Position numbers and translations under genes: made by a program. This document shows positions 1-64,000 of a stretch of DNA of 64,000 nucleotides, piece after piece. The notes below the pieces were generated by a model. That model had not been told where the DNA came from. It searched no databases and saw only the letters and a program-made list of their open reading frames with translations. The stretch's first letter is position 1. The number at the start of each line of letters is the position of its first letter. The stretch comes from an uncultured Lachnospiraceae bacterium (lineage in GTDB: Bacteria > Bacillota > Clostridia > Lachnospirales > Lachnospiraceae). The stretch is from positions 1-64,000 of the forward strand of contig CAMWQW010000011.1 of assembly GCA_947176505.1 (NCBI GenBank). Reading direction: 5' to 3'.

Positions 1-78
1 CTCACGGGCTTTCGCGTTCCGCTTCCCCGCGCTGCCCGCTCGCCTCCGCTTCGCTCCTTCTCGCTCACGGGCTTTCGC
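1..78. repeat. GC-rich segment with a 15-bp direct repeat
   Basis: The 15-mer CTCACGGGCTTTCGC occurs at 1-15 and again at 64-78, exactly 63 bp apart. The segment between them is much richer in G+C than the flanks. On the minus strand one frame stays open and would read as Arg/Lys/Ala/Glu-rich low-complexity peptide, but no start is visible. The rest of the stretch to 226 holds nothing I can name. It may be the edge of a dispersed repeat or of a gene outside the window. Confidence 0.5.
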
Positions 79-226
79 CCTATCATCCTATAATCTGTCA
101 AAATCGACTGCAAGCAGTCATTTTGCCATCTCATAGTCTGGCAGCGCTCAATGCTTACGTGAACATTATATCCCATTTTTATTGTCTCCACAACTAATTA
201 TTCTTGTGCGGACTGCAAATTGATTG

Positions 227-733
227 TTATTTGTCTTCTGTTTCCTGCACGATTTTACGAAGCTCTTTTTCTTGTTTGTTCCTAATCCTCAGCTCTTTAA
301 AAAAAGTCGTCAGCATGTGTGTGCATTCTTCCGCAAGCACTCCCCTTGTAACCTGTACCTGATGATTAAATTCAGGCATCTCCAAAATGTTCAAAATAGA
401 ACCGCCGCAGCCCGCCTTAGGATTCATGCTTCCCATGACCACTTCCGTGACCCGCGCCTGTACGATAGCTCCCGCGCACATCTGACATGGTTCCAACGTT
501 ACATACAACGTACATCCTTCCAGCCGCCAGTCACCCATCTTCTTACTCGCTTTATTGATCGCAGTGATTTCGGCATGAGCAAGCGTATTCTTGTCAGTGT
601 TTCGCCTGTTATATCCTCTGCCGATAATTTTATCCTGATAGACAATCACGCAGCCAATGGGCACTTCTCCAAGTTCGTATGCTTTTTTTGCCTGTTTCAG
701 CGCCTCTTTCATATATCTCTCATCTTGTGTCAT
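227..733 (-). CDS. tadA: tRNA-specific adenosine deaminase TadA
   Basis: 168 residues, the usual length for bacterial TadA. It deaminates adenosine-34 of tRNA-Arg(ACG) to inosine in the cytoplasm, which is needed to read CGN codons. The cytidine-deaminase zinc fold is clear: HAE at residues 53-55 supplies the zinc histidine and proton-shuttle glutamate, and PCQMC at 82-86 supplies the two zinc cysteines. The N-terminal stretch with GEVPIGCVIV is typical of the family. An AGGAG lies about 12 nt before the ATG, slightly long but acceptable. The gene is divergent from the tRNA-Ser gene. Confidence 0.95.
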   Translation of the reverse strand: MTQDERYMKEALKQAKKAYELGEVPIGCVIVYQDKIIGRGYNRRNTDKNTLAHAEITAINKASKKMGDWRLEGCTLYVTLEPCQMCAGAIVQARVTEVVMGSMNPKAGCGGSILNILEMPEFNHQVQVTRGVLAEECTHMLTTFFKELRIRNKQEKELRKIVQETEDK

Positions 734-776
734 AGCCGTGCCATCTCCTAAAAATAAAAAGTTTTAAGAAAAATAG

Positions 777-805
777 TGGACATTCGCCGCAATTCAACTT
801 ATAAT
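777..805 (+). promoter_or_regulatory. Sigma-A-type promoter of tRNA-Ser
   Basis: TGGACA at 777-782 and a perfect TATAAT at 800-805 are separated by 17 bp. The expected start point is about 5 bp upstream of the mature tRNA 5' end, as is usual for single tRNA genes. Confidence 0.75.
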
Positions 806-816
806 CTTACTCGTAC

Positions 817-902
817 GGAGTTGTATCGAAGTGGTCATAACGGGGCGCACTCGAAATGCGTTAGCCCTCCGGGGCACGAGGGTTCGAATCCCTCCAACTC
901 CG
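817..902 (+). tRNA. tRNA-Ser(CGA)
   Basis: An 86-nt class II tRNA. The acceptor stem GGAGTTG (817-823) pairs with CAACTCC (895-901), and the discriminator base is G, as expected for serine. The anticodon stem GCGCA/TGCGT encloses the loop CTCGAAA, giving anticodon CGA (codon UCG). A long variable arm and the T-loop GGTTCGAATCC are present. CCA is not encoded; the sequence runs straight into a terminator. Confidence 0.95.
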
Positions 903-907
903 CTTTG

Positions 908-934
908 AAGCCGAAGCATAGCTTCGGCTTTTAT
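908..934 (+). terminator. Rho-independent terminator after tRNA-Ser
   Basis: Inverted arms AAGCCGAAG and CTTCGGCTT with a short loop are followed by a T-rich tract. It starts 6 nt after the tRNA. Confidence 0.85.
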
Positions 935-1025
935 TTGTCAATTTTGTCACCTCATATACATTATATCGGTGCCCCGATAATAGGGCAATAAAAAGTTATT
1001 TCGCGATACTCTGCCTGTACATTCG

Positions 1026-1127
1026 TCATAAATTCTCATCAAGAAAATATCCCATCACCACTCCGACCCCAAAAACCGCCACCGTAAAAAGACCATATCT
1101 CAATACCAATATTATAATAAAATCCAT
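1026..1127 (-). CDS. 33-residue single-pass membrane micropeptide
   Basis: A short frame begins with ATG at 1127, preceded by GGAGGAGAAAACT, an excellent SD at good spacing. The product is a single hydrophobic helix (about residues 3-27) with an arginine at residue 10 and an acidic tail ending DENL. It lies downstream of the terminator that closes the phosphatase operon, so it is probably a separate transcript. I do not recognise the family. The strong SD and transmembrane (TM) composition argue for expression, but no function can be assigned. Confidence 0.5.
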   Translation of the reverse strand: MDFIIILVLRYGLFTVAVFGVGVVMGYFLDENL

Positions 1128-1169
1128 AGTTTTCTCCTCCCTTTAAAATCTGCCCCTGCCGGATAGGCA

Positions 1170-1207
1170 GCAAAAAGAGACGCGAATCCGAAAATCCGTG
1201 TCTCTTT
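1170..1207 (-). terminator. Terminator of the DUF2589/phosphatase operon
   Basis: Arms AAAGAGAC and GTCTCTTT enclose an 18-nt loop that itself contains ATCCG/CGGAT complementarity. On the minus strand the hairpin ends in a T5 run. It lies about 15 bp past the stop at 1222. Confidence 0.75.
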
Positions 1208-1221
1208 CATTAACACTATAG

Positions 1222-1851
1222 CTACAGCTCCTGCTGAGCAAGATCAATATCCCGCTGGCTCAATACATTGTCATTATAATAAACCATCCTGTATTTATTA
1301 TTGTCGCTGTCAGATAAATGATACCCTATGCCCACAACATCAAAAATCAGTTGATAGTCTGTATCACCTATCTTGATTGTAAAATTACTTTGGTCAACTG
1401 CAACCCCGTCGATTATGCTATGCTCCGTGACTTTCACCTTTGCTCTCATAGGCGTATTCGTATAAATATGTATTACCTCAACCGCCTCAGCCTGTTGTCC
1501 GTTTTGCAGTTTCGTCAGTTCCGCCTGAGTTAACGCATAGATTCTGAAAAACAAGCTCGCACTCTCTCTTTTTTTCCTTCGATTTCCTCGAGATATATGA
1601 AACAGGTAGCTCCCTCCTCGCTTAATCGGTGAAACAAGACTGTTCAATCCCTGCGCTTCCATTTCGTTTAACACCATTTTTAGAGCTTCCGCGTCAACAT
1701 CATTTGCCACACTGTACGCCATCATCGCCGAATTACTGTCAATACGAGTTCCCGATTCCACATAAATATTTTGATAAAATGTTAAGTTTGTCGGCGGTGT
1801 ATTTAAATCCAGATTGCACATCGCCAATGCCTGTAATTGTATTTGTACCAT
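1222..1851 (-). CDS. Unknown protein, last gene of the DUF2589/phosphatase operon
   Basis: 209 residues from the ATG at 1851, chosen because GGAGAG lies 7 nt upstream. A longer frame would start at 1935, overlapping the phosphatase stop, but has no good SD. No signal peptide or TM helix is seen. The protein appears mixed alpha/beta with a basic, serine-rich middle patch (GNRRKKRES) and a C-terminal half rich in beta-type sequence. I do not recognise the family. Its place after the PP2C gene, before the terminator at 1170-1207, suggests that it works with the operon, perhaps as a client or effector. That is inference. Confidence 0.75.
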   Translation of the reverse strand: MVQIQLQALAMCNLDLNTPPTNLTFYQNIYVESGTRIDSNSAMMAYSVANDVDAEALKMVLNEMEAQGLNSLVSPIKRGGSYLFHISRGNRRKKRESASLFFRIYALTQAELTKLQNGQQAEAVEVIHIYTNTPMRAKVKVTEHSIIDGVAVDQSNFTIKIGDTDYQLIFDVVGIGYHLSDSDNNKYRMVYYNDNVLSQRDIDLAQQEL

Positions 1852-1931
1852 AATTTTACTCTCCTTTTTATCCTTTATTTGTTGTCCTGTTTTCTGCCAA
1901 CGGCAGTATTGTTTCTTTCGTCCGATAGTTT

Positions 1932-4556
1932 TCATTCTTCTGATAACTTGTAAACCGTCAATCTGTTTCTGCCATCGACATATTCATACTCTACTTTGTC
2001 CATTCTCTTCTTTACCATATAAATGCCAAGACCTCCCTCCCTTCTTCTGCCAAGCATCTGTGTCACGTCGGGGTCCGGTCTCTTCAGCGGGTCATAGGGA
2101 ATGCCGTCGTCCTCGAAATACAAAATTATTTTCTGTCCTATGATTGTGCCGTTTTCTTCCTTATCATTGATACTGATTCCCAGCTTCACTTCCGTTGCAC
2201 CACTGTAATAACATATATTGGAAAAAATCTCATCCACTGTCACATGAATCTTAACCGCCGTCTTAACAGATACATCCCTTTCTTCTAACGCAGACTCCAC
2301 AAAGTCAATAAAGTCCTGCATATTTTCCATAACGGGAATTCCGGTCTTTTCCTCAAACCCTCCGCCTCTCCATGTAACCGCCAGCATGGTGATATCATCG
2401 AATTGAGGCTCTTCCTGACAAAAATCGTCCACAGCTTTCCACAACACGGCAAGAAGTTCTCTCGGCGACATATTTCCCGCTTCTTTGACTGTTTTCTTCA
2501 ATCGCTCCTCTCCGTACATATTCTGCTGTGAATCGTTTGCTTCCGTCACACCGTCGGTATAAAGAAGCAGCATATCGCCTTTGCCCAGTTTAAGCTTCCC
2601 TTGTCTGTAGGTGGTATCTTCCATTCCCGCCAGCATCATACCGCTAAATGTTGTATCATATTCGCTTTCTCCGCTCTTCCTGATCACAAGCGGTCTGCAA
2701 TGCCCGGCATTCACGAAGTCCACCTCACCATTTGCAATGTTTAGCACCCCGATCCACGCAGTGACGAACATCCCGTCTTTATTGTTATCACATAGGCTTC
2801 TGTTGACTTCCTCCACCGCCCGCGACAATTCACGTTCTTTTCTTCCAAGTCTCATCAACCTGCTGCGGATCATCATTCGTGACACTACCATAAAAAGCGC
2901 TGCTGGAACTCCTTTACCGGACACATCTGCTATGACAAGCGCCAGACGTTCCTCGTCCAGCAGAAAGAAGTCATAGAAATCTCCGCCTACACCTTTCGCC
3001 GCTATCATAGACGCCGCAAGCACAAAATCTTCTCTGTTTGTAAACATCCTTTCAGCGTCAGGGAGCATATCCGCCTGCAGTCCGGACGCCACTTGAATCT
3101 CTGTTCGGATACGCTCCTTTTCCGTCGTGACGTAAGAAAGATTCTCTACATATTCCTCGATCTGGTCTATCATGTCATTAAATGCTTCGCCCAAATCCTC
3201 TATCTCATCCCCGGTCTTTACACTGATTCTCTGTCCGAAATCACTTCCGTCCCAACTCAGCACCTCTTCCGTAAGACTGCATATCGGTTCCGTCAGTTTC
3301 ATGGAAAACATTGTTCCGGATATGCATACAAGCAGTGTGACACACACAAGCGCCACAACAAATGCCAGCATTACACCCCGAATTGCTTCATCCTGTTTAT
3401 CATCCAGCTCATCCGACAATGCCAGTATCGCTGACTGGCTTTCCTTTGCCGGCGCAATGACCTTCTCCTCCTCAAGCACCGTGACAAGGCTCCATCCCAG
3501 ATGCTTGAGCGGTGCATAGGCAAGATAAACCTCCCTGCCGTCCAATGTCAGCTCCACAGAGTCGGTGTCTCCGGAAACCATACCTGCTGCCGCCTGTGCC
3601 AGCATCATGTTACTGCTTTCCCTAAGGTCTACAATCTGTTCGGCGTATGCCGCAGTCTCTCCATCCGGTTCACCCGACACAATCACCTGTCCGTCTTCAT
3701 TGACCAGAAAGGCATAACCGCCCTCCCCGATATCTATCCCCAGCACCGCGTTATTAATTGTCTCCAGATAAGAACCGACTCCCGCGACTGCTACTACCTT
3801 TTCACCACGATATACCGGACTTGCGCACACAATACAGTCGCCACCTCCGTGGACATCTCTGATCACATCCGTATAGACCACCTGTCCGCTCCCTATTTCT
3901 TTGGCTCGCTTATACCATTGCCTGTCCTGCGCCTCAAAAAGCAGTTGGCGATTGCGGTCTGCATTTGCATCCGTGGTATTATACTTACTGTAAGGAATAT
4001 AGTCTGCTTGAATCATCCAGCCGCTCTCTGTGGCGATGTAAGCTGAAGATACCATGCTGTTGTTGGCGTTGTACTGCACAAGCATGTCCTGTAAATTGCC
4101 AAGCTTCAGCACTTCCTCCGTATACATCGGTATACCGGTCTCCGGATCCACCGTGTCTTTTAGCTTTTCCGACCATATAAGCTGCGCCGCAAGTTGATTG
4201 GACTCCGGAATCGGAAGGGCTACTTTTCTGTCCGGGTACTGCTCCGGCTGTTCATAGATATCCCTTGCCTGTGCCGCGATACTCAGCACATATGTCTCCA
4301 CTGCGGCAAACTTTTCTTCGATTACCGCTGCCTTTTGTACGGTAATTCTTCGCAGATTGTCTACTGCCAAATCCTCCAGCGCCTCCTCGGCATCATTCGC
4401 AGCGCTCTCGCCCAATTCTTTACCGCTGTCCGCAGAAATCCGTTTCATTGACCATAGACTGTAGGCGCTGATTGTTCCTGCAACCAGCATGGCGGTTGAC
4501 ACCATCAGCAGTAGCAGTCTGTTTATCTTATCACCTATCTTTTTCTTGCCCGCCAT
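1932..4556 (-). CDS. Membrane PP2C phosphatase (RsbU/SpoIIE type) with fused RsbW-like kinase domain
   Basis: 874 residues. In order: TM helix (about 13-35), large extracytoplasmic dCache-like sensor (about 40-390), second TM (394-415), HAMP (416-470), linker helix, SpoIIE-family PP2C phosphatase and HATPase domain. PP2C metal motifs are visible: GGDFYDF (524-530), VIADVSGKG (541-549), YTDG (666-669) and FDD (719-721). The C-terminus (about 745-874) is an RsbW/SpoIIAB-type ATPase, with DEIFSN at 775-780 as the N box and GGLGIYMV at 841-848 as the G box. It should dephosphorylate the STAS protein encoded immediately upstream on a sensed extracellular cue, and the fused domain could rephosphorylate it or bind a sigma factor. 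It overlaps the STAS gene by 26 bp. Confidence 0.9.
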   Translation of the reverse strand: MAGKKKIGDKINRLLLLMVSTAMLVAGTISAYSLWSMKRISADSGKELGESAANDAEEALEDLAVDNLRRITVQKAAVIEEKFAAVETYVLSIAAQARDIYEQPEQYPDRKVALPIPESNQLAAQLIWSEKLKDTVDPETGIPMYTEEVLKLGNLQDMLVQYNANNSMVSSAYIATESGWMIQADYIPYSKYNTTDANADRNRQLLFEAQDRQWYKRAKEIGSGQVVYTDVIRDVHGGGDCIVCASPVYRGEKVVAVAGVGSYLETINNAVLGIDIGEGGYAFLVNEDGQVIVSGEPDGETAAYAEQIVDLRESSNMMLAQAAAGMVSGDTDSVELTLDGREVYLAYAPLKHLGWSLVTVLEEEKVIAPAKESQSAILALSDELDDKQDEAIRGVMLAFVVALVCVTLLVCISGTMFSMKLTEPICSLTEEVLSWDGSDFGQRISVKTGDEIEDLGEAFNDMIDQIEEYVENLSYVTTEKERIRTEIQVASGLQADMLPDAERMFTNREDFVLAASMIAAKGVGGDFYDFFLLDEERLALVIADVSGKGVPAALFMVVSRMMIRSRLMRLGRKERELSRAVEEVNRSLCDNNKDGMFVTAWIGVLNIANGEVDFVNAGHCRPLVIRKSGESEYDTTFSGMMLAGMEDTTYRQGKLKLGKGDMLLLYTDGVTEANDSQQNMYGEERLKKTVKEAGNMSPRELLAVLWKAVDDFCQEEPQFDDITMLAVTWRGGGFEEKTGIPVMENMQDFIDFVESALEERDVSVKTAVKIHVTVDEIFSNICYYSGATEVKLGISINDKEENGTIIGQKIILYFEDDGIPYDPLKRPDPDVTQMLGRRREGGLGIYMVKKRMDKVEYEYVDGRNRLTVYKLSEE

Positions 4557-4896
4557 GCGTGTTTACCTTTCCTTTCACCACCCTCTTTCCATTCTCATTC
4601 CACACTTCCAGAAATTCCAGAAAGCCGGTAATATATAAGGTATCTTTCACTTCTTCATTGACATTGCATAGAACTAATTTACCTTTTTGGCTCCCCATTG
4701 TTTTATATGTACCAAGCAGCACGCGCAGCCCTGCGGACGAAATATACACCACATCCTTAAAGTCCAGTGTCAGCTCTGTCAGACCTTCTATCCTTTCTAA
4801 TACAAACCGTTCTAATTCCGGCGCTGTAGACGCATCGATGCGTCCGCTGACATACAATGTCAGCTTTTCGTTTCCATTTTTCTCTTCAATCGTCAT
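4531..4896 (-). CDS. STAS-domain anti-sigma-factor antagonist (RsbV/SpoIIAA-like)
   Basis: 121 residues from ATG 4896, preceded by GGGGCAGGG. A longer in-frame start at 4926 lacks an SD. The STAS signature is clear: a beta strand with SGRIDAST near the N-terminus, then DFKDVVYISSAGLRVLLG, where the serine pair before AGLR is the regulatory phosphorylation site of RsbV-type proteins. The tail is extended and basic. Its ATG overlaps the stop of the upstream gene (ATGA), and its 3' end overlaps the phosphatase start, so translation is coupled. It is the expected substrate of the adjacent phosphatase/kinase fusion. Confidence 0.9.
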   Translation of the reverse strand: MTIEEKNGNEKLTLYVSGRIDASTAPELERFVLERIEGLTELTLDFKDVVYISSAGLRVLLGTYKTMGSQKGKLVLCNVNEEVKDTLYITGFLEFLEVWNENGKRVVKGKVNTHGGQEKDR

Positions 4897-5180
4897 AATC
4901 CCTGCCCCTTCTCGTCGCCTGCCCATGCCGGTTTCCTCGTAAATCCCACATGATAAGAAACTTTTTCCATAGTCAGTTCGTGCTCTCCGACCTGATAGCG
5001 TCCTATGGAAACGTCTTTTGCTATGATGGTGCCTCTGGGATAATCGTTCAGGCAGCGGTTTAACAAGTTCATCTGGGCTTCTTTATCCCGATCCGACAGC
5101 GGCATATTAGGGTTCACGCTGCCAATCGTCACTAATTTCACGTAGTGGAAATCCGACAATTCTACTTTCTTCTGGCTCAT
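4893..5180 (-). CDS. Small unknown protein of the DUF2589 operon (95 aa)
   Basis: 95 residues with ATG at 5180 and AGAGGG upstream. No TM or signal sequence. The sequence looks like a compact folded domain (HYVKLVTIGSVNPNMP, then a helix, then YPRGTIIAKDVSIGRYQVGE), ending in a Pro/Gly-rich tail. I do not recognise it. It is translationally coupled to the STAS gene by a 4-bp ATGA overlap, which implies a fixed stoichiometric relationship with the partner switch. It could be an adaptor between the DUF2589 proteins and the STAS/phosphatase pair, but nothing in the sequence proves that. Confidence 0.75.
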   Translation of the reverse strand: MSQKKVELSDFHYVKLVTIGSVNPNMPLSDRDKEAQMNLLNRCLNDYPRGTIIAKDVSIGRYQVGEHELTMEKVSYHVGFTRKPAWAGDEKGQGL

Positions 5181-5205
5181 CTCATATACCCTCTTTCTGA
5201 GAAGA

Positions 5206-5222
5206 CAGTCCGCAAGGGACTG
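5206..5222 (-). other. Intercistronic stem-loop
   Basis: CAGTCC and GGACTG pair around a GCAAG loop in the 74-bp gap between the large DUF2589 gene and the 95-residue gene. There is no T-run, so it is more likely an RNA-processing or stability element than a terminator. It could set different expression levels for structural and regulatory genes of the operon. Confidence 0.45.
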
Positions 5223-5254
5223 CCTTCATCATCTTCATGATTATGGCTTGTCCA

Positions 5255-6502
5255 CTACTGCTGACCACTCTTATCAGGCAGTGCTCTGCCGGATATTGCA
5301 TCGCTGTACTCTGATTTCTTGTTGATCAGTTCCGTCTCAATATCGCTTGCATTCTTCTGGTTTTTGACTGCAGTGTTCTGCGCTGCAAGCATCGCATCAT
5401 ACTGGGATTCTTCTTTCGCGTAGTCAACCGTACCTTCGATGGTTTCTTTCTTATTGTCGCCCTCTCCTTCCATCCCTTTCTTCAGACCTTTCAGTGCAAA
5501 GAGACTGGAAACATCCGTCGACTCGCTTCCGCTGTCGGCAATCAATTTCACATAATCCGATGCCTGCGTCTGGAAGTTACTCCATGACTGATTAATTTCT
5601 TCCAGATACTGCGTATAATTTGCCGTAGCTGTTTCCGCCGCCGCTTTCTCATCTTTCGCCTTCTTTAATGATTGTGTTTGCTCATCACTGGGACTTGCCA
5701 CCTTTTCTAATTTCTTAATCTCCTCATCATACTGTGACGGGTCAGACTCCCTCAGTTTTCTGCTGAGCAATTCCCTGTAGCTGTTCAACTGAACATCCGC
5801 TACTTTTTTAAGGCGAATGATGCTTGCACTCACTCCGTCCTGTGCTGCGCTCAGTCGGCTTTCAATCTGGCTGATTTCCGCCCTAAGGCTTTTCAGTCGT
5901 TCTGCCTTCGCTTTTGCCTGTCCTGCTAAGTCCTGCCCGTTACCGTCCTTTATGTCGCTGCTTAACAGTTCAGGCGCCACATTTGCCGCCATCATATCCA
6001 ATACTCTGGCGAGTCCTTCAGGAATACCGTGGTTGGTCGCACGGACATCCACATGATATTTCGCGGAATTATCTGAGCTTCTCGTGTTGGATTGATGGGA
6101 ACTGACACTACCGGTAACATTGACTTTCACAATACCAAAATTCGCTGAACCGCTTACGGTCGCACTTAAATCCGTCGCCGACTCCTGTCTCTCACTCTGT
6201 TTCACTTCCATATCAAATAGAATATTCACTTCATCAATCTGAAGATTCGGAATCGGGACGATTGCAAGCATCGGCACGCTGACCTTCATTTCATCCAGCG
6301 TACTCGTACCGTCCTCATTGGGGGTACGTTTCTGATAACCGAACGCAACATTACGCACTTTACCCCCAGCATCAAATCCCACACGGTTGATAAAATCCGC
6401 CGTAGAATTAGCTAACAGCGTACTGGCATCCGCCGCCGCGCTCAAAGGTCCTCCGATTAGCTGATCCATCTGTAATCCTGCAAATTGTTCTGCTATTGCC
6501 AT
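5255..6502 (-). CDS. DUF2589-family protein with coiled-coil extension
   Basis: 415 residues. Residues 1-130 match my recollection of the DUF2589 pattern: LIGGPLSAAADAS, a TADFINRVGFD segment, and the core VSVPMLAIVPIPNLQIDEV at about 74-92 followed by a beta strand. The C-terminal two thirds (about 185-400) is charged and helical, with heptad-like stretches, and no TM or signal peptide. GAGGAATAAG supplies the SD. DUF2589 has no experimentally fixed role that I know of. This paralogue and the shorter one upstream share the VP-LL-I-PI-NL-D core, suggesting that they co-assemble. It may be a structural or scaffold subunit, but that is inference only. Confidence 0.85.
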   Translation of the reverse strand: MAIAEQFAGLQMDQLIGGPLSAAADASTLLANSTADFINRVGFDAGGKVRNVAFGYQKRTPNEDGTSTLDEMKVSVPMLAIVPIPNLQIDEVNILFDMEVKQSERQESATDLSATVSGSANFGIVKVNVTGSVSSHQSNTRSSDNSAKYHVDVRATNHGIPEGLARVLDMMAANVAPELLSSDIKDGNGQDLAGQAKAKAERLKSLRAEISQIESRLSAAQDGVSASIIRLKKVADVQLNSYRELLSRKLRESDPSQYDEEIKKLEKVASPSDEQTQSLKKAKDEKAAAETATANYTQYLEEINQSWSNFQTQASDYVKLIADSGSESTDVSSLFALKGLKKGMEGEGDNKKETIEGTVDYAKEESQYDAMLAAQNTAVKNQKNASDIETELINKKSEYSDAISGRALPDKSGQQ

Positions 6503-6562
6503 AATCTTATTCCTCTTTCCTTTCTGTTACTGTCTTAACAACATTGTTTTACTGTTTCATTT

Positions 6563-6823
6563 TTACTGCTGTCGCTTCACCGGCATGGTATAACCCTCAT
6601 CCGGATAGTGGATACCGGTAACTGTAATACTATCCACATACAGAACTCTTTCCGGAATCCAAAACCCATTCCACGAATCCTGTCCATAGTCCCCATACTC
6701 TGTCATTAGCCGCAGATTCAATTCTCTGCGCAGTTTTTCGGTATAGTGGAGAATCACACGACCTTCTTGTTGCCGCTCATTCTCTTTACTTGTTGTTACT
6801 ACCTTCGCACCATTGTTATTCAT
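6563..6823 (-). CDS. Small unknown protein between two DUF2589 genes (86 aa)
   Basis: 86 residues from ATG 6823, which overlaps the 3' end of the upstream DUF2589 gene by 8 bp. A TTG 24 bp further upstream is also in frame. The N-terminus is polar and disordered-looking. The body has RVILHYTEKLRRELNLRL, probably a helix, then an aromatic-rich stretch with WNGFWIPERVLYVDSITVTG. No TM or signal. I do not recognise it. Overlap with one DUF2589 gene and tight linkage to the next suggest an accessory subunit. Confidence 0.7.
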   Translation of the reverse strand: MNNNGAKVVTTSKENERQQEGRVILHYTEKLRRELNLRLMTEYGDYGQDSWNGFWIPERVLYVDSITVTGIHYPDEGYTMPVKRQQ

Positions 6824-7631
6824 AATCTTTATCCAGCCCGTATTCAATCTCCCTGTTCATGATTCGCTCCTGATACTCCATAATGCGGTTTGCAATATTT
6901 GCCTGCGCCATCAAATACTTCTCCTTATCAAATCCCTTGACCGTATCTGCAAAAGCGCTCTTTCCAATCTGCTCCATCTGCTCCTGATCCGCAATCATAT
7001 CCGAAATCTTCCGGTAGAGTCTCTTAAGTCTCTTAATCTTGTTCTTGAGTCCCGTAGTCTCCTGCCAGATTTCTTTCTGTTCATCACTTTCCAAGTTACC
7101 GTCTATCGCCACCGGTGTCGTATCCAGCTTCTTTGTAATCGGATTGGAACTAAACATATCTGTCAGACGCATGACTCCCTCTGTCGCAGGAAGCGAACTA
7201 ATCCGCATCTTATAAGTCACACGCGGTAGGAAATCACTTTCCCGCTGTTCCGGCGAACATATCCGTCCACTGATGGAATACAGCCCCTGCTCTCCTTTCT
7301 CAGCTTTAATTTCTACATCGAAATCAATTTCTGCTTTATCCACATTCAGGTTTGTAATCGGTATGATGGATAGAAGCGGCACTTGTATCTGAAGATTATC
7401 TACGTTGTAGCCTTCATTGCTTTCCGGGCGTACTTGTTCGTATGCAAGATTAATATTATTTAATTGTACGGTTTCTTCTGTCCCCGTCCGCTTGATAGTT
7501 CCCATGTTCTTGATCGTCTCCACTACCCGGGCGCGAAGCTGCTCATTTGACAGCGCAAGTGCATGAAGCGGTGCATAGACGAGATCGTCTAAAGGTATAA
7601 ATTCACTGTAATCGTACTTATGATCCTCCAA
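6816..7631 (-). CDS. DUF2589-family protein, short paralogue
   Basis: 271 residues with a TTG start at 7631 behind AAAGGAG at 9-nt spacing. The DUF2589 core is recognisable at about 79-110 (QIQVPLLSIIPITNLNVD, then an alternating beta strand), preceded by a helical N-terminus with FIPLDDLVYAPLHALALSNEQL. The C-terminal part is charged and helical, including a stretch with LKRLYRKISDMIADQEQMEQI. No export signal. It begins 38 bp after the amidase-lysozyme gene and overlaps the next small gene. Likely a partner of the larger DUF2589 protein. Confidence 0.8.
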   Translation of the reverse strand: MEDHKYDYSEFIPLDDLVYAPLHALALSNEQLRARVVETIKNMGTIKRTGTEETVQLNNINLAYEQVRPESNEGYNVDNLQIQVPLLSIIPITNLNVDKAEIDFDVEIKAEKGEQGLYSISGRICSPEQRESDFLPRVTYKMRISSLPATEGVMRLTDMFSSNPITKKLDTTPVAIDGNLESDEQKEIWQETTGLKNKIKRLKRLYRKISDMIADQEQMEQIGKSAFADTVKGFDKEKYLMAQANIANRIMEYQERIMNREIEYGLDKDYE

Positions 7632-7669
7632 TGACGGAATCTCCTTTCTCTACTCTCAGAACCGGACTT

Positions 7670-8698
7670 CTAACTCAAGAATAATTTTCTTTCCGCTTCC
7701 CGCCTGCGCTGCAAGCCTTCATTTACTTCTTCATTAACCAAAATGTATGAAAGCATCGCCTCTGCAACATCTGCTGCATCCCTGCCAGTCACCAAATCCC
7801 TCAATCTTCCGCTGCCGCGGTTGTAACAAAAGCTTGTCAGCGCATCAAACTGGTTCTGATTGACAGGGAAATTAATCACTTTTCTCTCGATGTATGTATT
7901 GACATACCCGGTATATTCTTTGAGATCTTCGTATAACATGGCTCGTGCCGCTTCCTGTGAAGGAAGCTTATCTCCCGGTTTAACGCCTCGTGTGTGACCA
8001 TATCCAATCGTCCATACTCCTGCCGCACACTGATAAGCAGATAAGCGGCATCCCTCGAATTGCATAATCAATCTCACACCTTCCTCAGAGATATCCATCC
8101 GCAAAGGATTTACTTCTGCCTTAACTTCACCTCTATGCATTGCAATCTCAACATCGTGTCTGAATCCATCCATCGTGTAACCGCTTTGCAGTCCATTCCA
8201 TAAATGAGACGGATCCTCATGCCCAGAAGCAATCTTTCTTGCGTGTCCTTCTTTATGGCTGATAATGACGCCTTCTTCGAGCGGATCCAGCCTATACTCC
8301 CGGCACAGAAAAGCAAACAATTCCACCGCTGTATCATAAGTCCGTTTGACAACCGCCATTGCGTCATTTCTGTCCAGACAATTAAAAGACGCGCCTTTGG
8401 TGTACTGAATGCCGGACGGTTCACACATTTCCACCCCGATGTGTGTGTTATTTGCCGCACCGCCGCAATGCCATCCTCTGTACTCCCACGGGAGTGTCTG
8501 GTACACCTTACCCGTGATGCCGTCTATAAAGGCATGCACGCATCTCTTTTTCTCCATCGGTTTGTTCCATTCCTTAACAAAAACCTCTGCGGATGGCTGA
8601 TTGCAGCCAACGCTGTGCAGCATAAGACCTTGCACTGCGATTTTCTGTCCTGCCTTATAGCAGGAATTGTTTGTCAGAATACTCTGCACAATTTCCAT
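7670..8698 (-). CDS. Two-domain peptidoglycan hydrolase: N-acetylmuramoyl-L-alanine amidase plus GH24-type lysozyme
   Basis: 342 residues from ATG 8698, chosen because GGAGGG lies 6-7 nt upstream; the frame runs open to 8779 without another SD. The N-terminal Amidase_2-like domain (about 1-185) has a zinc-type LMLHSVG, then HIGVEM and ISHKEGHARK with DPSHLW. The C-terminal domain carries the endolysin signature E-x8-C-x5-T within FEGCRLSAYQCAAG plus TIGYGHT, as in lambdoid phage lysozymes. It cleaves both the stem-peptide amide and the glycan bond. There is no signal peptide or SAR helix, so release would need a holin-like or unknown route. First gene of the DUF2589 operon. Confidence 0.88.
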   Translation of the reverse strand: MEIVQSILTNNSCYKAGQKIAVQGLMLHSVGCNQPSAEVFVKEWNKPMEKKRCVHAFIDGITGKVYQTLPWEYRGWHCGGAANNTHIGVEMCEPSGIQYTKGASFNCLDRNDAMAVVKRTYDTAVELFAFLCREYRLDPLEEGVIISHKEGHARKIASGHEDPSHLWNGLQSGYTMDGFRHDVEIAMHRGEVKAEVNPLRMDISEEGVRLIMQFEGCRLSAYQCAAGVWTIGYGHTRGVKPGDKLPSQEAARAMLYEDLKEYTGYVNTYIERKVINFPVNQNQFDALTSFCYNRGSGRLRDLVTGRDAADVAEAMLSYILVNEEVNEGLQRRREAERKLFLS

Positions 8699-8753
8699 TT
8701 GTTTCCCTCCTTTTCCGAAAAACCGATTTTGATGTCCGATTTTTCTCTGTGGA

Positions 8754-8774
8754 AACATAATACGATATTGTGTT
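8754..8774 (-). promoter_or_regulatory. Palindromic operator over the -10 of the amidase-lysozyme/DUF2589 operon
   Basis: On the minus strand the arms AACACAATA and TATTATGTT flank a TCG core, with one mismatch from perfect symmetry. TATTAT in the right arm is a good -10 box (5/6); the -35 (TTAAAT at 18-bp spacing) is weak. It lies 56-76 bp upstream of the ATG at 8698. The same palindrome recurs at 8931-8951 in the same position relative to an opposing promoter. The regulator is unknown. Confidence 0.65.
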
Positions 8775-8919
8775 AACACGATTTAACAACAACTCCACGA
8801 TTTTATGGGCATTTCTCCATGACACATTACAGCCGTCCCTAATTCATTACCTCCTATTTACCTCTTTTATCAATGTTAAATTTGCTTTACATTCGTCGTT
8901 TATTTTTTCAAATCAGTAC

Positions 8920-8951
8920 TTGACATACGAAACAAAATATCGTATTTTGTT
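8920..8951 (+). promoter_or_regulatory. Promoter with perfect palindromic operator, divergent from the DUF2589 operon
   Basis: TTGACA at 8920-8925 and TATTTT at 8943-8948 are 17 bp apart. The perfect palindrome with arms AACAAAATA and TATTTTGTT and a TCG core spans 8931-8951, covering spacer and -10. It reads toward the 47-residue membrane ORF with a leader of about 160 nt, although another TATAAT stands at 9055-9060 closer to that gene. A stem-loop TTAGC/GCTAA is in the leader near 9000. Nothing else recognisable is in 8775-9115. Confidence 0.65.
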
Positions 8952-9115
8952 AACCGCTAAAATTTCGTTAAGCCGGTGCTAATAATCTGTTTCCATTTCG
9001 TTTAGCTTACGCTAAGAAAGCCTCTTTCCTATTTTCCGAACCTTTGTCATTCCCTATAATAATGAAGAATTATGAATAGAAGCATAGGAAAAGAAGAAAG
9101 CGAGGAAAGTGTCTC

Positions 9116-9259
9116 ATGAATATCGGAATGTTAATTATTTGCGTCGTAGGCGGTCTGACAGGTCTTATCAGCTCCGCATATCTGTTAGTCAGTATGCCCG
9201 TAATAATCGTATGGAAAATCTATCGCCGCATTCGTTTAGGATACTCACTGTATCAATAA
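9116..9259 (+). CDS. 47-residue single-TM membrane protein
   Basis: ATG at 9116 with GAGGAAAG about 8 nt upstream. The product has one long hydrophobic stretch (about residues 4-34, GMLIICVVGGLTGLISSAYL onward) and a basic C-terminal tail with KIYRRIRLGYS. It is the only gene downstream of the operator-bearing promoter facing away from the amidase-lysozyme operon. Size and topology fit a small holin-like, toxin-like or KdpF-like peptide, but no family is recognised. A holin role would explain release of the signal-less lysozyme; that is speculation. Confidence 0.5.
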   Translation: MNIGMLIICVVGGLTGLISSAYLLVSMPVIIVWKIYRRIRLGYSLYQ

Positions 9260-9286
9260 CAAAGCGAAAACACCCCATATATGACA

Positions 9287-9333
9287 TAAAAAGAGCAAGC
9301 CACGGAGAACTATATCTCCCATGACTTGCTCTT
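9287..9333 (-). terminator. Terminator between convergent small genes
   Basis: AAGAGCAAG and CTTGCTCTT pair around a loop containing a second GGAGA/TCTCC stem. The minus strand has a T-run, so it best terminates the two tiny ORFs at 9613-9410. It could also end the 47-residue gene on the plus strand. Confidence 0.7.
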
Positions 9334-9409
9334 AAATTATTTTCCATTCCTTTTACCAAACTAAACATATCTCAGCCTTCACCTTACGGCTACAGTCATA
9401 TCAGTCCAA

Positions 9410-9499
9410 TCATTTCCTATTCACAATTAATGAATATACAAAACATCCTCCCAGCGATACAAATACCATCCCTAATATGATAATTTCTACAATGCCCAT
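9410..9499 (-). CDS. KdpF-like 29-residue membrane peptide
   Basis: ATG at 9499 with GGAGGG about 8 nt upstream. The sequence MGIVEIIILGMVFVSLGGCF is followed by VYSLIVNRK. The C-terminal half closely resembles E. coli KdpF (a VFLLLG-YLVYALI pattern, recalled from memory), and the length of 29 residues is the same. It is downstream of another 27-residue TM ORF and diverges from KdpDE-like genes, but no kdpABC genes are in the window. It may be an orphan KdpF or an unrelated regulatory membrane peptide. Confidence 0.5.
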   Translation of the reverse strand: MGIVEIIILGMVFVSLGGCFVYSLIVNRK

Positions 9500-9529
9500 T
9501 TCCTTGCCCTCCATTCTACTTATCAGACC

Positions 9530-9613
9530 TTACTTATGTTCATACCAGATTCCACCAAAAAAACCGATTACGACCAAAATGATTGAAATAACTGACCATA
9601 CATCTATCTGCAT
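9530..9613 (-). CDS. 27-residue membrane micropeptide
   Basis: ATG at 9613 behind GGAGGAAATCAAA, a very strong SD. One hydrophobic helix (IISIILVV-like, residues 8-22) follows an acidic/aromatic start (MQIDVW) and ends in a charged YEHK tail. It is separated by 30 bp from the KdpF-like ORF, which has its own SD, so the two probably form a transcript divergent from the KdpD-like gene. Family unknown. Confidence 0.45.
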   Translation of the reverse strand: MQIDVWSVISIILVVIGFFGGIWYEHK

Positions 9614-9817
9614 TTTGATTTCCTCCTTCATACCGTATTACAAGCAAAATACTATCATGTCGTCAAATAATTTTACAGTTTATCACGCCTTCTTTAGCGT
9701 ATATTTAGCGTTTTCTTGATGTTTTCTTATCTCTTTCTTAACACCTTTTTAGCACCGCCCACTGTTCCCCTTTTGCATAAAAAAAGGTATAATGTACGAT
9801 ACAGGAGACCCAAGCTT

Positions 9818-10894
9818 ATGCCTTCAAATATGAAACAAATTTTCACTAAGAAAAACATTATAGTAACACTGTCCGGTCTCATCATTGCAACCGTTTTTGC
9901 ATTTCTTTTCTCTTACTGTGTACCGGAAAATTCGGGCAATATTGCGCTAATCTATATTCTTGCGTTGATTGTCATCGTCCGATACACTGACGGCTATCTG
10001 CCGGGAGTCATTTCGTCTGTTGTTGCAGTTGTATGCGTAAACTTTCTGTTTACCTATCCTTATTACGAACTGAACTTTACCCTTTCCGGCTACCCTATCA
10101 CGTTTCTAGAAATGCTCGGTGTTACTTTGCTTACAAGCACCATGACAGCCAGTATGAAGCAGCAGGCACAGATGATTGCCGAAAAGGATAAATTACTGTC
10201 AGAGACGGAGAAAGAAAAAATGCGTGCCAATCTGCTGCGCGCCATATCACACGATCTGCGCACACCGCTGACCGGAATCATTGGCGCAAGTTCCTCCTAT
10301 CTGGACAACGACGTTCTGCTTTCTGACCAAGAAAAAATTGCCATTGTAACCCATATACGCGAGGATGCCGACTGGCTCCTGAATATGGTGGAAAATCTCC
10401 TCTCCGTAACCCGTATCCAAGATCAGACTTCTGCAGTCAAAAAGACCGACGAGTCTGTGGAAGAGATTGTCTCAGCCGCTATTAACCGCCTGAAAAAAAG
10501 GCTGCCGGAAGCCTCAGTCAACGTCTCCGTTCCTGACGAGCTTCTTATTCTTCCTATGGATGCCATTCTCATAGAGCAGGTTCTCATCAACCTATTGGAA
10601 AACGCCATCGTCCACTCTCAGAGCAGACAGCCGATTCTTTTTTATGTGGACGCTGATAACGAAAATGTCGCTTTCCATGTAAAAGATTACGGCATCGGTA
10701 TTGACCCGGAGCGGCTAAAAAATATCTTTGACGGCAACTCTTATATCGGGAACAGTGAATCCGACTCCAATAAAGGAATGGGTATCGGATTATCTATATG
10801 CAAGACAATTATCACCGCGCACAACGGTACGATAAACGCCAAGAATCATGAGCAGGGTGCCGAGTTCTATTTTACCCTGCCTAAAGGAGACTGA
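9818..10894 (+). CDS. KdpD-like sensor histidine kinase lacking the N-terminal KdpD/USP domains
   Basis: 358 residues from ATG 9818, chosen for CAGGAG about 10 nt upstream; the frame is open from 9716 but lacks an SD. It starts with four TM helices of the DUF4118 (KdpD membrane) type containing IALIYILALIVIVRYTDGYLPG. A coiled linker, then HisKA with SHDLRTPLTGIIGA (phospho-His) and HATPase with an N box (NLLENAIVHS) and G boxes (DYGIGI, GMGIGLSICK) follow. The large cytoplasmic turgor/K+-sensing N-terminus of full KdpD (about 900 aa) is absent. A TATAAT at 9788-9793 precedes it. The gene for the cognate regulator starts 42 bp downstream. Confidence 0.88.
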   Translation: MPSNMKQIFTKKNIIVTLSGLIIATVFAFLFSYCVPENSGNIALIYILALIVIVRYTDGYLPGVISSVVAVVCVNFLFTYPYYELNFTLSGYPITFLEMLGVTLLTSTMTASMKQQAQMIAEKDKLLSETEKEKMRANLLRAISHDLRTPLTGIIGASSSYLDNDVLLSDQEKIAIVTHIREDADWLLNMVENLLSVTRIQDQTSAVKKTDESVEEIVSAAINRLKKRLPEASVNVSVPDELLILPMDAILIEQVLINLLENAIVHSQSRQPILFYVDADNENVAFHVKDYGIGIDPERLKNIFDGNSYIGNSESDSNKGMGIGLSICKTIITAHNGTINAKNHEQGAEFYFTLPKGD

Positions 10895-10936
10895 GCCGGC
10901 ACAGGGAAACATTCCAAAGACTGGAGGATTCATGCA

Positions 10937-11644
10937 TTGAACTTAAAACATGATATTTTGCTGATAGAAGACGAGAAAAACATTTGCAATTTCATTGCAA
11001 CTACACTGCGCACACAGGATTATAAGGTGAGCTTCGCAAGTGATGCAGCAAACGGTCTGTCGCTTGCCGCATCAGGATGCCCCGACTTAATCTTGCTAGA
11101 CTTGGGGCTGCCGGATATGGACGGCATTGACGTGATACGCAGCATCCGGGAATGGAGCAACATTCCGATTATTGTCATTTCAGCCAGAACACAGGAAAAA
11201 GAAAAAGTGGAAGCATTGGACGCAGGTGCCGATGATTATATCACAAAGCCCTTCGGCACCTCCGAACTGATGGCAAGAATCCGCACCGCCCTACGCCGCT
11301 CTTCCATGAGCAGCGCTCCAATCTTAGGGCAAAACAGATATACTGCTAAGAATTTGATTATTGATTATGAAAAACATATCATTACAGTGGATGGCAATAT
11401 TGTCCACTTTACGCAGATTGAATATAAGATATTAACTTTTCTGGCGCGCAACGCCGGTAAGGTAATCACATACGACACTTTAATCACCCATGTATGGGGT
11501 CCTTATGCCGACAGTAATAATCGCATTTTACGTGTCAATATGGCAAATATCCGCAGAAAGTTGGAACATAACCCTGCCGACCCGCAATATATTTTCACAG
11601 AAATCGGCATCGGCTACCGAATGATTGACAATGAAAACGCATGA
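10937..11644 (+). CDS. OmpR/PhoB-family response regulator, KdpE-like
   Basis: 235 residues. TTG at 10937 is the start: GGAGG lies 9 nt upstream, and the nearby ATG at 10932 hits a stop at once. The receiver domain (1-120) has the acidic pocket IEDE, phospho-acceptor in LILLDLGLPDMDG, and a Lys in ITKPFG. The C-terminal winged helix (about 130-230) has YDTLITHVWG and RVNMANIRRKLE, typical of KdpE. It forms a pair with the upstream kinase. No kdpFABC operon is visible, so the target may be elsewhere or may be the small divergent ORFs. Confidence 0.88.
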   Translation: MNLKHDILLIEDEKNICNFIATTLRTQDYKVSFASDAANGLSLAASGCPDLILLDLGLPDMDGIDVIRSIREWSNIPIIVISARTQEKEKVEALDAGADDYITKPFGTSELMARIRTALRRSSMSSAPILGQNRYTAKNLIIDYEKHIITVDGNIVHFTQIEYKILTFLARNAGKVITYDTLITHVWGPYADSNNRILRVNMANIRRKLEHNPADPQYIFTEIGIGYRMIDNENA

Positions 11645-11648
11645 TACA

Positions 11649-11677
11649 TTGACAAATGCGTAAAAAAACAGTATACT
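11649..11677 (+). promoter_or_regulatory. Strong promoter of SRP RNA
   Basis: TTGACA (11649-11654), a 17-bp spacer and TATACT (11672-11677). The predicted start falls at the RNA's first paired bases near 11684. Confidence 0.85.
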
Positions 11678-11683
11678 AATAAA

Positions 11684-11946
11684 ACCGTGCAGCCGGGGCG
11701 TTAGCGGTGCCCTGTACCCACAATCCGCTCTAGTGGGGGTGATGCTTTATCGAGGGTGTACGCTTGTGTAGCTGCCCTTTATAAGTGGCGTTGAAGTTTG
11801 GGTCTTACGCAATGGAAATCCATGAACCGTGTCAGGGTGGGAACACAGCAGCACTAAGTGGAATCTTCCATGTGCCGTGAGGGTGCCTGGCGGAGTTAAC
11901 TGTAAAGGTAACGTACATGGGCTAAGTTCGACATAAAGCGCACGGT
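11684..11946 (+). ncRNA. ffs: Signal recognition particle RNA, large (Bacillus-type) form
   Basis: About 263 nt. The ends pair (ACCGTGC at 11684-11690 with GCACGGT at 11940-11946). Domain IV is diagnostic: GTGTCAGG, a GTG stem, GGAA tetraloop, CAC stem and AGCAGCA, which is the Ffh-binding site. The 5' part has the Alu-like region beginning near GGGGCGTTAGCGG, with sequence closely recalling B. subtilis scRNA. It directs Ffh-dependent targeting of membrane and secreted proteins. A T-run follows the closing stem. Confidence 0.95.
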
Positions 11947-12024
11947 TTTAATATTTTTCCTGTTAAGTATACAATCGTAAATTCAAGTAAATAATTGTAA
12001 ATTATTCAAAGTATTTTGCGAAAC

Positions 12025-13140
12025 TTACAATTCCACCTTCCTCAGATAATATCCGAATTCTCCGGCGCGCACATTGCCGCCCGGACATTCAAAAGCCTCA
12101 AATCCAAACATCAGCGCCACCATTTTTTCTCTCTCGTAAAACACTCCCGGTACACCAAGATAATAGTCCTGCTCTTTTCCTAAAATTACGTAGCGATAAT
12201 TATAAAATCCGTGCAATAGAAAACTATTATTGACCAGATGCTGATATTTTGACTGTAAAATTACAAAGTCCTTCGGCTCCAATTTGACATAGACTCTCTC
12301 ATCACCATATGGATGTATGTTTTCGTATGTATCTAAAATCTGTTCCCACTTGTCCTCTTTCAAATTATACTGCGGTATATTTTGTTGTGCACTCATTTTG
12401 TCATCCGATGTACGCGGCAACAACTCCTCCTTTATCAAAATCTTCTCCCTCTTATCCGGGCGTCTTACAAGATTTACTTCTCGTGCTGCTTCCGGCTCCT
12501 TTACAGGATTTCTTCCCTCTGACATACTTGATTCACTTACAATATTTACCTCCTTTGGCACACTCGGATTGCTTACAGGATTTACCTCCCTTGGCACATT
12601 TGGCTCGCTTACAGGATTTACCTTCCTTGGCACATCCGGTTCGCTTACAAGATTTACTTCCCTTAGCGCACCCGGTTCGCTTACAAGATTTACCTCCCTT
12701 GGCACATCCGGTTCGCTTACAGGATTTACTTCCCTTGGCACACTCGGCTCGCTTACAGAGCCTGACTCTCTTAACACACTCTCTCTGACTGCCGATTCTG
12801 TCTTTCCCTGTCCGCTCTCTTCGGAAGCAGTTCTGCTCCTGCCTTCCAGATAATACCCGCTAGGAAGCATGACCTTCAAGATAACTTTGTCTGCCGGTTT
12901 TGTCAAATTTTCTTCCCAGCTTCCTCTTCCTTCTCGAACTGCGATGCCATCAATTTCCTTCCATCCGTCACCGTCATAGACACGAATCGGAAACCTGCCG
13001 CTTATACTGTGAGGAATATTCTGTATTTTTAAATGCAGTCTTCCATCTCCTTCCCGATTCTCCACCTTTAAGAATCCGGCGCTTCCTATTCGGCTTTCTT
13101 CTTTGTACAATCCCATATATATAATTTCTTTGCTGTACAC
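12025..13140 (-). CDS. Unknown protein with a 12-residue tandem-repeat linker (possibly DUF6128)
   Basis: 371 residues with a GTG start behind GGGAGG. It has three parts: an N-terminal beta-rich domain (1-100) with VYDGDGWKEIDG and MLPSGYYLEGR; a repeat linker (about 129-224) of eight degenerate VSEPxVPREVNP units; and a C-terminal domain (about 262-371) with FVILQSKYQHLVNNSFLLHG, LGVPGVFYEREKMVALMFG and a conserved-looking FECPGG. The C-terminal part resembles what I remember as DUF6128 of Lachnospiraceae, tentatively. There is no TM or signal peptide. Function unknown; it might link two binding modules over a flexible spacer. Confidence 0.75.
   Translation of the reverse strand: MYSKEIIYMGLYKEESRIGSAGFLKVENREGDGRLHLKIQNIPHSISGRFPIRVYDGDGWKEIDGIAVREGRGSWEENLTKPADKVILKVMLPSGYYLEGRSRTASEESGQGKTESAVRESVLRESGSVSEPSVPREVNPVSEPDVPREVNLVSEPGALREVNLVSEPDVPRKVNPVSEPNVPREVNPVSNPSVPKEVNIVSESSMSEGRNPVKEPEAAREVNLVRRPDKREKILIKEELLPRTSDDKMSAQQNIPQYNLKEDKWEQILDTYENIHPYGDERVYVKLEPKDFVILQSKYQHLVNNSFLLHGFYNYRYVILGKEQDYYLGVPGVFYEREKMVALMFGFEAFECPGGNVRAGEFGYYLRKVEL
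12469..12756 (-). repeat. 36-bp tandem repeats inside the 371-residue gene
   Basis: About eight head-to-tail 36-bp units encode the 12-residue motif VSEPxVPREVNP. The central five units are nearly identical in DNA (for example GGATTTACCTCCCTTGGCAC), and the outer ones have decayed. Unit length is a multiple of three, so copy-number changes keep the frame. Confidence 0.9.
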
Positions 13141-13241
13141 AAATTTGCCCTCCCTTCTAATTCAAATTTGTATCATGATTTCAAACGCACTGTATTTCTT
13201 TTATGCAAAGCCTTATACAAAGTATATATGCCGGATGGCAG

Positions 13242-13283
13242 CAAAAAATGCCGGATAGCTGTCATACAGATACTACCCGGCAT
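13242..13283 (-). terminator. Terminator after the CdaR-type regulator
   Basis: ATGCCGG at 13248 and CCGGCAT ending at 13283 pair, with further stem pairing inside. On the minus strand a T6 run follows. Confidence 0.8.
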
Positions 13284-13326
13284 AAAACATCTCTGATTTC
13301 ATATGAAATGAAATCGTTCTGCTCAA

Positions 13327-14427
13327 TTAATATTCCAATGAATCCAAATATTTCATATAATTAACGACCATCAAGGCAATTTTAAAAGTCAATGCATCCT
13401 CAAAAGTTCGAATATCCAATCCTGTACTCGCTTCCAGTTTCTCAATACGATACACAAGAGTGTTTCGATGCACAAACAATTGTCTTGATGTCTCGGACAC
13501 GTTCAGATTGTTCTCAAAGAACTTATTAATCGTTGTCAATGTTTCCTCATCTAATCCGCTCGGTACATTTGATCCGAATATCTCATCAATAAAAATGCGG
13601 CACAGATTAATCGGCAGCTGATAAATTAAGCGTCCGATTCCAAGCGTATTGTATGCTGTCACTTTTTTCTCCGCATAGAAAATCTTACCGACATCCAGCG
13701 CCATTTTAGCTTCTTTATATGATTTGGAAACTTCTTTCAATTCTCCTACAATCGTGCCATATGCCACACGAACATTTAACATAGCTTCCATATTCATCAT
13801 ATCTACAATAGTGCTCGCGACTTGTTCCAGTCTGGTATAATCTTCATCCGGATCAAGCTCTTTAATCAGAATCACACTGCTCTCATCCACCGCCGTGATA
13901 TAATCTCCGACTTGCGTGGAGAACATACCGTTTAGCAGCTCTGTCGCCGCAGATTCCTTCTCTCTGTCCTTATCCTTATCCGTTTCTATTAAGAATACCG
14001 CTCTGGGCGCTGTAGGTTCTATATGCAGCTTCTTGGCTCTATTATAGATATCCACAAGAAGCATGTTATCCAATAACAAATTCTGAAAAAAGTTATTACG
14101 GTCATATCTTTCCTTATAGGCAATAATCAACTGCTGCAATTGGCTGACCGCAATTTTACCTAATATATATGTGTCTTCACTGTTTCCCTTAGCATCAAGG
14201 ATAAACAGTACCTCATCCTCATCCAAAACTTTCATCAAATGGTGTACACCAATCACCTGACTGTCCGCAGGTGAATTGACAAAGCCCGCAATAAGCGCAG
14301 GTGTAATTTCATCGGACTCAAAGGTTGTTGCAACAACTTTTCCCTCTAAATCCCATACGCTCAACTCAACTTTGGCAATGGCTTTCAGTTCTTCAATACT
14401 GCTTCTGATCACTTGACTTGAAATCAT
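13327..14427 (-). CDS. CdaR/PucR-type transcriptional regulator
   Basis: 366 residues. The C-terminus has the PucR-type helix-turn-helix (about 310-358): NVSETSRQLFVHRNTLVYRI, typical of CdaR and PucR proteins. The central part resembles the GGDEF-like CdaR domain, and the N-terminal part starts with a short sensor-like region (MISSQVIRSSIEELKAI) without TM helices. GAGAGG precedes the ATG. It lies directly downstream of the shared sugar-transport ATPase gene, so it may respond to sugar or sugar-acid supply. The effector is not deducible. Confidence 0.85.
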   Translation of the reverse strand: MISSQVIRSSIEELKAIAKVELSVWDLEGKVVATTFESDEITPALIAGFVNSPADSQVIGVHHLMKVLDEDEVLFILDAKGNSEDTYILGKIAVSQLQQLIIAYKERYDRNNFFQNLLLDNMLLVDIYNRAKKLHIEPTAPRAVFLIETDKDKDREKESAATELLNGMFSTQVGDYITAVDESSVILIKELDPDEDYTRLEQVASTIVDMMNMEAMLNVRVAYGTIVGELKEVSKSYKEAKMALDVGKIFYAEKKVTAYNTLGIGRLIYQLPINLCRIFIDEIFGSNVPSGLDEETLTTINKFFENNLNVSETSRQLFVHRNTLVYRIEKLEASTGLDIRTFEDALTFKIALMVVNYMKYLDSLEY

Positions 14428-14459
14428 ATATCAACCTCTCTTTGTCATCAAAAGTAAAT

Positions 14460-14484
14460 AAAGGGGATGCCAAGGCATCCCCCT
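14460..14484 (-). terminator. Terminator of the UgpC/MsmX gene
   Basis: GGGGATGCC and GGCATCCCC pair around a two-base loop, with a modest T-rich tail on the minus strand. The weak tail may allow read-through into the regulator gene. Confidence 0.6.
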
Positions 14485-14497
14485 TATATCATTCTAA

Positions 14498-15607
14498 TTA
14501 GTTAGTGATAGTATGCTCTGTTTCTTTGTCGAATACGTGAATCTTCTCAACGTCGAAAGCAAACTTAACTGTATCACCGGGTCTTGCTGTTGTACGGGAG
14601 TCTACTCTAGCTGTAATCGGGAACTCAGCAAGATCAAAGTATAAGTAAACTTCTGCACCAAGTAATTCATAAACCTTGATGGTGGACTCGAATACGCACT
14701 TAGCTGTCTCGATAAACATCTCGGAATCATATACATCTTCAGGACGGATACCGAATGTTACAGTCTTACCTGCATAACCGCCATCAATCAGTTTCTTGGA
14801 CTTAGCAGGCGGTAACGGAATAGTCTGACCAGCCACCTTCAAGTTAGCTATGTCACCGTTTACTTCAACTACTGCATCTAAGAAGTTCATCTGCGGAGAT
14901 CCCATGAATCCTGCAACAAACAGGTTCTGAGGTTTCTGATATAAGTTCTGAGGTGTATCTACCTGCTGAACAACACCGTCCTTCATAACGACGATTCTTG
15001 TACCCAGTGTCATAGCCTCTGTCTGGTCATGTGTTACATAGATGATTGTTGTGCCCAGTCTCTGATGTAATTTGGAGATCTCAACACGCATCTGTACACG
15101 AAGTTTTGCATCCAAGTTAGAAAGAGGCTCATCCATAAGGAATACCTTAGGGTTACGAACGATAGCACGACCCATAGCAACACGCTGTCTCTGACCACCG
15201 GACAAAGCCTTCGGTTTACGATCCAGAAGAGCTGTCAGATCAAGGATCTTAGCTGCCTCTTTAACCATCTTATCAATCTCATCCTTCGGAACTTTTCTTA
15301 ACTTAAGTCCGAATGCCATATTATCATACACAGACATATGAGGATACAGAGCGTAGTTCTGGAATACCATCGCGATATCTCTATCTTTAGGTTCTACATC
15401 GTTTACGACTCTGTCACCAATCTTCAGCTCACCGGAAGAGATATCTTCCAAACCTGCGATCATACGCAGTGTTGTAGATTTACCACAACCTGAAGGACCT
15501 ACGAAAATAATAAATTCCTGATCTGCGATTTCAAGATTGAAATCTTTTACTGCCTCAAAGCCGTTCGGATATACTTTGCAGACATTTTTTAAAGATAAAC
15601 TTGCCAT
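14498..15607 (-). CDS. ugpC: Sugar ABC transporter ATPase, UgpC/MsmK/MsmX family
   Basis: 369 residues, full length for the family. Walker A GPSGCGKST, signature LSGGQRQRVAMGRAI, Walker B VFLMDEPLSNLDA and a C-terminal TOBE/MalK-like regulatory domain (about 240-369) are present. It energises carbohydrate ABC importers at the membrane. No permease or binding protein is adjacent, which fits the multitask ATPases of Firmicutes that serve several CUT1 transporters. AGGAGG lies 6 nt before the ATG. It does not belong to the arabinose transporter further along, which has its own dual ATPase. Confidence 0.92.
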   Translation of the reverse strand: MASLSLKNVCKVYPNGFEAVKDFNLEIADQEFIIFVGPSGCGKSTTLRMIAGLEDISSGELKIGDRVVNDVEPKDRDIAMVFQNYALYPHMSVYDNMAFGLKLRKVPKDEIDKMVKEAAKILDLTALLDRKPKALSGGQRQRVAMGRAIVRNPKVFLMDEPLSNLDAKLRVQMRVEISKLHQRLGTTIIYVTHDQTEAMTLGTRIVVMKDGVVQQVDTPQNLYQKPQNLFVAGFMGSPQMNFLDAVVEVNGDIANLKVAGQTIPLPPAKSKKLIDGGYAGKTVTFGIRPEDVYDSEMFIETAKCVFESTIKVYELLGAEVYLYFDLAEFPITARVDSRTTARPGDTVKFAFDVEKIHVFDKETEHTITN

Positions 15608-15856
15608 GATTGCCTCCTAATTTTTAATTTTTTGTTGTCATATGATTATTCATCAAATTTTGACTCTGAACATAGTATAACGGACTTTTTCTTCCTTTGC
15701 CATGCCATTATTTCACAAAGATTTCTCTCTCGATTGTAGAAATTGCTTACTTTCCTTTCTATTTTTCATCTTTGTAGACAACTTGACTAAGAATTTGCAT
15801 TTTTCCTATGCATATTTAACAAAATTATTCGGTCTGTCGTTTAAAAAAATGTGTCG

Positions 15857-16093
15857 TCAAATCATGGGGTCGCGAACAGGAACTGTCTTGCACGCTAAAA
15901 CTTTATAGCCGCTCTCCGTCACTGCGTCGATGATTTTCTGGTCATCTACCGTCTCATCCGCAGTCAAAGTCGCCTTGTTTTCCTCTAAGCTGACATCTAC
16001 CTGCGTCACTCCTTCCACACCCTCCAGCGCTTTTAGCACATGCGCCTGACAATGTGCACACATCATTCCTTCAATATCCAGTGTTTTAACCAT
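15857..16093 (-). CDS. copZ: Possible free CopZ copper chaperone from an internal start of copA
   Basis: An in-frame ATG at 16093 is preceded by AAAGGAGGAAAATAAA, a near-ideal SD. Translation from it would yield a 78-residue HMA protein ([15 protein letters not shown] onward), the normal length of CopZ. No stop separates it from copA, so the same DNA encodes both the fused domain and, probably, a free chaperone. The alternative is that the SD is a relic of gene fusion. Confidence 0.5.
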
Positions 16094-18532
16094 TTTATTT
16101 TCCTCCTTTTTCTCTATGGTTACTTGATTTATATTGCATTTATTGTTGTCGCCAACTTGATTGCTTTCATCAATTTTATCTCCTTCCACGCCTTCCGGTC
16201 CAGACCCCTTCTCAATAAATCCCGGCAGAGGAATTTCTGTTTTCTTTCTGTCTCTTTTATCCGACTGCACCGTAAAAAAGTTAAGACGCAGAGCATTCGT
16301 CACCACACAAAAACTCGATAAACTCATTGCCGCCGCAGCAAACATAGGATTGAGGGTCAATCCCGATAAAGGCACAAGAACTCCCGCTGCCAGCGGTATA
16401 CCGACACAATTATAGAAAAATGCCCAGAACAGATTCTCGTGAATGTTCCTGAGTACCTGCCTCGAAAGTCTGATTGCAGCCGACACATCCGTCAGCTTAG
16501 ATTTCATCAGAACAATATCGGCAGCTTCCAACGCTACATCTGCTCCGGCGCCTATGGCAATCCCCACATCCGCTCTCGTCAGTGCAGGGGCGTCATTAAT
16601 ACCGTCTCCGACCATGGCAACACGCCCATGTTCGCACAGTCTCCTGACTACCGCCTCCTTGTCATTCGGCAGAACATCCGACACAATTGACGTGAGTCCC
16701 ACCTGTTTGCCGATTGCCTGTGCTGTCCGTCTGTTATCACCGGTAAGCATAACTACCTGTATTCCCATATTGCGCAGCTCGCTAATCGCCTGACGGCTGT
16801 CCTGCTTGACTACATCCGCTACTGCAATCAAACCAAGCAGCCTTCCCTCTGCCGCAAAATAAAGAGGTGTCTTACCTTCCATAGCCATCTGCTGCCCCGC
16901 TGTCTGCATAGACTCTGTCATCAGCTTCCGCTCAGCTAAAAGTGCGCTTTTGCCTCCTACCGCGTTACTGCCCGCCAATGTACCTTCCACACCCCAGCCC
17001 GGCAACGCATGGAAATTTTCAACTGGCTGTATTCGAATCTGTCGTTCCTCGGCAAATTCACAGATTGCTTTTGCAAGCGGATGTTCGCTTCTTGCTTCCA
17101 GCGCGGCGGCAGTCTGTATCAGTTCCTGCTCGGATATACCTTCTGCCGAGTGTAAGTCCGTAACTTTCGGCTTCCCTTCCGTTACGGTTCCGGTTTTATC
17201 CAGCACTACAAAGTCCATTTTACCTGCAAGTTCCAGCGCCGTGGCATTTTTAAACAAAATACCATGCCTTGCCCCCATGCCATTACCTACCATAATCGCC
17301 ACCGGCGTGGCAAGTCCCAAGGAGCAGGGACAACTGATCACAAGTACACTAATGGCATATGACAATGCCTTTCCTACGTTTGCACCTGCCGCCAGCCAGA
17401 CAATCCCCGTTATCGCTGCCAGCGTGATAACTACCGGCACGAACACTCCCGATACTTTATCGGCAATCTGGGCAATAGGCGCCTTGGTTGCCACAGCATT
17501 CTCTACCATATCTATAATCTGCTGCAAAGTAGTGTCTTTCCCTACCCGCACGGCTCTGCATGTAAGCGCGCCGTTCTGGTTCAGTGTCGCCGCGCTCACA
17601 CGGTCGCCTGCATGTTTATCTATCGGAAGGCTTTCTCCTGTCAGTGCGGACTCATCTATGGCGCTCTCACCCTCCAGTACCTCTCCGTCTACCGGAATAC
17701 TTTCTCCCGGTCTGACGACAAAAATATCTCCCGCCACGACTTCCCTCGCAGATATGGTAACCTCATTGCCCTCTCTTAGCACATGCGCCGTCTTAGGCGC
17801 CAGATCTATCAGGCTTTTAATGGCATTGGTCGTCTTGCCTTTGCTGTATGACTCCAACATTTTTCCCACGGTAATCAACGTCAAAATCATGGCAGCCGAC
17901 TCAAAATACATATCATGCAGGCAGTGTAATGCCATCTCCTCATTATCCGCTCCCACATAGGAACCCATGCGGAACATGACTGCCGTACTGTACACAAATG
18001 CCGCGCTACTGCCAAGCGCCACCAGTGTATCCATATTAGGCGCTCGATGCAACAGACTTTGAAAACCACTGATAAAAAATTTCTGGTTCACCACCATTAC
18101 CAACCCGGTTAATATCAATTGATACAGTGCAATCGCCCACGGATTGGAGGCAAACACCTCGGGAAGATACCATCCCCACATCAAATGCCCCATAGAAACA
18201 TACATCAACGGTATCAAGAGACATAACGATACAATGAGTCTCTTCCTGATCTTGGGCGTCTCATGATCCTCCAGCGCATCTCTGTTGGTACCTGCGCTGT
18301 CTCCCGCACCTGCACTGTCTGCTCCTGCCGGGCTTGCCCCGTATCCCGCTGCCGCTATCGCATCGCATATTGTCTGCGGTGTTGCCGGCGCATCATATTC
18401 GACCGTCATGCTGTTCATCAACAGGTTGACGCTGACTTTACCAACTCCTTCAACACTTGCCGCCGCTTTTTCCACGTGCGCGCTACAGGCGGCACATGTC
18501 ATACCGGTCACTTGAAATTTTTCGTTCTTCAT
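15857..18532 (-). CDS. copA: Copper-exporting P-type ATPase CopA with C-terminal CopZ-like domain
   Basis: 891 residues from ATG 18532; a TTG at 18592 is in frame but less likely. The N-terminal HMA domain has [10 protein letters not shown]. The P1B core follows, with [11 protein letters not shown] (transmembrane Cu site), DKTGTVTEG (phosphorylated Asp), SEHPLAKAI (HP motif) and [11 protein letters not shown]. After the last TM helices comes a polar linker of about 65 residues, then a second complete HMA domain (814-891) with [10 protein letters not shown]. That second part is equivalent to the chaperone CopZ and has its own SD. It exports Cu(I). The csoR gene is immediately upstream on the same strand. 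Confidence 0.93.
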
Positions 18533-18613
18533 ACTGCCTATACCTTTCTTATATTCACAAAACTCACCTACTGCAAAGCCTACTCTCCGCAATGTCTGAT
18601 ATTATCCCGTATA

Positions 18614-18946
18614 TTACTTCAACTTCTTAATTAGCTCCACCGCTTCTTCCATAATAGCTTCGTTGCCCTTCTTGACTTCTTCCACAACACATGTCTGCAT
18701 ATGGTCCTGCAGGATAATATATCCAAGACTTTGCAATGCGCTTTCCACGGCGCTGATTTGAATCAAAACATCCCCGCAATATCTGTTATCATCAATCATA
18801 TTCTTAATCCCGTTGAGCTGTCCGATAATACGGTTAATACGGTTCTGAAGCTGCTTCTGCTCCTTCACGTCCCGCGGTGTATTTTTATGATGACAGCATG
18901 CGCATACGTCTTCTGTTCTCTCTTTGTCGCTCATGTTCTCGACCAT
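18614..18946 (-). CDS. csoR: CsoR-family copper-sensing repressor
   Basis: 110 residues from ATG 18946, with AAGGA upstream; ATG 18934 is an alternative. An all-helical CsoR/RcnR (DUF156) fold is indicated by RINRIIGQLNGIKNMI. The Cu(I) ligand set Cys-His-Cys is present: RYCGDVL, then DHMQTC. An N-terminal CACCHHKN stretch adds extra potential ligands. It represses the copA unit until Cu(I) binds. The stop is 81 bp before the copA start, and the two likely form one operon. Confidence 0.92.
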   Translation of the reverse strand: MVENMSDKERTEDVCACCHHKNTPRDVKEQKQLQNRINRIIGQLNGIKNMIDDNRYCGDVLIQISAVESALQSLGYIILQDHMQTCVVEEVKKGNEAIMEEAVELIKKLK

Positions 18947-19040
18947 ACCTTTCCTTGAGTCCATCCATTGTTTTGTACTGTGAAATGTCTACCTGTTTAT
19001 TTATTATCTTATTATTGCCTATTTTCTACATCACATATAC

Positions 19041-19068
19041 AATATACCCTATAGGGGTATATTGTCAA
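19041..19068 (-). promoter_or_regulatory. csoR-copA promoter with CsoR-type operator
   Basis: On the minus strand TTGACA (plus positions 19063-19068) and TATATT are 16 bp apart. The spacer is filled by the GC-centred inverted repeat ATACCCC-TATA-GGGTAT, the typical CsoR box. A repressor bound there would block polymerase directly. Confidence 0.8.
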
Positions 19069-19132
19069 GCACAATTATACCCCATATTCTTACAAAATCT
19101 TCCACAGTAATGCGGATTGTTTCCTATCCAAT

Positions 19133-19161
19133 AAAAAGAGACGGCTATATTCTGCCGTCTC
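19133..19161 (-). terminator. Terminator after the GGDEF gene
   Basis: GAGACGGC and GCCGTCTC pair around an 8-nt loop, with a T5 run on the minus strand, 32 bp past the stop at 19193. Confidence 0.85.
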
Positions 19162-19192
19162 CCGTTCATTTTAATATTATAGATTAAGTTTA

Positions 19193-20719
19193 CTATGACT
19201 CTTCGTCTTCTGTCTTAAGCTCCTCGCCTTCTGCAAGTCCCCATTCGTCACGATAGAATGCAAGCTGGTTCTTACCACGTTTCTTCGCCTTATATAATCC
19301 CTGATCCGCCGCTTTATACAGCGTCTCGAAATCATTACCTTCCTGAGGGAAGATTGCTACACCGATACTTGCCGTTGCGGCATATTTAACATACTCACCC
19401 GCTTGGAAATTCTTGAAGAAATGTTCAACCTTCTTTGCCTCCTTGCGAACAGCCTCCTTATCGGAAACCCCTTTTAGGAAAATCATAAATTCGTCGCCAC
19501 CGATACGCCCGATAATATCGGTCGCACGGAAAATTGCACCAATCTGCTGACCCAATGAGCGAAGCACCTCATCACCAAAGGCATGTCCCATCGTATCGTT
19601 AATCTTCTTAAAATTATCAATATCCAATACAAAAAGCATCGATTGAGATTGCGGATTCTGCGTCATATAATCTTTAATCTTACGCTCTGTCGCCAGTTTA
19701 TTAGTCAAACCTGTGAGCAAGTCAGTATCAGCCTTGTCCTCCAGCTCTTTTTTCTTCTCATTGTTACGTATCTTACTGACAATATTAATGGCTATTACCA
19801 AGCAGATAAATACGAAAATTGCAATAACGAGATAAGACAACATATCCTTCGTATTTTCCCATTGCAGACTGACCTGCTTGTCCACATAGCTCTGGCTGAC
19901 TCCCAGAATAATTTCCCATCGGTTTTCACCGAACGGTATATATGCCAGCGTACAGTTCTCGCCTTGAACCGTCACCGCAGTTGTTCCGCGGGAACCATTA
20001 TCCAAACGATTCTTAATGGTACGTGCTGCCTCTGCATTCTCCGGACGGATAGCTTCCAAAAGATTCCCGTCTTTAAGCAGTTTACTGTTGACAGCGCCTG
20101 CGGACCCCAGAATCTTACCTTCAGAATCCACTACTGTCAAGAATGAGCTGGAGTCAAAATCCGATTTGGACATCAGATTCTTGAATTTATCCATAGAATA
20201 GAACAAAAGTAGATAATGTGTGCCGCTCTCGCCTGCCACCCGTTCTACTACTATAATTGACTTTACTAAATCCGCATTCTCCACAGTGCCCGTCTCGGTA
20301 TATATGTAAGATGAACCCTCAAATGCCTTAATTCTGGGGAAATACTCTTCGTTCCCGACATCAACCTGCTCACGGTTTCCGTCAACGCCTTGTCCGGAAT
20401 TATCACAGAATATAATTCTGTCAGCATCTGCGCAGGAATCCAATATCTCCGCCATATCAGCCTCGGACTCTGCATCCCACGCTCCTTCTCTTTCCATAAT
20501 AGCACGAACAGGAGCGGCAACTTTGCCAAGAATTTCAAGTTCATGCTTAAAATCTTCCCCATATCCTTGTGCCGATCTGATTAAATTCCTCGAAACTACT
20601 TCCGACGCATCTGAACTACTCTTGGTTGAGAAATTGATGAGCATGATAGCAACCGCGATCATCAATATAACTCCCGGAACAACCCACGACGCAATAACCG
20701 ACTTATTCTGATTCTCCAT
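19193..20719 (-). CDS. Membrane diguanylate cyclase (GGDEF)
   Basis: 508 residues from ATG 20719 (GAGGA 5 nt upstream). TM1 (about 8-28) and a second TM (about 300-320, YLVIAIFVFICLVIAI) frame an extracytoplasmic sensor of about 270 residues that resembles a Cache domain. The C-terminal GGDEF domain has DIDNFKKINDTMGHAFGD and the intact active site GRIGGDEF, so it should make c-di-GMP from two GTP. No obvious RxxD inhibitory site could be placed with confidence. It overlaps the 3' end of the yesL-like gene by 17 bp. An HD-GYP gene lies upstream on the same strand, suggesting a local c-di-GMP circuit. Confidence 0.9.
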   Translation of the reverse strand: MENQNKSVIASWVVPGVILMIAVAIMLINFSTKSSSDASEVVSRNLIRSAQGYGEDFKHELEILGKVAAPVRAIMEREGAWDAESEADMAEILDSCADADRIIFCDNSGQGVDGNREQVDVGNEEYFPRIKAFEGSSYIYTETGTVENADLVKSIIVVERVAGESGTHYLLLFYSMDKFKNLMSKSDFDSSSFLTVVDSEGKILGSAGAVNSKLLKDGNLLEAIRPENAEAARTIKNRLDNGSRGTTAVTVQGENCTLAYIPFGENRWEIILGVSQSYVDKQVSLQWENTKDMLSYLVIAIFVFICLVIAINIVSKIRNNEKKKELEDKADTDLLTGLTNKLATERKIKDYMTQNPQSQSMLFVLDIDNFKKINDTMGHAFGDEVLRSLGQQIGAIFRATDIIGRIGGDEFMIFLKGVSDKEAVRKEAKKVEHFFKNFQAGEYVKYAATASIGVAIFPQEGNDFETLYKAADQGLYKAKKRGKNQLAFYRDEWGLAEGEELKTEDEES

Positions 20720-21392
20720 TGACTTCCTCTTTTCCACATTCTATATTTAATGAAAAATCCAAATCTGAGGCTTCTTCCGTCTCAGGTTCAAATTTCTTAA
20801 ATATCCCACTGTACAGCCATGCCGCCCCATAAGCCGGAACGGATATGCCAAACAAAAAAATAAACACATACGAATAAGTTGAAAAATAACCTATAACAAA
20901 CGGTAAAATATAGAACACCGCCATTAAAATCGTCTTAGGAAGATTGGCAACCGCAAGAAGAGCGGCATTCTTAATCGTATTTTTAATCGTATTGTCAAAT
21001 CGAGCAAGCAGCGGAAATACATACATTGTTATCATAAACAAAACAATAGCCACTGCTATAACCGTGATAACCAAGGGTTTCGGAAATACAACTCCGGAAT
21101 AACTGAAAATAAACGCATCCCCAATAAAAACCAATATTACTAACAGCATCAAAATCCACAAGAGCGTAGCCTGCTTAAAGTTACGGGCAAATGACTTGAA
21201 AAATCCCTTAATCAGATATCCTTCCTCACCCCGTATCATCTTGAGCACTACATAGTGCATCGCTGTATAGGCAGCTCCAATTGTAATAATCGGTATGCAG
21301 CAAATTATCATCATAAGATTAAGAATCATCATGTCACCCACACGATTGAGAAACCGCATGACCGGACTATCCATGTCAAATAATCTTCCCAT
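20703..21392 (-). CDS. YesL-family (DUF624) membrane protein
   Basis: 229 residues with five or six predicted TM helices. The N-terminus (MGRLFDMDSPVMRFLNRVGD) and ILNLMMIICCIPIITIGAAY with MHYVVLKM are typical of YesL/DUF624. YesL homologues usually sit with sugar transport or YesMN-type systems and have no defined biochemical role. Here it is coupled to a diguanylate cyclase, which is a less usual pairing. Confidence 0.88.
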   Translation of the reverse strand: MGRLFDMDSPVMRFLNRVGDMMILNLMMIICCIPIITIGAAYTAMHYVVLKMIRGEEGYLIKGFFKSFARNFKQATLLWILMLLVILVFIGDAFIFSYSGVVFPKPLVITVIAVAIVLFMITMYVFPLLARFDNTIKNTIKNAALLAVANLPKTILMAVFYILPFVIGYFSTYSYVFIFLFGISVPAYGAAWLYSGIFKKFEPETEEASDLDFSLNIECGKEEVNGESE

Positions 21393-21497
21393 AATAGCAT
21401 CACTCCCATATATGCATTTTCATTATATTACAAAAGTATACAAAAAAGCTACCTAATTCGCAAAAAATTTTACACTTCTTCTAAATTGCTTTCAAAA

Positions 21498-22754
21498 TCA
21501 TATCTTAAGCTTCTTGCTGATTAGTTCATACTGCATATTCAGCGTCTCATACATCTTTAATATTTCGGCAGACTCCGACCTGACATGCTGCATAATCCGA
21601 TCATAGGATTTTACAAATGCAATCACAATTTGTTGTTTAAGACGCTTTCTTGATGCCTCCTCCGTCAGAATGCTGATTACTTTCTCCTTAGGCAGCAGCT
21701 GACGATAGCTTCGCTCGTTCACAAGTGCAGTAACAACGTCGGAAACCTGCAGTATCCTCTGCGGCAGATTCAACTGAAGATCTTTGAGCTTACGTGGATA
21801 ACCGCTGCCGTCACACCTTTCATGATGAGCCAACGCAATATTGACCACTGCATTGTCCATTCTGTCTTTAAATGCCTTTGCCGCAATCTGCACATGCGTC
21901 CTAAGAAGCTTCATTTCCTCAGGAGTCAGCTTACGCGGCGCTTCGATAATCTCGCGCGGTATCGCCAGCATACCGATATCATGGAGCAATGCTCCATAAT
22001 AAAGAATCTCTCTCTCCTGCTTCGGCAGCATCAGTAAATCCGCAAGATCCTCACAGACGCAGACCGTTGTAATGCTGTCCACCACCATCCCTCTGCTCCT
22101 GAATCCGAGACAGTACATCAGCATCTCCAGAAACTTCTTTTTATCCTCATTGGAAAAAATCATATATTCTACAATTTCATCCAGTTCCTTCTTATATTCT
22201 CCGCTCCCCAGTTTCTCAAAAACGGCATATCTCTCAGCGCACTGGTAGAAAAGACGCAAACCATCCGAAGATAATTTGCTCCCTGCCATCTTCTGAAACA
22301 TATACATATCAAACTGGCTCCCCATGGACGTAGAATAAATATCCATTTTTTCCGCAATATTAATATAGGCGGCAAGATCCTTATAAGCATAATCCACCTT
22401 CTGGAGTTTCTCGTAGTCCATATGATGATACATAATTGCTTTGGATAAATCTTTCACCGGAGACAGATACTTGAAAAACAGATACCCATATATAGAATGA
22501 GCCATACTGTCTTTCGCTTCGTATCGCAGTATATCGTTGATTTTACCCGCTTCCGTCTTGTACGCACCGATATCATGCATTGTGGCAACCATGACCATAT
22601 CCGCCAGCTCGAACTCTTCGTATCTGCCGCCTTCCCGCAGCATAAGATAGACCATATATGCCACTCTGGACCCATGTTCCATTGGTCTTGGATGAATCAG
22701 CTTTAAGATGTCTCGCATCAGAAGAAAAATATCTTTGCTCTTAATATATTCCAT
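21498..22754 (-). CDS. HD-GYP-type phosphodiesterase with two HD-like halves
   Basis: 418 residues. The N-terminal half has HD-like elements (MVATMHDIGAYKTEAGKI, then YHHMDYEKL). The C-terminal half is an HD-GYP domain with LLHDIGMLAIP, an extended helix, then HHERCDGSGYP and DVVTALVNERSYR. This family hydrolyses c-di-GMP, and the conserved metal ligands appear intact. There is no TM or REC domain. GAGGT precedes the ATG. The GNAT gene 17 bp upstream is probably in the same transcript. Confidence 0.9.
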   Translation of the reverse strand: MEYIKSKDIFLLMRDILKLIHPRPMEHGSRVAYMVYLMLREGGRYEEFELADMVMVATMHDIGAYKTEAGKINDILRYEAKDSMAHSIYGYLFFKYLSPVKDLSKAIMYHHMDYEKLQKVDYAYKDLAAYINIAEKMDIYSTSMGSQFDMYMFQKMAGSKLSSDGLRLFYQCAERYAVFEKLGSGEYKKELDEIVEYMIFSNEDKKKFLEMLMYCLGFRSRGMVVDSITTVCVCEDLADLLMLPKQEREILYYGALLHDIGMLAIPREIIEAPRKLTPEEMKLLRTHVQIAAKAFKDRMDNAVVNIALAHHERCDGSGYPRKLKDLQLNLPQRILQVSDVVTALVNERSYRQLLPKEKVISILTEEASRKRLKQQIVIAFVKSYDRIMQHVRSESAEILKMYETLNMQYELISKKLKI

Positions 22755-22771
22755 ATGTAAAACCTCACATC

Positions 22772-23242
22772 TTATAAAATAAATTCCATTGGTGTATATA
22801 TAATTCCGTCTTTCTTCTCTTCGGAACGTATATCTTTAAATCCCAATTTATGGTAAAACTCCACCCCATAAGGAGACGAATTGACCGTTACTTTGTATGC
22901 TCCTACTTCCGTAAGCAGATATTCTGTAAGATACTTAATCAAAGCCCGACCGATTCCTCGCCTGTGATACCTCTCGTCTACAAAAAGCAGCGAGATATGT
23001 GTCGAATTACGGAGCGTAATCATCCCGATTACTTTGCCGTGATCCAAAGCGACAAACAACTGATATGCTCCCATAACAAACATACGATGCAGCGTAGAAT
23101 CCGTAATAAAATTCTGAAAATTCTTCACTCCTTCGGGAGTATATACATCCGCTTCAAACCGCAGAAAAGTCTTCCACGCCAACGCCATAGCGTCCTGCCA
23201 TTCATCGCGATATGCACTTCTGATTTCATATGGCGTTTCCAA
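22772..23242 (-). CDS. GNAT-family N-acetyltransferase
   Basis: 156 residues with an apparent TTG start at 23242. The acetyl-CoA loop is visible in RYHRRGIGRALIKYLTEYLL, followed by the KVTVNSSPYGVEFYHKLGFK motif 'B' region. Substrate unknown. It is linked to the HD-GYP gene by a 17-bp gap. Confidence 0.85.
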   Translation of the reverse strand: METPYEIRSAYRDEWQDAMALAWKTFLRFEADVYTPEGVKNFQNFITDSTLHRMFVMGAYQLFVALDHGKVIGMITLRNSTHISLLFVDERYHRRGIGRALIKYLTEYLLTEVGAYKVTVNSSPYGVEFYHKLGFKDIRSEEKKDGIIYTPMEFIL

Positions 23243-23321
23243 CTTGCCTGCGGCTCCCTTACCTTAAACAGATTCTCTTATATTTTATCGTATTCCGAAT
23301 CAATATACAACCTTTTACAAA

Positions 23322-24314
23322 CTATTTCACTGCTTCCGCCCCTACTTTATTCACAAGCGGCAGTCCGTTCTCAAGAGCATATGCATTCTCCAACGTTACC
23401 GAAGCAATCGCCTGCATAGCCTCTTTTGTAAAGAAACCCATATGAGAAGTAATCAGAACATTCGGAAAAGTCATCAAACGTGCCAGATTTTCATCCCGCA
23501 TAATCTCTCCGGACTTATCCTCATAAAAAATGCCCTCTTCTTCTTCATAAACATCAAGCCCCACACCTCCGAATTTTCCTTCCACCAATCCGTCAATCAG
23601 GGCATCCGTATCAATTAATGCGCCTCTCGACGTATTAACAAGATACACACCTTGCTTCATACGGCTTATCGTCTCAGAATTAACAATATGCTTTGTCTCG
23701 GATGTCAGCGGACAATGCAGCGAAATCAAATCGGCACTTGACATCAATTCATCCAAAGATACATACTCCACATCCAATTTCTGATTAGGATACAAATCAT
23801 ATGCAAGCACGCGCATTCCAAATCCGTTGCAGATACGTATCATCGCCTGCCCAATCTTTCCCGTACCGATAATCCCCGCTGTCTTCTGATAGAGATCCAC
23901 GCCCATCAATCCATTCAGGCTCATGTTGAAGTCTCTTGTCCTGTTATATGCTTTATGCGTATATCGATTCACCGTCAATATCATACCCATGGCAAACTCG
24001 GCAACTGCCTCCGGCGAGTAACTCGGCACACGCAATATCAGTATTTTATCTTCCGCAGCCTTCACATCCACATGATTGAAACCCGCGCTGCGCAGCAGGA
24101 TTGCTTTAACTTTCATCTCATAGAGCTGCTGTATCATCTGTTCATTGACATAATCGTTTACAAAAATACAGACCGCATCATATCCCCTCGCAAGCGAAAC
24201 CGTCTCCTCCTGAAAAGCCATCTCATAGAAACGAATATCAAATCCGTATTCTTTTCCCATAGGTTCAAACCATATTTTATCATAAGGTTTCGTGCTAAAA
24301 AAAGCTATTTTCAT
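23322..24314 (-). CDS. D-2-hydroxyacid dehydrogenase, D-lactate dehydrogenase type
   Basis: 330 residues from ATG 24314 (GAGGAGG 8-9 nt upstream). The catalytic set is visible: LLRSAGFNHVD near the substrate loop, Rossmann motif GTGKIGQAMI, NTSRGALIDTDAL with the catalytic Arg, and a late TSHMGFFTKEAM His with a preceding acidic LDVYEEE. It probably reduces pyruvate to D-lactate with NADH in fermentation. A promoter-like TTGCCT-17-AATAAT lies upstream. Related hydroxyacid dehydrogenases cannot be fully excluded. Confidence 0.88.
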   Translation of the reverse strand: MKIAFFSTKPYDKIWFEPMGKEYGFDIRFYEMAFQEETVSLARGYDAVCIFVNDYVNEQMIQQLYEMKVKAILLRSAGFNHVDVKAAEDKILILRVPSYSPEAVAEFAMGMILTVNRYTHKAYNRTRDFNMSLNGLMGVDLYQKTAGIIGTGKIGQAMIRICNGFGMRVLAYDLYPNQKLDVEYVSLDELMSSADLISLHCPLTSETKHIVNSETISRMKQGVYLVNTSRGALIDTDALIDGLVEGKFGGVGLDVYEEEEGIFYEDKSGEIMRDENLARLMTFPNVLITSHMGFFTKEAMQAIASVTLENAYALENGLPLVNKVGAEAVK

Positions 24315-24406
24315 CAAAAATGCCTCCTCTTTCCATATTATTCATAGTATGGTCCAAGAAGGCAAAAACATTCGTATCTGTTAAGAATTTTGCATTATTC
24401 GGCATT

Positions 24407-24886
24407 TCATTTCGTCGTCAAATTTTTAATAAAATTTTGTACCGACTGCTTAATACTCTCAAAAAAATTCTTGGCAGCACTCTCCACAACGCTCCCCACA
24501 GCTTTATTGATGGCTGTATTGGCTTCCTCCACTAATTCCGTACTGTACTTCTGATACATCTCTTTCGCCTGCTCCATAAAGTCTTCCGCCTCCACCTCTA
24601 TGGAATCCAGCGTCTGCATAAATCCGACGATTCTTTTCTTGTTTTCCTCCGTCAATGTGATTCCCAGTTTATTTTCACTCTCGCTGATTGCTTGACGCAC
24701 ACTATTCTCATCTGACAACTCCACTTCTCCGGCTGCTATCATATCAATCAGACAGCCGACTATCGTTTCTTCGCCCTTGTCCGTATCGCTTCGCTCTTCC
24801 TGTCGAGCAGTAACAAATGCGATACAAGCTATACCCAGAAGAAATAATACGATCCACAGTCCCGTTCTTCTACGCTTCTTCCTCAT
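24407..24886 (-). CDS. Membrane-anchored protein with DUF1002-like C-terminus
   Basis: 159 residues. A very basic N-terminus (MRKKRRRTG) precedes one TM helix (about 9-26), then an acidic, helical extracytoplasmic domain. The segment NKLGITLTEENKKRIVGFMQ recalls the C-terminal part of DUF1002 proteins, but this protein is much shorter than the family. GGAGTGT precedes the ATG. No enzymatic motif. It lies between D-lactate dehydrogenase and the lipase-like gene without clear functional links. Confidence 0.65.
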   Translation of the reverse strand: MRKKRRRTGLWIVLFLLGIACIAFVTARQEERSDTDKGEETIVGCLIDMIAAGEVELSDENSVRQAISESENKLGITLTEENKKRIVGFMQTLDSIEVEAEDFMEQAKEMYQKYSTELVEEANTAINKAVGSVVESAAKNFFESIKQSVQNFIKNLTTK

Positions 24887-24944
24887 ACACTCCGTCTGCC
24901 TTTTGCCTCATTTTATCCTTCGGTCGTTCAACCGAAATACCGGC

Positions 24945-25877
24945 TCAAATCCTCTGCAATATCCAACGATAGATATCCCCGTAAACATCTTCTTTATCCA
25001 CTTCATTTAACAGTTCATGTCTGTCTTTCGGATATAGTTTCATCTGCACATTCTCCATGCCTATCTCGCGAAACGACTGATAAACCTTCTCTACGCTCCT
25101 GCCGTAATTGCCTACAGGGTCGTCTGCTCCTGACAGAAAGAAGATCGGCAGATTTGCAGGCATCTTTTTTAACTTCTCCGTATCGTGAAGATTATAAATC
25201 AGCTTAAACAGTGTCTGGAATCCGTTAACTGTAAATATAAATCCGCATAGCGGATCGTCTATATACTTCCGGACATTATCTTCATTCCTTGACAGCCAGT
25301 CAAAAGACGTCTTCGGCGCTTCAATTTTCTTATTGTACACGCCAAACGCCGCCTTATCCACTAATTTGCTCACATGCTTCTCACCGCAGAACACTTTCTC
25401 GATTGCTGCCAAAGCGCGTGCACACATAAGTACAGGTTTCGACTGCATACCGGTTCCAACTATGAGCGCGCCATTTATCCCGCTGCCGTAACGCATCAGA
25501 TAATTGCGGGTGATAAAAGAACCCATACTGTGACCTAAGATTATATACGGCACTCCCGGATACTTCTCCTGCATCATCTTCTTAAGTCTATGCTCATCCC
25601 GCACGAGAACCGTGGGTGCGTCTTCCTTACAGAAATATCCGTAAGGCTCCCCCGAATTCACGGATTTACCGTGTCCCAGATGATCGTCGCCTACAACCAA
25701 AATACCTTTCTGCGCCAAATAAGTCGCAAAGTCGTCGTATCTGTCTATATACTCAGACATACCATGTACAATCTGTAAGATGCACACCGGCTTTTCTGTC
25801 TCCGGAATCCATCTGATTGCATGAATCTTATGCTCTCCGTCTCTGGAATCAAAATAAAATTCTTCTTTATTGATCAC
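24945..25877 (-). CDS. Alpha/beta hydrolase, monoacylglycerol lipase/lysophospholipase type
   Basis: 310 residues with a GTG start at 25877. The nucleophile elbow is LGHSMGSF, the oxyanion region is QIVHGMSEY, and the late His lies in PKDRHELLNEVD; the acid is probably in LSGADDPVG. No signal peptide, so cytoplasmic. The family (serine aminopeptidase S33/Hydrolase_4) usually cleaves monoacylglycerols or lysophospholipids. Exact substrate unknown. Confidence 0.85.
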   Translation of the reverse strand: MINKEEFYFDSRDGEHKIHAIRWIPETEKPVCILQIVHGMSEYIDRYDDFATYLAQKGILVVGDDHLGHGKSVNSGEPYGYFCKEDAPTVLVRDEHRLKKMMQEKYPGVPYIILGHSMGSFITRNYLMRYGSGINGALIVGTGMQSKPVLMCARALAAIEKVFCGEKHVSKLVDKAAFGVYNKKIEAPKTSFDWLSRNEDNVRKYIDDPLCGFIFTVNGFQTLFKLIYNLHDTEKLKKMPANLPIFFLSGADDPVGNYGRSVEKVYQSFREIGMENVQMKLYPKDRHELLNEVDKEDVYGDIYRWILQRI

Positions 25878-25937
25878 GTCGCTGTCCTTTCCTGAATCCG
25901 CCTTCTTACCTTACAGAATCTTGAAAAATACGAATCG

Positions 25938-27965
25938 CTAACAGATTTCCGCGCCTGCAGGCATAGATTTCTCCGGTGTCATAAGCGCCAGTTTACCTTC
26001 CGCGTCTTCGGCGCATAACAACATACCTTCCGACATCATTCCCGCAATTTCTCTCGGTTGCAAATTGACAAGAACCATCACTTTCTTGCCAACCATCTCG
26101 TCAGCGCTGTAATGCTGTTTAATGCCCGACAATATCTGTCTTACTTCAGAACCAACGCGCACTTTAGAGCACAGCAGCTTCTTAGACTTCGGAACTTCTT
26201 TACACTCTATAATCTCGCCCACTCTAAATTGGCACTTGTCAAATACATCGTAGGTAATCGTCTCTTTTGCCTCAAAATCAATCGCATCCGCAGGTTCTTC
26301 CTGCTCTTGTGCTGTCTCTTGCGCATCACCTGCCGCTGCTTTTCGCGCCGCAAACATTGCATCTACCCTCTCGGTAATCTCCTTTAAATCCTGCCTCGCA
26401 AAAAGTATTTCCGGTGTCTTAGTTACTTGATTGTTTGCGGGATACAATGATGCTGTTCTCTCATAATCCTGATTCTTTGCGCACTCTTCCAGCACGGTAA
26501 AATCAACCAATTCCGTACAGATCTGCGATGCGATTTTTGCCGCCGTCTCCGGCATATAAGGTTCAAGGAGAGATGCTCCCACCAATATTCCGTTGAGTAG
26601 ATTGTATAAAACCGTAGCGAGCCTGTCCTTCTTCGTCTCGTCTTTGGCAAGCGCCCAAGGCATTGTCTCATCAATGTATTTGTTACAGCGCTTAAACAGT
26701 ACAAATATTTCCGTGATAGCGTCTGCCACACGCAGCTCATCCATCTTCTTCGACACTTTATCATAAGTTTCAGTCGCTACACGGAACAGATCTGCATCCA
26801 CATCCTCTGCGCCGTCTTCCACACCGACCTTCTTATTCTCTACCATACCGTCAAAATACTTATTACTCATGGAAATGGTTCTGTTCACCAAATTACCCAA
26901 GGTATTGGCAAGGTCGGAATTCATCCTCTCCACCATCAATTCCCATGTAATGACGCCGTCATTCTCAAACGGCATCTCGTGCAGCACAAAATAACGCACC
27001 GCATCCACTCCGAAGAAGTCAATCAGGTCATCGGCATAAATCACATTGCCCTTGGACTTACTCATCTTACCGTCACCCTGAAGCAGCCAAGGATGTCCGA
27101 ATACCTGCTTCGGCAGCGGCTCTCCCAGCGCCATTAGGAAAATCGGCCAGTATATCGTGTGGAAGCGGATTATATCTTTGCCAATCAAATGCAGGTCTGC
27201 AGGCCATAATTTCTTATACTGATCGCTGCTTTCTCCGTCAGCCTCGTATCCGATGCCGGTAATATAGTTCGTCAACGCATCCATCCACACATAAATCACG
27301 TGTTTATCGTCAAAATCCACCGGAATGCCCCATTTATAAGAAGTTCTGGACACACATAAATCCTGCAGACCCGGCAGAAGGAAATTATTCATCATCTCAT
27401 TCTTGCGCGATACCGGTTGAATAAATTCCGGGTGCGTGTTGATGTGTTCAATCAGCTTGTCCGCATATTTACTCATCTTAAAGAAATACGCTTCCTCCTT
27501 TGCCGGTTTCACCTCTCTGCCACAGTCAGGGCATTTACCGTCCACAAGCTGGGACTCCGTCCAAAAGGATTCACAAGGCGTACAATACATTCCCTCATAA
27601 TATCCTTTATAGATATCCCCTTGATTATACAGTCTTTTGAAGATTTTCTGTACCTGTCCTTCATGATAGTCATCCGTCGTTCGAATGAATTTATCATAGG
27701 AAGTATTCAAAGCATCACATATTCTGCGAATTTCACCCGCCACATTATCTACAAACTGCTTCGGTGTAATGCCTGTCTCCTGTGCCTTCAGCTCAATCTT
27801 CTGCCCATGCTCATCGGTTCCTGTCTGAAAAAATACATCGTACCCGTCTTTTCGCTTAAAACGGGCAATGCTGTCTGCCAGTACGATTTCATAACTGTTT
27901 CCGATATGCGGCACTCCCGAAGTATACGCTATTGCTGTTGTGATATAATATTTTCCTTTATTCAT
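25938..27965 (-). CDS. metG: Methionyl-tRNA synthetase
   Basis: 675 residues from ATG 27965, preceded by GAGGT; the longer open frame to 28115 overlaps the preceding gene's tail and has no SD. Class I signatures: PHIGNSYE (HIGH variant) and GKMSKSKGN (KMSKS). A zinc-knuckle CTPCESFW plus CPDCGRE is present. The C-terminal EMAP-II/Trbp111 tRNA-binding domain starts near FDKCQFRVGEI and ends the protein. It charges tRNA-Met for initiation and elongation. No T-box leader is visible in the short upstream gap. Confidence 0.96.
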   Translation of the reverse strand: MNKGKYYITTAIAYTSGVPHIGNSYEIVLADSIARFKRKDGYDVFFQTGTDEHGQKIELKAQETGITPKQFVDNVAGEIRRICDALNTSYDKFIRTTDDYHEGQVQKIFKRLYNQGDIYKGYYEGMYCTPCESFWTESQLVDGKCPDCGREVKPAKEEAYFFKMSKYADKLIEHINTHPEFIQPVSRKNEMMNNFLLPGLQDLCVSRTSYKWGIPVDFDDKHVIYVWMDALTNYITGIGYEADGESSDQYKKLWPADLHLIGKDIIRFHTIYWPIFLMALGEPLPKQVFGHPWLLQGDGKMSKSKGNVIYADDLIDFFGVDAVRYFVLHEMPFENDGVITWELMVERMNSDLANTLGNLVNRTISMSNKYFDGMVENKKVGVEDGAEDVDADLFRVATETYDKVSKKMDELRVADAITEIFVLFKRCNKYIDETMPWALAKDETKKDRLATVLYNLLNGILVGASLLEPYMPETAAKIASQICTELVDFTVLEECAKNQDYERTASLYPANNQVTKTPEILFARQDLKEITERVDAMFAARKAAAGDAQETAQEQEEPADAIDFEAKETITYDVFDKCQFRVGEIIECKEVPKSKKLLCSKVRVGSEVRQILSGIKQHYSADEMVGKKVMVLVNLQPREIAGMMSEGMLLCAEDAEGKLALMTPEKSMPAGAEIC

Positions 27966-28024
27966 GATAAACCTCACTTCTATGCAAATATATACTGTTA
28001 GCCTATCATTAAAAAAAATAGTTG

Positions 28025-29377
28025 TCAATTCCCCGTCATTATCAATCCGGAAACTGTTACGACCGCCTCTGCCCTCCGGCAATTTATATCCGTATTGGCT
28101 GCATTGATACTGCACCGATAGATTCCCGGCTCAAAAACCGTAAGCGTAGAACCGGCAGCCAGTGTATTGCCCTGTTCATCTGTCCATACAATCTTATCCT
28201 TATCAAGCCAAACCAGCCTGTCATATCCTTCCGCTTCTTCCAGCACCGCTTCCAGCGTCAGACGTCCCTCCGACGCCTTTGAAACTGTCGATTGCCCTGT
28301 ATCTATTGCCGAGTTCATACTAACTGTCGAATCTGCACCAGTAGTCCGGGCATCAGACACCGCTCTGATCGAAAGACGGGCATACAGCATATTTCCCAGC
28401 CCGCATACCACATCGTGAAGCCATCCCGTTCTGATGATCACCTTTTCATACATACAGATTCTAGGGGAATCATACGAGCCGCCATGAGCCGGGCAAGTGT
28501 AAAAACCTCCATGCCATGTTCCTCCGCCGGACTCATTCTCATTCGGCAACCATACAGGCTGAAGATACTCCACCGTCCTGTCACAAGAAATCACCTCCTT
28601 GTCCGTCACCGAATAATTATGATAGCATCCGGAAATTCCTTCTCTGTCCTCCTGACTGCCAACATGGGCATGTCTGATTTCTACGCTCACGGGCTGTATG
28701 CCATAAATAGGTTGAAACCCTTCCGGTATCCGCCCCTTCTCGCCGTCTTCCAGCCCTCGCCTGTACGCTCTGTCATTGTCCGCTCCGTTTCCCAGAAGCA
28801 GCCTGCCGTCAACCCACGCTGCCTTACCTGCCGATAGGTTGTCCTCTATCGCCGCCGTATAAAAATCTGTCCGTTCTTCCACTCCTTCTATATAAAGTGC
28901 TGCCTCCGGATTCAACACTGTTAGTCCCGTCGGAACCCCCTGCGATTCAGCCGCCGCCTGTGACAACAGCGTCCAATTTATTTGACTTATATCAATATCT
29001 TCCTGCCCTGCATCCGGATTTCTGTCATAGGTATATTCCCCCGCCGCCCGCCGGAATCTTGTACCGAGACGGTTCAAAACACCCACCGCCGCATCTCTCT
29101 TCTCAGATATGTAGGCATCAATTTCCCACAAATCATTCGCATCCGTCACGGCATGTTCGTACTGTACTCTGCCGCTGCTGCGAATACCGGCAAGCGATGT
29201 TCCACCCCGTCGATTATTCTGTGCCGCATATACCGCACTGCCATATATTCCGAACACCACTGTCAGAATCGTTAATCCCGTCAATAAACAAACCTTTCCT
29301 AATGCAGCCTTTTTCCTGCCGTTTCTATTATTATACTTGTTTCGCACGATATCCAATCCACCTGCCTTCCCCGTCAT
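28025..29377 (-). CDS. Secreted protein of unknown function, large paralogue of a pair
   Basis: 450 residues if started at ATG 29377; a GTG at 29344 with AGGTGG upstream is also possible. The N-terminus has a basic patch and one TM/signal helix (VCLLTGLTILTVVFGIYGSA). The ectodomain contains INWTLLSQAAAESQGVP and NLSAGKAAWVDGRLLLGNGA, segments shared with the adjacent 231-residue protein. A Cys/His-rich middle (TWHGGFYTCPAHGGSYDSPR) may bind metal. The C-terminal region resembles a small Ig-like beta domain ending near the stop. I do not recognise the family. It overlaps the preceding gene by 47 bp. Confidence 0.7.
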   Translation of the reverse strand: MTGKAGGLDIVRNKYNNRNGRKKAALGKVCLLTGLTILTVVFGIYGSAVYAAQNNRRGGTSLAGIRSSGRVQYEHAVTDANDLWEIDAYISEKRDAAVGVLNRLGTRFRRAAGEYTYDRNPDAGQEDIDISQINWTLLSQAAAESQGVPTGLTVLNPEAALYIEGVEERTDFYTAAIEDNLSAGKAAWVDGRLLLGNGADNDRAYRRGLEDGEKGRIPEGFQPIYGIQPVSVEIRHAHVGSQEDREGISGCYHNYSVTDKEVISCDRTVEYLQPVWLPNENESGGGTWHGGFYTCPAHGGSYDSPRICMYEKVIIRTGWLHDVVCGLGNMLYARLSIRAVSDARTTGADSTVSMNSAIDTGQSTVSKASEGRLTLEAVLEEAEGYDRLVWLDKDKIVWTDEQGNTLAAGSTLTVFEPGIYRCSINAANTDINCRRAEAVVTVSGLIMTGN

Positions 29378-30026
29378 ATATTGCTTCGTACTCCGTATTG
29401 CCGCTGCCTTCCATCCAGCCCTTCATATAGTGCTGCGTTAAATCGTGATTGTTCCCTCTGAGCAAACTGCCATCCGACCATGCCGACCTGCCGAGTGTCA
29501 GATTGTCAGAACTTGCCAGCACGTATGTCTCTTCATATCCGTCCGGCAGCGTCTGGGACTCCGCCAATGCCTGAAGAAGCAAATCAAAATCAACCGACTG
29601 CATTTCATGCGGCGACTGTATTATATCTATTGAACTTTCCTCCTTCGGCTCTCTTGTATAAAAATATCCCGTATCTTTCTGTATTAATTTCGTTCCGACG
29701 CCGCTAAGCGCTCCGGACAAGCCCGATTTACCCTCAGCGGCACATTGAAAAAGCTTCTCTAAATCTCCTGCATCCAATATAATCTGCTGTCCTCCGGCGT
29801 CCTGATAGCATATCACACCCCTGCTGCGAAACTGTCCCGGTTCGCCGGCTGCCGCCGTTGTTTTTGCCCGTGGAAGTATGATGCACAACGCTATAACGCA
29901 CAATACCGCTGCTGTTTTTCTGTGTATCATTTTTCTATTTCTTATTTCCCCACTCGCCGCTTTCCTGTTCATTATTTTCCTATTCATTATTCTCCTGTTC
30001 ATTATCCTGTTCGTTATCCTGTTCAT
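29331..30026 (-). CDS. Secreted protein of unknown function, small paralogue
   Basis: 231 residues from ATG 30026 (CGGAG upstream); several later in-frame ATGs are possible because of tandem start-like repeats. A basic N-terminal repeat region is followed by a signal/TM helix (AAVLCVIALCIILPRAK). The ectodomain shares with the downstream protein the pattern VDFDLLLQALAESQTLP and NLTLGRSAWSDGSLLRGNN. Thus a duplicated secreted domain occurs in tandem. No enzymatic motif seen. Confidence 0.65.
   Translation of the reverse strand: MNRITNRIMNRRIMNRKIMNRKAASGEIRNRKMIHRKTAAVLCVIALCIILPRAKTTAAAGEPGQFRSRGVICYQDAGGQQIILDAGDLEKLFQCAAEGKSGLSGALSGVGTKLIQKDTGYFYTREPKEESSIDIIQSPHEMQSVDFDLLLQALAESQTLPDGYEETYVLASSDNLTLGRSAWSDGSLLRGNNHDLTQHYMKGWMEGSGNTEYEAIYDGEGRWIGYRAKQV
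29958..30026 (-). repeat. Tandem SD-start codon repeats at the 5' end of the 231-residue gene
   Basis: Five units of 12-15 bp of the type ATGAACAGGATA encode MNRI/TNRI/MNRRI/MNRKI/MNRKA. Four carry an ATG, each preceded by an AGGA, so several start sites are stacked in one frame. A nine-bp repeat (TTGAAGCCA-like, three copies at about 30064-30090) lies just upstream, making the whole gap repeat-rich. Confidence 0.7.
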
Positions 30027-30131
30027 TAGTTTCTCCGTTTCTACGCTGCTTTTGTCTCAGCTCCATTGAAGCCATTGAAGCTATTGAAGCAGCATTGTAT
30101 TGTCTCTGCCCACACTCTGTCTACCCTGTGC

Positions 30132-30971
30132 TCACTCCTCATAAGGTTCCAGATAGAGTGTATTTTCACCTGCATCATAGCGGTATTTAAGTGTCTGCAC
30201 TGCCAATTTCCCGATACGGTTTTCCACGGTCTTAAGTTGTCCGAGCAGCGCAGCAAACTGATTGTTCACCTCCGCCATATTCCGGTTGAGAACCGTCTGC
30301 AAAGTCTCTTCCAATGCTCCGATGCTTTCCCACAGTTTGTCATCTTCCTGCTCCAGCGCAGTAATCTTGGCGTACAGATTGGTGATATCGTTCTGCACCT
30401 GCTTCATATCGCCCTGAATCTCCAATATCTGCTCCTGTATCATCGGAATCTTCTCTCGATCCATAATCTGCACGATATCAGTCAGGTCATACAGCTTCGT
30501 CTGCGTCTCCTTCAAATTCTGCACAATTGTACTCACCTCCGCACGAATTGTTATAATCTGCTCCCGAAGCTCGTTATCCTGTGCCTGATACTGCTCGATA
30601 GTTTCCGATAGGTTCTGCTCTACCTGAGTCATTGCAGATAGCAGTTCTTCCACCTGTCTGCTCAGATATTCTATACTTGACAGGTAGTCCTCCCCTGTTA
30701 TATCTTCCTCATCGCCTGATGCCATATATTCCGGAGTCTCCTCCTCATATTCCGTCGTTTCTAACATCTGCCTTTTTGCCCTGAGCTCTTCCCTGTTTTC
30801 CTCCCGTGCACGCTCCCCGGCTGCATGTCTCCACAGGATAAGAAGCAATATTACAATAACCATCACGGCTACCGCTCCGATAATCACAATCGCAAGTCGG
30901 TCCTCCTGCCTGTCCGGATCATTTCTCCTCTCGTCCAAATAATCTGACACTTTTGTCATAAATTCTCGCAT
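30132..30971 (-). CDS. Membrane-anchored long coiled-coil protein
   Basis: 279 residues. A short cytoplasmic start, one TM helix (about 26-46, IVIIGAVAVMVIVILLLIL), an acidic linker, then about 150 residues of continuous heptad-rich coiled coil (YLSSIEYLSRQVEELLSAMT onward). It ends in a short beta-like tail with YRYDAGENTLYLEPYEE. The family is not recognised. It is the first gene of a three-gene set with two paralogous secreted proteins, which suggests an envelope-spanning scaffold. Confidence 0.75.
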   Translation of the reverse strand: MREFMTKVSDYLDERRNDPDRQEDRLAIVIIGAVAVMVIVILLLILWRHAAGERAREENREELRAKRQMLETTEYEEETPEYMASGDEEDITGEDYLSSIEYLSRQVEELLSAMTQVEQNLSETIEQYQAQDNELREQIITIRAEVSTIVQNLKETQTKLYDLTDIVQIMDREKIPMIQEQILEIQGDMKQVQNDITNLYAKITALEQEDDKLWESIGALEETLQTVLNRNMAEVNNQFAALLGQLKTVENRIGKLAVQTLKYRYDAGENTLYLEPYEE

Positions 30972-31280
30972 AAAATATTATTCTACCTCTCTTTCTACTT
31001 TTTTTGTTTATTTCTCTTCTTCATTTTTCTCCCGGCTTATTGTAACTCTTAAAAGCCTCAACACTTGGAAACAATCGGCGATGCGCCATAGAACCGTGCC
31101 ATCAGATGCACGGAATAAAGTATACTTTAAGATGAATCCAAAGATTGTATAGTTAAGATATCAAAATCTGCGTTATTTTACAATATCGGAAAGTTGCACA
31201 AACTTTTTCATAGAAAAAAGCCAGAATACATTCCAACACATGATGTATTCTGACTTCAACCCTTACAAACGCAATTTCGT
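30972..31280 (-). other. Intergenic region with map terminator and coiled-coil gene leader
   Basis: The map terminator occupies 31214-31254. The remaining AT-rich stretch is the presumed promoter and leader of the coiled-coil gene. A nine-codon frame (MKKRNKQKK, 30995-31024) has a strong GGGAGAAAA SD and could be a leader peptide, though nothing else supports it. No riboswitch was recognised. Confidence 0.4.
31214..31254 (-). terminator. Terminator after map
   Basis: CAGAATACAT and ATGTATTCTG form a 10-bp stem with a T6 run on the minus strand, 27 bp past the map stop. Confidence 0.85.
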
Positions 31281-32153
31281 TTAATACGTCAATATCTCAT
31301 AGCCGTCCTCAGTCACCGCCAACGTCACTTCCCACTGTGCGGAAGGTTTTCCGTCGTCGGTATAGACCGTCCAGCCATCTTTATCATCAATATAGATATC
31401 GGCTTTGCCCATATTCACCATAGGCTCTATTGTGAATACCATTCCCGGCACCATAAGCATCTCCGTACCCTTACTCGTCACATAACTGACAAAAGGCTCC
31501 TCATGAAATTCCAGTCCTACGCCGTGACCGCCAATCTCACGAACGATGGAATAGCCGTTTGCTTTGGCATGGTCATTGATTGCCTGTGCCATGTCTCCCA
31601 GAAAGTTCCAAGGTTTCACTTGCTCCAGCCCTACATCAATACATTCCTTTGCCACCCGTACCAGCTTCTGCGTCTCCGGATCCACATTACCCAGCATAAA
31701 CATTCTTGAAGAATCCGAGAAATAGCCGTTGTATATGGTGGACACATCCACGTTGACAATATCTCCGTCCTTCAGCAAACGTTCTTCACAGGGAATTCCG
31801 TGACACACCACCTCATTAATGGAAGTGCAGACGCTTTTCGGAAATCCTTCGTATCCAAGCGGAGCAGGAATGCCACCCATCTCTTTGGTCATATCGTACA
31901 CAAGACGGTCTATTTCTTCTGTGCTCATGCCGATGTGAATCTGCTTCTCAATCTCATCCAAAATTGCAATATTCAGCTTACTGCTCTCTCTGATACCCTC
32001 AATCTGTTCCGGCGTCTTCAATATCTCATGACTCGGTACGATATGCCCTTCAAGTGCATAATGCTCAAGCTTCTCGTCAAATGCCATATGGCAGGCTTTA
32101 TATTTTCTGCCGCTACCGCACCAGCAATGATCATTTCTTCCTAACTTCTTCAT
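31281..32153 (-). CDS. map: Type I methionine aminopeptidase with N-terminal SEC-C zinc motif
   Basis: 290 residues from ATG 32153 (AGGCGG 9 nt upstream). The SEC-C motif is at the N-terminus: GRNDHCWCGSGRKYKACH, a ribosome- or SecA-like zinc knuckle known in Clostridia MetAPs. The pita-bread catalytic domain has the metal-ligand stretches NVDVSTIYNGYFSDSS, GGHGVGLEFHEEP, FTIEP and QWEVTLAV. It removes the initiator Met from nascent proteins. It starts 21 bp after the GH9 gene, possibly co-transcribed. Confidence 0.95.
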   Translation of the reverse strand: MKKLGRNDHCWCGSGRKYKACHMAFDEKLEHYALEGHIVPSHEILKTPEQIEGIRESSKLNIAILDEIEKQIHIGMSTEEIDRLVYDMTKEMGGIPAPLGYEGFPKSVCTSINEVVCHGIPCEERLLKDGDIVNVDVSTIYNGYFSDSSRMFMLGNVDPETQKLVRVAKECIDVGLEQVKPWNFLGDMAQAINDHAKANGYSIVREIGGHGVGLEFHEEPFVSYVTSKGTEMLMVPGMVFTIEPMVNMGKADIYIDDKDGWTVYTDDGKPSAQWEVTLAVTEDGYEILTY

Positions 32154-32174
32154 GATCGTCATCCGCCTTTCTGT

Positions 32175-33869
32175 CTATCTGCGATTTAGAAATGCCGTCA
32201 CGAACACTGCCGGGCTGTTCCAATAAATCGTAATCTCATTAAGAGAATAACATGCCGCATGGTCAACATAGCATTTCATCGGTGGTGTTCCTGCCGGAAT
32301 CTTCTCCATACCCACCTCATCACAGGGTGTCTTAAAAGGTCCTCCGCTGACCCACCCCGGCATAGGAAGCTCAATACCGTCACACTCTGTTGGACGGTTG
32401 TGAGGGTGCCTGTATGCATTGGCGCCGTGTCCTGTCACATAACTGTAATCCACTGCATTCACTCCTAACAGATAATTCATCTGTGCAAGCGCGGTCTCCT
32501 CATAGGTCTTCGCTTTGCTGTCAGAGGGTTTGCCGCCGGATAGTTCAGCCGCATCCTGTCCTGTAATAAGCGATGCAAGCACAAGCAGCATACCGCGGTT
32601 TAATACAACCATATTGCTGCCCCAGACATAATCCTCCGGCTCCATCGCCACACCGTAGCCGGACTTCTCCGCCACGGTAACCAATCTGTCCGCCTCTGCA
32701 AGAACCGACTGCCGCAGATTCATAACACTGTCCGCGGACGCTTTATGGAACGCATCCGTCAGAACAGCCAGCGCTGCAAAGCCCGAAACATCCGTCCAGC
32801 CAAAATCCGTTTTGCTCAGGTTCTTCGTAAGATATTCTTTCAAGTGCTCCTGATATTTCTGCTCTCCTGTGGTGACAAGCATCTCTGCCGCCGCCCACAG
32901 CCGTTCATCGAAATCGCAGACGTCATCGTACTCTCCCGTATTACAGCTCTCAGGGTTCTTGAATCCCACATACTCCGGGTGCTTCTCCAGCCAACCGTAC
33001 GCTCTCAATGCCGCATCAAACAGCCTGTCGGCAAAACTCTCGTCAAACTGTCTGTACACTCTGGATGCAAGCGCCATGGATGCTGCATAGTCCGCCGTCG
33101 CCATAGACGAGACAGGGAAAAGATAGAACTGCGCCGTATCCTCCTGCGGCATAATGAAATCCGCATGACGTTCAGATGTCAGCTTATGATATGCTCCGCC
33201 TTCATCATCCTGCATCTTAAGCATCCATTCCAGTTCGTACCGGCACTCATTCAGTACATCGGGAATGCCGTTACCCGATTCCGGTATATCCAGACTCTCC
33301 CCAAAACTCTCCGGGAAGAGATGATACGCATAAAGCAGATGTCCGACAGCCACAGCCGCCGGAGAAATATATCTTCCGTAATCGCCTGCATCGTGCCAGC
33401 CGCCTTTTACTTCCTTCACCACACTGCGGTTCTCCCATAAAACGGCATCTCCCATATGGCAACACGGATGCGTATAGGCACCTGCATACTCCTTCGTCAG
33501 CTCACACCCACAGCGCTGATAATACAGCGCCTTTGTCATATCACGCTGCAGCTTGCGATATACATCCGATCCGATTCGAAATTGATGAGACTTGTCTCCA
33601 GCCTCGTTTCTCACATAGTAGATACCTTCCTGTGCCACCCCGCTGAAATCCGCAGCATAAACATGATCTCCGGAAGATTCATCCATACCCAAATCCTGCG
33701 CATTGCCTTCCATAACTACCTGCTCCGCCCCGGTCTTGAGCGTGTCGTCCGTCTTGCCGTCAGTCGTTTCCTGTGTTACTTTTAATACCTGAAAAAGTCC
33801 TCCTGACGTCATCACTGCCGTCTTTCTTTTTTCCGGCAGATAACCCACCTGATTACAATAAATTGCCAT
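32175..33869 (-). CDS. Glycoside hydrolase family 9 (cellulase-like) without signal peptide
   Basis: 564 residues. An N-terminal Ig-like CelD_N domain (CNQVGYLPEKRKTAVM to FRIGSDVY, about 5-105) is followed by the GH9 (alpha/alpha)6 barrel. Catalytic elements: GGWHDAGDYGRYISPAA with the nucleophilic-water Asp, GHGANAYRHPHNRP, and DHAACYSLNEITIYWNSP with the general-acid Glu near the C-terminus. No signal peptide, so probably intracellular and acting on imported beta-glucan oligosaccharides. A divergent promoter TTGAAA-17-TACTAT lies at 33955-33983. Confidence 0.9.
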   Translation of the reverse strand: MAIYCNQVGYLPEKRKTAVMTSGGLFQVLKVTQETTDGKTDDTLKTGAEQVVMEGNAQDLGMDESSGDHVYAADFSGVAQEGIYYVRNEAGDKSHQFRIGSDVYRKLQRDMTKALYYQRCGCELTKEYAGAYTHPCCHMGDAVLWENRSVVKEVKGGWHDAGDYGRYISPAAVAVGHLLYAYHLFPESFGESLDIPESGNGIPDVLNECRYELEWMLKMQDDEGGAYHKLTSERHADFIMPQEDTAQFYLFPVSSMATADYAASMALASRVYRQFDESFADRLFDAALRAYGWLEKHPEYVGFKNPESCNTGEYDDVCDFDERLWAAAEMLVTTGEQKYQEHLKEYLTKNLSKTDFGWTDVSGFAALAVLTDAFHKASADSVMNLRQSVLAEADRLVTVAEKSGYGVAMEPEDYVWGSNMVVLNRGMLLVLASLITGQDAAELSGGKPSDSKAKTYEETALAQMNYLLGVNAVDYSYVTGHGANAYRHPHNRPTECDGIELPMPGWVSGGPFKTPCDEVGMEKIPAGTPPMKCYVDHAACYSLNEITIYWNSPAVFVTAFLNRR

Positions 33870-34175
33870 ATCCGCATCCTTTCTGTTTTTACTGTTTGCG
33901 CGCCTATATCCTCCGCACGTTCTTTCATTCTAAACTTTTTCTCCGTTCTAATACATAGTACTCCTTGCCCAAACTCTTTTCAAGCAGTATAGATTTAACG
34001 TTCCGTGAAATATTCTCCCAAACCACCTGTAATTTTATTTGTATAGTTTAATTTCATTTCTTTTATCAGAAATATATCCTAGAATCAAGAGAGAGGCTGT
34101 AACACAAGGGATACAGCCACAAGTCAATCATATATTTCACACCCCAATAAATACATATAAGTACCGGAGAAGAAT
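33870..34175. other. Divergent intergenic region between the GH9 and XRE genes
   Basis: Minus-strand promoter TTGAAA (33978-33983), 17 bp, TACTAT (33955-33960) for the GH9 gene. On the plus strand a hairpin GGCTGTA/TACAGCC at about 34095-34118 lies in the XRE leader. The rest is AT-rich without other recognisable elements. Confidence 0.55.
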
Positions 34176-34535
34176 ATGGAATTTGGAGAATTACTCGCGA
34201 CGCTGCGCAAAGAGAGAGGTGTGCTACAGAAGGAAGTGGCTACTTACCTGAACGTGACTGTAGCAACTATCTCCAATTATGAAAAAGGCGTCCATCTACC
34301 TGACCTCGACACATTAATCCTTCTGGCAGACTTTTTTGATGTCTCTACGGATTATTTGTTACGTCGAACAAACTACAAATCGAGTATCAACGTATTGAAC
34401 AGACATCTCACACCCGACTATACCGTGTGCGACCTGTTGAATACCGTTATGGAATTGGATACGCGCAACACGCAGGCGCTGTTAGACTACGCGGAACTGT
34501 TGCTGCTGCGCAATAACATGAAACGCGTCAAATAG
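34176..34535 (+). CDS. XRE-family transcriptional regulator
   Basis: 119 residues. The N-terminal HTH_3 domain (about 1-62) has LRKERGVLQKEVATYLNVTV and ISNYEKGVHLPDLDTLILLA followed by DFFDVSTDYLL. The C-terminal half is a short helical dimerisation-like tail (DLLNTVMELDTRNTQALLDY). GGAG lies 6-7 nt before the ATG. Stand-alone. Target genes unknown; the divergent GH9 gene is one possibility. Confidence 0.88.
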   Translation: MEFGELLATLRKERGVLQKEVATYLNVTVATISNYEKGVHLPDLDTLILLADFFDVSTDYLLRRTNYKSSINVLNRHLTPDYTVCDLLNTVMELDTRNTQALLDYAELLLLRNNMKRVK

Positions 34536-34565
34536 GGGTCGTTGAATCTTCCTCTATGCACAGAT

Positions 34566-34603
34566 AAAGGGGCATCTAAACCTGCGCGGTTCGATACCCC
34601 TTT
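34566..34603. terminator. Bidirectional terminator between XRE and BlaR1-like genes
   Basis: AAAGGGG and CCCCTTT pair around a longer loop with internal GCGCGG complementarity. A/T-rich sides on both strands suit the convergent genes. Confidence 0.65.
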
Positions 34604-34640
34604 CAATCCATGTTCGTTTATGTATACAGCCGCAACGGGA

Positions 34641-36092
34641 CTACTCAGTCTCTTCTACTACTTTCTCCGTGACGATAACCGTCGCCTCAATATGTAGGTC
34701 CTCTGTCTCGCTCAGGTTACTGATATAGAAATAGTGTCGCGCACCTTCATCCACTGTATATTGAATAACAGATGTGCCTGTGAGGAACGCTCCATGCATG
34801 ATATTTTTCCCGTCCTTGAATCCCGCTTCAAACTCCAGATCGTCCGGAGTCGGCACTATCGTAGCCGTCATCTTATCCCCGGTTTTTACCTTGAAACCGG
34901 ACGTCATATAGGTCATCTGTGGAGGAATCGTCCAAGTGATACCGCGCGTCTCTCTGCCCGGTCCCACAGCCACTTCATCATCCATAATGACTACTTTGTC
35001 AGGATCCAAATCATAAGGCTTCTCCGATAAGGTCACTACTCCATTTACTCCGTTACTCGAAGCTGGTATAGGGCTCATGTCTTCCACATTCTCATACTCC
35101 CTAACGCTCGTATTCGCTGCCACTTCCTGATATGCCATCGCTACCCCACTGCCCGCCGCCAGCGATGAGGTACTACTACCGAGCAGGAAACATGCCGCCA
35201 CCACAAGCGCAACACCTTTCTTCATTCCACCATGCTCATGATAATCCAACATATACTTTACCCGCCTTTCGTAATTTGATTTGCCGTCCACTAATGCGAA
35301 CAGCCGATACCGCTCTCTTCTACCGTCCGTCAGAAGCATATTCAGAATCGTCTGTAAATACTCCTCACGCGTAAATGTTACTTTTCCCTTTTTACATGCC
35401 GCTATGTCACAGCATTTCTCACAGAGTAACTCCATCTCCAGCAGCAATATGTGCGCTGCCGGATTAAATACATGCAACAGAGCGACAACACATCCGATTG
35501 TTTTCAGATGCACATCATGATTCAAATAATGACACAGCTCATGGTAGAAGATGACTTTCGCTTCTTCCTCCGTGTAGCACAGCAATGGCAGCATCACCAC
35601 AAATCCGTGATGATAGGTAATACACGGCACATCGATGGAATCATTCCTACACAACGATACCTTGCCGCTTATACCAAGCTCCTCGCTGACATCCTCAAAC
35701 ACTTTGGAAATCGCTTCATCTTCCTCTGGAATATTCCCCTTGCATATCATCGTCCATCTGTGGCGGCGGTACAGCCTGTACGACAACAGCACGAGAAACA
35801 GCCCAATCCATATACACCCAAGCACCGTATTAAATCTCCGTATCGACGGCGTGGTGTAAAACAAATTGATTTCGCTCTCCAGTCCGACCATCTGAATCCG
35901 CTTGTCCAGATAAAATGCAAAATAAACAAACGGTATAACGAACGCACATAGAGTAGCATCCATCAGAAATCGCTGGAATCGAATATCCCTTCCGAGCGGC
36001 GTTCTCTTCAACAGTTCACCTATCAAAAAGAATATCGTTCCTGCGACATCAGCCAATAACAGTACAACAAATAAATTACTTATCCAGTCCAT
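34641..36092 (-). CDS. BlaR1/MecR1-type M56 membrane metallopeptidase without penicillin-binding domain
   Basis: 483 residues. N-terminal TM helices, then the cytoplasmic zinc protease motif HELCHYLNHDVH (HExxH), further TM helices including VALVVAACFLLGSSTSSLAA, and an extracytoplasmic C-terminal region of about 180 residues rich in beta strands. The serine penicillin-sensor motifs (SxxK, KTG) of true BlaR1 are not seen, so it senses something else. It overlaps the BlaI-type repressor gene by 17 bp, the usual operon order, and probably triggers cleavage of that repressor. Confidence 0.85.
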   Translation of the reverse strand: MDWISNLFVVLLLADVAGTIFFLIGELLKRTPLGRDIRFQRFLMDATLCAFVIPFVYFAFYLDKRIQMVGLESEINLFYTTPSIRRFNTVLGCIWIGLFLVLLSYRLYRRHRWTMICKGNIPEEDEAISKVFEDVSEELGISGKVSLCRNDSIDVPCITYHHGFVVMLPLLCYTEEEAKVIFYHELCHYLNHDVHLKTIGCVVALLHVFNPAAHILLLEMELLCEKCCDIAACKKGKVTFTREEYLQTILNMLLTDGRRERYRLFALVDGKSNYERRVKYMLDYHEHGGMKKGVALVVAACFLLGSSTSSLAAGSGVAMAYQEVAANTSVREYENVEDMSPIPASSNGVNGVVTLSEKPYDLDPDKVVIMDDEVAVGPGRETRGITWTIPPQMTYMTSGFKVKTGDKMTATIVPTPDDLEFEAGFKDGKNIMHGAFLTGTSVIQYTVDEGARHYFYISNLSETEDLHIEATVIVTEKVVEETE

Positions 36093-36456
36093 TGATCATC
36101 TTCTGTATCCTTTCAATCTCATCTTGTCGTAATGGTCTTTTCTGTGACAAAGCACAGAGAAATTCGTCAGCATTGTCGTGATTCCAGAAGTTCACGTAGT
36201 CATCTGTCAATTGACCTTTGTACTCCTCTAACGGGATTAAAATCTGATAAAAAAATACTCGACCTTGACGGTAATGTCTCAGATACCCTTTCCTCACCAA
36301 ACGCGCCAGAAAAGTAGATACCGTCTGCGGTTTCCAATCCTTATGGTATTTATCATTTACTCTCTGCATCACTTCCATAAGGCTGAGCTCTTCTTCTGCG
36401 TCCCAAACTGTTTTCATCACCAGCTGTTCACAATCTGTCAAATTTTCAAGTGTCAT
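36076..36456 (-). CDS. BlaI/MecI/CopY-family repressor
   Basis: 126 residues. Winged helix: NLTDCEQLVMKTVWDAEEEL, then KPQTVSTFLARLVRKGYLRH in the recognition region and YRQGRVFFYQ in the wing, followed by a helical dimerisation tail where BlaR1-type proteases cleave. AGGAGG precedes the ATG. It likely autorepresses through the inverted repeat in its own promoter. Confidence 0.92.
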   Translation of the reverse strand: MTLENLTDCEQLVMKTVWDAEEELSLMEVMQRVNDKYHKDWKPQTVSTFLARLVRKGYLRHYRQGRVFFYQILIPLEEYKGQLTDDYVNFWNHDNADEFLCALSQKRPLRQDEIERIQKMINGLDK

Positions 36457-36480
36457 ATTCTGCCTCCTGTACTCAACTAG

Positions 36481-36529
36481 CTACAATTAACATTGTAGTC
36501 ATAATATTAGAAATAGACTTATATTTCAA
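36481..36529 (-). promoter_or_regulatory. blaI-type promoter and operator
   Basis: Minus-strand TTGAAA (36524-36529), 17 bp, TATTAT (36501-36506). Immediately downstream, the perfect inverted repeat CTACAAT-TAAC-ATTGTAG (36481-36498) covers the start site and matches the TACA/TGTA BlaI/MecI operator type. Confidence 0.82.
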
Positions 36530-36649
36530 TACTATTTTATTATTCGTAGAATATCAAGCAAAATTTGACTAAAAAATACCCGAAAATAAACGTTCTGTGT
36601 AGTTGTAACGACATAATTCGACATATTAAGTGGAAAATAATAAAGCATA

Positions 36650-36700
36650 TTGCATATCTAACGTAAAACATGTAAAATGCTTTATTGCCACTGCAATAAA
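36650..36700 (+). promoter_or_regulatory. MATE-gene promoter with inverted repeat at the start site
   Basis: TTGCAT (36650-36655), 17 bp, TAAAAT (36673-36678), then the perfect repeat TTTATTGC-CACT-GCAATAAA (36681-36700) over the expected start. Its position suits an operator. A second small hairpin GCAGAT/ATCTGC (36793-36808) sits just before the SD. Confidence 0.55.
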
Positions 36701-36830
36701 TTCTATAGTAAATATATGTACGACATTAAGTCTTCATTCATATAGGAGTATAAATATATAGTACACAATATTTCGTTGTTTGTAAACACCTAGCAGATAA
36801 AAATCTGCAGAAAGAGAGGATTTTGTTTCA

Positions 36831-38240
36831 ATGCAGGCTAATATGAAAACAAACAAAGGGTTTCTGCACAAATTCATAGGAGATAGAGCTTTCTACAAAA
36901 TGGTTCTCGCTATTGCCGTTCCTATCATGGTTCAAAACGGTATTACTAACTTCGTGAGTCTGCTCGACAACATCATGATCGGTCGAATCGGCACGGAACC
37001 GATGTCCGGCGTCGCCATCGTCAACCAGCTAATCTTCGTATACAATCTATGCCTGTTTGGCGGCGTGTCAGGTGCCGGTATTTTTACGGCTCAGTACTTC
37101 GGTCAGAAAAATGATGAGGGCGTCAGACAGACCGTCCGCTTCAAACTATGGATTGTCGCAATTATTACCTTGTTCACCACGATTCTTTTTCTGACTACAG
37201 GCACAAGCCTCATCGAATTGTATCTGCAGGGGGAAGGAACCGCCGAGAGCATAGCCGCAACCCTTCATTATGGTCATCAGTATCTGTTGATTATGCTCAT
37301 CGGGCTGCCTCCTTTTATGATGGTACAAGTCTACTCGAGTACACTTCGTGAATGCGGTCAGACGATTCTGCCCATGAAAGCAGGCGTAGTTGCAGTATTC
37401 GTAAATTTGATTTTGAATTACATACTTATATATGGTAAATTCGGTGCCCCAGCATTGGGCGTACAAGGCGCAGCGCTTGCCACGATTATCTCGCGCTACA
37501 CAGAGGCTGCTATCGTGCTGGTTCACAGCCACAAGCACAAAGAACAGAATGCTTTTACGCAGGGTTTGTATTCCACATTGAAGGTTCCAGCCGCCCTTGC
37601 CAAGAAAATATTTATCAAAGGCACTCCACTACTTCTCAATGAGACCTTATGGGCTGCAGGCATGGCAATGCTGGCACAATGCTATTCTGTGCGCGGATTA
37701 AACGTCATTGCCGCGCAGAATATCTCCGGCACAATCAACAACGTATTTAATATTGTATTTATTGCACTGGGTGATTCCGTTGCAATTATCGTCGGTCAGC
37801 TCCTTGGCGCCGGTAAAATGGAAGAAGCCAGAGACACAGACAATAAGATGATTGCCTTCTCCGTTTTCTGTTGTACATGTGTCGCTGCCCTGATGTTTTT
37901 GCTGTCACCGTTATTTCCGCAACTATATAACACGGATGGCAGCGTGCGGCAGCTGGCGACATATTTCATCATGATTTCCGCCCTCTTCATGCCGCAGAAC
38001 GCATTCCTGCATGCCTCTTATTTTACTCTGCGCTCCGGAGGCAAGACGATTGTCACTTTTCTGTTTGACAGCGTGTTTATCTGGTGTGTCAGTGTGACAA
38101 TAGCTTTCACATTAAGCCGGTTTACATCGCTTCCCGTTATAGCCGTTTACACTCTCGTGCAAGCCGGAGACATTATCAAATGTGTGATTGGATTTGTGCT
38201 TGTCAAGAAGGGCGTATGGATGCAGAATATTGTGGCGTAA
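36831..38240 (+). CDS. MATE-family efflux transporter
   Basis: 469 residues with about 12 TM helices in two homologous halves. The N-terminal half has LAIAVPIMVQNGITNFVSLLDNIMIGRIG with GVAIVNQL, typical of the DinF/NorM-like MATE group. The C-terminal half repeats the pattern around GTPLLLNETLWAAGMAM. It probably exports cationic drugs or metabolites using Na+ or H+. GAGAGGA lies about 11 nt before the ATG. Divergent from the BlaI/BlaR1 pair, but with its own operator-like repeat. Confidence 0.9.
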   Translation: MQANMKTNKGFLHKFIGDRAFYKMVLAIAVPIMVQNGITNFVSLLDNIMIGRIGTEPMSGVAIVNQLIFVYNLCLFGGVSGAGIFTAQYFGQKNDEGVRQTVRFKLWIVAIITLFTTILFLTTGTSLIELYLQGEGTAESIAATLHYGHQYLLIMLIGLPPFMMVQVYSSTLRECGQTILPMKAGVVAVFVNLILNYILIYGKFGAPALGVQGAALATIISRYTEAAIVLVHSHKHKEQNAFTQGLYSTLKVPAALAKKIFIKGTPLLLNETLWAAGMAMLAQCYSVRGLNVIAAQNISGTINNVFNIVFIALGDSVAIIVGQLLGAGKMEEARDTDNKMIAFSVFCCTCVAALMFLLSPLFPQLYNTDGSVRQLATYFIMISALFMPQNAFLHASYFTLRSGGKTIVTFLFDSVFIWCVSVTIAFTLSRFTSLPVIAVYTLVQAGDIIKCVIGFVLVKKGVWMQNIVA

Positions 38241-38349
38241 GAAATCGTATTGGACAGCATGTTGATTCGATTAATGATTTCGATGTACCACTTTATAAAC
38301 TCATAAAAAATGTTGAAATAATAAAATGGTCATAGTATTATATGAACAT

Positions 38350-38378
38350 AAAAAATGGCGCAGTTAAAACTGCGCCAT
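38350..38378 (-). terminator. Terminator overlapping the rpe stop codon
   Basis: ATGGCGCAGTTTTAACTGCG begins the hairpin: arms TGGCGCAGT and ACTGCGCCA enclose the TAA stop (38364-38366), followed by a T-run. It ends the whole pentose operon. Confidence 0.85.
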
Positions 38379-39032
38379 AAGATTTTTGACATTTTCCGTA
38401 ATATTTCCCTTGAAGACCGCCGAACCGGCTACAATTACATTGGCGCCGGCATCTAGGACTACCTCCACGTTGTCCTGTGTGATACCGCCATCCACCTGTA
38501 TATCCAAGCTCGTTCCCAACTCGTCCGCCATCTGTCTCACCTGTCTGATGCGTTCCGTGGACTCCGGTATATATTTCTGCCCGCCAAATCCCGGCTCTAC
38601 CGTCATCACGAGCAGCATATCCAGCTTCGTGAGATATTTCTTAACCACTTCCACCGATGTCTGCGGCTTAATCGACATGCCTGCCTTACAGCCAAGACTA
38701 TGTATCTGATCAATCAGTTCATCGGCATCCTCTGCCGCTTCCAGATGAAACGTAATACTGTCGGCGCCAAGCTGTGCAAATTCTTTCACATAGCGTTCGG
38801 GACCTACAATCATCAAATGTACATCAAATATAATATTGGTAATCCTGCGGATTGACTCCACAACCGGCATTCCGAAGGAAATTGACGGCACGAATACTCC
38901 GTCCATCACATCAATATGCAGATACTCCGCCCCCGCCTTCGCTGCTTCCTTAATCTGCTCTCCCAAAATGGAGAAATCAGCAGCTAATATGGAGGGCGAT
39001 AGAATATTCTTTCTTTTCACCGTCTCAGACAT
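38364..39032 (-). CDS. rpe: Ribulose-phosphate 3-epimerase
   Basis: 222 residues from ATG 39032; ATG 39044 is four codons upstream but only one base from the AAAGG. TIM-barrel signatures: LSPSILAADF at the start, YLHIDVMDGVFVPSISFG, MTVEPGFGGQKYI and QVDGGITQDNV. It interconverts ribulose-5-P and xylulose-5-P. Last gene of the arabinose/pentose set, downstream of split transketolase, it links araD's product to the rest of the pentose phosphate pathway. Confidence 0.95.
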   Translation of the reverse strand: MSETVKRKNILSPSILAADFSILGEQIKEAAKAGAEYLHIDVMDGVFVPSISFGMPVVESIRRITNIIFDVHLMIVGPERYVKEFAQLGADSITFHLEAAEDADELIDQIHSLGCKAGMSIKPQTSVEVVKKYLTKLDMLLVMTVEPGFGGQKYIPESTERIRQVRQMADELGTSLDIQVDGGITQDNVEVVLDAGANVIVAGSAVFKGNITENVKNLMAQF

Positions 39033-39066
39033 ATATACGACCATGCCTTTCTAAATTATCAATATA

Positions 39067-39100
39067 ATGTCCGCCTCGCAAATTTTGCAAGGCAGGACAT
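39067..39100 (-). other. Intercistronic stem-loop between tktC and rpe
   Basis: Arms ATGTCC-GCCT and AGGC-GGACAT (near-perfect) surround a GCAAATTTTGC inner stem. No T-run on the minus strand, so more likely a stability or processing element than a terminator. Confidence 0.55.
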
Positions 39101-39109
39101 CAATACATT

Positions 39110-40051
39110 TTATTTTACAAATGCTTTCACGGAAGCATAGATTCCCTTGCCATCCAGACCGTATTTCTCAACCAGCTCATTCGCAGAACCGGATTCACCG
39201 AAGACATCCTGCATTCCGATCTTGAGAACAGGTGTCGGGCATTTCTGGGATAAACAATCGCATACCGCGCTGCCAAGTCCGCCGATTACGGAATGCTCTT
39301 CCGCTGTTACGACTTTACCCGTTTTCTTAGCCGACGCAAGTACCAGTTCCTCATCTAAAGGCTTGATGGTGTGGATATTGATTACTTCCGCGTTTATTCC
39401 GTCAGCCGCCAGCATATCAGCCGCCTCCAATGCGGATGCAACTGTAATGCCGCTTGCGATAATTGTCACATCAGTACCCTCACGGAGCAGTACTCCCTTA
39501 CCAATCTCAAACTTGTAATCGGCTGTATCGTTGATTACCGGAACGGCTGCACGACCGAAACGAAGGTAAACCGGTCCTTCAAACTCAATCGCCGCTCTCA
39601 CTGCCGCTTTAGCTTCTACGTCATCGGAAGGAACAATAACTGTCATACCCGGAATCGTTCTCATAAGAGCCACATCTTCATTACACTGATGGGTCGCGCC
39701 GTCTTCTCCTACCGTAATACCGGCATGTGTTGCGCCAATCTTTACATTAAGATGCGGATAACCGATAGAATTACGAACCTGTTCAAAGTTACGTCCAGCC
39801 GCAAACATAGCGAAAGAACTGATAAAAGGCACTTTACCACAGGTAGCAAGTCCTGCCGCAATACCTGTCATATTACATTCTGCAATACCGCAGTCGATAT
39901 GACGATCCGGATACGCCTTCTGGAACACTCCGGTCTTAGTTGCACCTGCGAGGTCGGCATCCAGAACGACCAGATTCGGGAAATCAGCACCACATTCAGC
40001 AAGTGCATTACCATAACTTTCACGTGTAGCAATCTTCTTAACATCCGCCAT
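39110..40051 (-). CDS. Transketolase, C-terminal subunit
   Basis: 313 residues covering the pyrimidine-binding and C-terminal domains. ATHAGITVGEDGATHQCNED, the conserved catalytic Glu in CGIAECNMTGIAAGLA, and a final domain with KTGKVVTAEEHSVIGGLG are visible. Split transketolases are common in Clostridia. ATG overlaps the TAA of the N-terminal subunit by one base (TAATG), so translation is coupled and the subunits are made 1:1. Confidence 0.93.
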   Translation of the reverse strand: MADVKKIATRESYGNALAECGADFPNLVVLDADLAGATKTGVFQKAYPDRHIDCGIAECNMTGIAAGLATCGKVPFISSFAMFAAGRNFEQVRNSIGYPHLNVKIGATHAGITVGEDGATHQCNEDVALMRTIPGMTVIVPSDDVEAKAAVRAAIEFEGPVYLRFGRAAVPVINDTADYKFEIGKGVLLREGTDVTIIASGITVASALEAADMLAADGINAEVINIHTIKPLDEELVLASAKKTGKVVTAEEHSVIGGLGSAVCDCLSQKCPTPVLKIGMQDVFGESGSANELVEKYGLDGKGIYASVKAFVK

Positions 40052-40890
40052 TAGTTTGCACCTCCTAATTCTGCACCAATCTTCTCAAGATCAGCCATCG
40101 CCGTCTTATACTCTTCATCATTAGGCGCCTTGCCGTGCCATCCGGCATTATTCTCCATAAAGGATACGCCTTTACCTTTCACAGTCTTACAGATAATCGC
40201 GGTAGGCATTCCCTTGGTGGCTCTTGCCTCCTTGAATGCAGCGTCAATCTGATCAAAGTCATTGCCGTCAATGTTAATCACATGGAAATTGAACGCTTCA
40301 AATTTCTTGTCAATGGGATAAGGTGAACATACATCGTCAATCTTACCGTCAATCTGCAGTCCGTTGTTGTCCACGATGACTACCAGATTGTCCAGCTTGC
40401 GATGTCCTGCAAACATGGAAGCTTCCCATACCTGACCTTCCTGAATCTCACCGTCTCCGAGTAATGTATATGTCCTATAGTCTTTGCCGTCCATCTTCGC
40501 TGCCAGTGCCATACCTACCGCCGCAGAGATACCCTGTCCCAAGGAACCGGAAGACATGTCCACACCGGGGGTTTCCTGCATACAAGGATGTCCCTGAAGA
40601 TAGGAACCGAGATGACGCAATGTCGGAAGATCCTCTACCGGAAAATATCCTCTGTTAGCAAGTACGGAATATAATCCCGGAGCCGTATGTCCTTTAGATA
40701 ATACGAAACGATCCCTATCCGCTTTCTTAGGGTCCTTCGGATCAATGTTCATCTCCTCGAAATAGAGATAAGTATAGATGTCTGCTGCGGACAATGAACC
40801 GCCCGGATGTCCCGCTTTAGCGCCATGCACAGCGGTTACAATCCCTTTACGAACTTCATTAGCTGTTTTTTGTAACTCTAATTTGTTCAT
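40051..40890 (-). CDS. Transketolase, N-terminal (TPP-binding) subunit
   Basis: 279 residues from ATG 40890 (GGAGG 6 nt upstream). Thiamine-pyrophosphate site GDGEIQEGQVWEASMFAG with NNGLQIDG is present, plus GHTAPGLYSVLANRGYF and SLGQGISAAVGMALA. Together with the next gene it transfers two-carbon units from xylulose-5-P, so arabinose carbon can reach glycolysis. It begins about 130 bp after araD in a gap with no clear terminator. Confidence 0.93.
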   Translation of the reverse strand: MNKLELQKTANEVRKGIVTAVHGAKAGHPGGSLSAADIYTYLYFEEMNIDPKDPKKADRDRFVLSKGHTAPGLYSVLANRGYFPVEDLPTLRHLGSYLQGHPCMQETPGVDMSSGSLGQGISAAVGMALAAKMDGKDYRTYTLLGDGEIQEGQVWEASMFAGHRKLDNLVVIVDNNGLQIDGKIDDVCSPYPIDKKFEAFNFHVINIDGNDFDQIDAAFKEARATKGMPTAIICKTVKGKGVSFMENNAGWHGKAPNDEEYKTAMADLEKIGAELGGAN

Positions 40891-41023
40891 CACTAACCTC
40901 CGTCTATTATTTTTATATTATTATATTTATGCCTCACCTTTCAATTCTGAAAGGTATCAGCACTTACGCTCTCATCATAGCATGATTCTTGCGAATCCTC
41001 TAGACGAATATTGCTGATTTACA

Positions 41024-41722
41024 TTATTTGCCTTGACCGTAATACGCATTCGCGCCATGTTTTCTGTAGTAATGCTTATCCTGCAATTCCTGAGGCGCCG
41101 GCTGAATCCGCGCATTGATCGTCTCAGCCCGGTAAGCCATCTTCGCAACTTCCTCCAAGACAACTGCATTATGTACTGCCTCATGAGCATCCTTACCCCA
41201 TGCAAAAGGACCATGATTCTTGCAAAGCACAGCCGGAACAGCCGTAGGATCTTTCTCCATTCTCTTGAATTCTCCCACAATCAAAAGTCCCGTATTTTTC
41301 TCGTATGCATCTGCTATCTCATCCGCATTCAGGCACCTTAAGCACGGAATCTCACCGTAGAAATAATCTGCATGAGTGGTACCATAGCAGGGAATACTCC
41401 TGCCTGCCTGTGCCCAGCTTGTCGCATAAGAGGAATGCGTATGTACCACGCCGCCGATTTCCGGATATGCCTTGTACAGCTCCACATGCGTAGCCGTGTC
41501 GGAAGACGGATTATATTTTCCCTCTACCTTATTTCCTTCCAAATCAACCAGTACCATATCATCAGGCGTCAGTTTATCATAGTCTACGCCGCTCGGTTTA
41601 ATTGCAAAGATTCCGCTCTCCGCATCAATCTCGCTGACGTTTCCCCATGTAAAAGTAACTAATCCGTACTTAGGGAGAAGCATATTCGCCTCATAAACAC
41701 GTTTCTTTAATTCTTCTAACAT
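41024..41722 (-). CDS. araD: L-ribulose-5-phosphate 4-epimerase
   Basis: 232 residues. Class II aldolase fold: [20 protein letters not shown], zinc motif [16 protein letters not shown], and [20 protein letters not shown] (third His). It converts L-ribulose-5-P to D-xylulose-5-P in L-arabinose use. AAAGGTGC precedes the ATG, 23 bp after the kinase gene. A late C-terminal HGANAYYGQ tail is typical. Confidence 0.95.
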
Positions 41723-41745
41723 ATTCTCAGCACCTTTCTAAATTT

Positions 41746-43338
41746 TCATCTCATATTTTCTACGGCTGCTCTCTCAATTGCAAGCCCTGCGCCGTACAAT
41801 TTCATGAAGTCATTGAAGCCTTGTACGTCTGATGCCTTCGGCTCCATCTTCTCGCCCTTCTGACCGGCAAATACTTTGTTATTCAGGAAGTCCGCAAGAC
41901 TCTCATCCGTGTCCTTATTAATCATGTAAGAAGCCAGAAGCGCAATACCCCATGCGCCGCCTTCACCTGCCGTCTCCATAACGCTTACCGGTGCGTCAAT
42001 TGCCGCCGCCAGAATACTTTGACCAACACCTTTCGTCTTAAACAGACCACCGTGTCCGAGAATCTCATCTACCTGTACGCCCTCTTCTTTTAACAGAATA
42101 TCCAAACCGGTTTTTAATGCCCCGAGGGAAGTAAATAAATGCACTCTCATGAAGTTCGCCAGATTGAATTTTGCATCCGGTGTGCGGGCAAACAGAGGAC
42201 GTCCCTCGTTAAATCCTGTCACATGTTCGCCGGAGAAGTAATTGTATGCCAACAGACCGCCGCAGTCATCGTCACCCTCTAACGCTTTGCGGTAGAGATT
42301 GCCGTACAATTCATTCATGTCTACTTTCATGCCCATCAGCTCTGAGTATTCTTTGAAAAGGTTCACCCATGCATTCAAGTCAGAAGTACAGTTATTGCAG
42401 TGTACCATAGCTACCAAGCTGCCATCCGGCGTCGTTACCAGATCGATAGCATCGTATACTTTAGACAACTCTTTCTCCAGTACAATCATACCGAATACGC
42501 TCGTTCCGGCAGACACATTACCCGTACGCTTCGCAACACTGTTGGTCGCTGCCATACCGGTTCCCGCATCGCCTTCCGGCGGGCAGAAAGGTACGCCAGC
42601 CTGCAATGTGCCCGTAGGGTCTAACAGTTTAGCGCCTTCTTCCGTCAAAGAGCCCGCCTGCTGTCCAGCCGTATATACTGCCGGAAGCACGTCGCGCAGT
42701 TTCCATGCAAAACCTTTGTCTACTACAGCATTATCAAACTGTTCGAGCATTTTCTCATTAAATTGTCCTGTGGATATGTCAATCGGGAACATACCCGAAG
42801 CCTCTCCTACACCGACGATCTTTTCTCCTGTCAGTTTCCACTGAATGTAACCGGCTAACGTAATGACAAATTTCAGATCTGCCACATGTTCCTCGCCATT
42901 CAAAACTGCCTGATAGAGATGCGCTATCGTCCATCTCTGAGGAATATGGTAGTTAAATAACTCCGTCAGCTTATTAGAAGCCTCTTCGGTAATTGTATTT
43001 CTCCATGTGCGGAAAGGCACCATTAACTCGTCCTTTTCGTTAAAAGCCATATAACCGTGCATCATTGCGCTGAATCCGATTGCACCGATTTTTACCAGTT
43101 TCTCACCGTACTGCGCCTGAACATCCTCTGTCAGTTTCTGGTAACAGTCCTGCAGTCCTGTCCAGATATCCTCCAGACTGTATGTCCAGATACCGTTCTC
43201 CAGTCTGTTCTCCCAGTCATGCGCTCCCGATGCAATCGGTTGATTCGTCTCATCCACCAGAACCGCCTTGATTCTCGTTGAGCCAAACTCAATGCCCAAC
43301 ACCGCTTTACCGCTTGCAATACATTCTTTTGCTCCCAT
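41746..43338 (-). CDS. FGGY-family kinase, probable L-ribulokinase
   Basis: 530 residues. ATPase-fold phosphate 1 motif [17 protein letters not shown] at the N-terminus, [15 protein letters not shown], and the C-terminal FGGY region around [14 protein letters not shown] with [15 protein letters not shown]. It lies between araA and araD in the correct order for L-ribulose phosphorylation, so ribulokinase is the best guess. By sequence alone it could also be called xylulokinase-like. GAGGAGG lies 6 nt before the ATG. Confidence 0.85.
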
Positions 43339-43388
43339 CTTATACCTCCTCTATTTTAAATTGATTCTTCGTTCCAGAAAAATTACTT

Positions 43389-44885
43389 TTAGCGGAATGC
43401 CGCCTCATTCCATCTCAGCTCGTTCTTGAAGTTACGGATTGTCGTGTCTTTATCAATAACAACGCTCTCAATACCCATAGCTGCCGCCCAATCTACCATC
43501 TGGTCTACAGTCAGGTCGTATGAGAATGCCGTATGATGTGCTCCTCCCGCAAGAATCCATGCTGTCGCGCCTATTTCCATATTCGGCTGCGGTGTCCAGA
43601 ACGCTGTTCCCACAGGCAGTTTCGGCATAGGCTTCTCCACCTTCTTACAGTCAACCGCGTTAATCAGCAGTCTGAATCTCGTACCAAGATCAACCAATGA
43701 ACATGCCACTGCCGAACCGGTCTTAGACGTAAATACAAGACGTGCAGGATCTTCCCTGTTACCCATGGACAGCGGGCATACTCTGATTCCAATCTCGCCG
43801 TCCGCCACAGAAGGGCATACTTCCAGCATATGCGCCTGTAATATACCTTCTTTGCCCGGAACAAGATTATACGTGTAATCTTCCATCATAGAGGTTCCTT
43901 TGGCATCCTTGATATCAGCCGTCATCAGTTTCATCATGCGCACCATAGCTGCAACCTTCCAGTCGCCCTCCGCGCCAAAACCATATCCTTTCTCCATCAA
44001 TCTCTGGATTGCAAGACCCGGAAGCTGTTTTAAACCACCCAGCATACCGAAATGAGTCACTACGGCATGATAATCATTATCTGTCAGGAATTTCTCGATA
44101 CCAATCTCCTGCTGTGCCTGCACTGCCACATGCTGTCTGAACTCACCTGCATCACGACCGTCGTCGATAATCTTGTATTTACTATAATATTCTTCTACGA
44201 GCGCATCCACATCACCCTGCGGAACCGCATTGACATAGTCAACCAGATCGTTAACGCTGTAATGGTCGATCTCCCAGCCGAATTTAATCTGTGCTTCTAC
44301 CTTGTCACCCTCTGTTACTGCCACATTATTCATATTATCACCGAAACGGCATACACGGATATGAGAACACTCAATCACTCCAAGCGCTGTTCTCATCCAG
44401 CTTCCGAGCTGCTCCTGAACGCCCGGATTCGCCCAGTGTCCTACGATAATTTTTCTCTCGATACCCATGCGGCTCACAATATGACCGTATTCTCTATCGC
44501 CATGCGCTGACTGGTTCTCATTCATGAAATCCATATCTATCGTATCGTAAGGAAGTTCCTCGTTAAACTGTGTATGCAGATGGCAAAGCGGTTTCTTAAA
44601 TTCTTTTAACCCCAGAATCCACATTTTAGCCGGGGAGAACGTGTGCATCCAAGTAATCACACCTGCGCAGTCGGGATCATTGTTGGCATCGTTAAATGTC
44701 TGTCTGATTGATGCCTGACTAATCAGCGTAGGTTTTAACACTACCTCAAACGGTAATTTCCCGGAAGCATTGAGTCCCTCCACAATTTTAGCAGAGTGAT
44801 CTGCCACTTTTCTAAGACATTCGTCACCATACAAATCTTGTGAACCCGTGCAAAACCAGAATTTGTAATTTTTTACTGCTTTCAT
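43389..44885 (-). CDS. araA: L-arabinose isomerase
   Basis: 498 residues from ATG 44885 (GAGGAAAAA upstream); an open frame to 44951 lacks an SD. AraA motifs: FWFCTGSQDLYGDECL at the start, GVITWMHTFSPAKMWI, the metal-site Glu in FGAEGDWKVAAM, then HMLEVCPSVADG, and a final HHTAFSYDLTVDQMVDWA. It converts L-arabinose to L-ribulose. A leader of about 120 bp contains the perfect inverted repeat GATTGAAAAT/ATTTTCAATC near 44965-44990. Confidence 0.96.
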   Translation of the reverse strand: MKAVKNYKFWFCTGSQDLYGDECLRKVADHSAKIVEGLNASGKLPFEVVLKPTLISQASIRQTFNDANNDPDCAGVITWMHTFSPAKMWILGLKEFKKPLCHLHTQFNEELPYDTIDMDFMNENQSAHGDREYGHIVSRMGIERKIIVGHWANPGVQEQLGSWMRTALGVIECSHIRVCRFGDNMNNVAVTEGDKVEAQIKFGWEIDHYSVNDLVDYVNAVPQGDVDALVEEYYSKYKIIDDGRDAGEFRQHVAVQAQQEIGIEKFLTDNDYHAVVTHFGMLGGLKQLPGLAIQRLMEKGYGFGAEGDWKVAAMVRMMKLMTADIKDAKGTSMMEDYTYNLVPGKEGILQAHMLEVCPSVADGEIGIRVCPLSMGNREDPARLVFTSKTGSAVACSLVDLGTRFRLLINAVDCKKVEKPMPKLPVGTAFWTPQPNMEIGATAWILAGGAHHTAFSYDLTVDQMVDWAAAMGIESVVIDKDTTIRNFKNELRWNEAAFR

Positions 44886-45105
44886 TTTTTCCTCACTTCT
44901 GCGCTGCTTTTTGCGCTTAACGAGTTTGTGACAAGCAACGCGCAGACACAAATCTCGCGATTGAAAATTCTGATTTTCAATCTCTGCCCTTCAGTTGGTT
45001 GCATTTCATCTTATAAAAATTTTATCACTTGTATATACCTTTATGCAAGCAATATGTATTGATTTAATTAAATTATTTTATATTTATGTATAATATCCTC
45101 TTAAT

Positions 45106-46821
45106 TTAGCAAAAACCGGACGTCTGCTCGGACAATTGCGCAATCGTCTCAGAAACCCTGTCAAGCGCATCGAGAATGTCCCGCATACTATCCGTAAGTG
45201 CTGTTGTGTTGCCAACTACATCGGATATATTCTGAGCGCTCACATGAACATTGCTTGCAATGGCGTCATTGGATTCCGCTACGGCACCCATCAGGTTGCC
45301 AAACGCCTCCATATCAGACCTGATACCACCCATCATCCGGTCTACCGCAATAGAATCCTGTAAGTATTTCTCTCCGGTTTTTTCTAATTCTTCATAATCC
45401 GGCATCACATGTTCATCGACAAACCTCACCATGCGCTTAGCATTCTCTGCAAGCTGCATAACAGCGGTAATCGCGCCCTCCGAAATCGCCTGAATACCGC
45501 CTGCTGTCTCTTTGGCATTATCCGCAAGCACGCGAATCTCATCCGCCACCACCACAAACCCTTTGCCTGCTTCCCCTGCTCTGGCTGCTTCTATCGATGC
45601 ATTTAATGCCAGAAGGTTTGTCTTGGAAGCTATGCTTAGGATTGTATCCGTCAAGCCGTTAATATTTTCAATCTGGCGGCTATCCTCAATCGACGTTTTC
45701 AGCGCCGCGTCAAGCTGTCTGATCACGCCCTCCGCCGACTGTCTGTTCTCCTGCGCTCTTCTTTGCAGCTCTTCCGCGCGCTGTTTAATCTCCGCCGCGT
45801 AAGCAGTTCCTTCCACAGCTTTGCTTATAATATTATCCGCTGATTCTTCCGCGTCCTTAGTGCTTTCATTGACACAGGTAGCAGTCGCCGATATCTCCTG
45901 CATGGTAGCCGCCAACCCCTCCAACGTTTCAGACGTTTCGCCCGCATTCCGCGTAGTCAGTTCCGCCACATTATTAACCTTCTGCTGCTGCGCGTCTATC
46001 TCTTGTCCGCACGCGATAACGCCGCCGATCATATCCTGTAACATCTCCAGAAATTGATTGACGCCCTGCGCCAGCACGGATATCTCGTCCTTGGTATTCA
46101 CTGCCACACGCTTCTTTAAGTCTCCTTTTCCCTGCTGTATATCTGCAATCATCTCTTCAATCTCGGAAGCCATCTTCTTAATAGGCGTAACAATCAGCTT
46201 GTTAGATATCACCGTGACCACTACAGCCATAACAACCAGCAGAACAGCCGCCACTACTACCGCATCTTGCGACTTTAAAGCAGCATCCTCCAGCTCCACC
46301 TCTCCGGCTGCCAGATTAATCTCTGACGCCGACATCAATCTGTCCATATTGGTCGTAATAGAATCATTCACCATATAGAGCTTGTTCGTAATAAGGAGGT
46401 TCGCAGTTTCTTTGTCTCCGGAGCGGCTTGCCGCCAAGATTTCTTCTACAGCGGTATCATAATCATTCATTTTACTTTCCACAGAATCAAATACTGCCTG
46501 TACATCCTCGCTGTCAATCTGCTCTTCATACTCTTTCATCTTCTGCCACATCTCTGTCCTTGTAGCTCTGATCTCATCCGCTTTTTTATCCATTACAGAG
46601 GATAGTTTTGTATTCACATGGGCATACATCGCAGAGTAAATCTGCAGATAGTTTTCATTGATCACATGTATCGTGTCGATTTCCTTCACTTCATGGTCCA
46701 TGAATCTCTGGCTTCTGTCCGATATCCGCATAATAGTATTGGCAAGGATTGTCAACGCTGCCACCGCCACTGCCACCATCATAATCATTGCTATCGCAAA
46801 TTTATAGGCTATTTTCTTCAT
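45106..46821 (-). CDS. Methyl-accepting chemotaxis protein in the arabinose transporter operon
   Basis: 571 residues from ATG 46821 (GGAG 10 nt upstream). TM1 (about 7-30), a four-helix-bundle sensor domain (about 31-190) like that of MCPs that read periplasmic binding proteins, TM2 (about 188-210), HAMP, and a signalling domain with [20 protein letters not shown] and the CheA/CheW tip. It lies between the sugar transporter genes and araA on the same strand, downstream of a hairpin, so it may be made by read-through. Probably steers toward the transported pentose, directly or via the binding protein. Confidence 0.92.
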
Positions 46822-46856
46822 AATCAGAGTACTCCTTTTCTTATACTCCCACATGG

Positions 46857-46912
46857 TGAAAAAGAGACGCACATGACATGCGCGTCTCTCGTATTTATTT
46901 AAGCGCTTACAT
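46857..46912 (-). terminator. Terminator/attenuator with overlapping cre-like site after the transporter genes
   Basis: AGAGACGC and GCGTCTCT (46863-46889) form a stem with a T5 run on the minus strand between permease 2 and the MCP gene. Just upstream, TGTAAGCGCTTAAA (about 46897-46910) matches the CcpA cre consensus closely. The site's location suggests that catabolite control and partial termination limit MCP and araA expression. Confidence 0.6.
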
Positions 46913-47935
46913 TTATGCCTTCTTGCTCTCCTTAATCTTAGCCAGAATTGCCTGCAATACGATAAAGAAGCACAACAGGATTGCCGTCACGATATTAGCC
47001 CAAGAGCTGACAAGCTTACCGTGCGATTTAACCAACGTGGAAATTGTACCGTTAATCAATACACCAACTAAAGATCCTCCCACATTACCGACACCACCGG
47101 TCAAGAGCGTACCACCGATAACGGCGGAAGAAATCGCATCCATCTCCAGTCCGGATGCCTGTGTGGTCGTACCGCACATGGTGTTCAAGCAGTAACAGAT
47201 ACCGCCGATAGAAGCGAGGAAGCTGGCAAGAACGTATGTCTTCATCTTAGTCTTGCGCACATCCAGACCCATCAACGTTGCCGACTGACTGTTGCCGCCC
47301 ACCGCATAGATGCTTCTTCCGAATTTCGTGTATTTCAGCATTAAGAAAATCAATAATACCACAAGCAGAGCTATTACTACCGTAATTCTCACATAAGGTA
47401 TCTGTAAGATACCCTTTTTGTTCTCATATGCTCCGATATTAAACGGTATGTTCAGCTTCATATTGGAAAGCTTTACAAAAAGCGCATCCGATACAATACT
47501 TACCTGATCCGTACAAATGACTGCCGTCATACCTCTCGCGAAGAACATACCTGCCATTGTTACGATGAACGGCTGGATATCCAGATAAGCGATACAGAAT
47601 CCCTGCACGATACCAAATACAATACCAATAAGCAATACAAGCAGCATCAGCACAGGGCTCTTCATGCCCCACTCTTCCATGCCTACTGCCAAAAACATAC
47701 AATCCATAGCCACTACGGAGCCTACGGAAATATCAATACCACCTGTCAGCATAACGCATGTCATGCCCGCCGTGATACAGATCAGACCTGCATTATTAAT
47801 CAGGATATTCAGGAATGTCTGCAAATGCGTAAATCCCTTATTCGCATACACGACACAGCCCGCTGCATACATCACAACAAACAGGATGACGGTGATAAGT
47901 AATAAGATACTGTTGCCATTCAACTTCTTCTTCAT
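46913..47935 (-). CDS. Sugar ABC permease, YjfF/RbsC type
   Basis: 340 residues, about ten TM helices. RbsC-family core: [29 protein letters not shown] and [21 protein letters not shown] segment, then [21 protein letters not shown] near the end. AGGAGG overlaps the stop of the first permease gene. In order and type it corresponds to YjfF of the YtfQRT-YjfF furanose transporter, forming a heterodimer with the other permease. Confidence 0.9.
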
Positions 47936-47941
47936 ACTTGT

Positions 47942-49015
47942 TTACGCCTCCTTTGCAGCCGCTTTTTTAGCCGACAATTTCTTAAAGTACTCTCTTACGG
48001 GTTCTGCCTGAATAACTACAATCAGGATAACCACGATTGCCTTAAATACCGGCGCCTGTGCAGAGGATACTCCCAATGCATACAGTGTCGTTGTGATTGC
48101 CTGAATTGTGTACGCACCGATGATGGAGCCTGCCAGATTGAATTTACCGCCGCCTAAGCTGTTACCGCCGAGCGCCACTGCTAAAATCGCATCCAATTCC
48201 ATGTTCAGACCGATATTGTTCGTATCAGCGGAATAAATACGTGAGGTTGCGGTAATACCTGCGATACCTGCACACAAACCGCAGATTGCATAGCACATCA
48301 GGATAATCTTCGCCGAGTTGAAGCCGGAAATCCTTGCCGCTTTCTTGTTGATACCAACGCTCTGTACAAATGTGCCAAGCGCTGTAAATTTCAGTAACAA
48401 TGCCATAATCAGAACGCATATCGCCGCAATCAGAATCGGTGTCGGGAGGAATCCTACATAAGATCCGAAGAACTGGAAAGAAGGTACGCGCACATACACG
48501 ATTGCACTGTTGCACAAAAGCAATCCAATCGCACGTCCTGCCGACCATAGAATCAGCGTTGCAACCATTGGCTGAATATTCAAATACGCTACCAAGAAAC
48601 CGTTAAACAAACCACAGACAACTGCAACTAAGATACCTGCGCCGATGCCGACCCAGAGGGGACGTGCATATTCGGAAACATTGGTCACACCGTATCCTGC
48701 CAGAAGCATACAGCACATACCGCCCGACAAGCTCATAACAGAACCGACTGAAATATCCGTTCCTGCGGAAGCGGATACAACAAGCGTCATACCGATTGCC
48801 AGAATCGCCACTTCACTGCCACGATTTAAGATATCAATCAAACGTCCGTATAAAATCGTGTTTCCGGAAGAAGTAACCTGTGTACTGATTGAAAAGAATC
48901 CAAACGGAGCATTTCCGCTCGCTAAATCATAGATTACATTTACCAGCATGACAAGTATCATACTGAATATGGGCAGGAACAACTGCATTTTTGTTATTTT
49001 CTTTAATTTACTCAT
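47942..49015 (-). CDS. Sugar ABC permease, YtfT/RbsC type
   Basis: 357 residues from ATG 49015 (GGAGG 8 nt upstream), overlapping the ATPase stop by 8 bp. Multi-TM, with ILAIGMTLVVSASAGTDISVGSVMSLSG, GLFNGFLVAYLNIQPMVATL and AVALGGNSLGGGKFNLAGSI. Partner of the next permease; the pair resembles YtfT plus YjfF rather than a homodimeric RbsC. Confidence 0.9.
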   Translation of the reverse strand: MSKLKKITKMQLFLPIFSMILVMLVNVIYDLASGNAPFGFFSISTQVTSSGNTILYGRLIDILNRGSEVAILAIGMTLVVSASAGTDISVGSVMSLSGGMCCMLLAGYGVTNVSEYARPLWVGIGAGILVAVVCGLFNGFLVAYLNIQPMVATLILWSAGRAIGLLLCNSAIVYVRVPSFQFFGSYVGFLPTPILIAAICVLIMALLLKFTALGTFVQSVGINKKAARISGFNSAKIILMCYAICGLCAGIAGITATSRIYSADTNNIGLNMELDAILAVALGGNSLGGGKFNLAGSIIGAYTIQAITTTLYALGVSSAQAPVFKAIVVILIVVIQAEPVREYFKKLSAKKAAAKEA

Positions 49016-50531
49016 GTGATGCACCTCCCGCAATTGCGTGCATTACGCCTTCCTGTGTCATATCGCTGCCATCAATCTCACCGACCTTAGCGCCGTCACG
49101 CAGGACAGCCATTCGGTTACAGGTACGCAGCATCTCTTCAATCTCTGACGAGATAAAGATCAAGCTCTTACCTTCCTGCGCAAGTTTGATGACCAATTTC
49201 TGAATCTCTGTTTTCGTACCGATATCGATACCACGGGTAGGCTCATCCAGAATCAGGAAATCCGGATTGGTTGCAAGCCATCTTGCCAGAATCACCTTCT
49301 GCTGGTTACCACCCGACAGCCTTTTGATCAGTGTCTCTCTGCTCGCTGTCTTAATCTGCAGCATTTCTATGTACTTATCCGCTATCTCAATCTGTTTCGC
49401 CATCGGTATCTTCTTAAAGATGCCGGCTTTCGCCTGCATCGCGAGGATAATGTTCTCACGTACTGACAGGTCACCGATAATACCCTCTGCTTTTCTGTCA
49501 TCCGGAAGAAGTCCCATACCAAGATTCATGGCATCTATCGGACTCTTAACCTTCACATCCTGTCCGGCGACTTTGAGCGTACCGCTCTGTGCTCTGTCCG
49601 CGCCGTATATAACACGTGCCAGCTCGCTTCGTCCGCTTCCGAGCAGACCGGTAAGACCGACTACCTCACCCTTATGTATCTCTAAATCAAACGGTTTGAT
49701 TGTTCCTGAATGGCTCAAGCCTTTCGCATCAATCTCAAGCGGAACCTTGGAGAAATCCGTAGTCCCTTCCGGTTTGATGGATGCAAGATCATCGAAGTCT
49801 TTACCCATCATCGCCGCTACCAGCTTCACTCTGGGGAGTTCTTCCACAGTATACTCGCCGACCAGCGTACCGTTACGAAGCACGGTAATACCATCGCAAA
49901 CCGCGTATACCTGCTCCAAGAAGTGTGTTACGAATATGATACCGACGCCCTGATCTCTCAATCTCTTCATCATGCCAAACAGCTTCTCTACCTCATTGTC
50001 ATCCAGAGAAGACGTAGGCTCGTCAAGAATCAGAACCTTACTTTCCATATCTACAGCACGGGCAATTGCTATCATCTGCTGCAATGCCAGTGAATATTCT
50101 TCCAAATTTCTTGTTACTTCAATCTCTAAATCCAAGTCTTTCATCAGCTGCGCCGCCATCTGATTCATCTTGCGGCGGTTAACCGTTCCAATCTTAGTGA
50201 GCGGTTCACGTCCGATATAAAGATTCTCTGCAACCGAAAGGTTCGGGCAAAGATTAACTTCCTGATAAACTGTTGAAATTCCCTTATGCTGGGCATCCAT
50301 CGTGTCTTTATTGACAATCGGACCCTCAATACCGTCTACGTGAATCTCGCCGGCTTCGAATTTGTTGACACCCGTCAAACACTTAATCAACGTAGATTTC
50401 CCTGCACCGTTCTCACCCATCAGTGCACGAATTTCACCTTTTTTCAAGGTAAAATCAACATTGTCAAGCGCCTTGACCCCCGGGAATGTCATGCAGATAC
50501 CGCGCATTGTTAAAGCAATATTGCTATCCAT
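49008..50531 (-). CDS. Sugar ABC transporter ATPase with two ABC domains (YtfR/RbsA type)
   Basis: 507 residues from ATG 50531 (AGGAGG upstream). The first ABC domain has Walker A GENGAGKSTLIKCL and Walker B LILDEPTSSLD; the second has the usual degenerate Walker A GLLGSGRSELARVI, the signature LSGGNQQKVILARWLATNP and LILDEPTRGIDIGTK. It drives a CUT2-type importer together with the two permeases that follow. Start is separated from the binding-protein gene by an attenuator-like hairpin. Confidence 0.93.
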   Translation of the reverse strand: MDSNIALTMRGICMTFPGVKALDNVDFTLKKGEIRALMGENGAGKSTLIKCLTGVNKFEAGEIHVDGIEGPIVNKDTMDAQHKGISTVYQEVNLCPNLSVAENLYIGREPLTKIGTVNRRKMNQMAAQLMKDLDLEIEVTRNLEEYSLALQQMIAIARAVDMESKVLILDEPTSSLDDNEVEKLFGMMKRLRDQGVGIIFVTHFLEQVYAVCDGITVLRNGTLVGEYTVEELPRVKLVAAMMGKDFDDLASIKPEGTTDFSKVPLEIDAKGLSHSGTIKPFDLEIHKGEVVGLTGLLGSGRSELARVIYGADRAQSGTLKVAGQDVKVKSPIDAMNLGMGLLPDDRKAEGIIGDLSVRENIILAMQAKAGIFKKIPMAKQIEIADKYIEMLQIKTASRETLIKRLSGGNQQKVILARWLATNPDFLILDEPTRGIDIGTKTEIQKLVIKLAQEGKSLIFISSEIEEMLRTCNRMAVLRDGAKVGEIDGSDMTQEGVMHAIAGGASHE

Positions 50532-50630
50532 ACTAATACCTCCTACTGTCACACATTCCACTGCATTTACGTCAATTTTCCGACAATAATTGCAATTCTC
50601 TTCTATTATACACCAAATTAGGTAAAAGAA

Positions 50631-50656
50631 AAAGGAGAGAAATGAAATTTCTCTCC
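50631..50656 (-). terminator. Attenuator between the binding-protein and ATPase genes
   Basis: GGAGAGAAA and TTTCTCTCC pair with a short loop, followed by a T5 run on the minus strand. It likely lets the binding protein be made in excess over the membrane components. Confidence 0.75.
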
Positions 50657-50692
50657 CTATTCTATTCTAATTATTCGGTTCAAATATAACTC

Positions 50693-51802
50693 TTAGTATG
50701 CACGACCATCAAGTACTTCCTGAGTCATTGTTACTGCGTACTGAGATGTGATACCGGGTGCTACGAAAGCTTCATCCTTAACGATTGTCTGTGCGTCTAC
50801 AGCTTCACCCTTCTCTAACTTCTGAATAACATCTGCTGCGAATTCAGCCTGAAGAGGGTTACACTCTACGTTACAGTTAATCTTGCCATCTAATGTGTAC
50901 TGTAAGCCGTCATGTGTAGCATCGAAGGAGATGATGATTACATCGCCGTCTACACCGTATGTGATACCTGCTGCATCCATTGCATCCATTGCACCGTATG
51001 CTTCGTTATCGTTCTGGCAAACTACTACGTTGAAATCGCTGTAAGACTTAATGAAGGACTCCATAACTTCCTGTCCGCCTGCCTGTGTAAAGTCACCGGA
51101 CTGAGAATCAAGGATTTCCCACTCGCTGTGCTGTGCTGCGATGTTGTTAAAGCCTTCTGTACGTCCGAGTGTTGCAGATGCACCAACAGAACCTTCAATA
51201 ACAAGGATCTTAGCTTCAGCGCCGTCTAAGTACTCTGCTAACCAGTTACCTGCTGTCTCACCTTCTGCAACCATATCGCAGCCAAGCTGTGTTGTGTATA
51301 AAGAAGGATCAGCATCTACGGAACGGTCAACGATCAGTACCGGAATACCTGCGTCCTGTGCTTCCTGAAGAACTGTGTCCCAACCAGCTGTCTCGATAGG
51401 AGCGATACAGATGTAATCCATCTCCTGCTGGATAAAGTTACGAACTGCCTCTAACTGAACTGCATTGTCATTATCAGCATCTACGAAAGACAACTCATAG
51501 CCGTTAGCCTCTGAGAATGCATCCTGATAGTTCTGTGTGTTAGCTGCACGCCAGTCTGACTCATGTCCTACCTGTGCAAAGCCTACGCTGATTGTACCGC
51601 CGTCTGCTGCGGGTGCTTCGTCTGCCGCAGGTGCCTCTTCCTCTGCTGCGGGTGCCTCGTCTGCTGCGGGTGCTTCGTCTGCCGCAGGTGCTTCCTCTGC
51701 CGGAGCAGATGTCTCAGCCGGAGCCGCGTCACCACCGCCGCATCCTACAAGGCTTGCCATTACCATTGCGCCTGCAAGTAAAACTGCTAATTTCTTTTTC
51801 AT
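50693..51802 (-). CDS. Sugar-binding lipoprotein of the arabinose ABC transporter (YtfQ-like)
   Basis: 369 residues. Lipoprotein signal with LVGC lipobox (Cys about 21), then an acidic Ala/Pro linker of APAADE repeats (about 27-68) and a periplasmic-binding-protein type I domain. The start of the domain (ISVGFAQVGHESDWRAANTQ) and the IVDRSV-to-YTTQLGCD segment are typical of the YtfQ (galactofuranose) group. Next to araA/araD, L-arabinofuranose is the likely ligand. AGGAGGAGG precedes the ATG. A close paralogue lies in the sensor locus at 55008. Confidence 0.9.
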   Translation of the reverse strand: MKKKLAVLLAGAMVMASLVGCGGGDAAPAETSAPAEEAPAADEAPAADEAPAAEEEAPAADEAPAADGGTISVGFAQVGHESDWRAANTQNYQDAFSEANGYELSFVDADNDNAVQLEAVRNFIQQEMDYICIAPIETAGWDTVLQEAQDAGIPVLIVDRSVDADPSLYTTQLGCDMVAEGETAGNWLAEYLDGAEAKILVIEGSVGASATLGRTEGFNNIAAQHSEWEILDSQSGDFTQAGGQEVMESFIKSYSDFNVVVCQNDNEAYGAMDAMDAAGITYGVDGDVIIISFDATHDGLQYTLDGKINCNVECNPLQAEFAADVIQKLEKGEAVDAQTIVKDEAFVAPGITSQYAVTMTQEVLDGRAY

Positions 51803-51936
51803 TATTTAGTTCCTCCTCCTATAATAATGTATTAGTTTGAAACGGAAGCATTGTCGCCTCCTCGTTTCTGATATTACTTTAGCAAATCATCTTCTGCTGC
51901 TCAATACAAAATTTTTTTATTTTTATAATTTAGATG

Positions 51937-51985
51937 AGTTGTACAATACAAATTATATGTTATACTATCTGTATTAAGTACAAAT
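51937..51985. promoter_or_regulatory. Two AraR-like operator sites upstream of the binding-protein gene
   Basis: AGTTGTA/TACAAAT (51937-51953) and ATCTGTA/TACAAAT (51967-51985) are interrupted palindromes with centres 31 bp apart, about three helical turns. They resemble the B. subtilis AraR box (ATTTGTAC-type) with longer spacers. The first lies in a minus-strand promoter TTGTAT-18-TATAAA for the transporter operon. Confidence 0.55.
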
Positions 51986-52224
51986 TTATATTTATTGTGA
52001 ATTTTTTATATTTTTTAGGCAGTTAGGTGTGATTTTTTATGATTTATTTTGAAAATGGGCATTTTTTTCTTGTGAATAATTATTACGAGAATGATATTCC
52101 ACCGGTCGGAAGTTAGATTTTTATCTTTCCCCCTATTTAGTTATGAATAAAAATTGTATAATTTATGAACATACTGTGAACAAATATGAGAATTTTTTCT
52201 CTATAAACATGGAAAAAATACGAT

Positions 52225-52243
52225 GTCAGCCTTGGAGGCTGAC
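52225..52243 (+). promoter_or_regulatory. Hairpin just before the araR SD
   Basis: GTCAGCC and GGCTGAC pair around TTGGA; the stem ends two bases before the AAGGAG ribosome site. A TATAAT at 52157-52162 is the likely -10 of the gene. Confidence 0.5.
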
Positions 52244-52260
52244 GCAAGGAGATACTGATT

Positions 52261-53349
52261 ATGACAAAATACGAAACACTGGCGGAAGCTCTTACGGAGC
52301 AGATTACCCGCAATCTGCAAAACGGCATATCCAAACTTCCCACCGAGTCCCAGCTAAGCACGGAGTACAAAGTCAGCCGGCAGACCGTGCGCGCGGCGCT
52401 GACACTACTTAACAAGCAGGGAATTATCACCAGCAGGCAAGGAAGTGGTTCCTACGCTACCGGCTTGTCCGTGGACGGCGACCGCAATATTATTCCCATT
52501 CTCATTTCCAGCCAACACGAATACATCTATCCCCAGCTTCTATCCGACATTCGGCTGGCACTCTCGGAGCAGGGCTACAAACTGCAAATATACCCTACCG
52601 ATAATAATACTTCCGTAGAACGGGCACATCTGGAAACTCTACTGGACAGACCGCCCTGCGCTATCATTGTGGAAGGCTGTAAGAGCACACTGCCCAATCC
52701 CAATCTGGATCTTTACGAGCAACTGCGTGAAAACGGAACCTTTATTCTTTTCCTTCATAATTATTATCCTGCTATGCAGGACTGCATCTATGTTAAAGAC
52801 GATAATTACTACGGCGGCTGTCTGCTGGCAGAACACCTTATTACTCTGGGACATACACAGATTGCCGGTCTGTTTAAGATGGATGACTCACAAGGTCCGG
52901 AACGATATCACGGTGTGGCATCAAGGCTTCGCGATCTTGGTCATCCGTTATCAGACACCCATGTGGGCTGGTACTCTTCCCCGGATATCGCCGCGCTGGA
53001 AGCCAGACAAGATACACGCTTCCTGACCGATTTCATACAAGAGCGGTTATTCGGTTGTTCCGCCGTTGTCTGTTATAATGATGAAGTAGCATACTGGTTA
53101 ATCAAGGAATTGTCTTATGCAGACATTCATGTGCCTCAGGATCTCTCGGTAGTCTGTTTCGACAATAGTTACTTAAGTGAATTGAGCAGCGTGCGCATCA
53201 CTACACTGACCCATGCACCGCATGAAATCAGCGAGTGTGTCGCCGAATGTATCATCGGACATCTGCGCGGCGTGCCTGTAGTTTCACATACAATTCCGTG
53301 GCGGCTCGTCCGCAAGGAAAGCGATGCTCCGTACACCCCTAATCCTTAG
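52261..53349 (+). CDS. araR: AraR-type repressor: GntR winged helix fused to a LacI-type sugar-binding domain
   Basis: 362 residues. Residues 1-70 are a GntR-type winged helix (LPTESQLSTEYKVSRQTVRA, then RQGSGSYATG). The rest (about 75-350) is a periplasmic-binding-like effector domain with ILISSQHEYIYPQLLSDI, HLITLGHTQIAGLF and DLSVVCFDNSYLSEL. This fusion is characteristic of AraR of Firmicutes, which is released by L-arabinose. It is divergent from the transporter operon with its operators between. It converges on and overlaps the YesN-type regulator by 11 bp. Confidence 0.93.
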   Translation: MTKYETLAEALTEQITRNLQNGISKLPTESQLSTEYKVSRQTVRAALTLLNKQGIITSRQGSGSYATGLSVDGDRNIIPILISSQHEYIYPQLLSDIRLALSEQGYKLQIYPTDNNTSVERAHLETLLDRPPCAIIVEGCKSTLPNPNLDLYEQLRENGTFILFLHNYYPAMQDCIYVKDDNYYGGCLLAEHLITLGHTQIAGLFKMDDSQGPERYHGVASRLRDLGHPLSDTHVGWYSSPDIAALEARQDTRFLTDFIQERLFGCSAVVCYNDEVAYWLIKELSYADIHVPQDLSVVCFDNSYLSELSSVRITTLTHAPHEISECVAECIIGHLRGVPVVSHTIPWRLVRKESDAPYTPNP

Positions 53350-54961
53350 CTCCGGAGCGGTATTCCCTCGGCGTACATCCTTGCGTCTTCTTGAACACAA
53401 AACTGAAATAGTGAGGATCCTTATAGCCGACTTCCAGCGCAATATCTCCTGAGTGTTTCTCTGTCTGGCGCAGCAGCTTCTTGGCTCTTTCCATCCGCTT
53501 CTGCGTCACATACTCAACAAAAGTCACATCCATTGCCTGACTGAATATTGCGCTGAAATAATTTGCGCTGACTCCAACTTCTCCTGCCACCGTATTGAGA
53601 GATAATGTCTCTTGTGTATAGTTCTCTTCTATATATTCAAGCGCCTTTTTCAACGCTTTCCTGCCCTGATTGTCGGATTCCTGATTCCGCAGCTCTATCG
53701 CTTTCTCTAAAATTCTACATATATATTGGGAAAGCTCCTCAATCCCCAGATTCACTTCCTGTATCTGGTCTTCCCCAAGAAGCTCTAAGAACTGCTTCTT
53801 GTCATAACCGATAGATTCCACGTAAGCCATAACAACAAAATGGACATGAAAGACAAGATAATTCTGAAAAAGCCTTGACTTAAGCGCTTCTTGGAGACTG
53901 AGCAGCCAGCTGTCCACAAACTCCGCAATTTCATCATGACTGCCTTGCTGCAGGAAATCTTTGATCAGCTCCGGCTCCACTTTCGCATAATCAATGTCGC
54001 CGATTTTGCCGCTTGACTCAAGCGGCATATAATTGTCCGCTACTTCACTTGTAAATATATGCACCGAAGGTGTCAGAAAACGATAAGCAAACAAGTGATT
54101 CACCTTACCGTAGCACTCCGCCAGCATACTCAGACGTTCCACCGGCTCACCCACTGCCGCATACCATTCAAAATCTTCCTCCGCCGGTTTACAGATCCGT
54201 TCCAGATTCTCCAGACATCTTACCGTTAAATCTTTCATCTGTTCCGGACTTCCTTTAATCAGTACACCGTATGTGTTAACATTCCATCGGAAAACAAGAT
54301 GTTCCGGATACCGCACGAAATAGCGAAGAAGTTCCTCCCTCTTTCTTGCAAACCCTTCCGATTCAAAGCCGCCGTTCTCCTCCGCCCGTTTCTCCGTCAG
54401 AGTGAACATTAACAGATTATAGCAGGGTGCATTGATTTTGAGCGAAAGCTTTGCAGCTTCTTCATAAATATCCTGAACTGCCATTCTGCCCTCAAAGACC
54501 TTAACAAAGAAATTTGTTCTGGAAAACTGTTCATATGCTCTTGTCTCATTCTGATATTTTTCCTGATAATTACGCTGCTCTCTCTCTGTCTCTATCTTTG
54601 TCTTCAGCTCCTCCAATACTTTCTGGAGCGTCGCTCTGGTAATCGGTTTCAGCAGGTACTGTTCCACACCCACGGCAATCGCCTGTCTGGCATATTCAAA
54701 ATCGTCATAGCCGCTGATAATAATGATTTTCATATCAGGAAATTCCTGATGCACAATACGACTAAGTGACAATCCGTCCATAAAAGGCATCTTGATGTCA
54801 GTAAGCAATACATCCGGTTTCAGCTTCTGTATGAGCGGCAATGCCATTTCTCCGTCGCTTGCTTCCCCTATAAACTGATATCCCCACTGCTGCCATGGAA
54901 TATTATCTCTCAATCCCTCTCTAACGATGCTCTCGTCCTCTACAAGAAATACTTTCAGCAT
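53339..54961 (-). CDS. YesN-type response regulator with AraC DNA-binding domain
   Basis: 540 residues. Receiver domain (1-120) with EDES, phospho-acceptor in LLTDIKMPFMDG and Lys in LLKPIT. A long helical middle region follows, then a C-terminal AraC/XylS domain (about 435-535) with VSANYFSAIFSQAMDVTFVE and DPHYFSFVFKKTQGCTPREY. Such regulators pair with YesM-type kinases and control carbohydrate uptake operons. Third gene of a set with the membrane-tethered binding protein and the kinase. Confidence 0.93.
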   Translation of the reverse strand: MLKVFLVEDESIVREGLRDNIPWQQWGYQFIGEASDGEMALPLIQKLKPDVLLTDIKMPFMDGLSLSRIVHQEFPDMKIIIISGYDDFEYARQAIAVGVEQYLLKPITRATLQKVLEELKTKIETEREQRNYQEKYQNETRAYEQFSRTNFFVKVFEGRMAVQDIYEEAAKLSLKINAPCYNLLMFTLTEKRAEENGGFESEGFARKREELLRYFVRYPEHLVFRWNVNTYGVLIKGSPEQMKDLTVRCLENLERICKPAEEDFEWYAAVGEPVERLSMLAECYGKVNHLFAYRFLTPSVHIFTSEVADNYMPLESSGKIGDIDYAKVEPELIKDFLQQGSHDEIAEFVDSWLLSLQEALKSRLFQNYLVFHVHFVVMAYVESIGYDKKQFLELLGEDQIQEVNLGIEELSQYICRILEKAIELRNQESDNQGRKALKKALEYIEENYTQETLSLNTVAGEVGVSANYFSAIFSQAMDVTFVEYVTQKRMERAKKLLRQTEKHSGDIALEVGYKDPHYFSFVFKKTQGCTPREYRSGAKD

Positions 54962-55007
54962 TCGCTTCTCCCTTCCGCTCTTAAAATTGCCGCTATCACA
55001 ATAATGC

Positions 55008-56051
55008 CTAATAAATTCTTTCGTTTAAAACCTCTTCCGTCACATTCTGCATCGTGTAGACATCTTCTTCCACATAATACCTTTTCTCAACTTCCTGCCC
55101 GCTCTCAAGAAGCTGAATGACGTCTGATATATATTTCCCCTGATCCGGATTACATTCAATGTCTACATTGATTGTTCCTTCCGCCACCATCTCAAGCGCA
55201 TCGTGAACCGCATCAAAAGATATAATGGTGATATCGCCGCCCACTCCTACCGTCCTGCCCGATTCCTTGATCGCCTCAATCGCGCCGAACGTCATATCGT
55301 CATTTTGGGAAATCACCACGTCGATATCATCATATTTTTGCAGGAAGTTCTCCATTACTTCTTTTCCCTTATAAATAGTAAAGTCTCCGTATTCCTGTTC
55401 CAGAATATTCCAATTATCATGTTGTCCGGCTATCATTGAAAATCCAACCGTTCTTCCGATCTGCGCCGATGCGCCCTCCGTCCCTTTCAGCACTACAATA
55501 TTGATTTCCTGATTGGACAGCCCTTTTCGCGCCAAATGTTCCTCCAACCAATATCCTGCCTTCTTTCCTTCTTCCACGGAATCGCTTCCCACATGTGTAG
55601 TATACAGGCTCTGATCTGACACATCCACACTTCTATCCATTACAATCACGGGAATACCGGCTTCTTTGGCTTCCTGCAGCACAGTCTCCCATCCACTCTC
55701 TACCACCGGTGCCAGCACAATGTAATCCACCCGTTGAGAGATGAAGCTTCTTATAGCTTTAATCTGATTTTCCTGTTTTTGTCTGGCATTATTAAATATC
55801 AGAAAATAGCCATTCTGCTTTGTTAAAGCCTTTTGAACCGACTCCGTATTAGCCGTTCTCCATCCGGATTCGCTGCCAAGCTGTGACACGCCCACTACAA
55901 TCAGGTTCTCCTCCCTATTGATGTACGGTTCTTCTTCGATTCCTGTAAAAAGTCCAAACCCCCATCCCAGCATAGCCATAAGAACCAGAATCGCCGGAAG
56001 CATTACCATTGCTATCCCGCTTATATGAATGTTAACCTTATTTTTCTTCAC
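55008..56051 (-). CDS. Membrane-tethered sugar-binding protein, probable co-sensor for the YesM kinase
   Basis: 347 residues from GTG 56051, chosen because GGAGG lies 6-7 nt upstream; ATG 56069 lacks good spacing. A single TM helix (about 12-34, AMVMLPAILVLMAMLGWGFG) replaces the lipobox of ABC binding proteins. The ectodomain is a close paralogue of the transporter's YtfQ-like protein: VGVSQLGSESGWRTANTESV, IVMDRSVDVSDQSLYTTHVG and ISFDAVHDALEM. Placed between kinase and regulator genes, it probably binds the pentose and signals to the kinase. No transporter gene is in this sub-operon. Confidence 0.88.
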   Translation of the reverse strand: MKKNKVNIHISGIAMVMLPAILVLMAMLGWGFGLFTGIEEEPYINREENLIVVGVSQLGSESGWRTANTESVQKALTKQNGYFLIFNNARQKQENQIKAIRSFISQRVDYIVLAPVVESGWETVLQEAKEAGIPVIVMDRSVDVSDQSLYTTHVGSDSVEEGKKAGYWLEEHLARKGLSNQEINIVVLKGTEGASAQIGRTVGFSMIAGQHDNWNILEQEYGDFTIYKGKEVMENFLQKYDDIDVVISQNDDMTFGAIEAIKESGRTVGVGGDITIISFDAVHDALEMVAEGTINVDIECNPDQGKYISDVIQLLESGQEVEKRYYVEEDVYTMQNVTEEVLNERIY

Positions 56052-56105
56052 CGTACTCCTCCGTATCATACCTGCGCTTCTCTTTCCTCCGTGCCTGCAC
56101 TCAGG

Positions 56106-57596
56106 CTACAGCGACAACATCATATCTTCTTGATCCTCAATTGTTTCTGTCCGCTCCTCATAAGGCACCGCAGGAATCACAATCTCTACGCAGGTTCCCT
56201 TTCCCGGCGTTGAGTCAATCGTCATGCCGTACTCTGCGCCGAAGTTCATGCGAATACGCTCATTGACATTGGCGAGCCCAAAGCCCTTGCCCGTATCTTT
56301 GCAGGGCTTAACAATTTCCTTTCTCAGATTGTCAAGCTCCGCTGCTTCCATTCCGATGCCGTCATCTTCTACCTTAAAATGTATTCTTCCCTGTGACTGC
56401 ACGCCGGTTACAATGATATTTCCTTTAGCGCGCTTATACTTAATACCATGATAAAGAGAATTCTCCACTAAGGGCTGCAATGTCAGCTTTAAGATTTTAT
56501 ACTGATACAGCTGCGGGTCAATATGAATCTCATACTTCATAATATCCCGATAACGCACCTGCTGGATTTCCAGATAGCTCTTAATATGCATTTCCTCTTC
56601 CTGTATCGTAATATACTCTCGTCCCTTACTGAGCACGAGCCGAAAGAATTCTGACAGTGACATAACCATATTCACAGCCTTATCAGGATCATTCCCTTCA
56701 ATCAGCCATACAATCGTATCCAGCGTATTATATAGGAAGTGCGGATTAATCTGTTCCTGCAAAAGGCGTAAATCGGCACGGCGCATCTTACGCTCATCCG
56801 CTTTAATCTTACGGACAAACCTCTCAATACTCTCAGTCATAATGTTAACGCCATCCGCCAGTACTGCCACCTCATCATCCGTATCCACCTGTACACGGAC
56901 AGAAAAATCGCCCTGAGAAATCTTCTTCGTCGCTTGAGACAGTTCCTGAATCGGCTTAGTAATCCCAGTCACAATCATGACTGTCAGTACTACGACGATC
57001 AACAGAATAAACCCAAGCAGAATCGCACAGAAAACCGTAAACTTATGTACCCTGTCATTAAGCTGCTGCGTCAAATATTCCATACTCTGGGTCTGATAAT
57101 AGATATAATACTGAATATTATCCTGTATCAGTTCCGTCATAATATATATATTATTATCCAGCATCTGTATATTAGTGTCATAGCTGTTCTTTGCCCCAAG
57201 ATTTGCCTTAATGTCGCCCACTCTGTCTTCCAGTGTGTCAATGTTACGCAGCAAAATCTGCAGCCATGTACGGCTCTCTCCATCCGTAGTGATGTGCACC
57301 AGCCGTTCAAAATCTCCCCGCAGCCCATTAATCAGTACATATGGATCTTCCAAACTGTCATCATCCTTAATCGTCTCAAAGGTAGCCGCACCTACTACCA
57401 GTTTGTACAGACTTTCGTCCATTTCTTCCTTAAAATTCAGATTATAAGCATTGGCAACCGTCATATTGCTCACTATCGTATCATATGCCGCACTGTAATT
57501 ATGCAGCGCATAAATCAGATAAAGCACCAGAATCAGAAACGGAATTGCCGCTACCGCAGACAACATAATTAATTTGTTCTTAATGGAATATTTCAC
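56106..57596 (-). CDS. YesM-type sensor histidine kinase (His_kinase family with HAMP)
   Basis: 496 residues with a GTG start at 57596 (AGGAG upstream). TM1 (about 9-31), an extracytoplasmic sensor domain of about 145 residues, TM2 (about 186-209), HAMP (PIQELSQATKKISQGDFSVR), then His_kinase motif EQINPHFLYNTLDTIVWL (phospho-His) and an HATPase with VEDDGIGM and GFGLANVNERI. Sensor of the three-gene set; its likely ligand input is the tethered binding protein. Confidence 0.93.
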   Translation of the reverse strand: MKYSIKNKLIMLSAVAAIPFLILVLYLIYALHNYSAAYDTIVSNMTVANAYNLNFKEEMDESLYKLVVGAATFETIKDDDSLEDPYVLINGLRGDFERLVHITTDGESRTWLQILLRNIDTLEDRVGDIKANLGAKNSYDTNIQMLDNNIYIMTELIQDNIQYYIYYQTQSMEYLTQQLNDRVHKFTVFCAILLGFILLIVVVLTVMIVTGITKPIQELSQATKKISQGDFSVRVQVDTDDEVAVLADGVNIMTESIERFVRKIKADERKMRRADLRLLQEQINPHFLYNTLDTIVWLIEGNDPDKAVNMVMSLSEFFRLVLSKGREYITIQEEEMHIKSYLEIQQVRYRDIMKYEIHIDPQLYQYKILKLTLQPLVENSLYHGIKYKRAKGNIIVTGVQSQGRIHFKVEDDGIGMEAAELDNLRKEIVKPCKDTGKGFGLANVNERIRMNFGAEYGMTIDSTPGKGTCVEIVIPAVPYEERTETIEDQEDMMLSL

Positions 57597-57821
57597 TTTC
57601 GCTGCTCCTTTTTCTCCATTCTACCAATTTTTATAAAAAAAGCAATTTTATAATTGTGCAATTGCATAAAAATTATATATGGTGTATGATGTATTATGTA
57701 CATCATTGCAAAATATTTAAGCAAAAACTAAACTCTATATATTATTATAAACTGTTACGAAATCATATTATCATTCGTTATTTACAACATTCACCCACTA
57801 CAAAGGAATCGATAAATAATT

Positions 57822-58910
57822 ATGAAAGAAACCAATTTTCTGCACCAAGTATACAAGGCTATCTGTAAAGACACCGGCGATCAAAACGAATCGGCAAAGC
57901 TTATCGTAGTTGTCCGTCTGCTGATTCTCACTATGATTGTCTACTCTCTGCTCAGCAGCGGACTCTGTCTGTTCGCCTCACATACGGGCGGACTGATTTT
58001 CTGTCAGGTATCGGCAGTATTATTTCTTGCTGTTTTTGTATTATCTTATCACAGTCGTACCTTCGTTTCATTCTGCATCTTAAATGCATATATTCTCGTC
58101 TGGATCATATTTAACATTGTTATGTTCGGCTGGAATATTGGTGTGCAGCATTTTATTATTGTATTGCTCATCGCATGTTTCTTTGCCAAGTATAAACATG
58201 CCGCAGCTAAGGCTTCATATGCTCTGGTATTATGCATATTACGTATTTTTTTATTTTTATATTGTCAGGATAATTCTCCTCACATCACTTTGGATGAGGG
58301 AGTTAACAATTTGTTTCAGGTTATCAACACACTTGCCATTTTCTGGTCTATCTCTCTGATTGCATATATCTTCAGTACCGACACCCAGACTCTGGAATGC
58401 AAACTGGTAGAATATAACGAGCAACTCAAGAAGCAGGCAAGTATTGACCCATTAACCGGACTATACAACAGACGGCGTACACTGGAGTATCTGGAAAAGC
58501 TTCTGAAATCTCCGGAACACCAGATCAGCATCTGCCTGTGTGATATAGACTTTTTCAAACGTGTCAACGATACATACGGACATGACATAGGCGACGTAGT
58601 CCTAAAGAAAATCGCCGAGACCTTCCGCAAAGAACTGCCTTCCGGAACGTTTATCTCCCGTTGGGGCGGTGAAGAGTTTCTATTGATTTTCCCAATTTCG
58701 AATGGCGATGAAGCCCAAATATTTCTGGGAACTCTCCGACAGAAGATTAAGGAGATTGTCTTTGACGGCGGAAGCGAAACCTTCTGCGTATCTCTGACTT
58801 TCGGGTTGGTTGAACATGATTTCCACAGCGATTTGACTACCATTTTGAAAGAAGCCGACGAAAAATTATATTATGGCAAAGAACACGGACGCGACCAGAT
58901 TGTTTTTTAA
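57822..58910 (+). CDS. Membrane diguanylate cyclase with a multi-TM sensor
   Basis: 362 residues. Six TM helices in the first 190 residues, then a GGDEF domain with LTGLYNRRRTLEYL, DIDFFKRVNDTYGHDIGD and intact RWGGEEF active site. It should synthesise c-di-GMP in response to a membrane or small-molecule cue. AGGAA lies upstream at long spacing (about 13 nt), so translation may be weak. The terminator overlaps the stop codon. Confidence 0.9.
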   Translation: MKETNFLHQVYKAICKDTGDQNESAKLIVVVRLLILTMIVYSLLSSGLCLFASHTGGLIFCQVSAVLFLAVFVLSYHSRTFVSFCILNAYILVWIIFNIVMFGWNIGVQHFIIVLLIACFFAKYKHAAAKASYALVLCILRIFLFLYCQDNSPHITLDEGVNNLFQVINTLAIFWSISLIAYIFSTDTQTLECKLVEYNEQLKKQASIDPLTGLYNRRRTLEYLEKLLKSPEHQISICLCDIDFFKRVNDTYGHDIGDVVLKKIAETFRKELPSGTFISRWGGEEFLLIFPISNGDEAQIFLGTLRQKIKEIVFDGGSETFCVSLTFGLVEHDFHSDLTTILKEADEKLYYGKEHGRDQIVF

Positions 58911-58923
58911 TCTGGTCTTTTTT
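58893..58923 (+). terminator. Terminator overlapping the GGDEF stop codon
   Basis: GACCAGATT and AATCTGGTC pair, with the TAA stop (58908-58910) at the base of the second arm, followed by T6. Confidence 0.88.
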
Positions 58924-58993
58924 CATCCGTTCTTTTTCATGATTCTTCTCCCCTATTCATATATTAATACAAATCCGTTCGGAGGGTATTTAC

Positions 58994-60841
58994 TTGAAAC
59001 GTCCCTTATCTTTCAAACAATGGGCTGCCGCCTTGATTCTATTTACAGGCTTTTGTGCTGCCACTCTGTTCGGCTATATGCACAGCCACGCAGATGCAGA
59101 GTTTGAAGCTTTTGCAGAAGATTTTTTCCTACAGGAAATACAGGCTAATCCGATTCACTTCCACTATTCTGTAGACGACCCTTCAATCTACCATATTGAT
59201 GAGTCCGCCTTAAAAATGCCAATCTATCATGAAGGCGAAGCTGCCAATGATATATACGCGCTATCCCTTATCGCTGATAAACTGGATAGATACAGCGACA
59301 TGAATCTTAACGACAGCAACCGCTATCTGTGCGGATTAATGCGTTCCTACATAGACGCGGTCAGCCATACCGCTGCATACCCGTATTTCTCCGAGCCTCT
59401 CTCGCCCTCCTCGGGAGCTCCTTCAGAGCTTCCTATTTTGTTGGCGGAATACCGCTTTGACACCGCGGAAGATGTGGAACTGTATCTGTCGATACTGACA
59501 CAGATTCCCGATTATTTCAACGGCTTGATCGTATACGAACGTGAAAAAGCTGCCGCCGGTCTTTTTATGTCCGATTCTACAGCCAGAAAGGTCATACGGC
59601 AATGCACGAGTCTCATGAATTCTACACAATTGGAAAATAATACCCACTTTTTGGAAACCACATTTACAGCACGACTACAGCCTTTGGTTGAACAAGGCAT
59701 CATAACCGAAGACGCTTTCCTCTCTTATCAGTACAACAACAACCGTTTGTTGACCACCGTTGTCGCCCCGGCTTATGACCACCTTGCCGATGAGCTTACT
59801 CTTCTTATGGGAAACGGCAAGGATACATGCGGTCTTGCTCACAGAGAAGGCGGAAGAGACTATTATGAGGCGCTGCTCAGACTTCAGACCGGTTCCTATC
59901 GTGATATTGCCGATATAAAGGAACTTCTTTATCAGGATTTAACATCCAATTATGACTCGCTGAGCCGTTTGTTTGAAAGCGATGCTTCTCTACGTGATAA
60001 ACTGGCTTCCGAACAAACTTTTCTTCCCGAAATGTCCCCTGATGAGATACTTTCTTATTTGGAACAATCCATACAGCAGGACTATCCTTCCCTTCGTGCA
60101 TCTTCAGATGCCGACACCGTGCACTGCAGTGTCAAATATGTGGACGACAGTCTGGAGCCGTATACCGCCCCGGCATTTTATATGACACCACCTATAGACA
60201 ATGTGCTAAATAATACAATCTACGTTAATGCGCTGGATACTTCCGACGATTTGTCACTCTTTACAACGCTGGCACACGAAGGCTATCCGGGACATCTCTA
60301 CCAAACTGTCTACTCTCAACGTTTCCGAGATGCCTCCGATATCCCACCTTTATGCAGCGTGCTCTATTACGGCGGATACATAGAAGGCTGGGCGATGTAT
60401 GCCGAACTCTCTTCATATGATTATGCCATTGAATTGGCAGCCAAGGATTATCCGGAAGCCGCCGGGTATTACCTTGCCTGCCGGCTGGATCGTCAGATTC
60501 AGCTCTGTCTGTATTCTTTGCTGGATATTGCAATACACTATGACGGAGCCACTCTCGAGGACGTACGGGAAATCTTTGCCTCCCTCGGCTCAGCAAGTGA
60601 TGCCACCGTTGCGGCAGTCTATGAATACATTGCAGAAGAACCATGCAATTACCCAAAGTATTATCTCGGCTATCTGGAAATCATGGAATTAAAAAAACAG
60701 GCTTTACAAATCTGGTACGGTGACCAAACTTCCGAAGCCTGTGTTCCTTCTGATTTTCTGTATCGCTTTCATTGCTTTATATTAGAACACGGACCTGCTG
60801 ACTTCAATACATTATCCTCCCTGCTGTACGATATCAGCTAG
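58994..60841 (+). CDS. DUF885-family metallopeptidase-like protein, membrane-anchored
   Basis: 615 residues with a TTG start at 58994 behind GGAGGG (8 nt). N-terminal signal-anchor (about 8-27, AAALILFTGFCAATLFGY). The zinc motif TLAHEGYPGHLYQTVY (HExxH type as HEGYPGH) and a later YYGGYIEGWAMYAE are hallmarks of DUF885, a gluzincin-like family often found as lipoproteins. Substrate unknown, probably extracytoplasmic peptides. It overlaps the MarR-type gene by 8 bp at convergent ends. Confidence 0.88.
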   Translation: MKRPLSFKQWAAALILFTGFCAATLFGYMHSHADAEFEAFAEDFFLQEIQANPIHFHYSVDDPSIYHIDESALKMPIYHEGEAANDIYALSLIADKLDRYSDMNLNDSNRYLCGLMRSYIDAVSHTAAYPYFSEPLSPSSGAPSELPILLAEYRFDTAEDVELYLSILTQIPDYFNGLIVYEREKAAAGLFMSDSTARKVIRQCTSLMNSTQLENNTHFLETTFTARLQPLVEQGIITEDAFLSYQYNNNRLLTTVVAPAYDHLADELTLLMGNGKDTCGLAHREGGRDYYEALLRLQTGSYRDIADIKELLYQDLTSNYDSLSRLFESDASLRDKLASEQTFLPEMSPDEILSYLEQSIQQDYPSLRASSDADTVHCSVKYVDDSLEPYTAPAFYMTPPIDNVLNNTIYVNALDTSDDLSLFTTLAHEGYPGHLYQTVYSQRFRDASDIPPLCSVLYYGGYIEGWAMYAELSSYDYAIELAAKDYPEAAGYYLACRLDRQIQLCLYSLLDIAIHYDGATLEDVREIFASLGSASDATVAAVYEYIAEEPCNYPKYYLGYLEIMELKKQALQIWYGDQTSEACVPSDFLYRFHCFILEHGPADFNTLSSLLYDIS

Positions 60842-61268
60842 TCTGAAAGAATTGAGCCAGCTTTGTCAGGGCTTTCTCCAGAACCGCCTGTTCTTCCTCC
60901 GTCAGTTCCTTTACGATAGAATCTATCATCTGCTCATGGAACTTACGGTGATGGAGATAAGCCCTTTTACCTTTCTCCGATAAAGAGATTAACACTACCC
61001 GCCGGTCTTCTTCACTTCGTGTTCTGTCCACATAACCCTTCTTGACCAGACTGTTAATGGCTATGGTGAGCGTTCCCGTAGTGACCTCCAGCGAGCGGGC
61101 TACTCTCGTCATGTTTTTCGCGCCTTCCATACCGACGGCTTCAATCACATGCATATCATTGGTTGTCACATCTTTATATTCACCCGTCCGAAGCGCGCGT
61201 TCTTCAATCATATTGATATTTCGGAACAATCTTACCAGCACTTCATTCAGCGTATGATTAATATTCAT
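60834..61268 (-). CDS. fabT: MarR-family regulator, FabT-like
   Basis: 144 residues from ATG 61268 (GGAAG 5 nt upstream); earlier starts at 61280 and 61313 are possible. Winged helix: DMHVIEAVGMEGAKNMTRVA, then LEVTTGTLTIAINSLVKKGY and RTRSEEDRRVVLISLSEKG. The sequence resembles FabT, the acyl-ACP-responsive repressor of fatty acid synthesis, and its own promoter carries a FabT-like box. No fab genes are in the window. Confidence 0.8.
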   Translation of the reverse strand: MNINHTLNEVLVRLFRNINMIEERALRTGEYKDVTTNDMHVIEAVGMEGAKNMTRVARSLEVTTGTLTIAINSLVKKGYVDRTRSEEDRRVVLISLSEKGKRAYLHHRKFHEQMIDSIVKELTEEEQAVLEKALTKLAQFFQTS

Positions 61269-61361
61269 AGTCTCTTCCATTCTGAAGCGCAGTTTATGCA
61301 ACGCTTCTTTCACACATCTTCATTTTCAGCAAGTTAGGCTGCGAGATTATTTTACGGTTTC

Positions 61362-61393
61362 ATTTTAGCAAAAATTAGTTTGATAGTCAAATT
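61362..61393 (-). promoter_or_regulatory. fabT promoter with FabT-like operator
   Basis: Minus-strand TTGACT (61385-61390), 17 bp, TAAAAT (61362-61367). The inverted repeat AGTTTGATAGTCAAATT (61377-61393) overlaps the -35 and matches the TTTGA-N3-TCAAA FabT box. Autoregulation is expected. Confidence 0.8.
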
Positions 61394-61395
61394 AT

Positions 61396-61869
61396 TTACG
61401 ATTCCTCCATCATCCCATCAATATAACCCCTATCCCAGAGAAGAATCTTCAGTTTCTTTGCTGCCTGAACTGCCGGTGCGGTAAAATACTGATTAGTCAT
61501 GACAGCGCCCACCATGCAGTCATAATAATCTCTTCCAGCATAAGTCCGCAGAACGGCATCTACGCCCACAGGTCCCTGATATCTCTTGCACTGAACCGCA
61601 TACGTTACCCCATCCTTCTCCGCCAAAATATCCACACCGAAATCACCGCTGCCTCGTGTGACCTCCACCTCCATAAATCCCTGCTTCTCAAGAAGGTCCG
61701 CACAGAAATACTCAAACTCATGCCCCTCCATCTCATCTATATCTCCATGCCGACGCCCACGAAAGATTCGACGGATACAATAGAATATGCCCACTGCTGC
61801 CGCTGTAATAAGCAGAATGCCTGCAATATATCCGATCATAACATAGACCTCCGTAATGCTCTGCTGCAT
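61396..61869 (-). CDS. Membrane-anchored Mrr-type restriction endonuclease-like protein
   Basis: 157 residues. N-terminal TM helix (about 11-30, IGYIAGILLITAAAVGIFY), a basic stretch, then an Mrr_cat domain: MEGHEFEYFCADLLEKQGF, GSGDFGVDILAEKDG and VQCKRYQGPVG, giving the D-(Q)xK catalytic set. The family cleaves modified DNA, but this small membrane form lacks a separate DNA-binding domain and has no methylase neighbour. Could be a quality-control or stress nuclease at the membrane. Confidence 0.85.
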   Translation of the reverse strand: MQQSITEVYVMIGYIAGILLITAAAVGIFYCIRRIFRGRRHGDIDEMEGHEFEYFCADLLEKQGFMEVEVTRGSGDFGVDILAEKDGVTYAVQCKRYQGPVGVDAVLRTYAGRDYYDCMVGAVMTNQYFTAPAVQAAKKLKILLWDRGYIDGMMEES

Positions 61870-62049
61870 AATTAATTCCTTCGCCCCTTCGCCCGCAATC
61901 CGATACCATATTTACCTTATGATTCGTTCATCATTCGTCACACTGCTATCTTACTACATAATACTCCAATTATAAAATTTTTTTTATACTTTCTTTCTTT
62001 TTTATTTCGATATTTGACACATCTCATTCACAATTGCAATGTATAGTAT

Positions 62050-62250
62050 TAATTGTAGTTGGGGAATACATAGTAATGATGATTCTAATCTACACTTTAT
62101 AGGAGCCGCCGGCGCTGCTTCGGTGCTGACCGGCTTCGACTAAACATAACAGCGATGTCCCTTAGGACTCACTGTTGACATATATTGAGTTTACACATTT
62201 CTATCCTTCTCACACACAAAAACGGCACTCATATGAGCGCCGTTTTTGCA
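62050..62250 (+). ncRNA. Structured stand-alone RNA, possibly the raiA class
   Basis: A gene-free stretch of about 200 bases packed with pairing. TGTAG (62054-62058) pairs with CTACA (62090-62094) around an inner GAAT/ATTC; GCCGG (62108-62112) pairs with CCGGC (62130-62134) around a C-TTCG-G loop; AACAG (62148-62152) pairs with CTGTT (62172-62176) around GTCC-CTTA-GGAC. A strong terminator closes it. GC-rich helices in an AT-rich gap suggest conserved RNA. Segments such as GACCGGCTTCGACTAAACAT recall the raiA motif, but I cannot confirm that. No coding frame with a start fits. TTGACA at 62014 may be the -35. Confidence 0.5.
62218..62247. terminator. Bidirectional terminator between the ncRNA and spmB
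   Basis: AAAACGGC and GCCGTTTT form the main stem, with CTCAT/ATGAG inside; T/A-runs on both sides serve both the plus-strand RNA and the minus-strand spmB gene (stop at 62258). Confidence 0.85.
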
Positions 62251-62257
62251 TTTACCT

Positions 62258-62788
62258 CTACACGAGAATACCCGCCAGAACAATACTCGCCGCTACTCCC
62301 GCCAATGTGGCAAGCAAAGCTCCCGCAAGCGTATATCTGGTTTTTGTCACCTTAGCAGCCAGAAAGTAAACTGACATCGTATAAAAAATCGTCTCCGTGC
62401 AGCTCATCATAATAGATGTGGTCGTGCCAATCAGCGAATCCGGTCCGTGGTTCTTAAAGATATCCAGCACTAATCCCGTGGCTGCGGAAGAAGAAAACAT
62501 TTTAATAAGAATTAACGGTACAAGCTCCGATGAAAACCCCATTTTAGATGTAATACCTGCAAAAAGACCTCCGAAAAAATCCAAAAATCCCGAAGCGCGT
62601 AGCACGCCCACCGCCACCATCAACCCGATCAGTGTAGGCATGATGCGGATTACCGTATAGAATCCGTCTTTTGCCCCTTTGATAAAATCCTCATACACGT
62701 TGCTTCTCGCGGCTACACCATATGCCACGATATAGAAGATAATAACCGGAATGATAATGTTGGAAATATTGGACAGAACAGCAACCAT
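62258..62788 (-). CDS. spmB: Spore maturation protein B
   Basis: 176 residues. Nucleoside-recognition (Gate) domain with several TM helices: ISNIIIPVIIFYIVAYG, FIKGAKDGFYTVIRIMPTLI, VLRASGFLDFFGGLFAG and the serine-rich IKMFSSSAATGLVLDIF. SpmB acts with SpmA in forespore dehydration. GAGGAATCACCC precedes the ATG. spmA, normally adjacent, is not in the window. Supports a spore-forming host. Confidence 0.92.
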   Translation of the reverse strand: MVAVLSNISNIIIPVIIFYIVAYGVAARSNVYEDFIKGAKDGFYTVIRIMPTLIGLMVAVGVLRASGFLDFFGGLFAGITSKMGFSSELVPLILIKMFSSSAATGLVLDIFKNHGPDSLIGTTTSIMMSCTETIFYTMSVYFLAAKVTKTRYTLAGALLATLAGVAASIVLAGILV

Positions 62789-62896
62789 GGGTGATTCCTC
62801 ACATAAAAAGACTGCACAGAATATTAATATAATCTATGCAGTCCTACTATATCATATGTATGATTCTTGTCTTATGTGCCTGTTATCCCTTGCCCG

Positions 62897-64000
62897 TCAT
62901 TCTGTCTCTGTTTCCGCTATGATATTCCTTGCCACATATACGCCGCTTGCCGACGCATGCGAAAGAGAATGGGTCACACCGCTGCCGTCTCCGATAATAT
63001 ATAGTCCCTTATATTTCGTCTCAAGATGTTCATCAATCTCCACTTCCATATTGTAGAACTTCACTTCCACACCATACAGAAGCGTATCGTCATTGGCTGT
63101 ACCCGGCGCAATCTTGTCAAGCGCATAAATCATCTCCATAATGCCGTCCAAAATACGCTTCGGCAATACAAGACTTAAATCTCCCGGCGTCGCTGACAAA
63201 GTAGGTTCCACCAGCCCCTCTTCAATACGTTTCGCGTTGCTCCGTCTTCCTCTTACCAGATCTCCAAAACGCTGTACGATCACCCCACCGCCCAACATAT
63301 TGGACAGTCTGGCGATGCTCTCACCGTAACCGTTGCTGTCCTTGAACGGCTCGGAGAAGTGTTTTGCCACGAGCAGCGCAAAATTTGTGTTGTTCGTCTG
63401 TTTATCTGCTCCCTCGTAACTGTGTCCGTTTACTGTCACAATACCGTTGGTATTCTCATTCACTACAATACCATGAGGATTCATACAGAAGGTTCTTACT
63501 TTATCCTCAAATTTCTCTGTGCGGTAAACAATCTTACTCTCATACAATTCGTCTGTAAGATGAGAGAAAATTACCGCCGGAAGTTCCACTCTGACGCCGA
63601 TATCCACACGATTGGACTTCGTTTCAATATTCAGGTCCCCGCATACCTTTTCCATCCATTTACTACCGCTTCGTCCGACAGATATAACACATTTGTCACA
63701 TTCGTAGGAAGCCTCTTCGCAGACTACCCGATAGCCGGTGTTTATATTCTCCACCGATTGTACCGGTGTATCGAAATAAAAGTCCGCTTTGTCTTTTAAC
63801 GCTTCATAGAGATTCTTTAACACAACATAATTGATGTCCGTTCCCAAATGACGCACAGAAGCATCAAGCAGATTCAGTTTGTTTTGCAGACACAATTTCT
63901 TAAAATGACTTCCGGCTGTGGTGTACAGCTTCGTACCTTCCCCGCCGTATTTCATATTGATTGCATCCACATATTTCATTAGGTCAATGGCTTGTTTCTT
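62897..64000 (-). CDS. FAD-dependent oxidoreductase, C-terminal part (runs off the window)
   Basis: At least 367 residues of an open frame that continues past the right edge; its N-terminal dinucleotide-binding motif is therefore missing here. Visible are a GG-rich middle (MLGGGVIVQRFGDLVRGRRS) and the C-terminal FAD-binding signature GLYIIGDGSGVTHSLSHASA. It resembles the NAD(P)/FAD-dependent HI0933-like or 'FAD-dependent protein' group (about 450-540 aa). The substrate is unknown. It precedes spmB on the same strand after a 108-bp gap. Confidence 0.75.
   Translation of the reverse strand, partial: KKQAIDLMKYVDAINMKYGGEGTKLYTTAGSHFKKLCLQNKLNLLDASVRHLGTDINYVVLKNLYEALKDKADFYFDTPVQSVENINTGYRVVCEEASYECDKCVISVGRSGSKWMEKVCGDLNIETKSNRVDIGVRVELPAVIFSHLTDELYESKIVYRTEKFEDKVRTFCMNPHGIVVNENTNGIVTVNGHSYEGADKQTNNTNFALLVAKHFSEPFKDSNGYGESIARLSNMLGGGVIVQRFGDLVRGRRSNAKRIEEGLVEPTLSATPGDLSLVLPKRILDGIMEMIYALDKIAPGTANDDTLLYGVEVKFYNMEVEIDEHLETKYKGLYIIGDGSGVTHSLSHASASGVYVARNIIAETETE

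What the first reader, a model, noticed from the sequence alone, without database searches (positions are those of the whole stretch)
1222..8698. Operon coupling two DUF2589 proteins, a two-domain wall hydrolase and a membrane partner switch
Seen: eight tightly packed minus-strand genes, several overlapping, in the order amidase-lysozyme, DUF2589, 86-aa, DUF2589, 95-aa, STAS, PP2C/HATPase fusion, unknown. Known: RsbU/V/W-type modules control sigma factors or enzymes; DUF2589 has no established function that I know of. Inference: the switch may gate assembly or release of a DUF2589-based structure that needs local peptidoglycan cutting, such as a surface machine, secretion device or programmed lysis. 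This is the window's best candidate for an undescribed system.
Basis: partly seen in the sequence, partly recalled or inferred. Interest (0 to 1): 0.85.

Follow-up and report, generated by a model that had tools for sequence, protein, structure and literature searches.

The report
Switchable toxin-release operon in gut bacteria
A conserved gene set in gut bacteria joins a phage-like wall-cutting enzyme, two proteins of unknown fold and, in relatives, toxin-like cargo genes to a DNA promoter that looks able to flip, which suggests that a few cells are switched on to release or deliver the cargo.

Summary
The eight genes exist as described and form a conserved system. Of 80 related loci, 77 keep the second DUF2589 gene, 69 the 95-aa gene, 57 the amidase-lysozyme, 47 STAS and 45 PP2C. 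Two features were missed. First, a promoter lies in a 156-bp segment between 21-bp inverted repeats (8754-8774, 8931-8951). The layout recurs in 36 loci, and the -35 box points away from the operon in 36 of 36; a tyrosine recombinase lies just upstream in 18 of the 28 found first. This looks like an invertible promoter, seen only OFF. Second, genes inserted in some related operons resemble effectors or lectins: C58 protease, CdtB-like nuclease, glycosyltransferase, jacalin, ricin-B, fascin. Two loci from other lineages have muramidases nearby. Best reading: a phase-variable, endolysin-assisted release or delivery module, working like a type 10 secretion system but with no holin in the window operon and a DUF2589/95-aa core whose fold I could not place. 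Inversion, lysis and secretion were not observed. DUF2589 occurs in one held paper, without a function.

The parts
8754..8774 (.). operon-proximal arm of the inverted repeat; read on the minus strand it holds a -10-like TATTAT (8762-8757)
   Evidence: exact -10 position counted by eye
8775..8930 (.). segment between the arms, proposed to invert (156 nt)
8931..8951 (.). distal arm of the inverted repeat
   Evidence: at 2 or fewer mismatches the genome holds only the two arms
8920..8948 (+). promoter-like TTGACA-17-TATTTT pointing away from the operon (OFF state); 10 of 12 matches, tied second among 18 promoter-like sites in 1-10000, a number that does not exceed shuffles (17.7 expected), so the support is the layout shared with other loci
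7670..8698 (-). Amidase_2 + Phage_lysozyme endolysin, 342 aa, no strongly hydrophobic 19-mer
6816..7631 (-). DUF2589-a, 271 aa, TTG start
6563..6823 (-). 86-aa protein of a loosely conserved family present in 42 of 80 loci
5255..6502 (-). DUF2589-b, 415 aa, long C-terminal helical hairpin in the model
4893..5180 (-). 95-aa protein, conserved partner of DUF2589 in Lachnospiraceae, Treponema, Vibrio and a deltaproteobacterium
4531..4896 (-). STAS-domain protein (anti-sigma-factor-antagonist-like)
1932..4556 (-). membrane dCache-HAMP-PP2C(SpoIIE)-HATPase protein, 874 aa
1222..1851 (-). orphan 209-aa protein in a place where some relatives carry cargo-like genes; possible cargo (inference)

Best explanation
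A release or delivery module for cargo proteins that is kept off in most cells. A tyrosine recombinase (encoded next to the operon in many relatives, probably in trans here) inverts the segment 8775-8930 between the repeats. In the OFF state the -35 box faces away. After inversion the -35 would sit 17 bp from the TATTAT in the proximal arm and drive the operon. ON cells make the endolysin, the two DUF2589 proteins, the 95-aa protein, the partner switch and the cargo. The dCache-PP2C-HATPase protein would set the phosphorylation of the STAS protein in response to an outside signal and so gate the last step. The endolysin then cuts the wall, and cargo leaves by local wall opening or by lysis of that minority. 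Shown: gene content, co-conservation, repeat and promoter layout, cargo-type domains in some relatives. Inferred: inversion, the gating step, lysis or secretion, and that DUF2589 with the 95-aa protein forms a pore, scaffold or carrier.
For: Co-conservation: full set (AmiLys, DUF2589 x2, 95-aa, STAS, PP2C) in 28 of 47 loci with enough flank. Switch: inverted-repeat pair in 24 of 55 upstream regions against 0.1 expected in shuffles; 36 loci with a -35 box (31 exact TTGACA) 17 bp from the distal-arm hexamer, and the hexamer of the unused proximal arm closer to TATAAT than the distal one in 27, equal in 7, worse in 2. Recombinase gene (Phage_integrase 1.9e-23 for the L054 copy) just before the repeats in 18 of 28 loci and within 9 kb in 23 of 80; own genome has a copy elsewhere, 52% identical to that of L054. 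The 8 loci with a LytTR-type regulator have no such repeat. Cargo-type domains: Peptidase_C58 8e-13, Gly_transf_sug 1e-6, Exo_endo_phos 7.7e-7, Fascin 9.6e-14, Peptidase_C39_2 4.9e-9, CdtB chains 1.5e-5, jacalin lectins 5.7e-17, RicinB 1.8e-32. Peptidase_C58 was found in 0 of 299 family genomes and the jacalin profile in 1 of 299, weakly. Muramidase GH108 about 0.7 kb before DUF2589-b in L102 and PF11860 about 2 kb after it in L019. Precedent: a minority of Y. entomophaga cells lyse to release toxins by a type 10 system (PMC10847048; abstract, introduction and discussion read).
Against: No locus was found in the ON orientation: 0 of 36; a pattern search of 397 family genomes gave two hits, one the OFF locus already seen as L026 and one unrelated. 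The distal arm also has TATTAT in 13 of 36, so the two arms often do not differ. No holin-like protein in the window operon. Many operons show no recognisable cargo; 14 of 24 hand-picked candidates had no Pfam family above cut-off. The window's own last gene is an orphan. DUF2589 has no informative fold match and residues of about 91-160 are poorly modelled. Loci are related: 13 of the 36, the window included, belong to its genus, so the counts are not independent.
Confidence: 0.5

Rival explanations
1. Non-lytic surface or injection device: the DUF2589 proteins and the 95-aa protein build a structure across the envelope, and the endolysin only makes room for it.
For: The core (DUF2589 + 95-aa) is kept where the hydrolase differs or is not seen; DUF2589-b has a long helical hairpin; DUF2589 genes also occur in viral contigs, one of them with terminase and capsid genes.
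Against: No strongly hydrophobic segment in the core proteins and no secretion family among the eight genes; fold searches gave no informative match (inconclusive).
Confidence: 0.2
2. The repeats are operators for a dimeric regulator, not recombination sites; the promoter serves a leftward or antisense transcript and nothing inverts.
For: Only one orientation seen, 36 of 36; each arm is itself nearly palindromic (by eye).
Against: Tyrosine recombinase just before the repeats in 18 of 28 loci; spirochaete loci with a different arm sequence keep the same -35/arm geometry; the proximal arm keeps a -10-like hexamer with no -35.
Confidence: 0.13
3. Anti-phage suicide module: a signal triggers endolysin and lysis to stop infection.
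For: Endolysin, sensor and tight control; sporadic distribution.
Against: No PADLOC family at E 0.1 except a weak match of the DUF2589-b helical part to LmuB, 1.4e-4; lectin and eukaryote-directed cargo domains do not fit.
Confidence: 0.08
4. Cell-wall remodelling or sporulation-linked operon with an RsbU/V/W-type switch; cargo-like neighbours are coincidental.
For: PP2C and STAS resemble SpoIIE/SpoIIAA-type proteins, below the NCBIfam cut-offs for those two.
Against: Sporadic: 6 of 299 family genomes, 16 of 77 in the genus; C58 and jacalin families were not or hardly found in 299 family genomes; no sigma factor in the operon.
Confidence: 0.09

Closest known systems
Type 10 secretion system (holin/endolysin/spanin cassettes; YenLC of Yersinia entomophaga, PMC10847048)
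   Same: phage-type endolysin encoded with cargo-type genes, proposed expression in a minority, release of folded proteins
   Different: no holin in the window operon and no outer membrane expected in this family, so no spanin; extra DUF2589/95-aa core, partner switch and inverted-repeat promoter
Typhoid-toxin muramidase TtsA with CdtB cargo (recalled, not looked up)
   Same: a GH108 muramidase near DUF2589 in L102 and a CdtB-like gene in L060 echo the two parts
   Different: the two parts are in different loci here; the window hydrolase is amidase + phage lysozyme
Invertons (invertible promoters with a site-specific recombinase; PMC11892184, seen as a search listing and by a term search without hits)
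   Same: inverted repeats round a promoter, recombinase nearby in many loci
   Different: recurs upstream of one operon type in many species, with the -10 inside the arm; only the OFF orientation seen
SiaA/RsbU-RsbV-RsbW partner switches
   Same: dCache/HAMP-PP2C, HATPase and STAS parts
   Different: PP2C and kinase fused in one chain, no sigma factor or diguanylate cyclase in the operon, target unknown

Membership tests
DUF2589 (PF11655) | profile match above the curated cut-off | tested here: met
   56.7 and 141.1 bits against cut-off 23
Type 10 secretion system | endolysin in the operon | tested here: met
   Amidase_2 + Phage_lysozyme, PHROG endolysin 3.2e-43
Type 10 secretion system | holin in the cassette | tested here: not met
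   no 19-mer above 1.6 in seven of eight proteins; only the PP2C sensor has them; no holin family
Type 10 secretion system | release of cargo through lysis or secretion | not testable with these tools
   needs cells
Invertible promoter (inverton) | inverted repeats flanking a promoter | tested here: met
Invertible promoter (inverton) | site-specific recombinase available | tested here: met
   just before the repeats in 18 of 28 loci; in the window's genome only an unlinked copy, 52% identical to that of L054; its action on these repeats is untested
Invertible promoter (inverton) | both orientations observed | tested here: inconclusive
   0 ON in 36 loci and none in 397 genomes; an assembly shows one orientation per genome and no reads were available
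RsbU/V/W-type partner switch | PP2C phosphatase, HATPase kinase and STAS antagonist together | tested here: met
RsbU/V/W-type partner switch | a cognate sigma factor or other known target | tested here: inconclusive
   none among the eight genes; a target elsewhere was not searched for
Known anti-phage defence system | match to a PADLOC system | tested here: not met
   one weak match, LmuB 1.4e-4 on DUF2589-b residues 178-327, among eight proteins

The most novel reading that the evidence does not exclude
DUF2589 proteins and the 95-aa protein form a previously undescribed protein-release machine with relatives in phages, spirochaetes, vibrios and gut Clostridia. In gut commensals it is loaded with exchangeable host-directed effectors and lectins and fired only in rare cells that have flipped a recombinase-controlled promoter; the OFF state of every assembly seen would then reflect the rarity or loss of ON cells by lysis.
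Probability: 0.3. Interest if true: 0.92.

Novelty: new variant of a known kind. Interest (0 to 1): 0.78.

Why it matters
If true, ordinary gut Lachnospiraceae carry a switchable, cargo-swapping release system with effector-like proteins, a kind of weaponry usually tied to pathogens. It would give DUF2589 a first function, explain how proteins without a signal peptide leave Gram-positive gut bacteria, and make the idea of altruistic release by a minority testable by a simple orientation PCR.

Tried and rejected
Search for the ON state: a pattern over 397 family genomes gave 2 hits. One, L119, is OFF and by its neighbouring gene is the same locus as L026; the other, L120, has no partner repeat. 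Of 93 pattern matches examined, only L119 had a partner repeat, so the viral hits are taken as chance.

Anti-phage defence and plain phage remnant (only the endolysin matches phage families well) were considered and set aside. P0008 has no family above cut-off in Pfam and no relative in PDB, plasmids, 60 other genomes or the related loci compared. The cargo family c17 (7 members) has no PDB match, and its one member scanned has no Pfam match. A possible CNF-like reading of the L056 insert was by eye only and found no match. HExxH motifs in family c25 were seen by eye; Pfam gave nothing above cut-off for the two scanned.

Limits of counts: the 80 loci are the best 80 of 224 relatives, mostly Lachnospiraceae, so biased to close kin; hydrolase hits in spirochaete loci are only 23-25% identical. 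The count of 36 needed a -35 box within one mismatch at one arm, and the spirochaete arm sequences were taken from those loci themselves; the 28 needed no promoter. Cargo candidates scanned with Pfam were 24 picked by eye, 23 from the 150 listed and one (L029): 10 of 24 had a family above cut-off, 14 did not. No random control set of neighbours was scanned; the control was the genome base rate, and rang in no genome at all, so it is a weak control. L051 and L078 were dropped from the clustering as copies of L014 and L013, but stay in the 80.

Literature: DUF2589 found in 1 paper (passage read), PF11655 in 0. Type 10 secretion: 7 papers listed, one read in part. Searches for an invertible promoter in Lachnospiraceae (1 unrelated) or Clostridia, for PhaseFinder invertons (4 listed), for partner switching with lysis, for phase-variable toxin release (1 review listed) and for CDT with Lachnospiraceae (8 of 20 titles seen) gave no description of this system; PMC11892184 was only term-searched (0 hits).

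Full report
OBSERVATION. The window holds eight minus-strand genes in the order given. Domains: amidase plus phage lysozyme; DUF2589; none; DUF2589; none; STAS; dCache-HAMP-PP2C-HATPase; none. These are the only two DUF2589 genes found in this genome. The family is sporadic: 6 of 299 genomes of the bacterial family, 2 of 299 in the phylum sample, 16 of 77 in the genus, the window's own genome included each time.

CONSERVATION. A scan of bacterial genomes with a DUF2589-b alignment gave 224 relatives, of which the best 80 were fetched. Within fixed distances on the same strand, 77 of 80 have DUF2589-a, 69 the 95-aa gene, 57 an amidase-lysozyme relative, 47 STAS, 45 PP2C and 42 the 86-aa family; 30 have a further gene after the STAS gene, one member of which has a GNAT match below cut-off. 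In 47 loci with enough flanking DNA the full set is present in 28. In a clustering over 94 sources, the window included, other genes recur less: recombinase 25, ABC transporters 24 (a large common family), then 11 and 10 for the two-component pair that the window shares with some relatives. In the spirochaete loci, Vibrio plasmids, a deltaproteobacterial plasmid and some Lachnospiraceae loci no STAS or PP2C relative was seen, only DUF2589 genes and mostly the 95-aa gene, with or without a wall hydrolase; several of these stretches are cut by contig ends. So the widest core is DUF2589 + 95-aa; the partner switch and the amidase-lysozyme are the edition common in Lachnospiraceae.

HYDROLASES DIFFER. 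A contig of the viral collection (L102) has a GH108 muramidase about 0.7 kb before DUF2589-b + 95-aa, and the deltaproteobacterial plasmid (L019) a PF11860 muramidase about 2 kb after them. One Vibrio plasmid has an annotated peptidoglycan-binding protein nearby on the other strand; the other shows none in the stretch. In six further viral contigs (L103-L108) a DUF2589 gene follows a shorter protein that resembles it by eye. Of the two whose genes were scanned, L105 has a terminase large subunit and a major head protein, L104 a weak holin match. This points to a phage link, not yet to a function.

THE SWITCH. Upstream of the first gene lie inverted repeats 8754-8774 and 8931-8951, 90% complementary, 156 nt apart. 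At two or fewer mismatches the genome holds only these two arms. The arm core occurs as an inverted pair in 24 of 55 upstream regions of amidase-lysozyme genes, against 0.1 expected from shuffles. In 28 loci found without asking for a promoter, all 28 have GTCAA next to the distal arm. With four spirochaete loci, L015 and three more genus members, 36 loci share the layout (L288 is cut before any DUF2589 gene). A -35 box (TTGACA in 31, one mismatch in 5) lies 17 bp from a hexamer in the distal arm and points away from the operon in 36 of 36. The proximal arm, which in this state has no -35 box, carries TATTAT in 25 and TATAAT in 6; the distal arm TATTTT in 18 and TATTAT in 13. The proximal hexamer is closer to TATAAT in 27, equal in 7 and worse in 2 loci (L025, L091). 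If the segment inverts, the -35 lands 17 bp from the proximal hexamer. The sign test (1.6e-6) treats loci as independent, which they are not: by genome handle or contig length 13 of the 36 are the window or its genus. In one search the one row labelled ON (L015) is OFF, because that operon runs on the other strand; one search corrects this.

RECOMBINASE. A recombinase gene ends shortly before the repeats in 18 of the 28 loci (9-426 bp) and lies within 9 kb in 23 of 80; the L054 copy is a Phage_integrase protein. The window has none nearby, but its genome has one that is 52% identical to the L054 copy over 269 residues, while the next best is 28%. By eye its catalytic R, HxxR, H and Y residues are present, and no repeat pair was seen in the 3.8 kb round it. 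Eight loci have a gene of a cluster whose scanned member is LytTR, and none of these has the repeats, as if two kinds of control replace each other.

ALWAYS OFF. No ON molecule was found (36 of 36 OFF). That is the main weakness of the inversion claim. It is also what one would expect if ON cells are few or die. The rival, that the nearly palindromic arms are operators, is kept at 0.13.

CARGO. Some relatives carry extra genes in the operon: between switch and hydrolase, between split amidase and lysozyme genes, after the hydrolase, after the 95-aa gene, before PP2C or after it. I picked 24 by eye (23 from the 150, one) and scanned them: 10 have a Pfam family above cut-off, 14 do not. Six have effector- or lectin-type families: L041 Peptidase_C58; L040 Gly_transf_sug (TcdA_TcdB below cut-off); L060 Exo_endo_phos, nearest PDB chains CdtB; L062 Peptidase_C39_2 and C70; L092 Fascin; L015 RicinB. 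The other four are DUF6765 (L036), DUF4135 (L013) and DUF261 (L015, L071). A family in four loci (one member among the 14) is jacalin-like by profile. Annotated neighbours on Vibrio plasmids include a TcdA/TcdB-type glycosyltransferase-domain protein and an M91 peptidase, 6-8 kb away. Base rates: Peptidase_C58 in 0 of 299 family genomes, though that search rang in no genome at all; jacalin profile in 1 of 299, weakly. The window's last gene sits where some relatives have such genes but is an orphan, so calling it cargo is inference.

MECHANISM. No protein of the window operon but the PP2C sensor has a strongly hydrophobic segment, so there is no obvious holin and no obvious export signal for the endolysin. 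Either DUF2589 with the 95-aa protein opens the membrane, or the endolysin leaves by another route. The DUF2589-b model is poor in about residues 91-160 and the first 10; the C-terminal half is a confident helical hairpin. Fold searches did not help. The partner switch has phosphatase, kinase and STAS parts and by eye intact motifs; its target is unknown.

COMPARISON. It would work like a type 10 secretion system: endolysin, co-encoded cargo, probably a minority of cells. The window operon fails that family's holin criterion, so it is not filed as a member. The published example shows lysis of specialised cells releasing toxins (PMC10847048: abstract, introduction and discussion read). I found no description of a DUF2589 operon of this kind in the held library.

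VERDICT. A real, conserved system, undescribed as far as these searches reach, with a likely phase switch. Release or delivery of cargo is the best reading (0.5); the promoter switch on its own I hold at about 0.85.

Noticed in passing
L293 (G779:C53) 1889-2071 and 2072-4168: A repeat pair of the same type, OFF layout, lies upstream of a 698-aa helical protein that by eye resembles alpha-pore-forming toxins; no DUF2589 was found in that genome.
   Followed up: partly
window 817-903: tRNA-Ser (cga) gene lies about 320 bp beyond the end of the operon, a common kind of integration site; no island ends were sought.
   Followed up: no
window 9716-11644: Sensor kinase and response regulator pair on the + strand; the OFF promoter points toward it. 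Shared with some relatives.
   Followed up: no
window 12025-13140: 371-aa protein with, by eye, a repeat region rich in PREVNPVSEP-like units.
   Followed up: no
L013 4896-6497: DUF4135 (LanM-type dehydratase-like) protein encoded inside a DUF2589 operon.
   Followed up: no
L015, L017, L018, L090, L092, L093: Substrate-binding-protein-like genes recur near DUF2589: annotated in L017 and L018, by cluster and by eye in the others.
   Followed up: no
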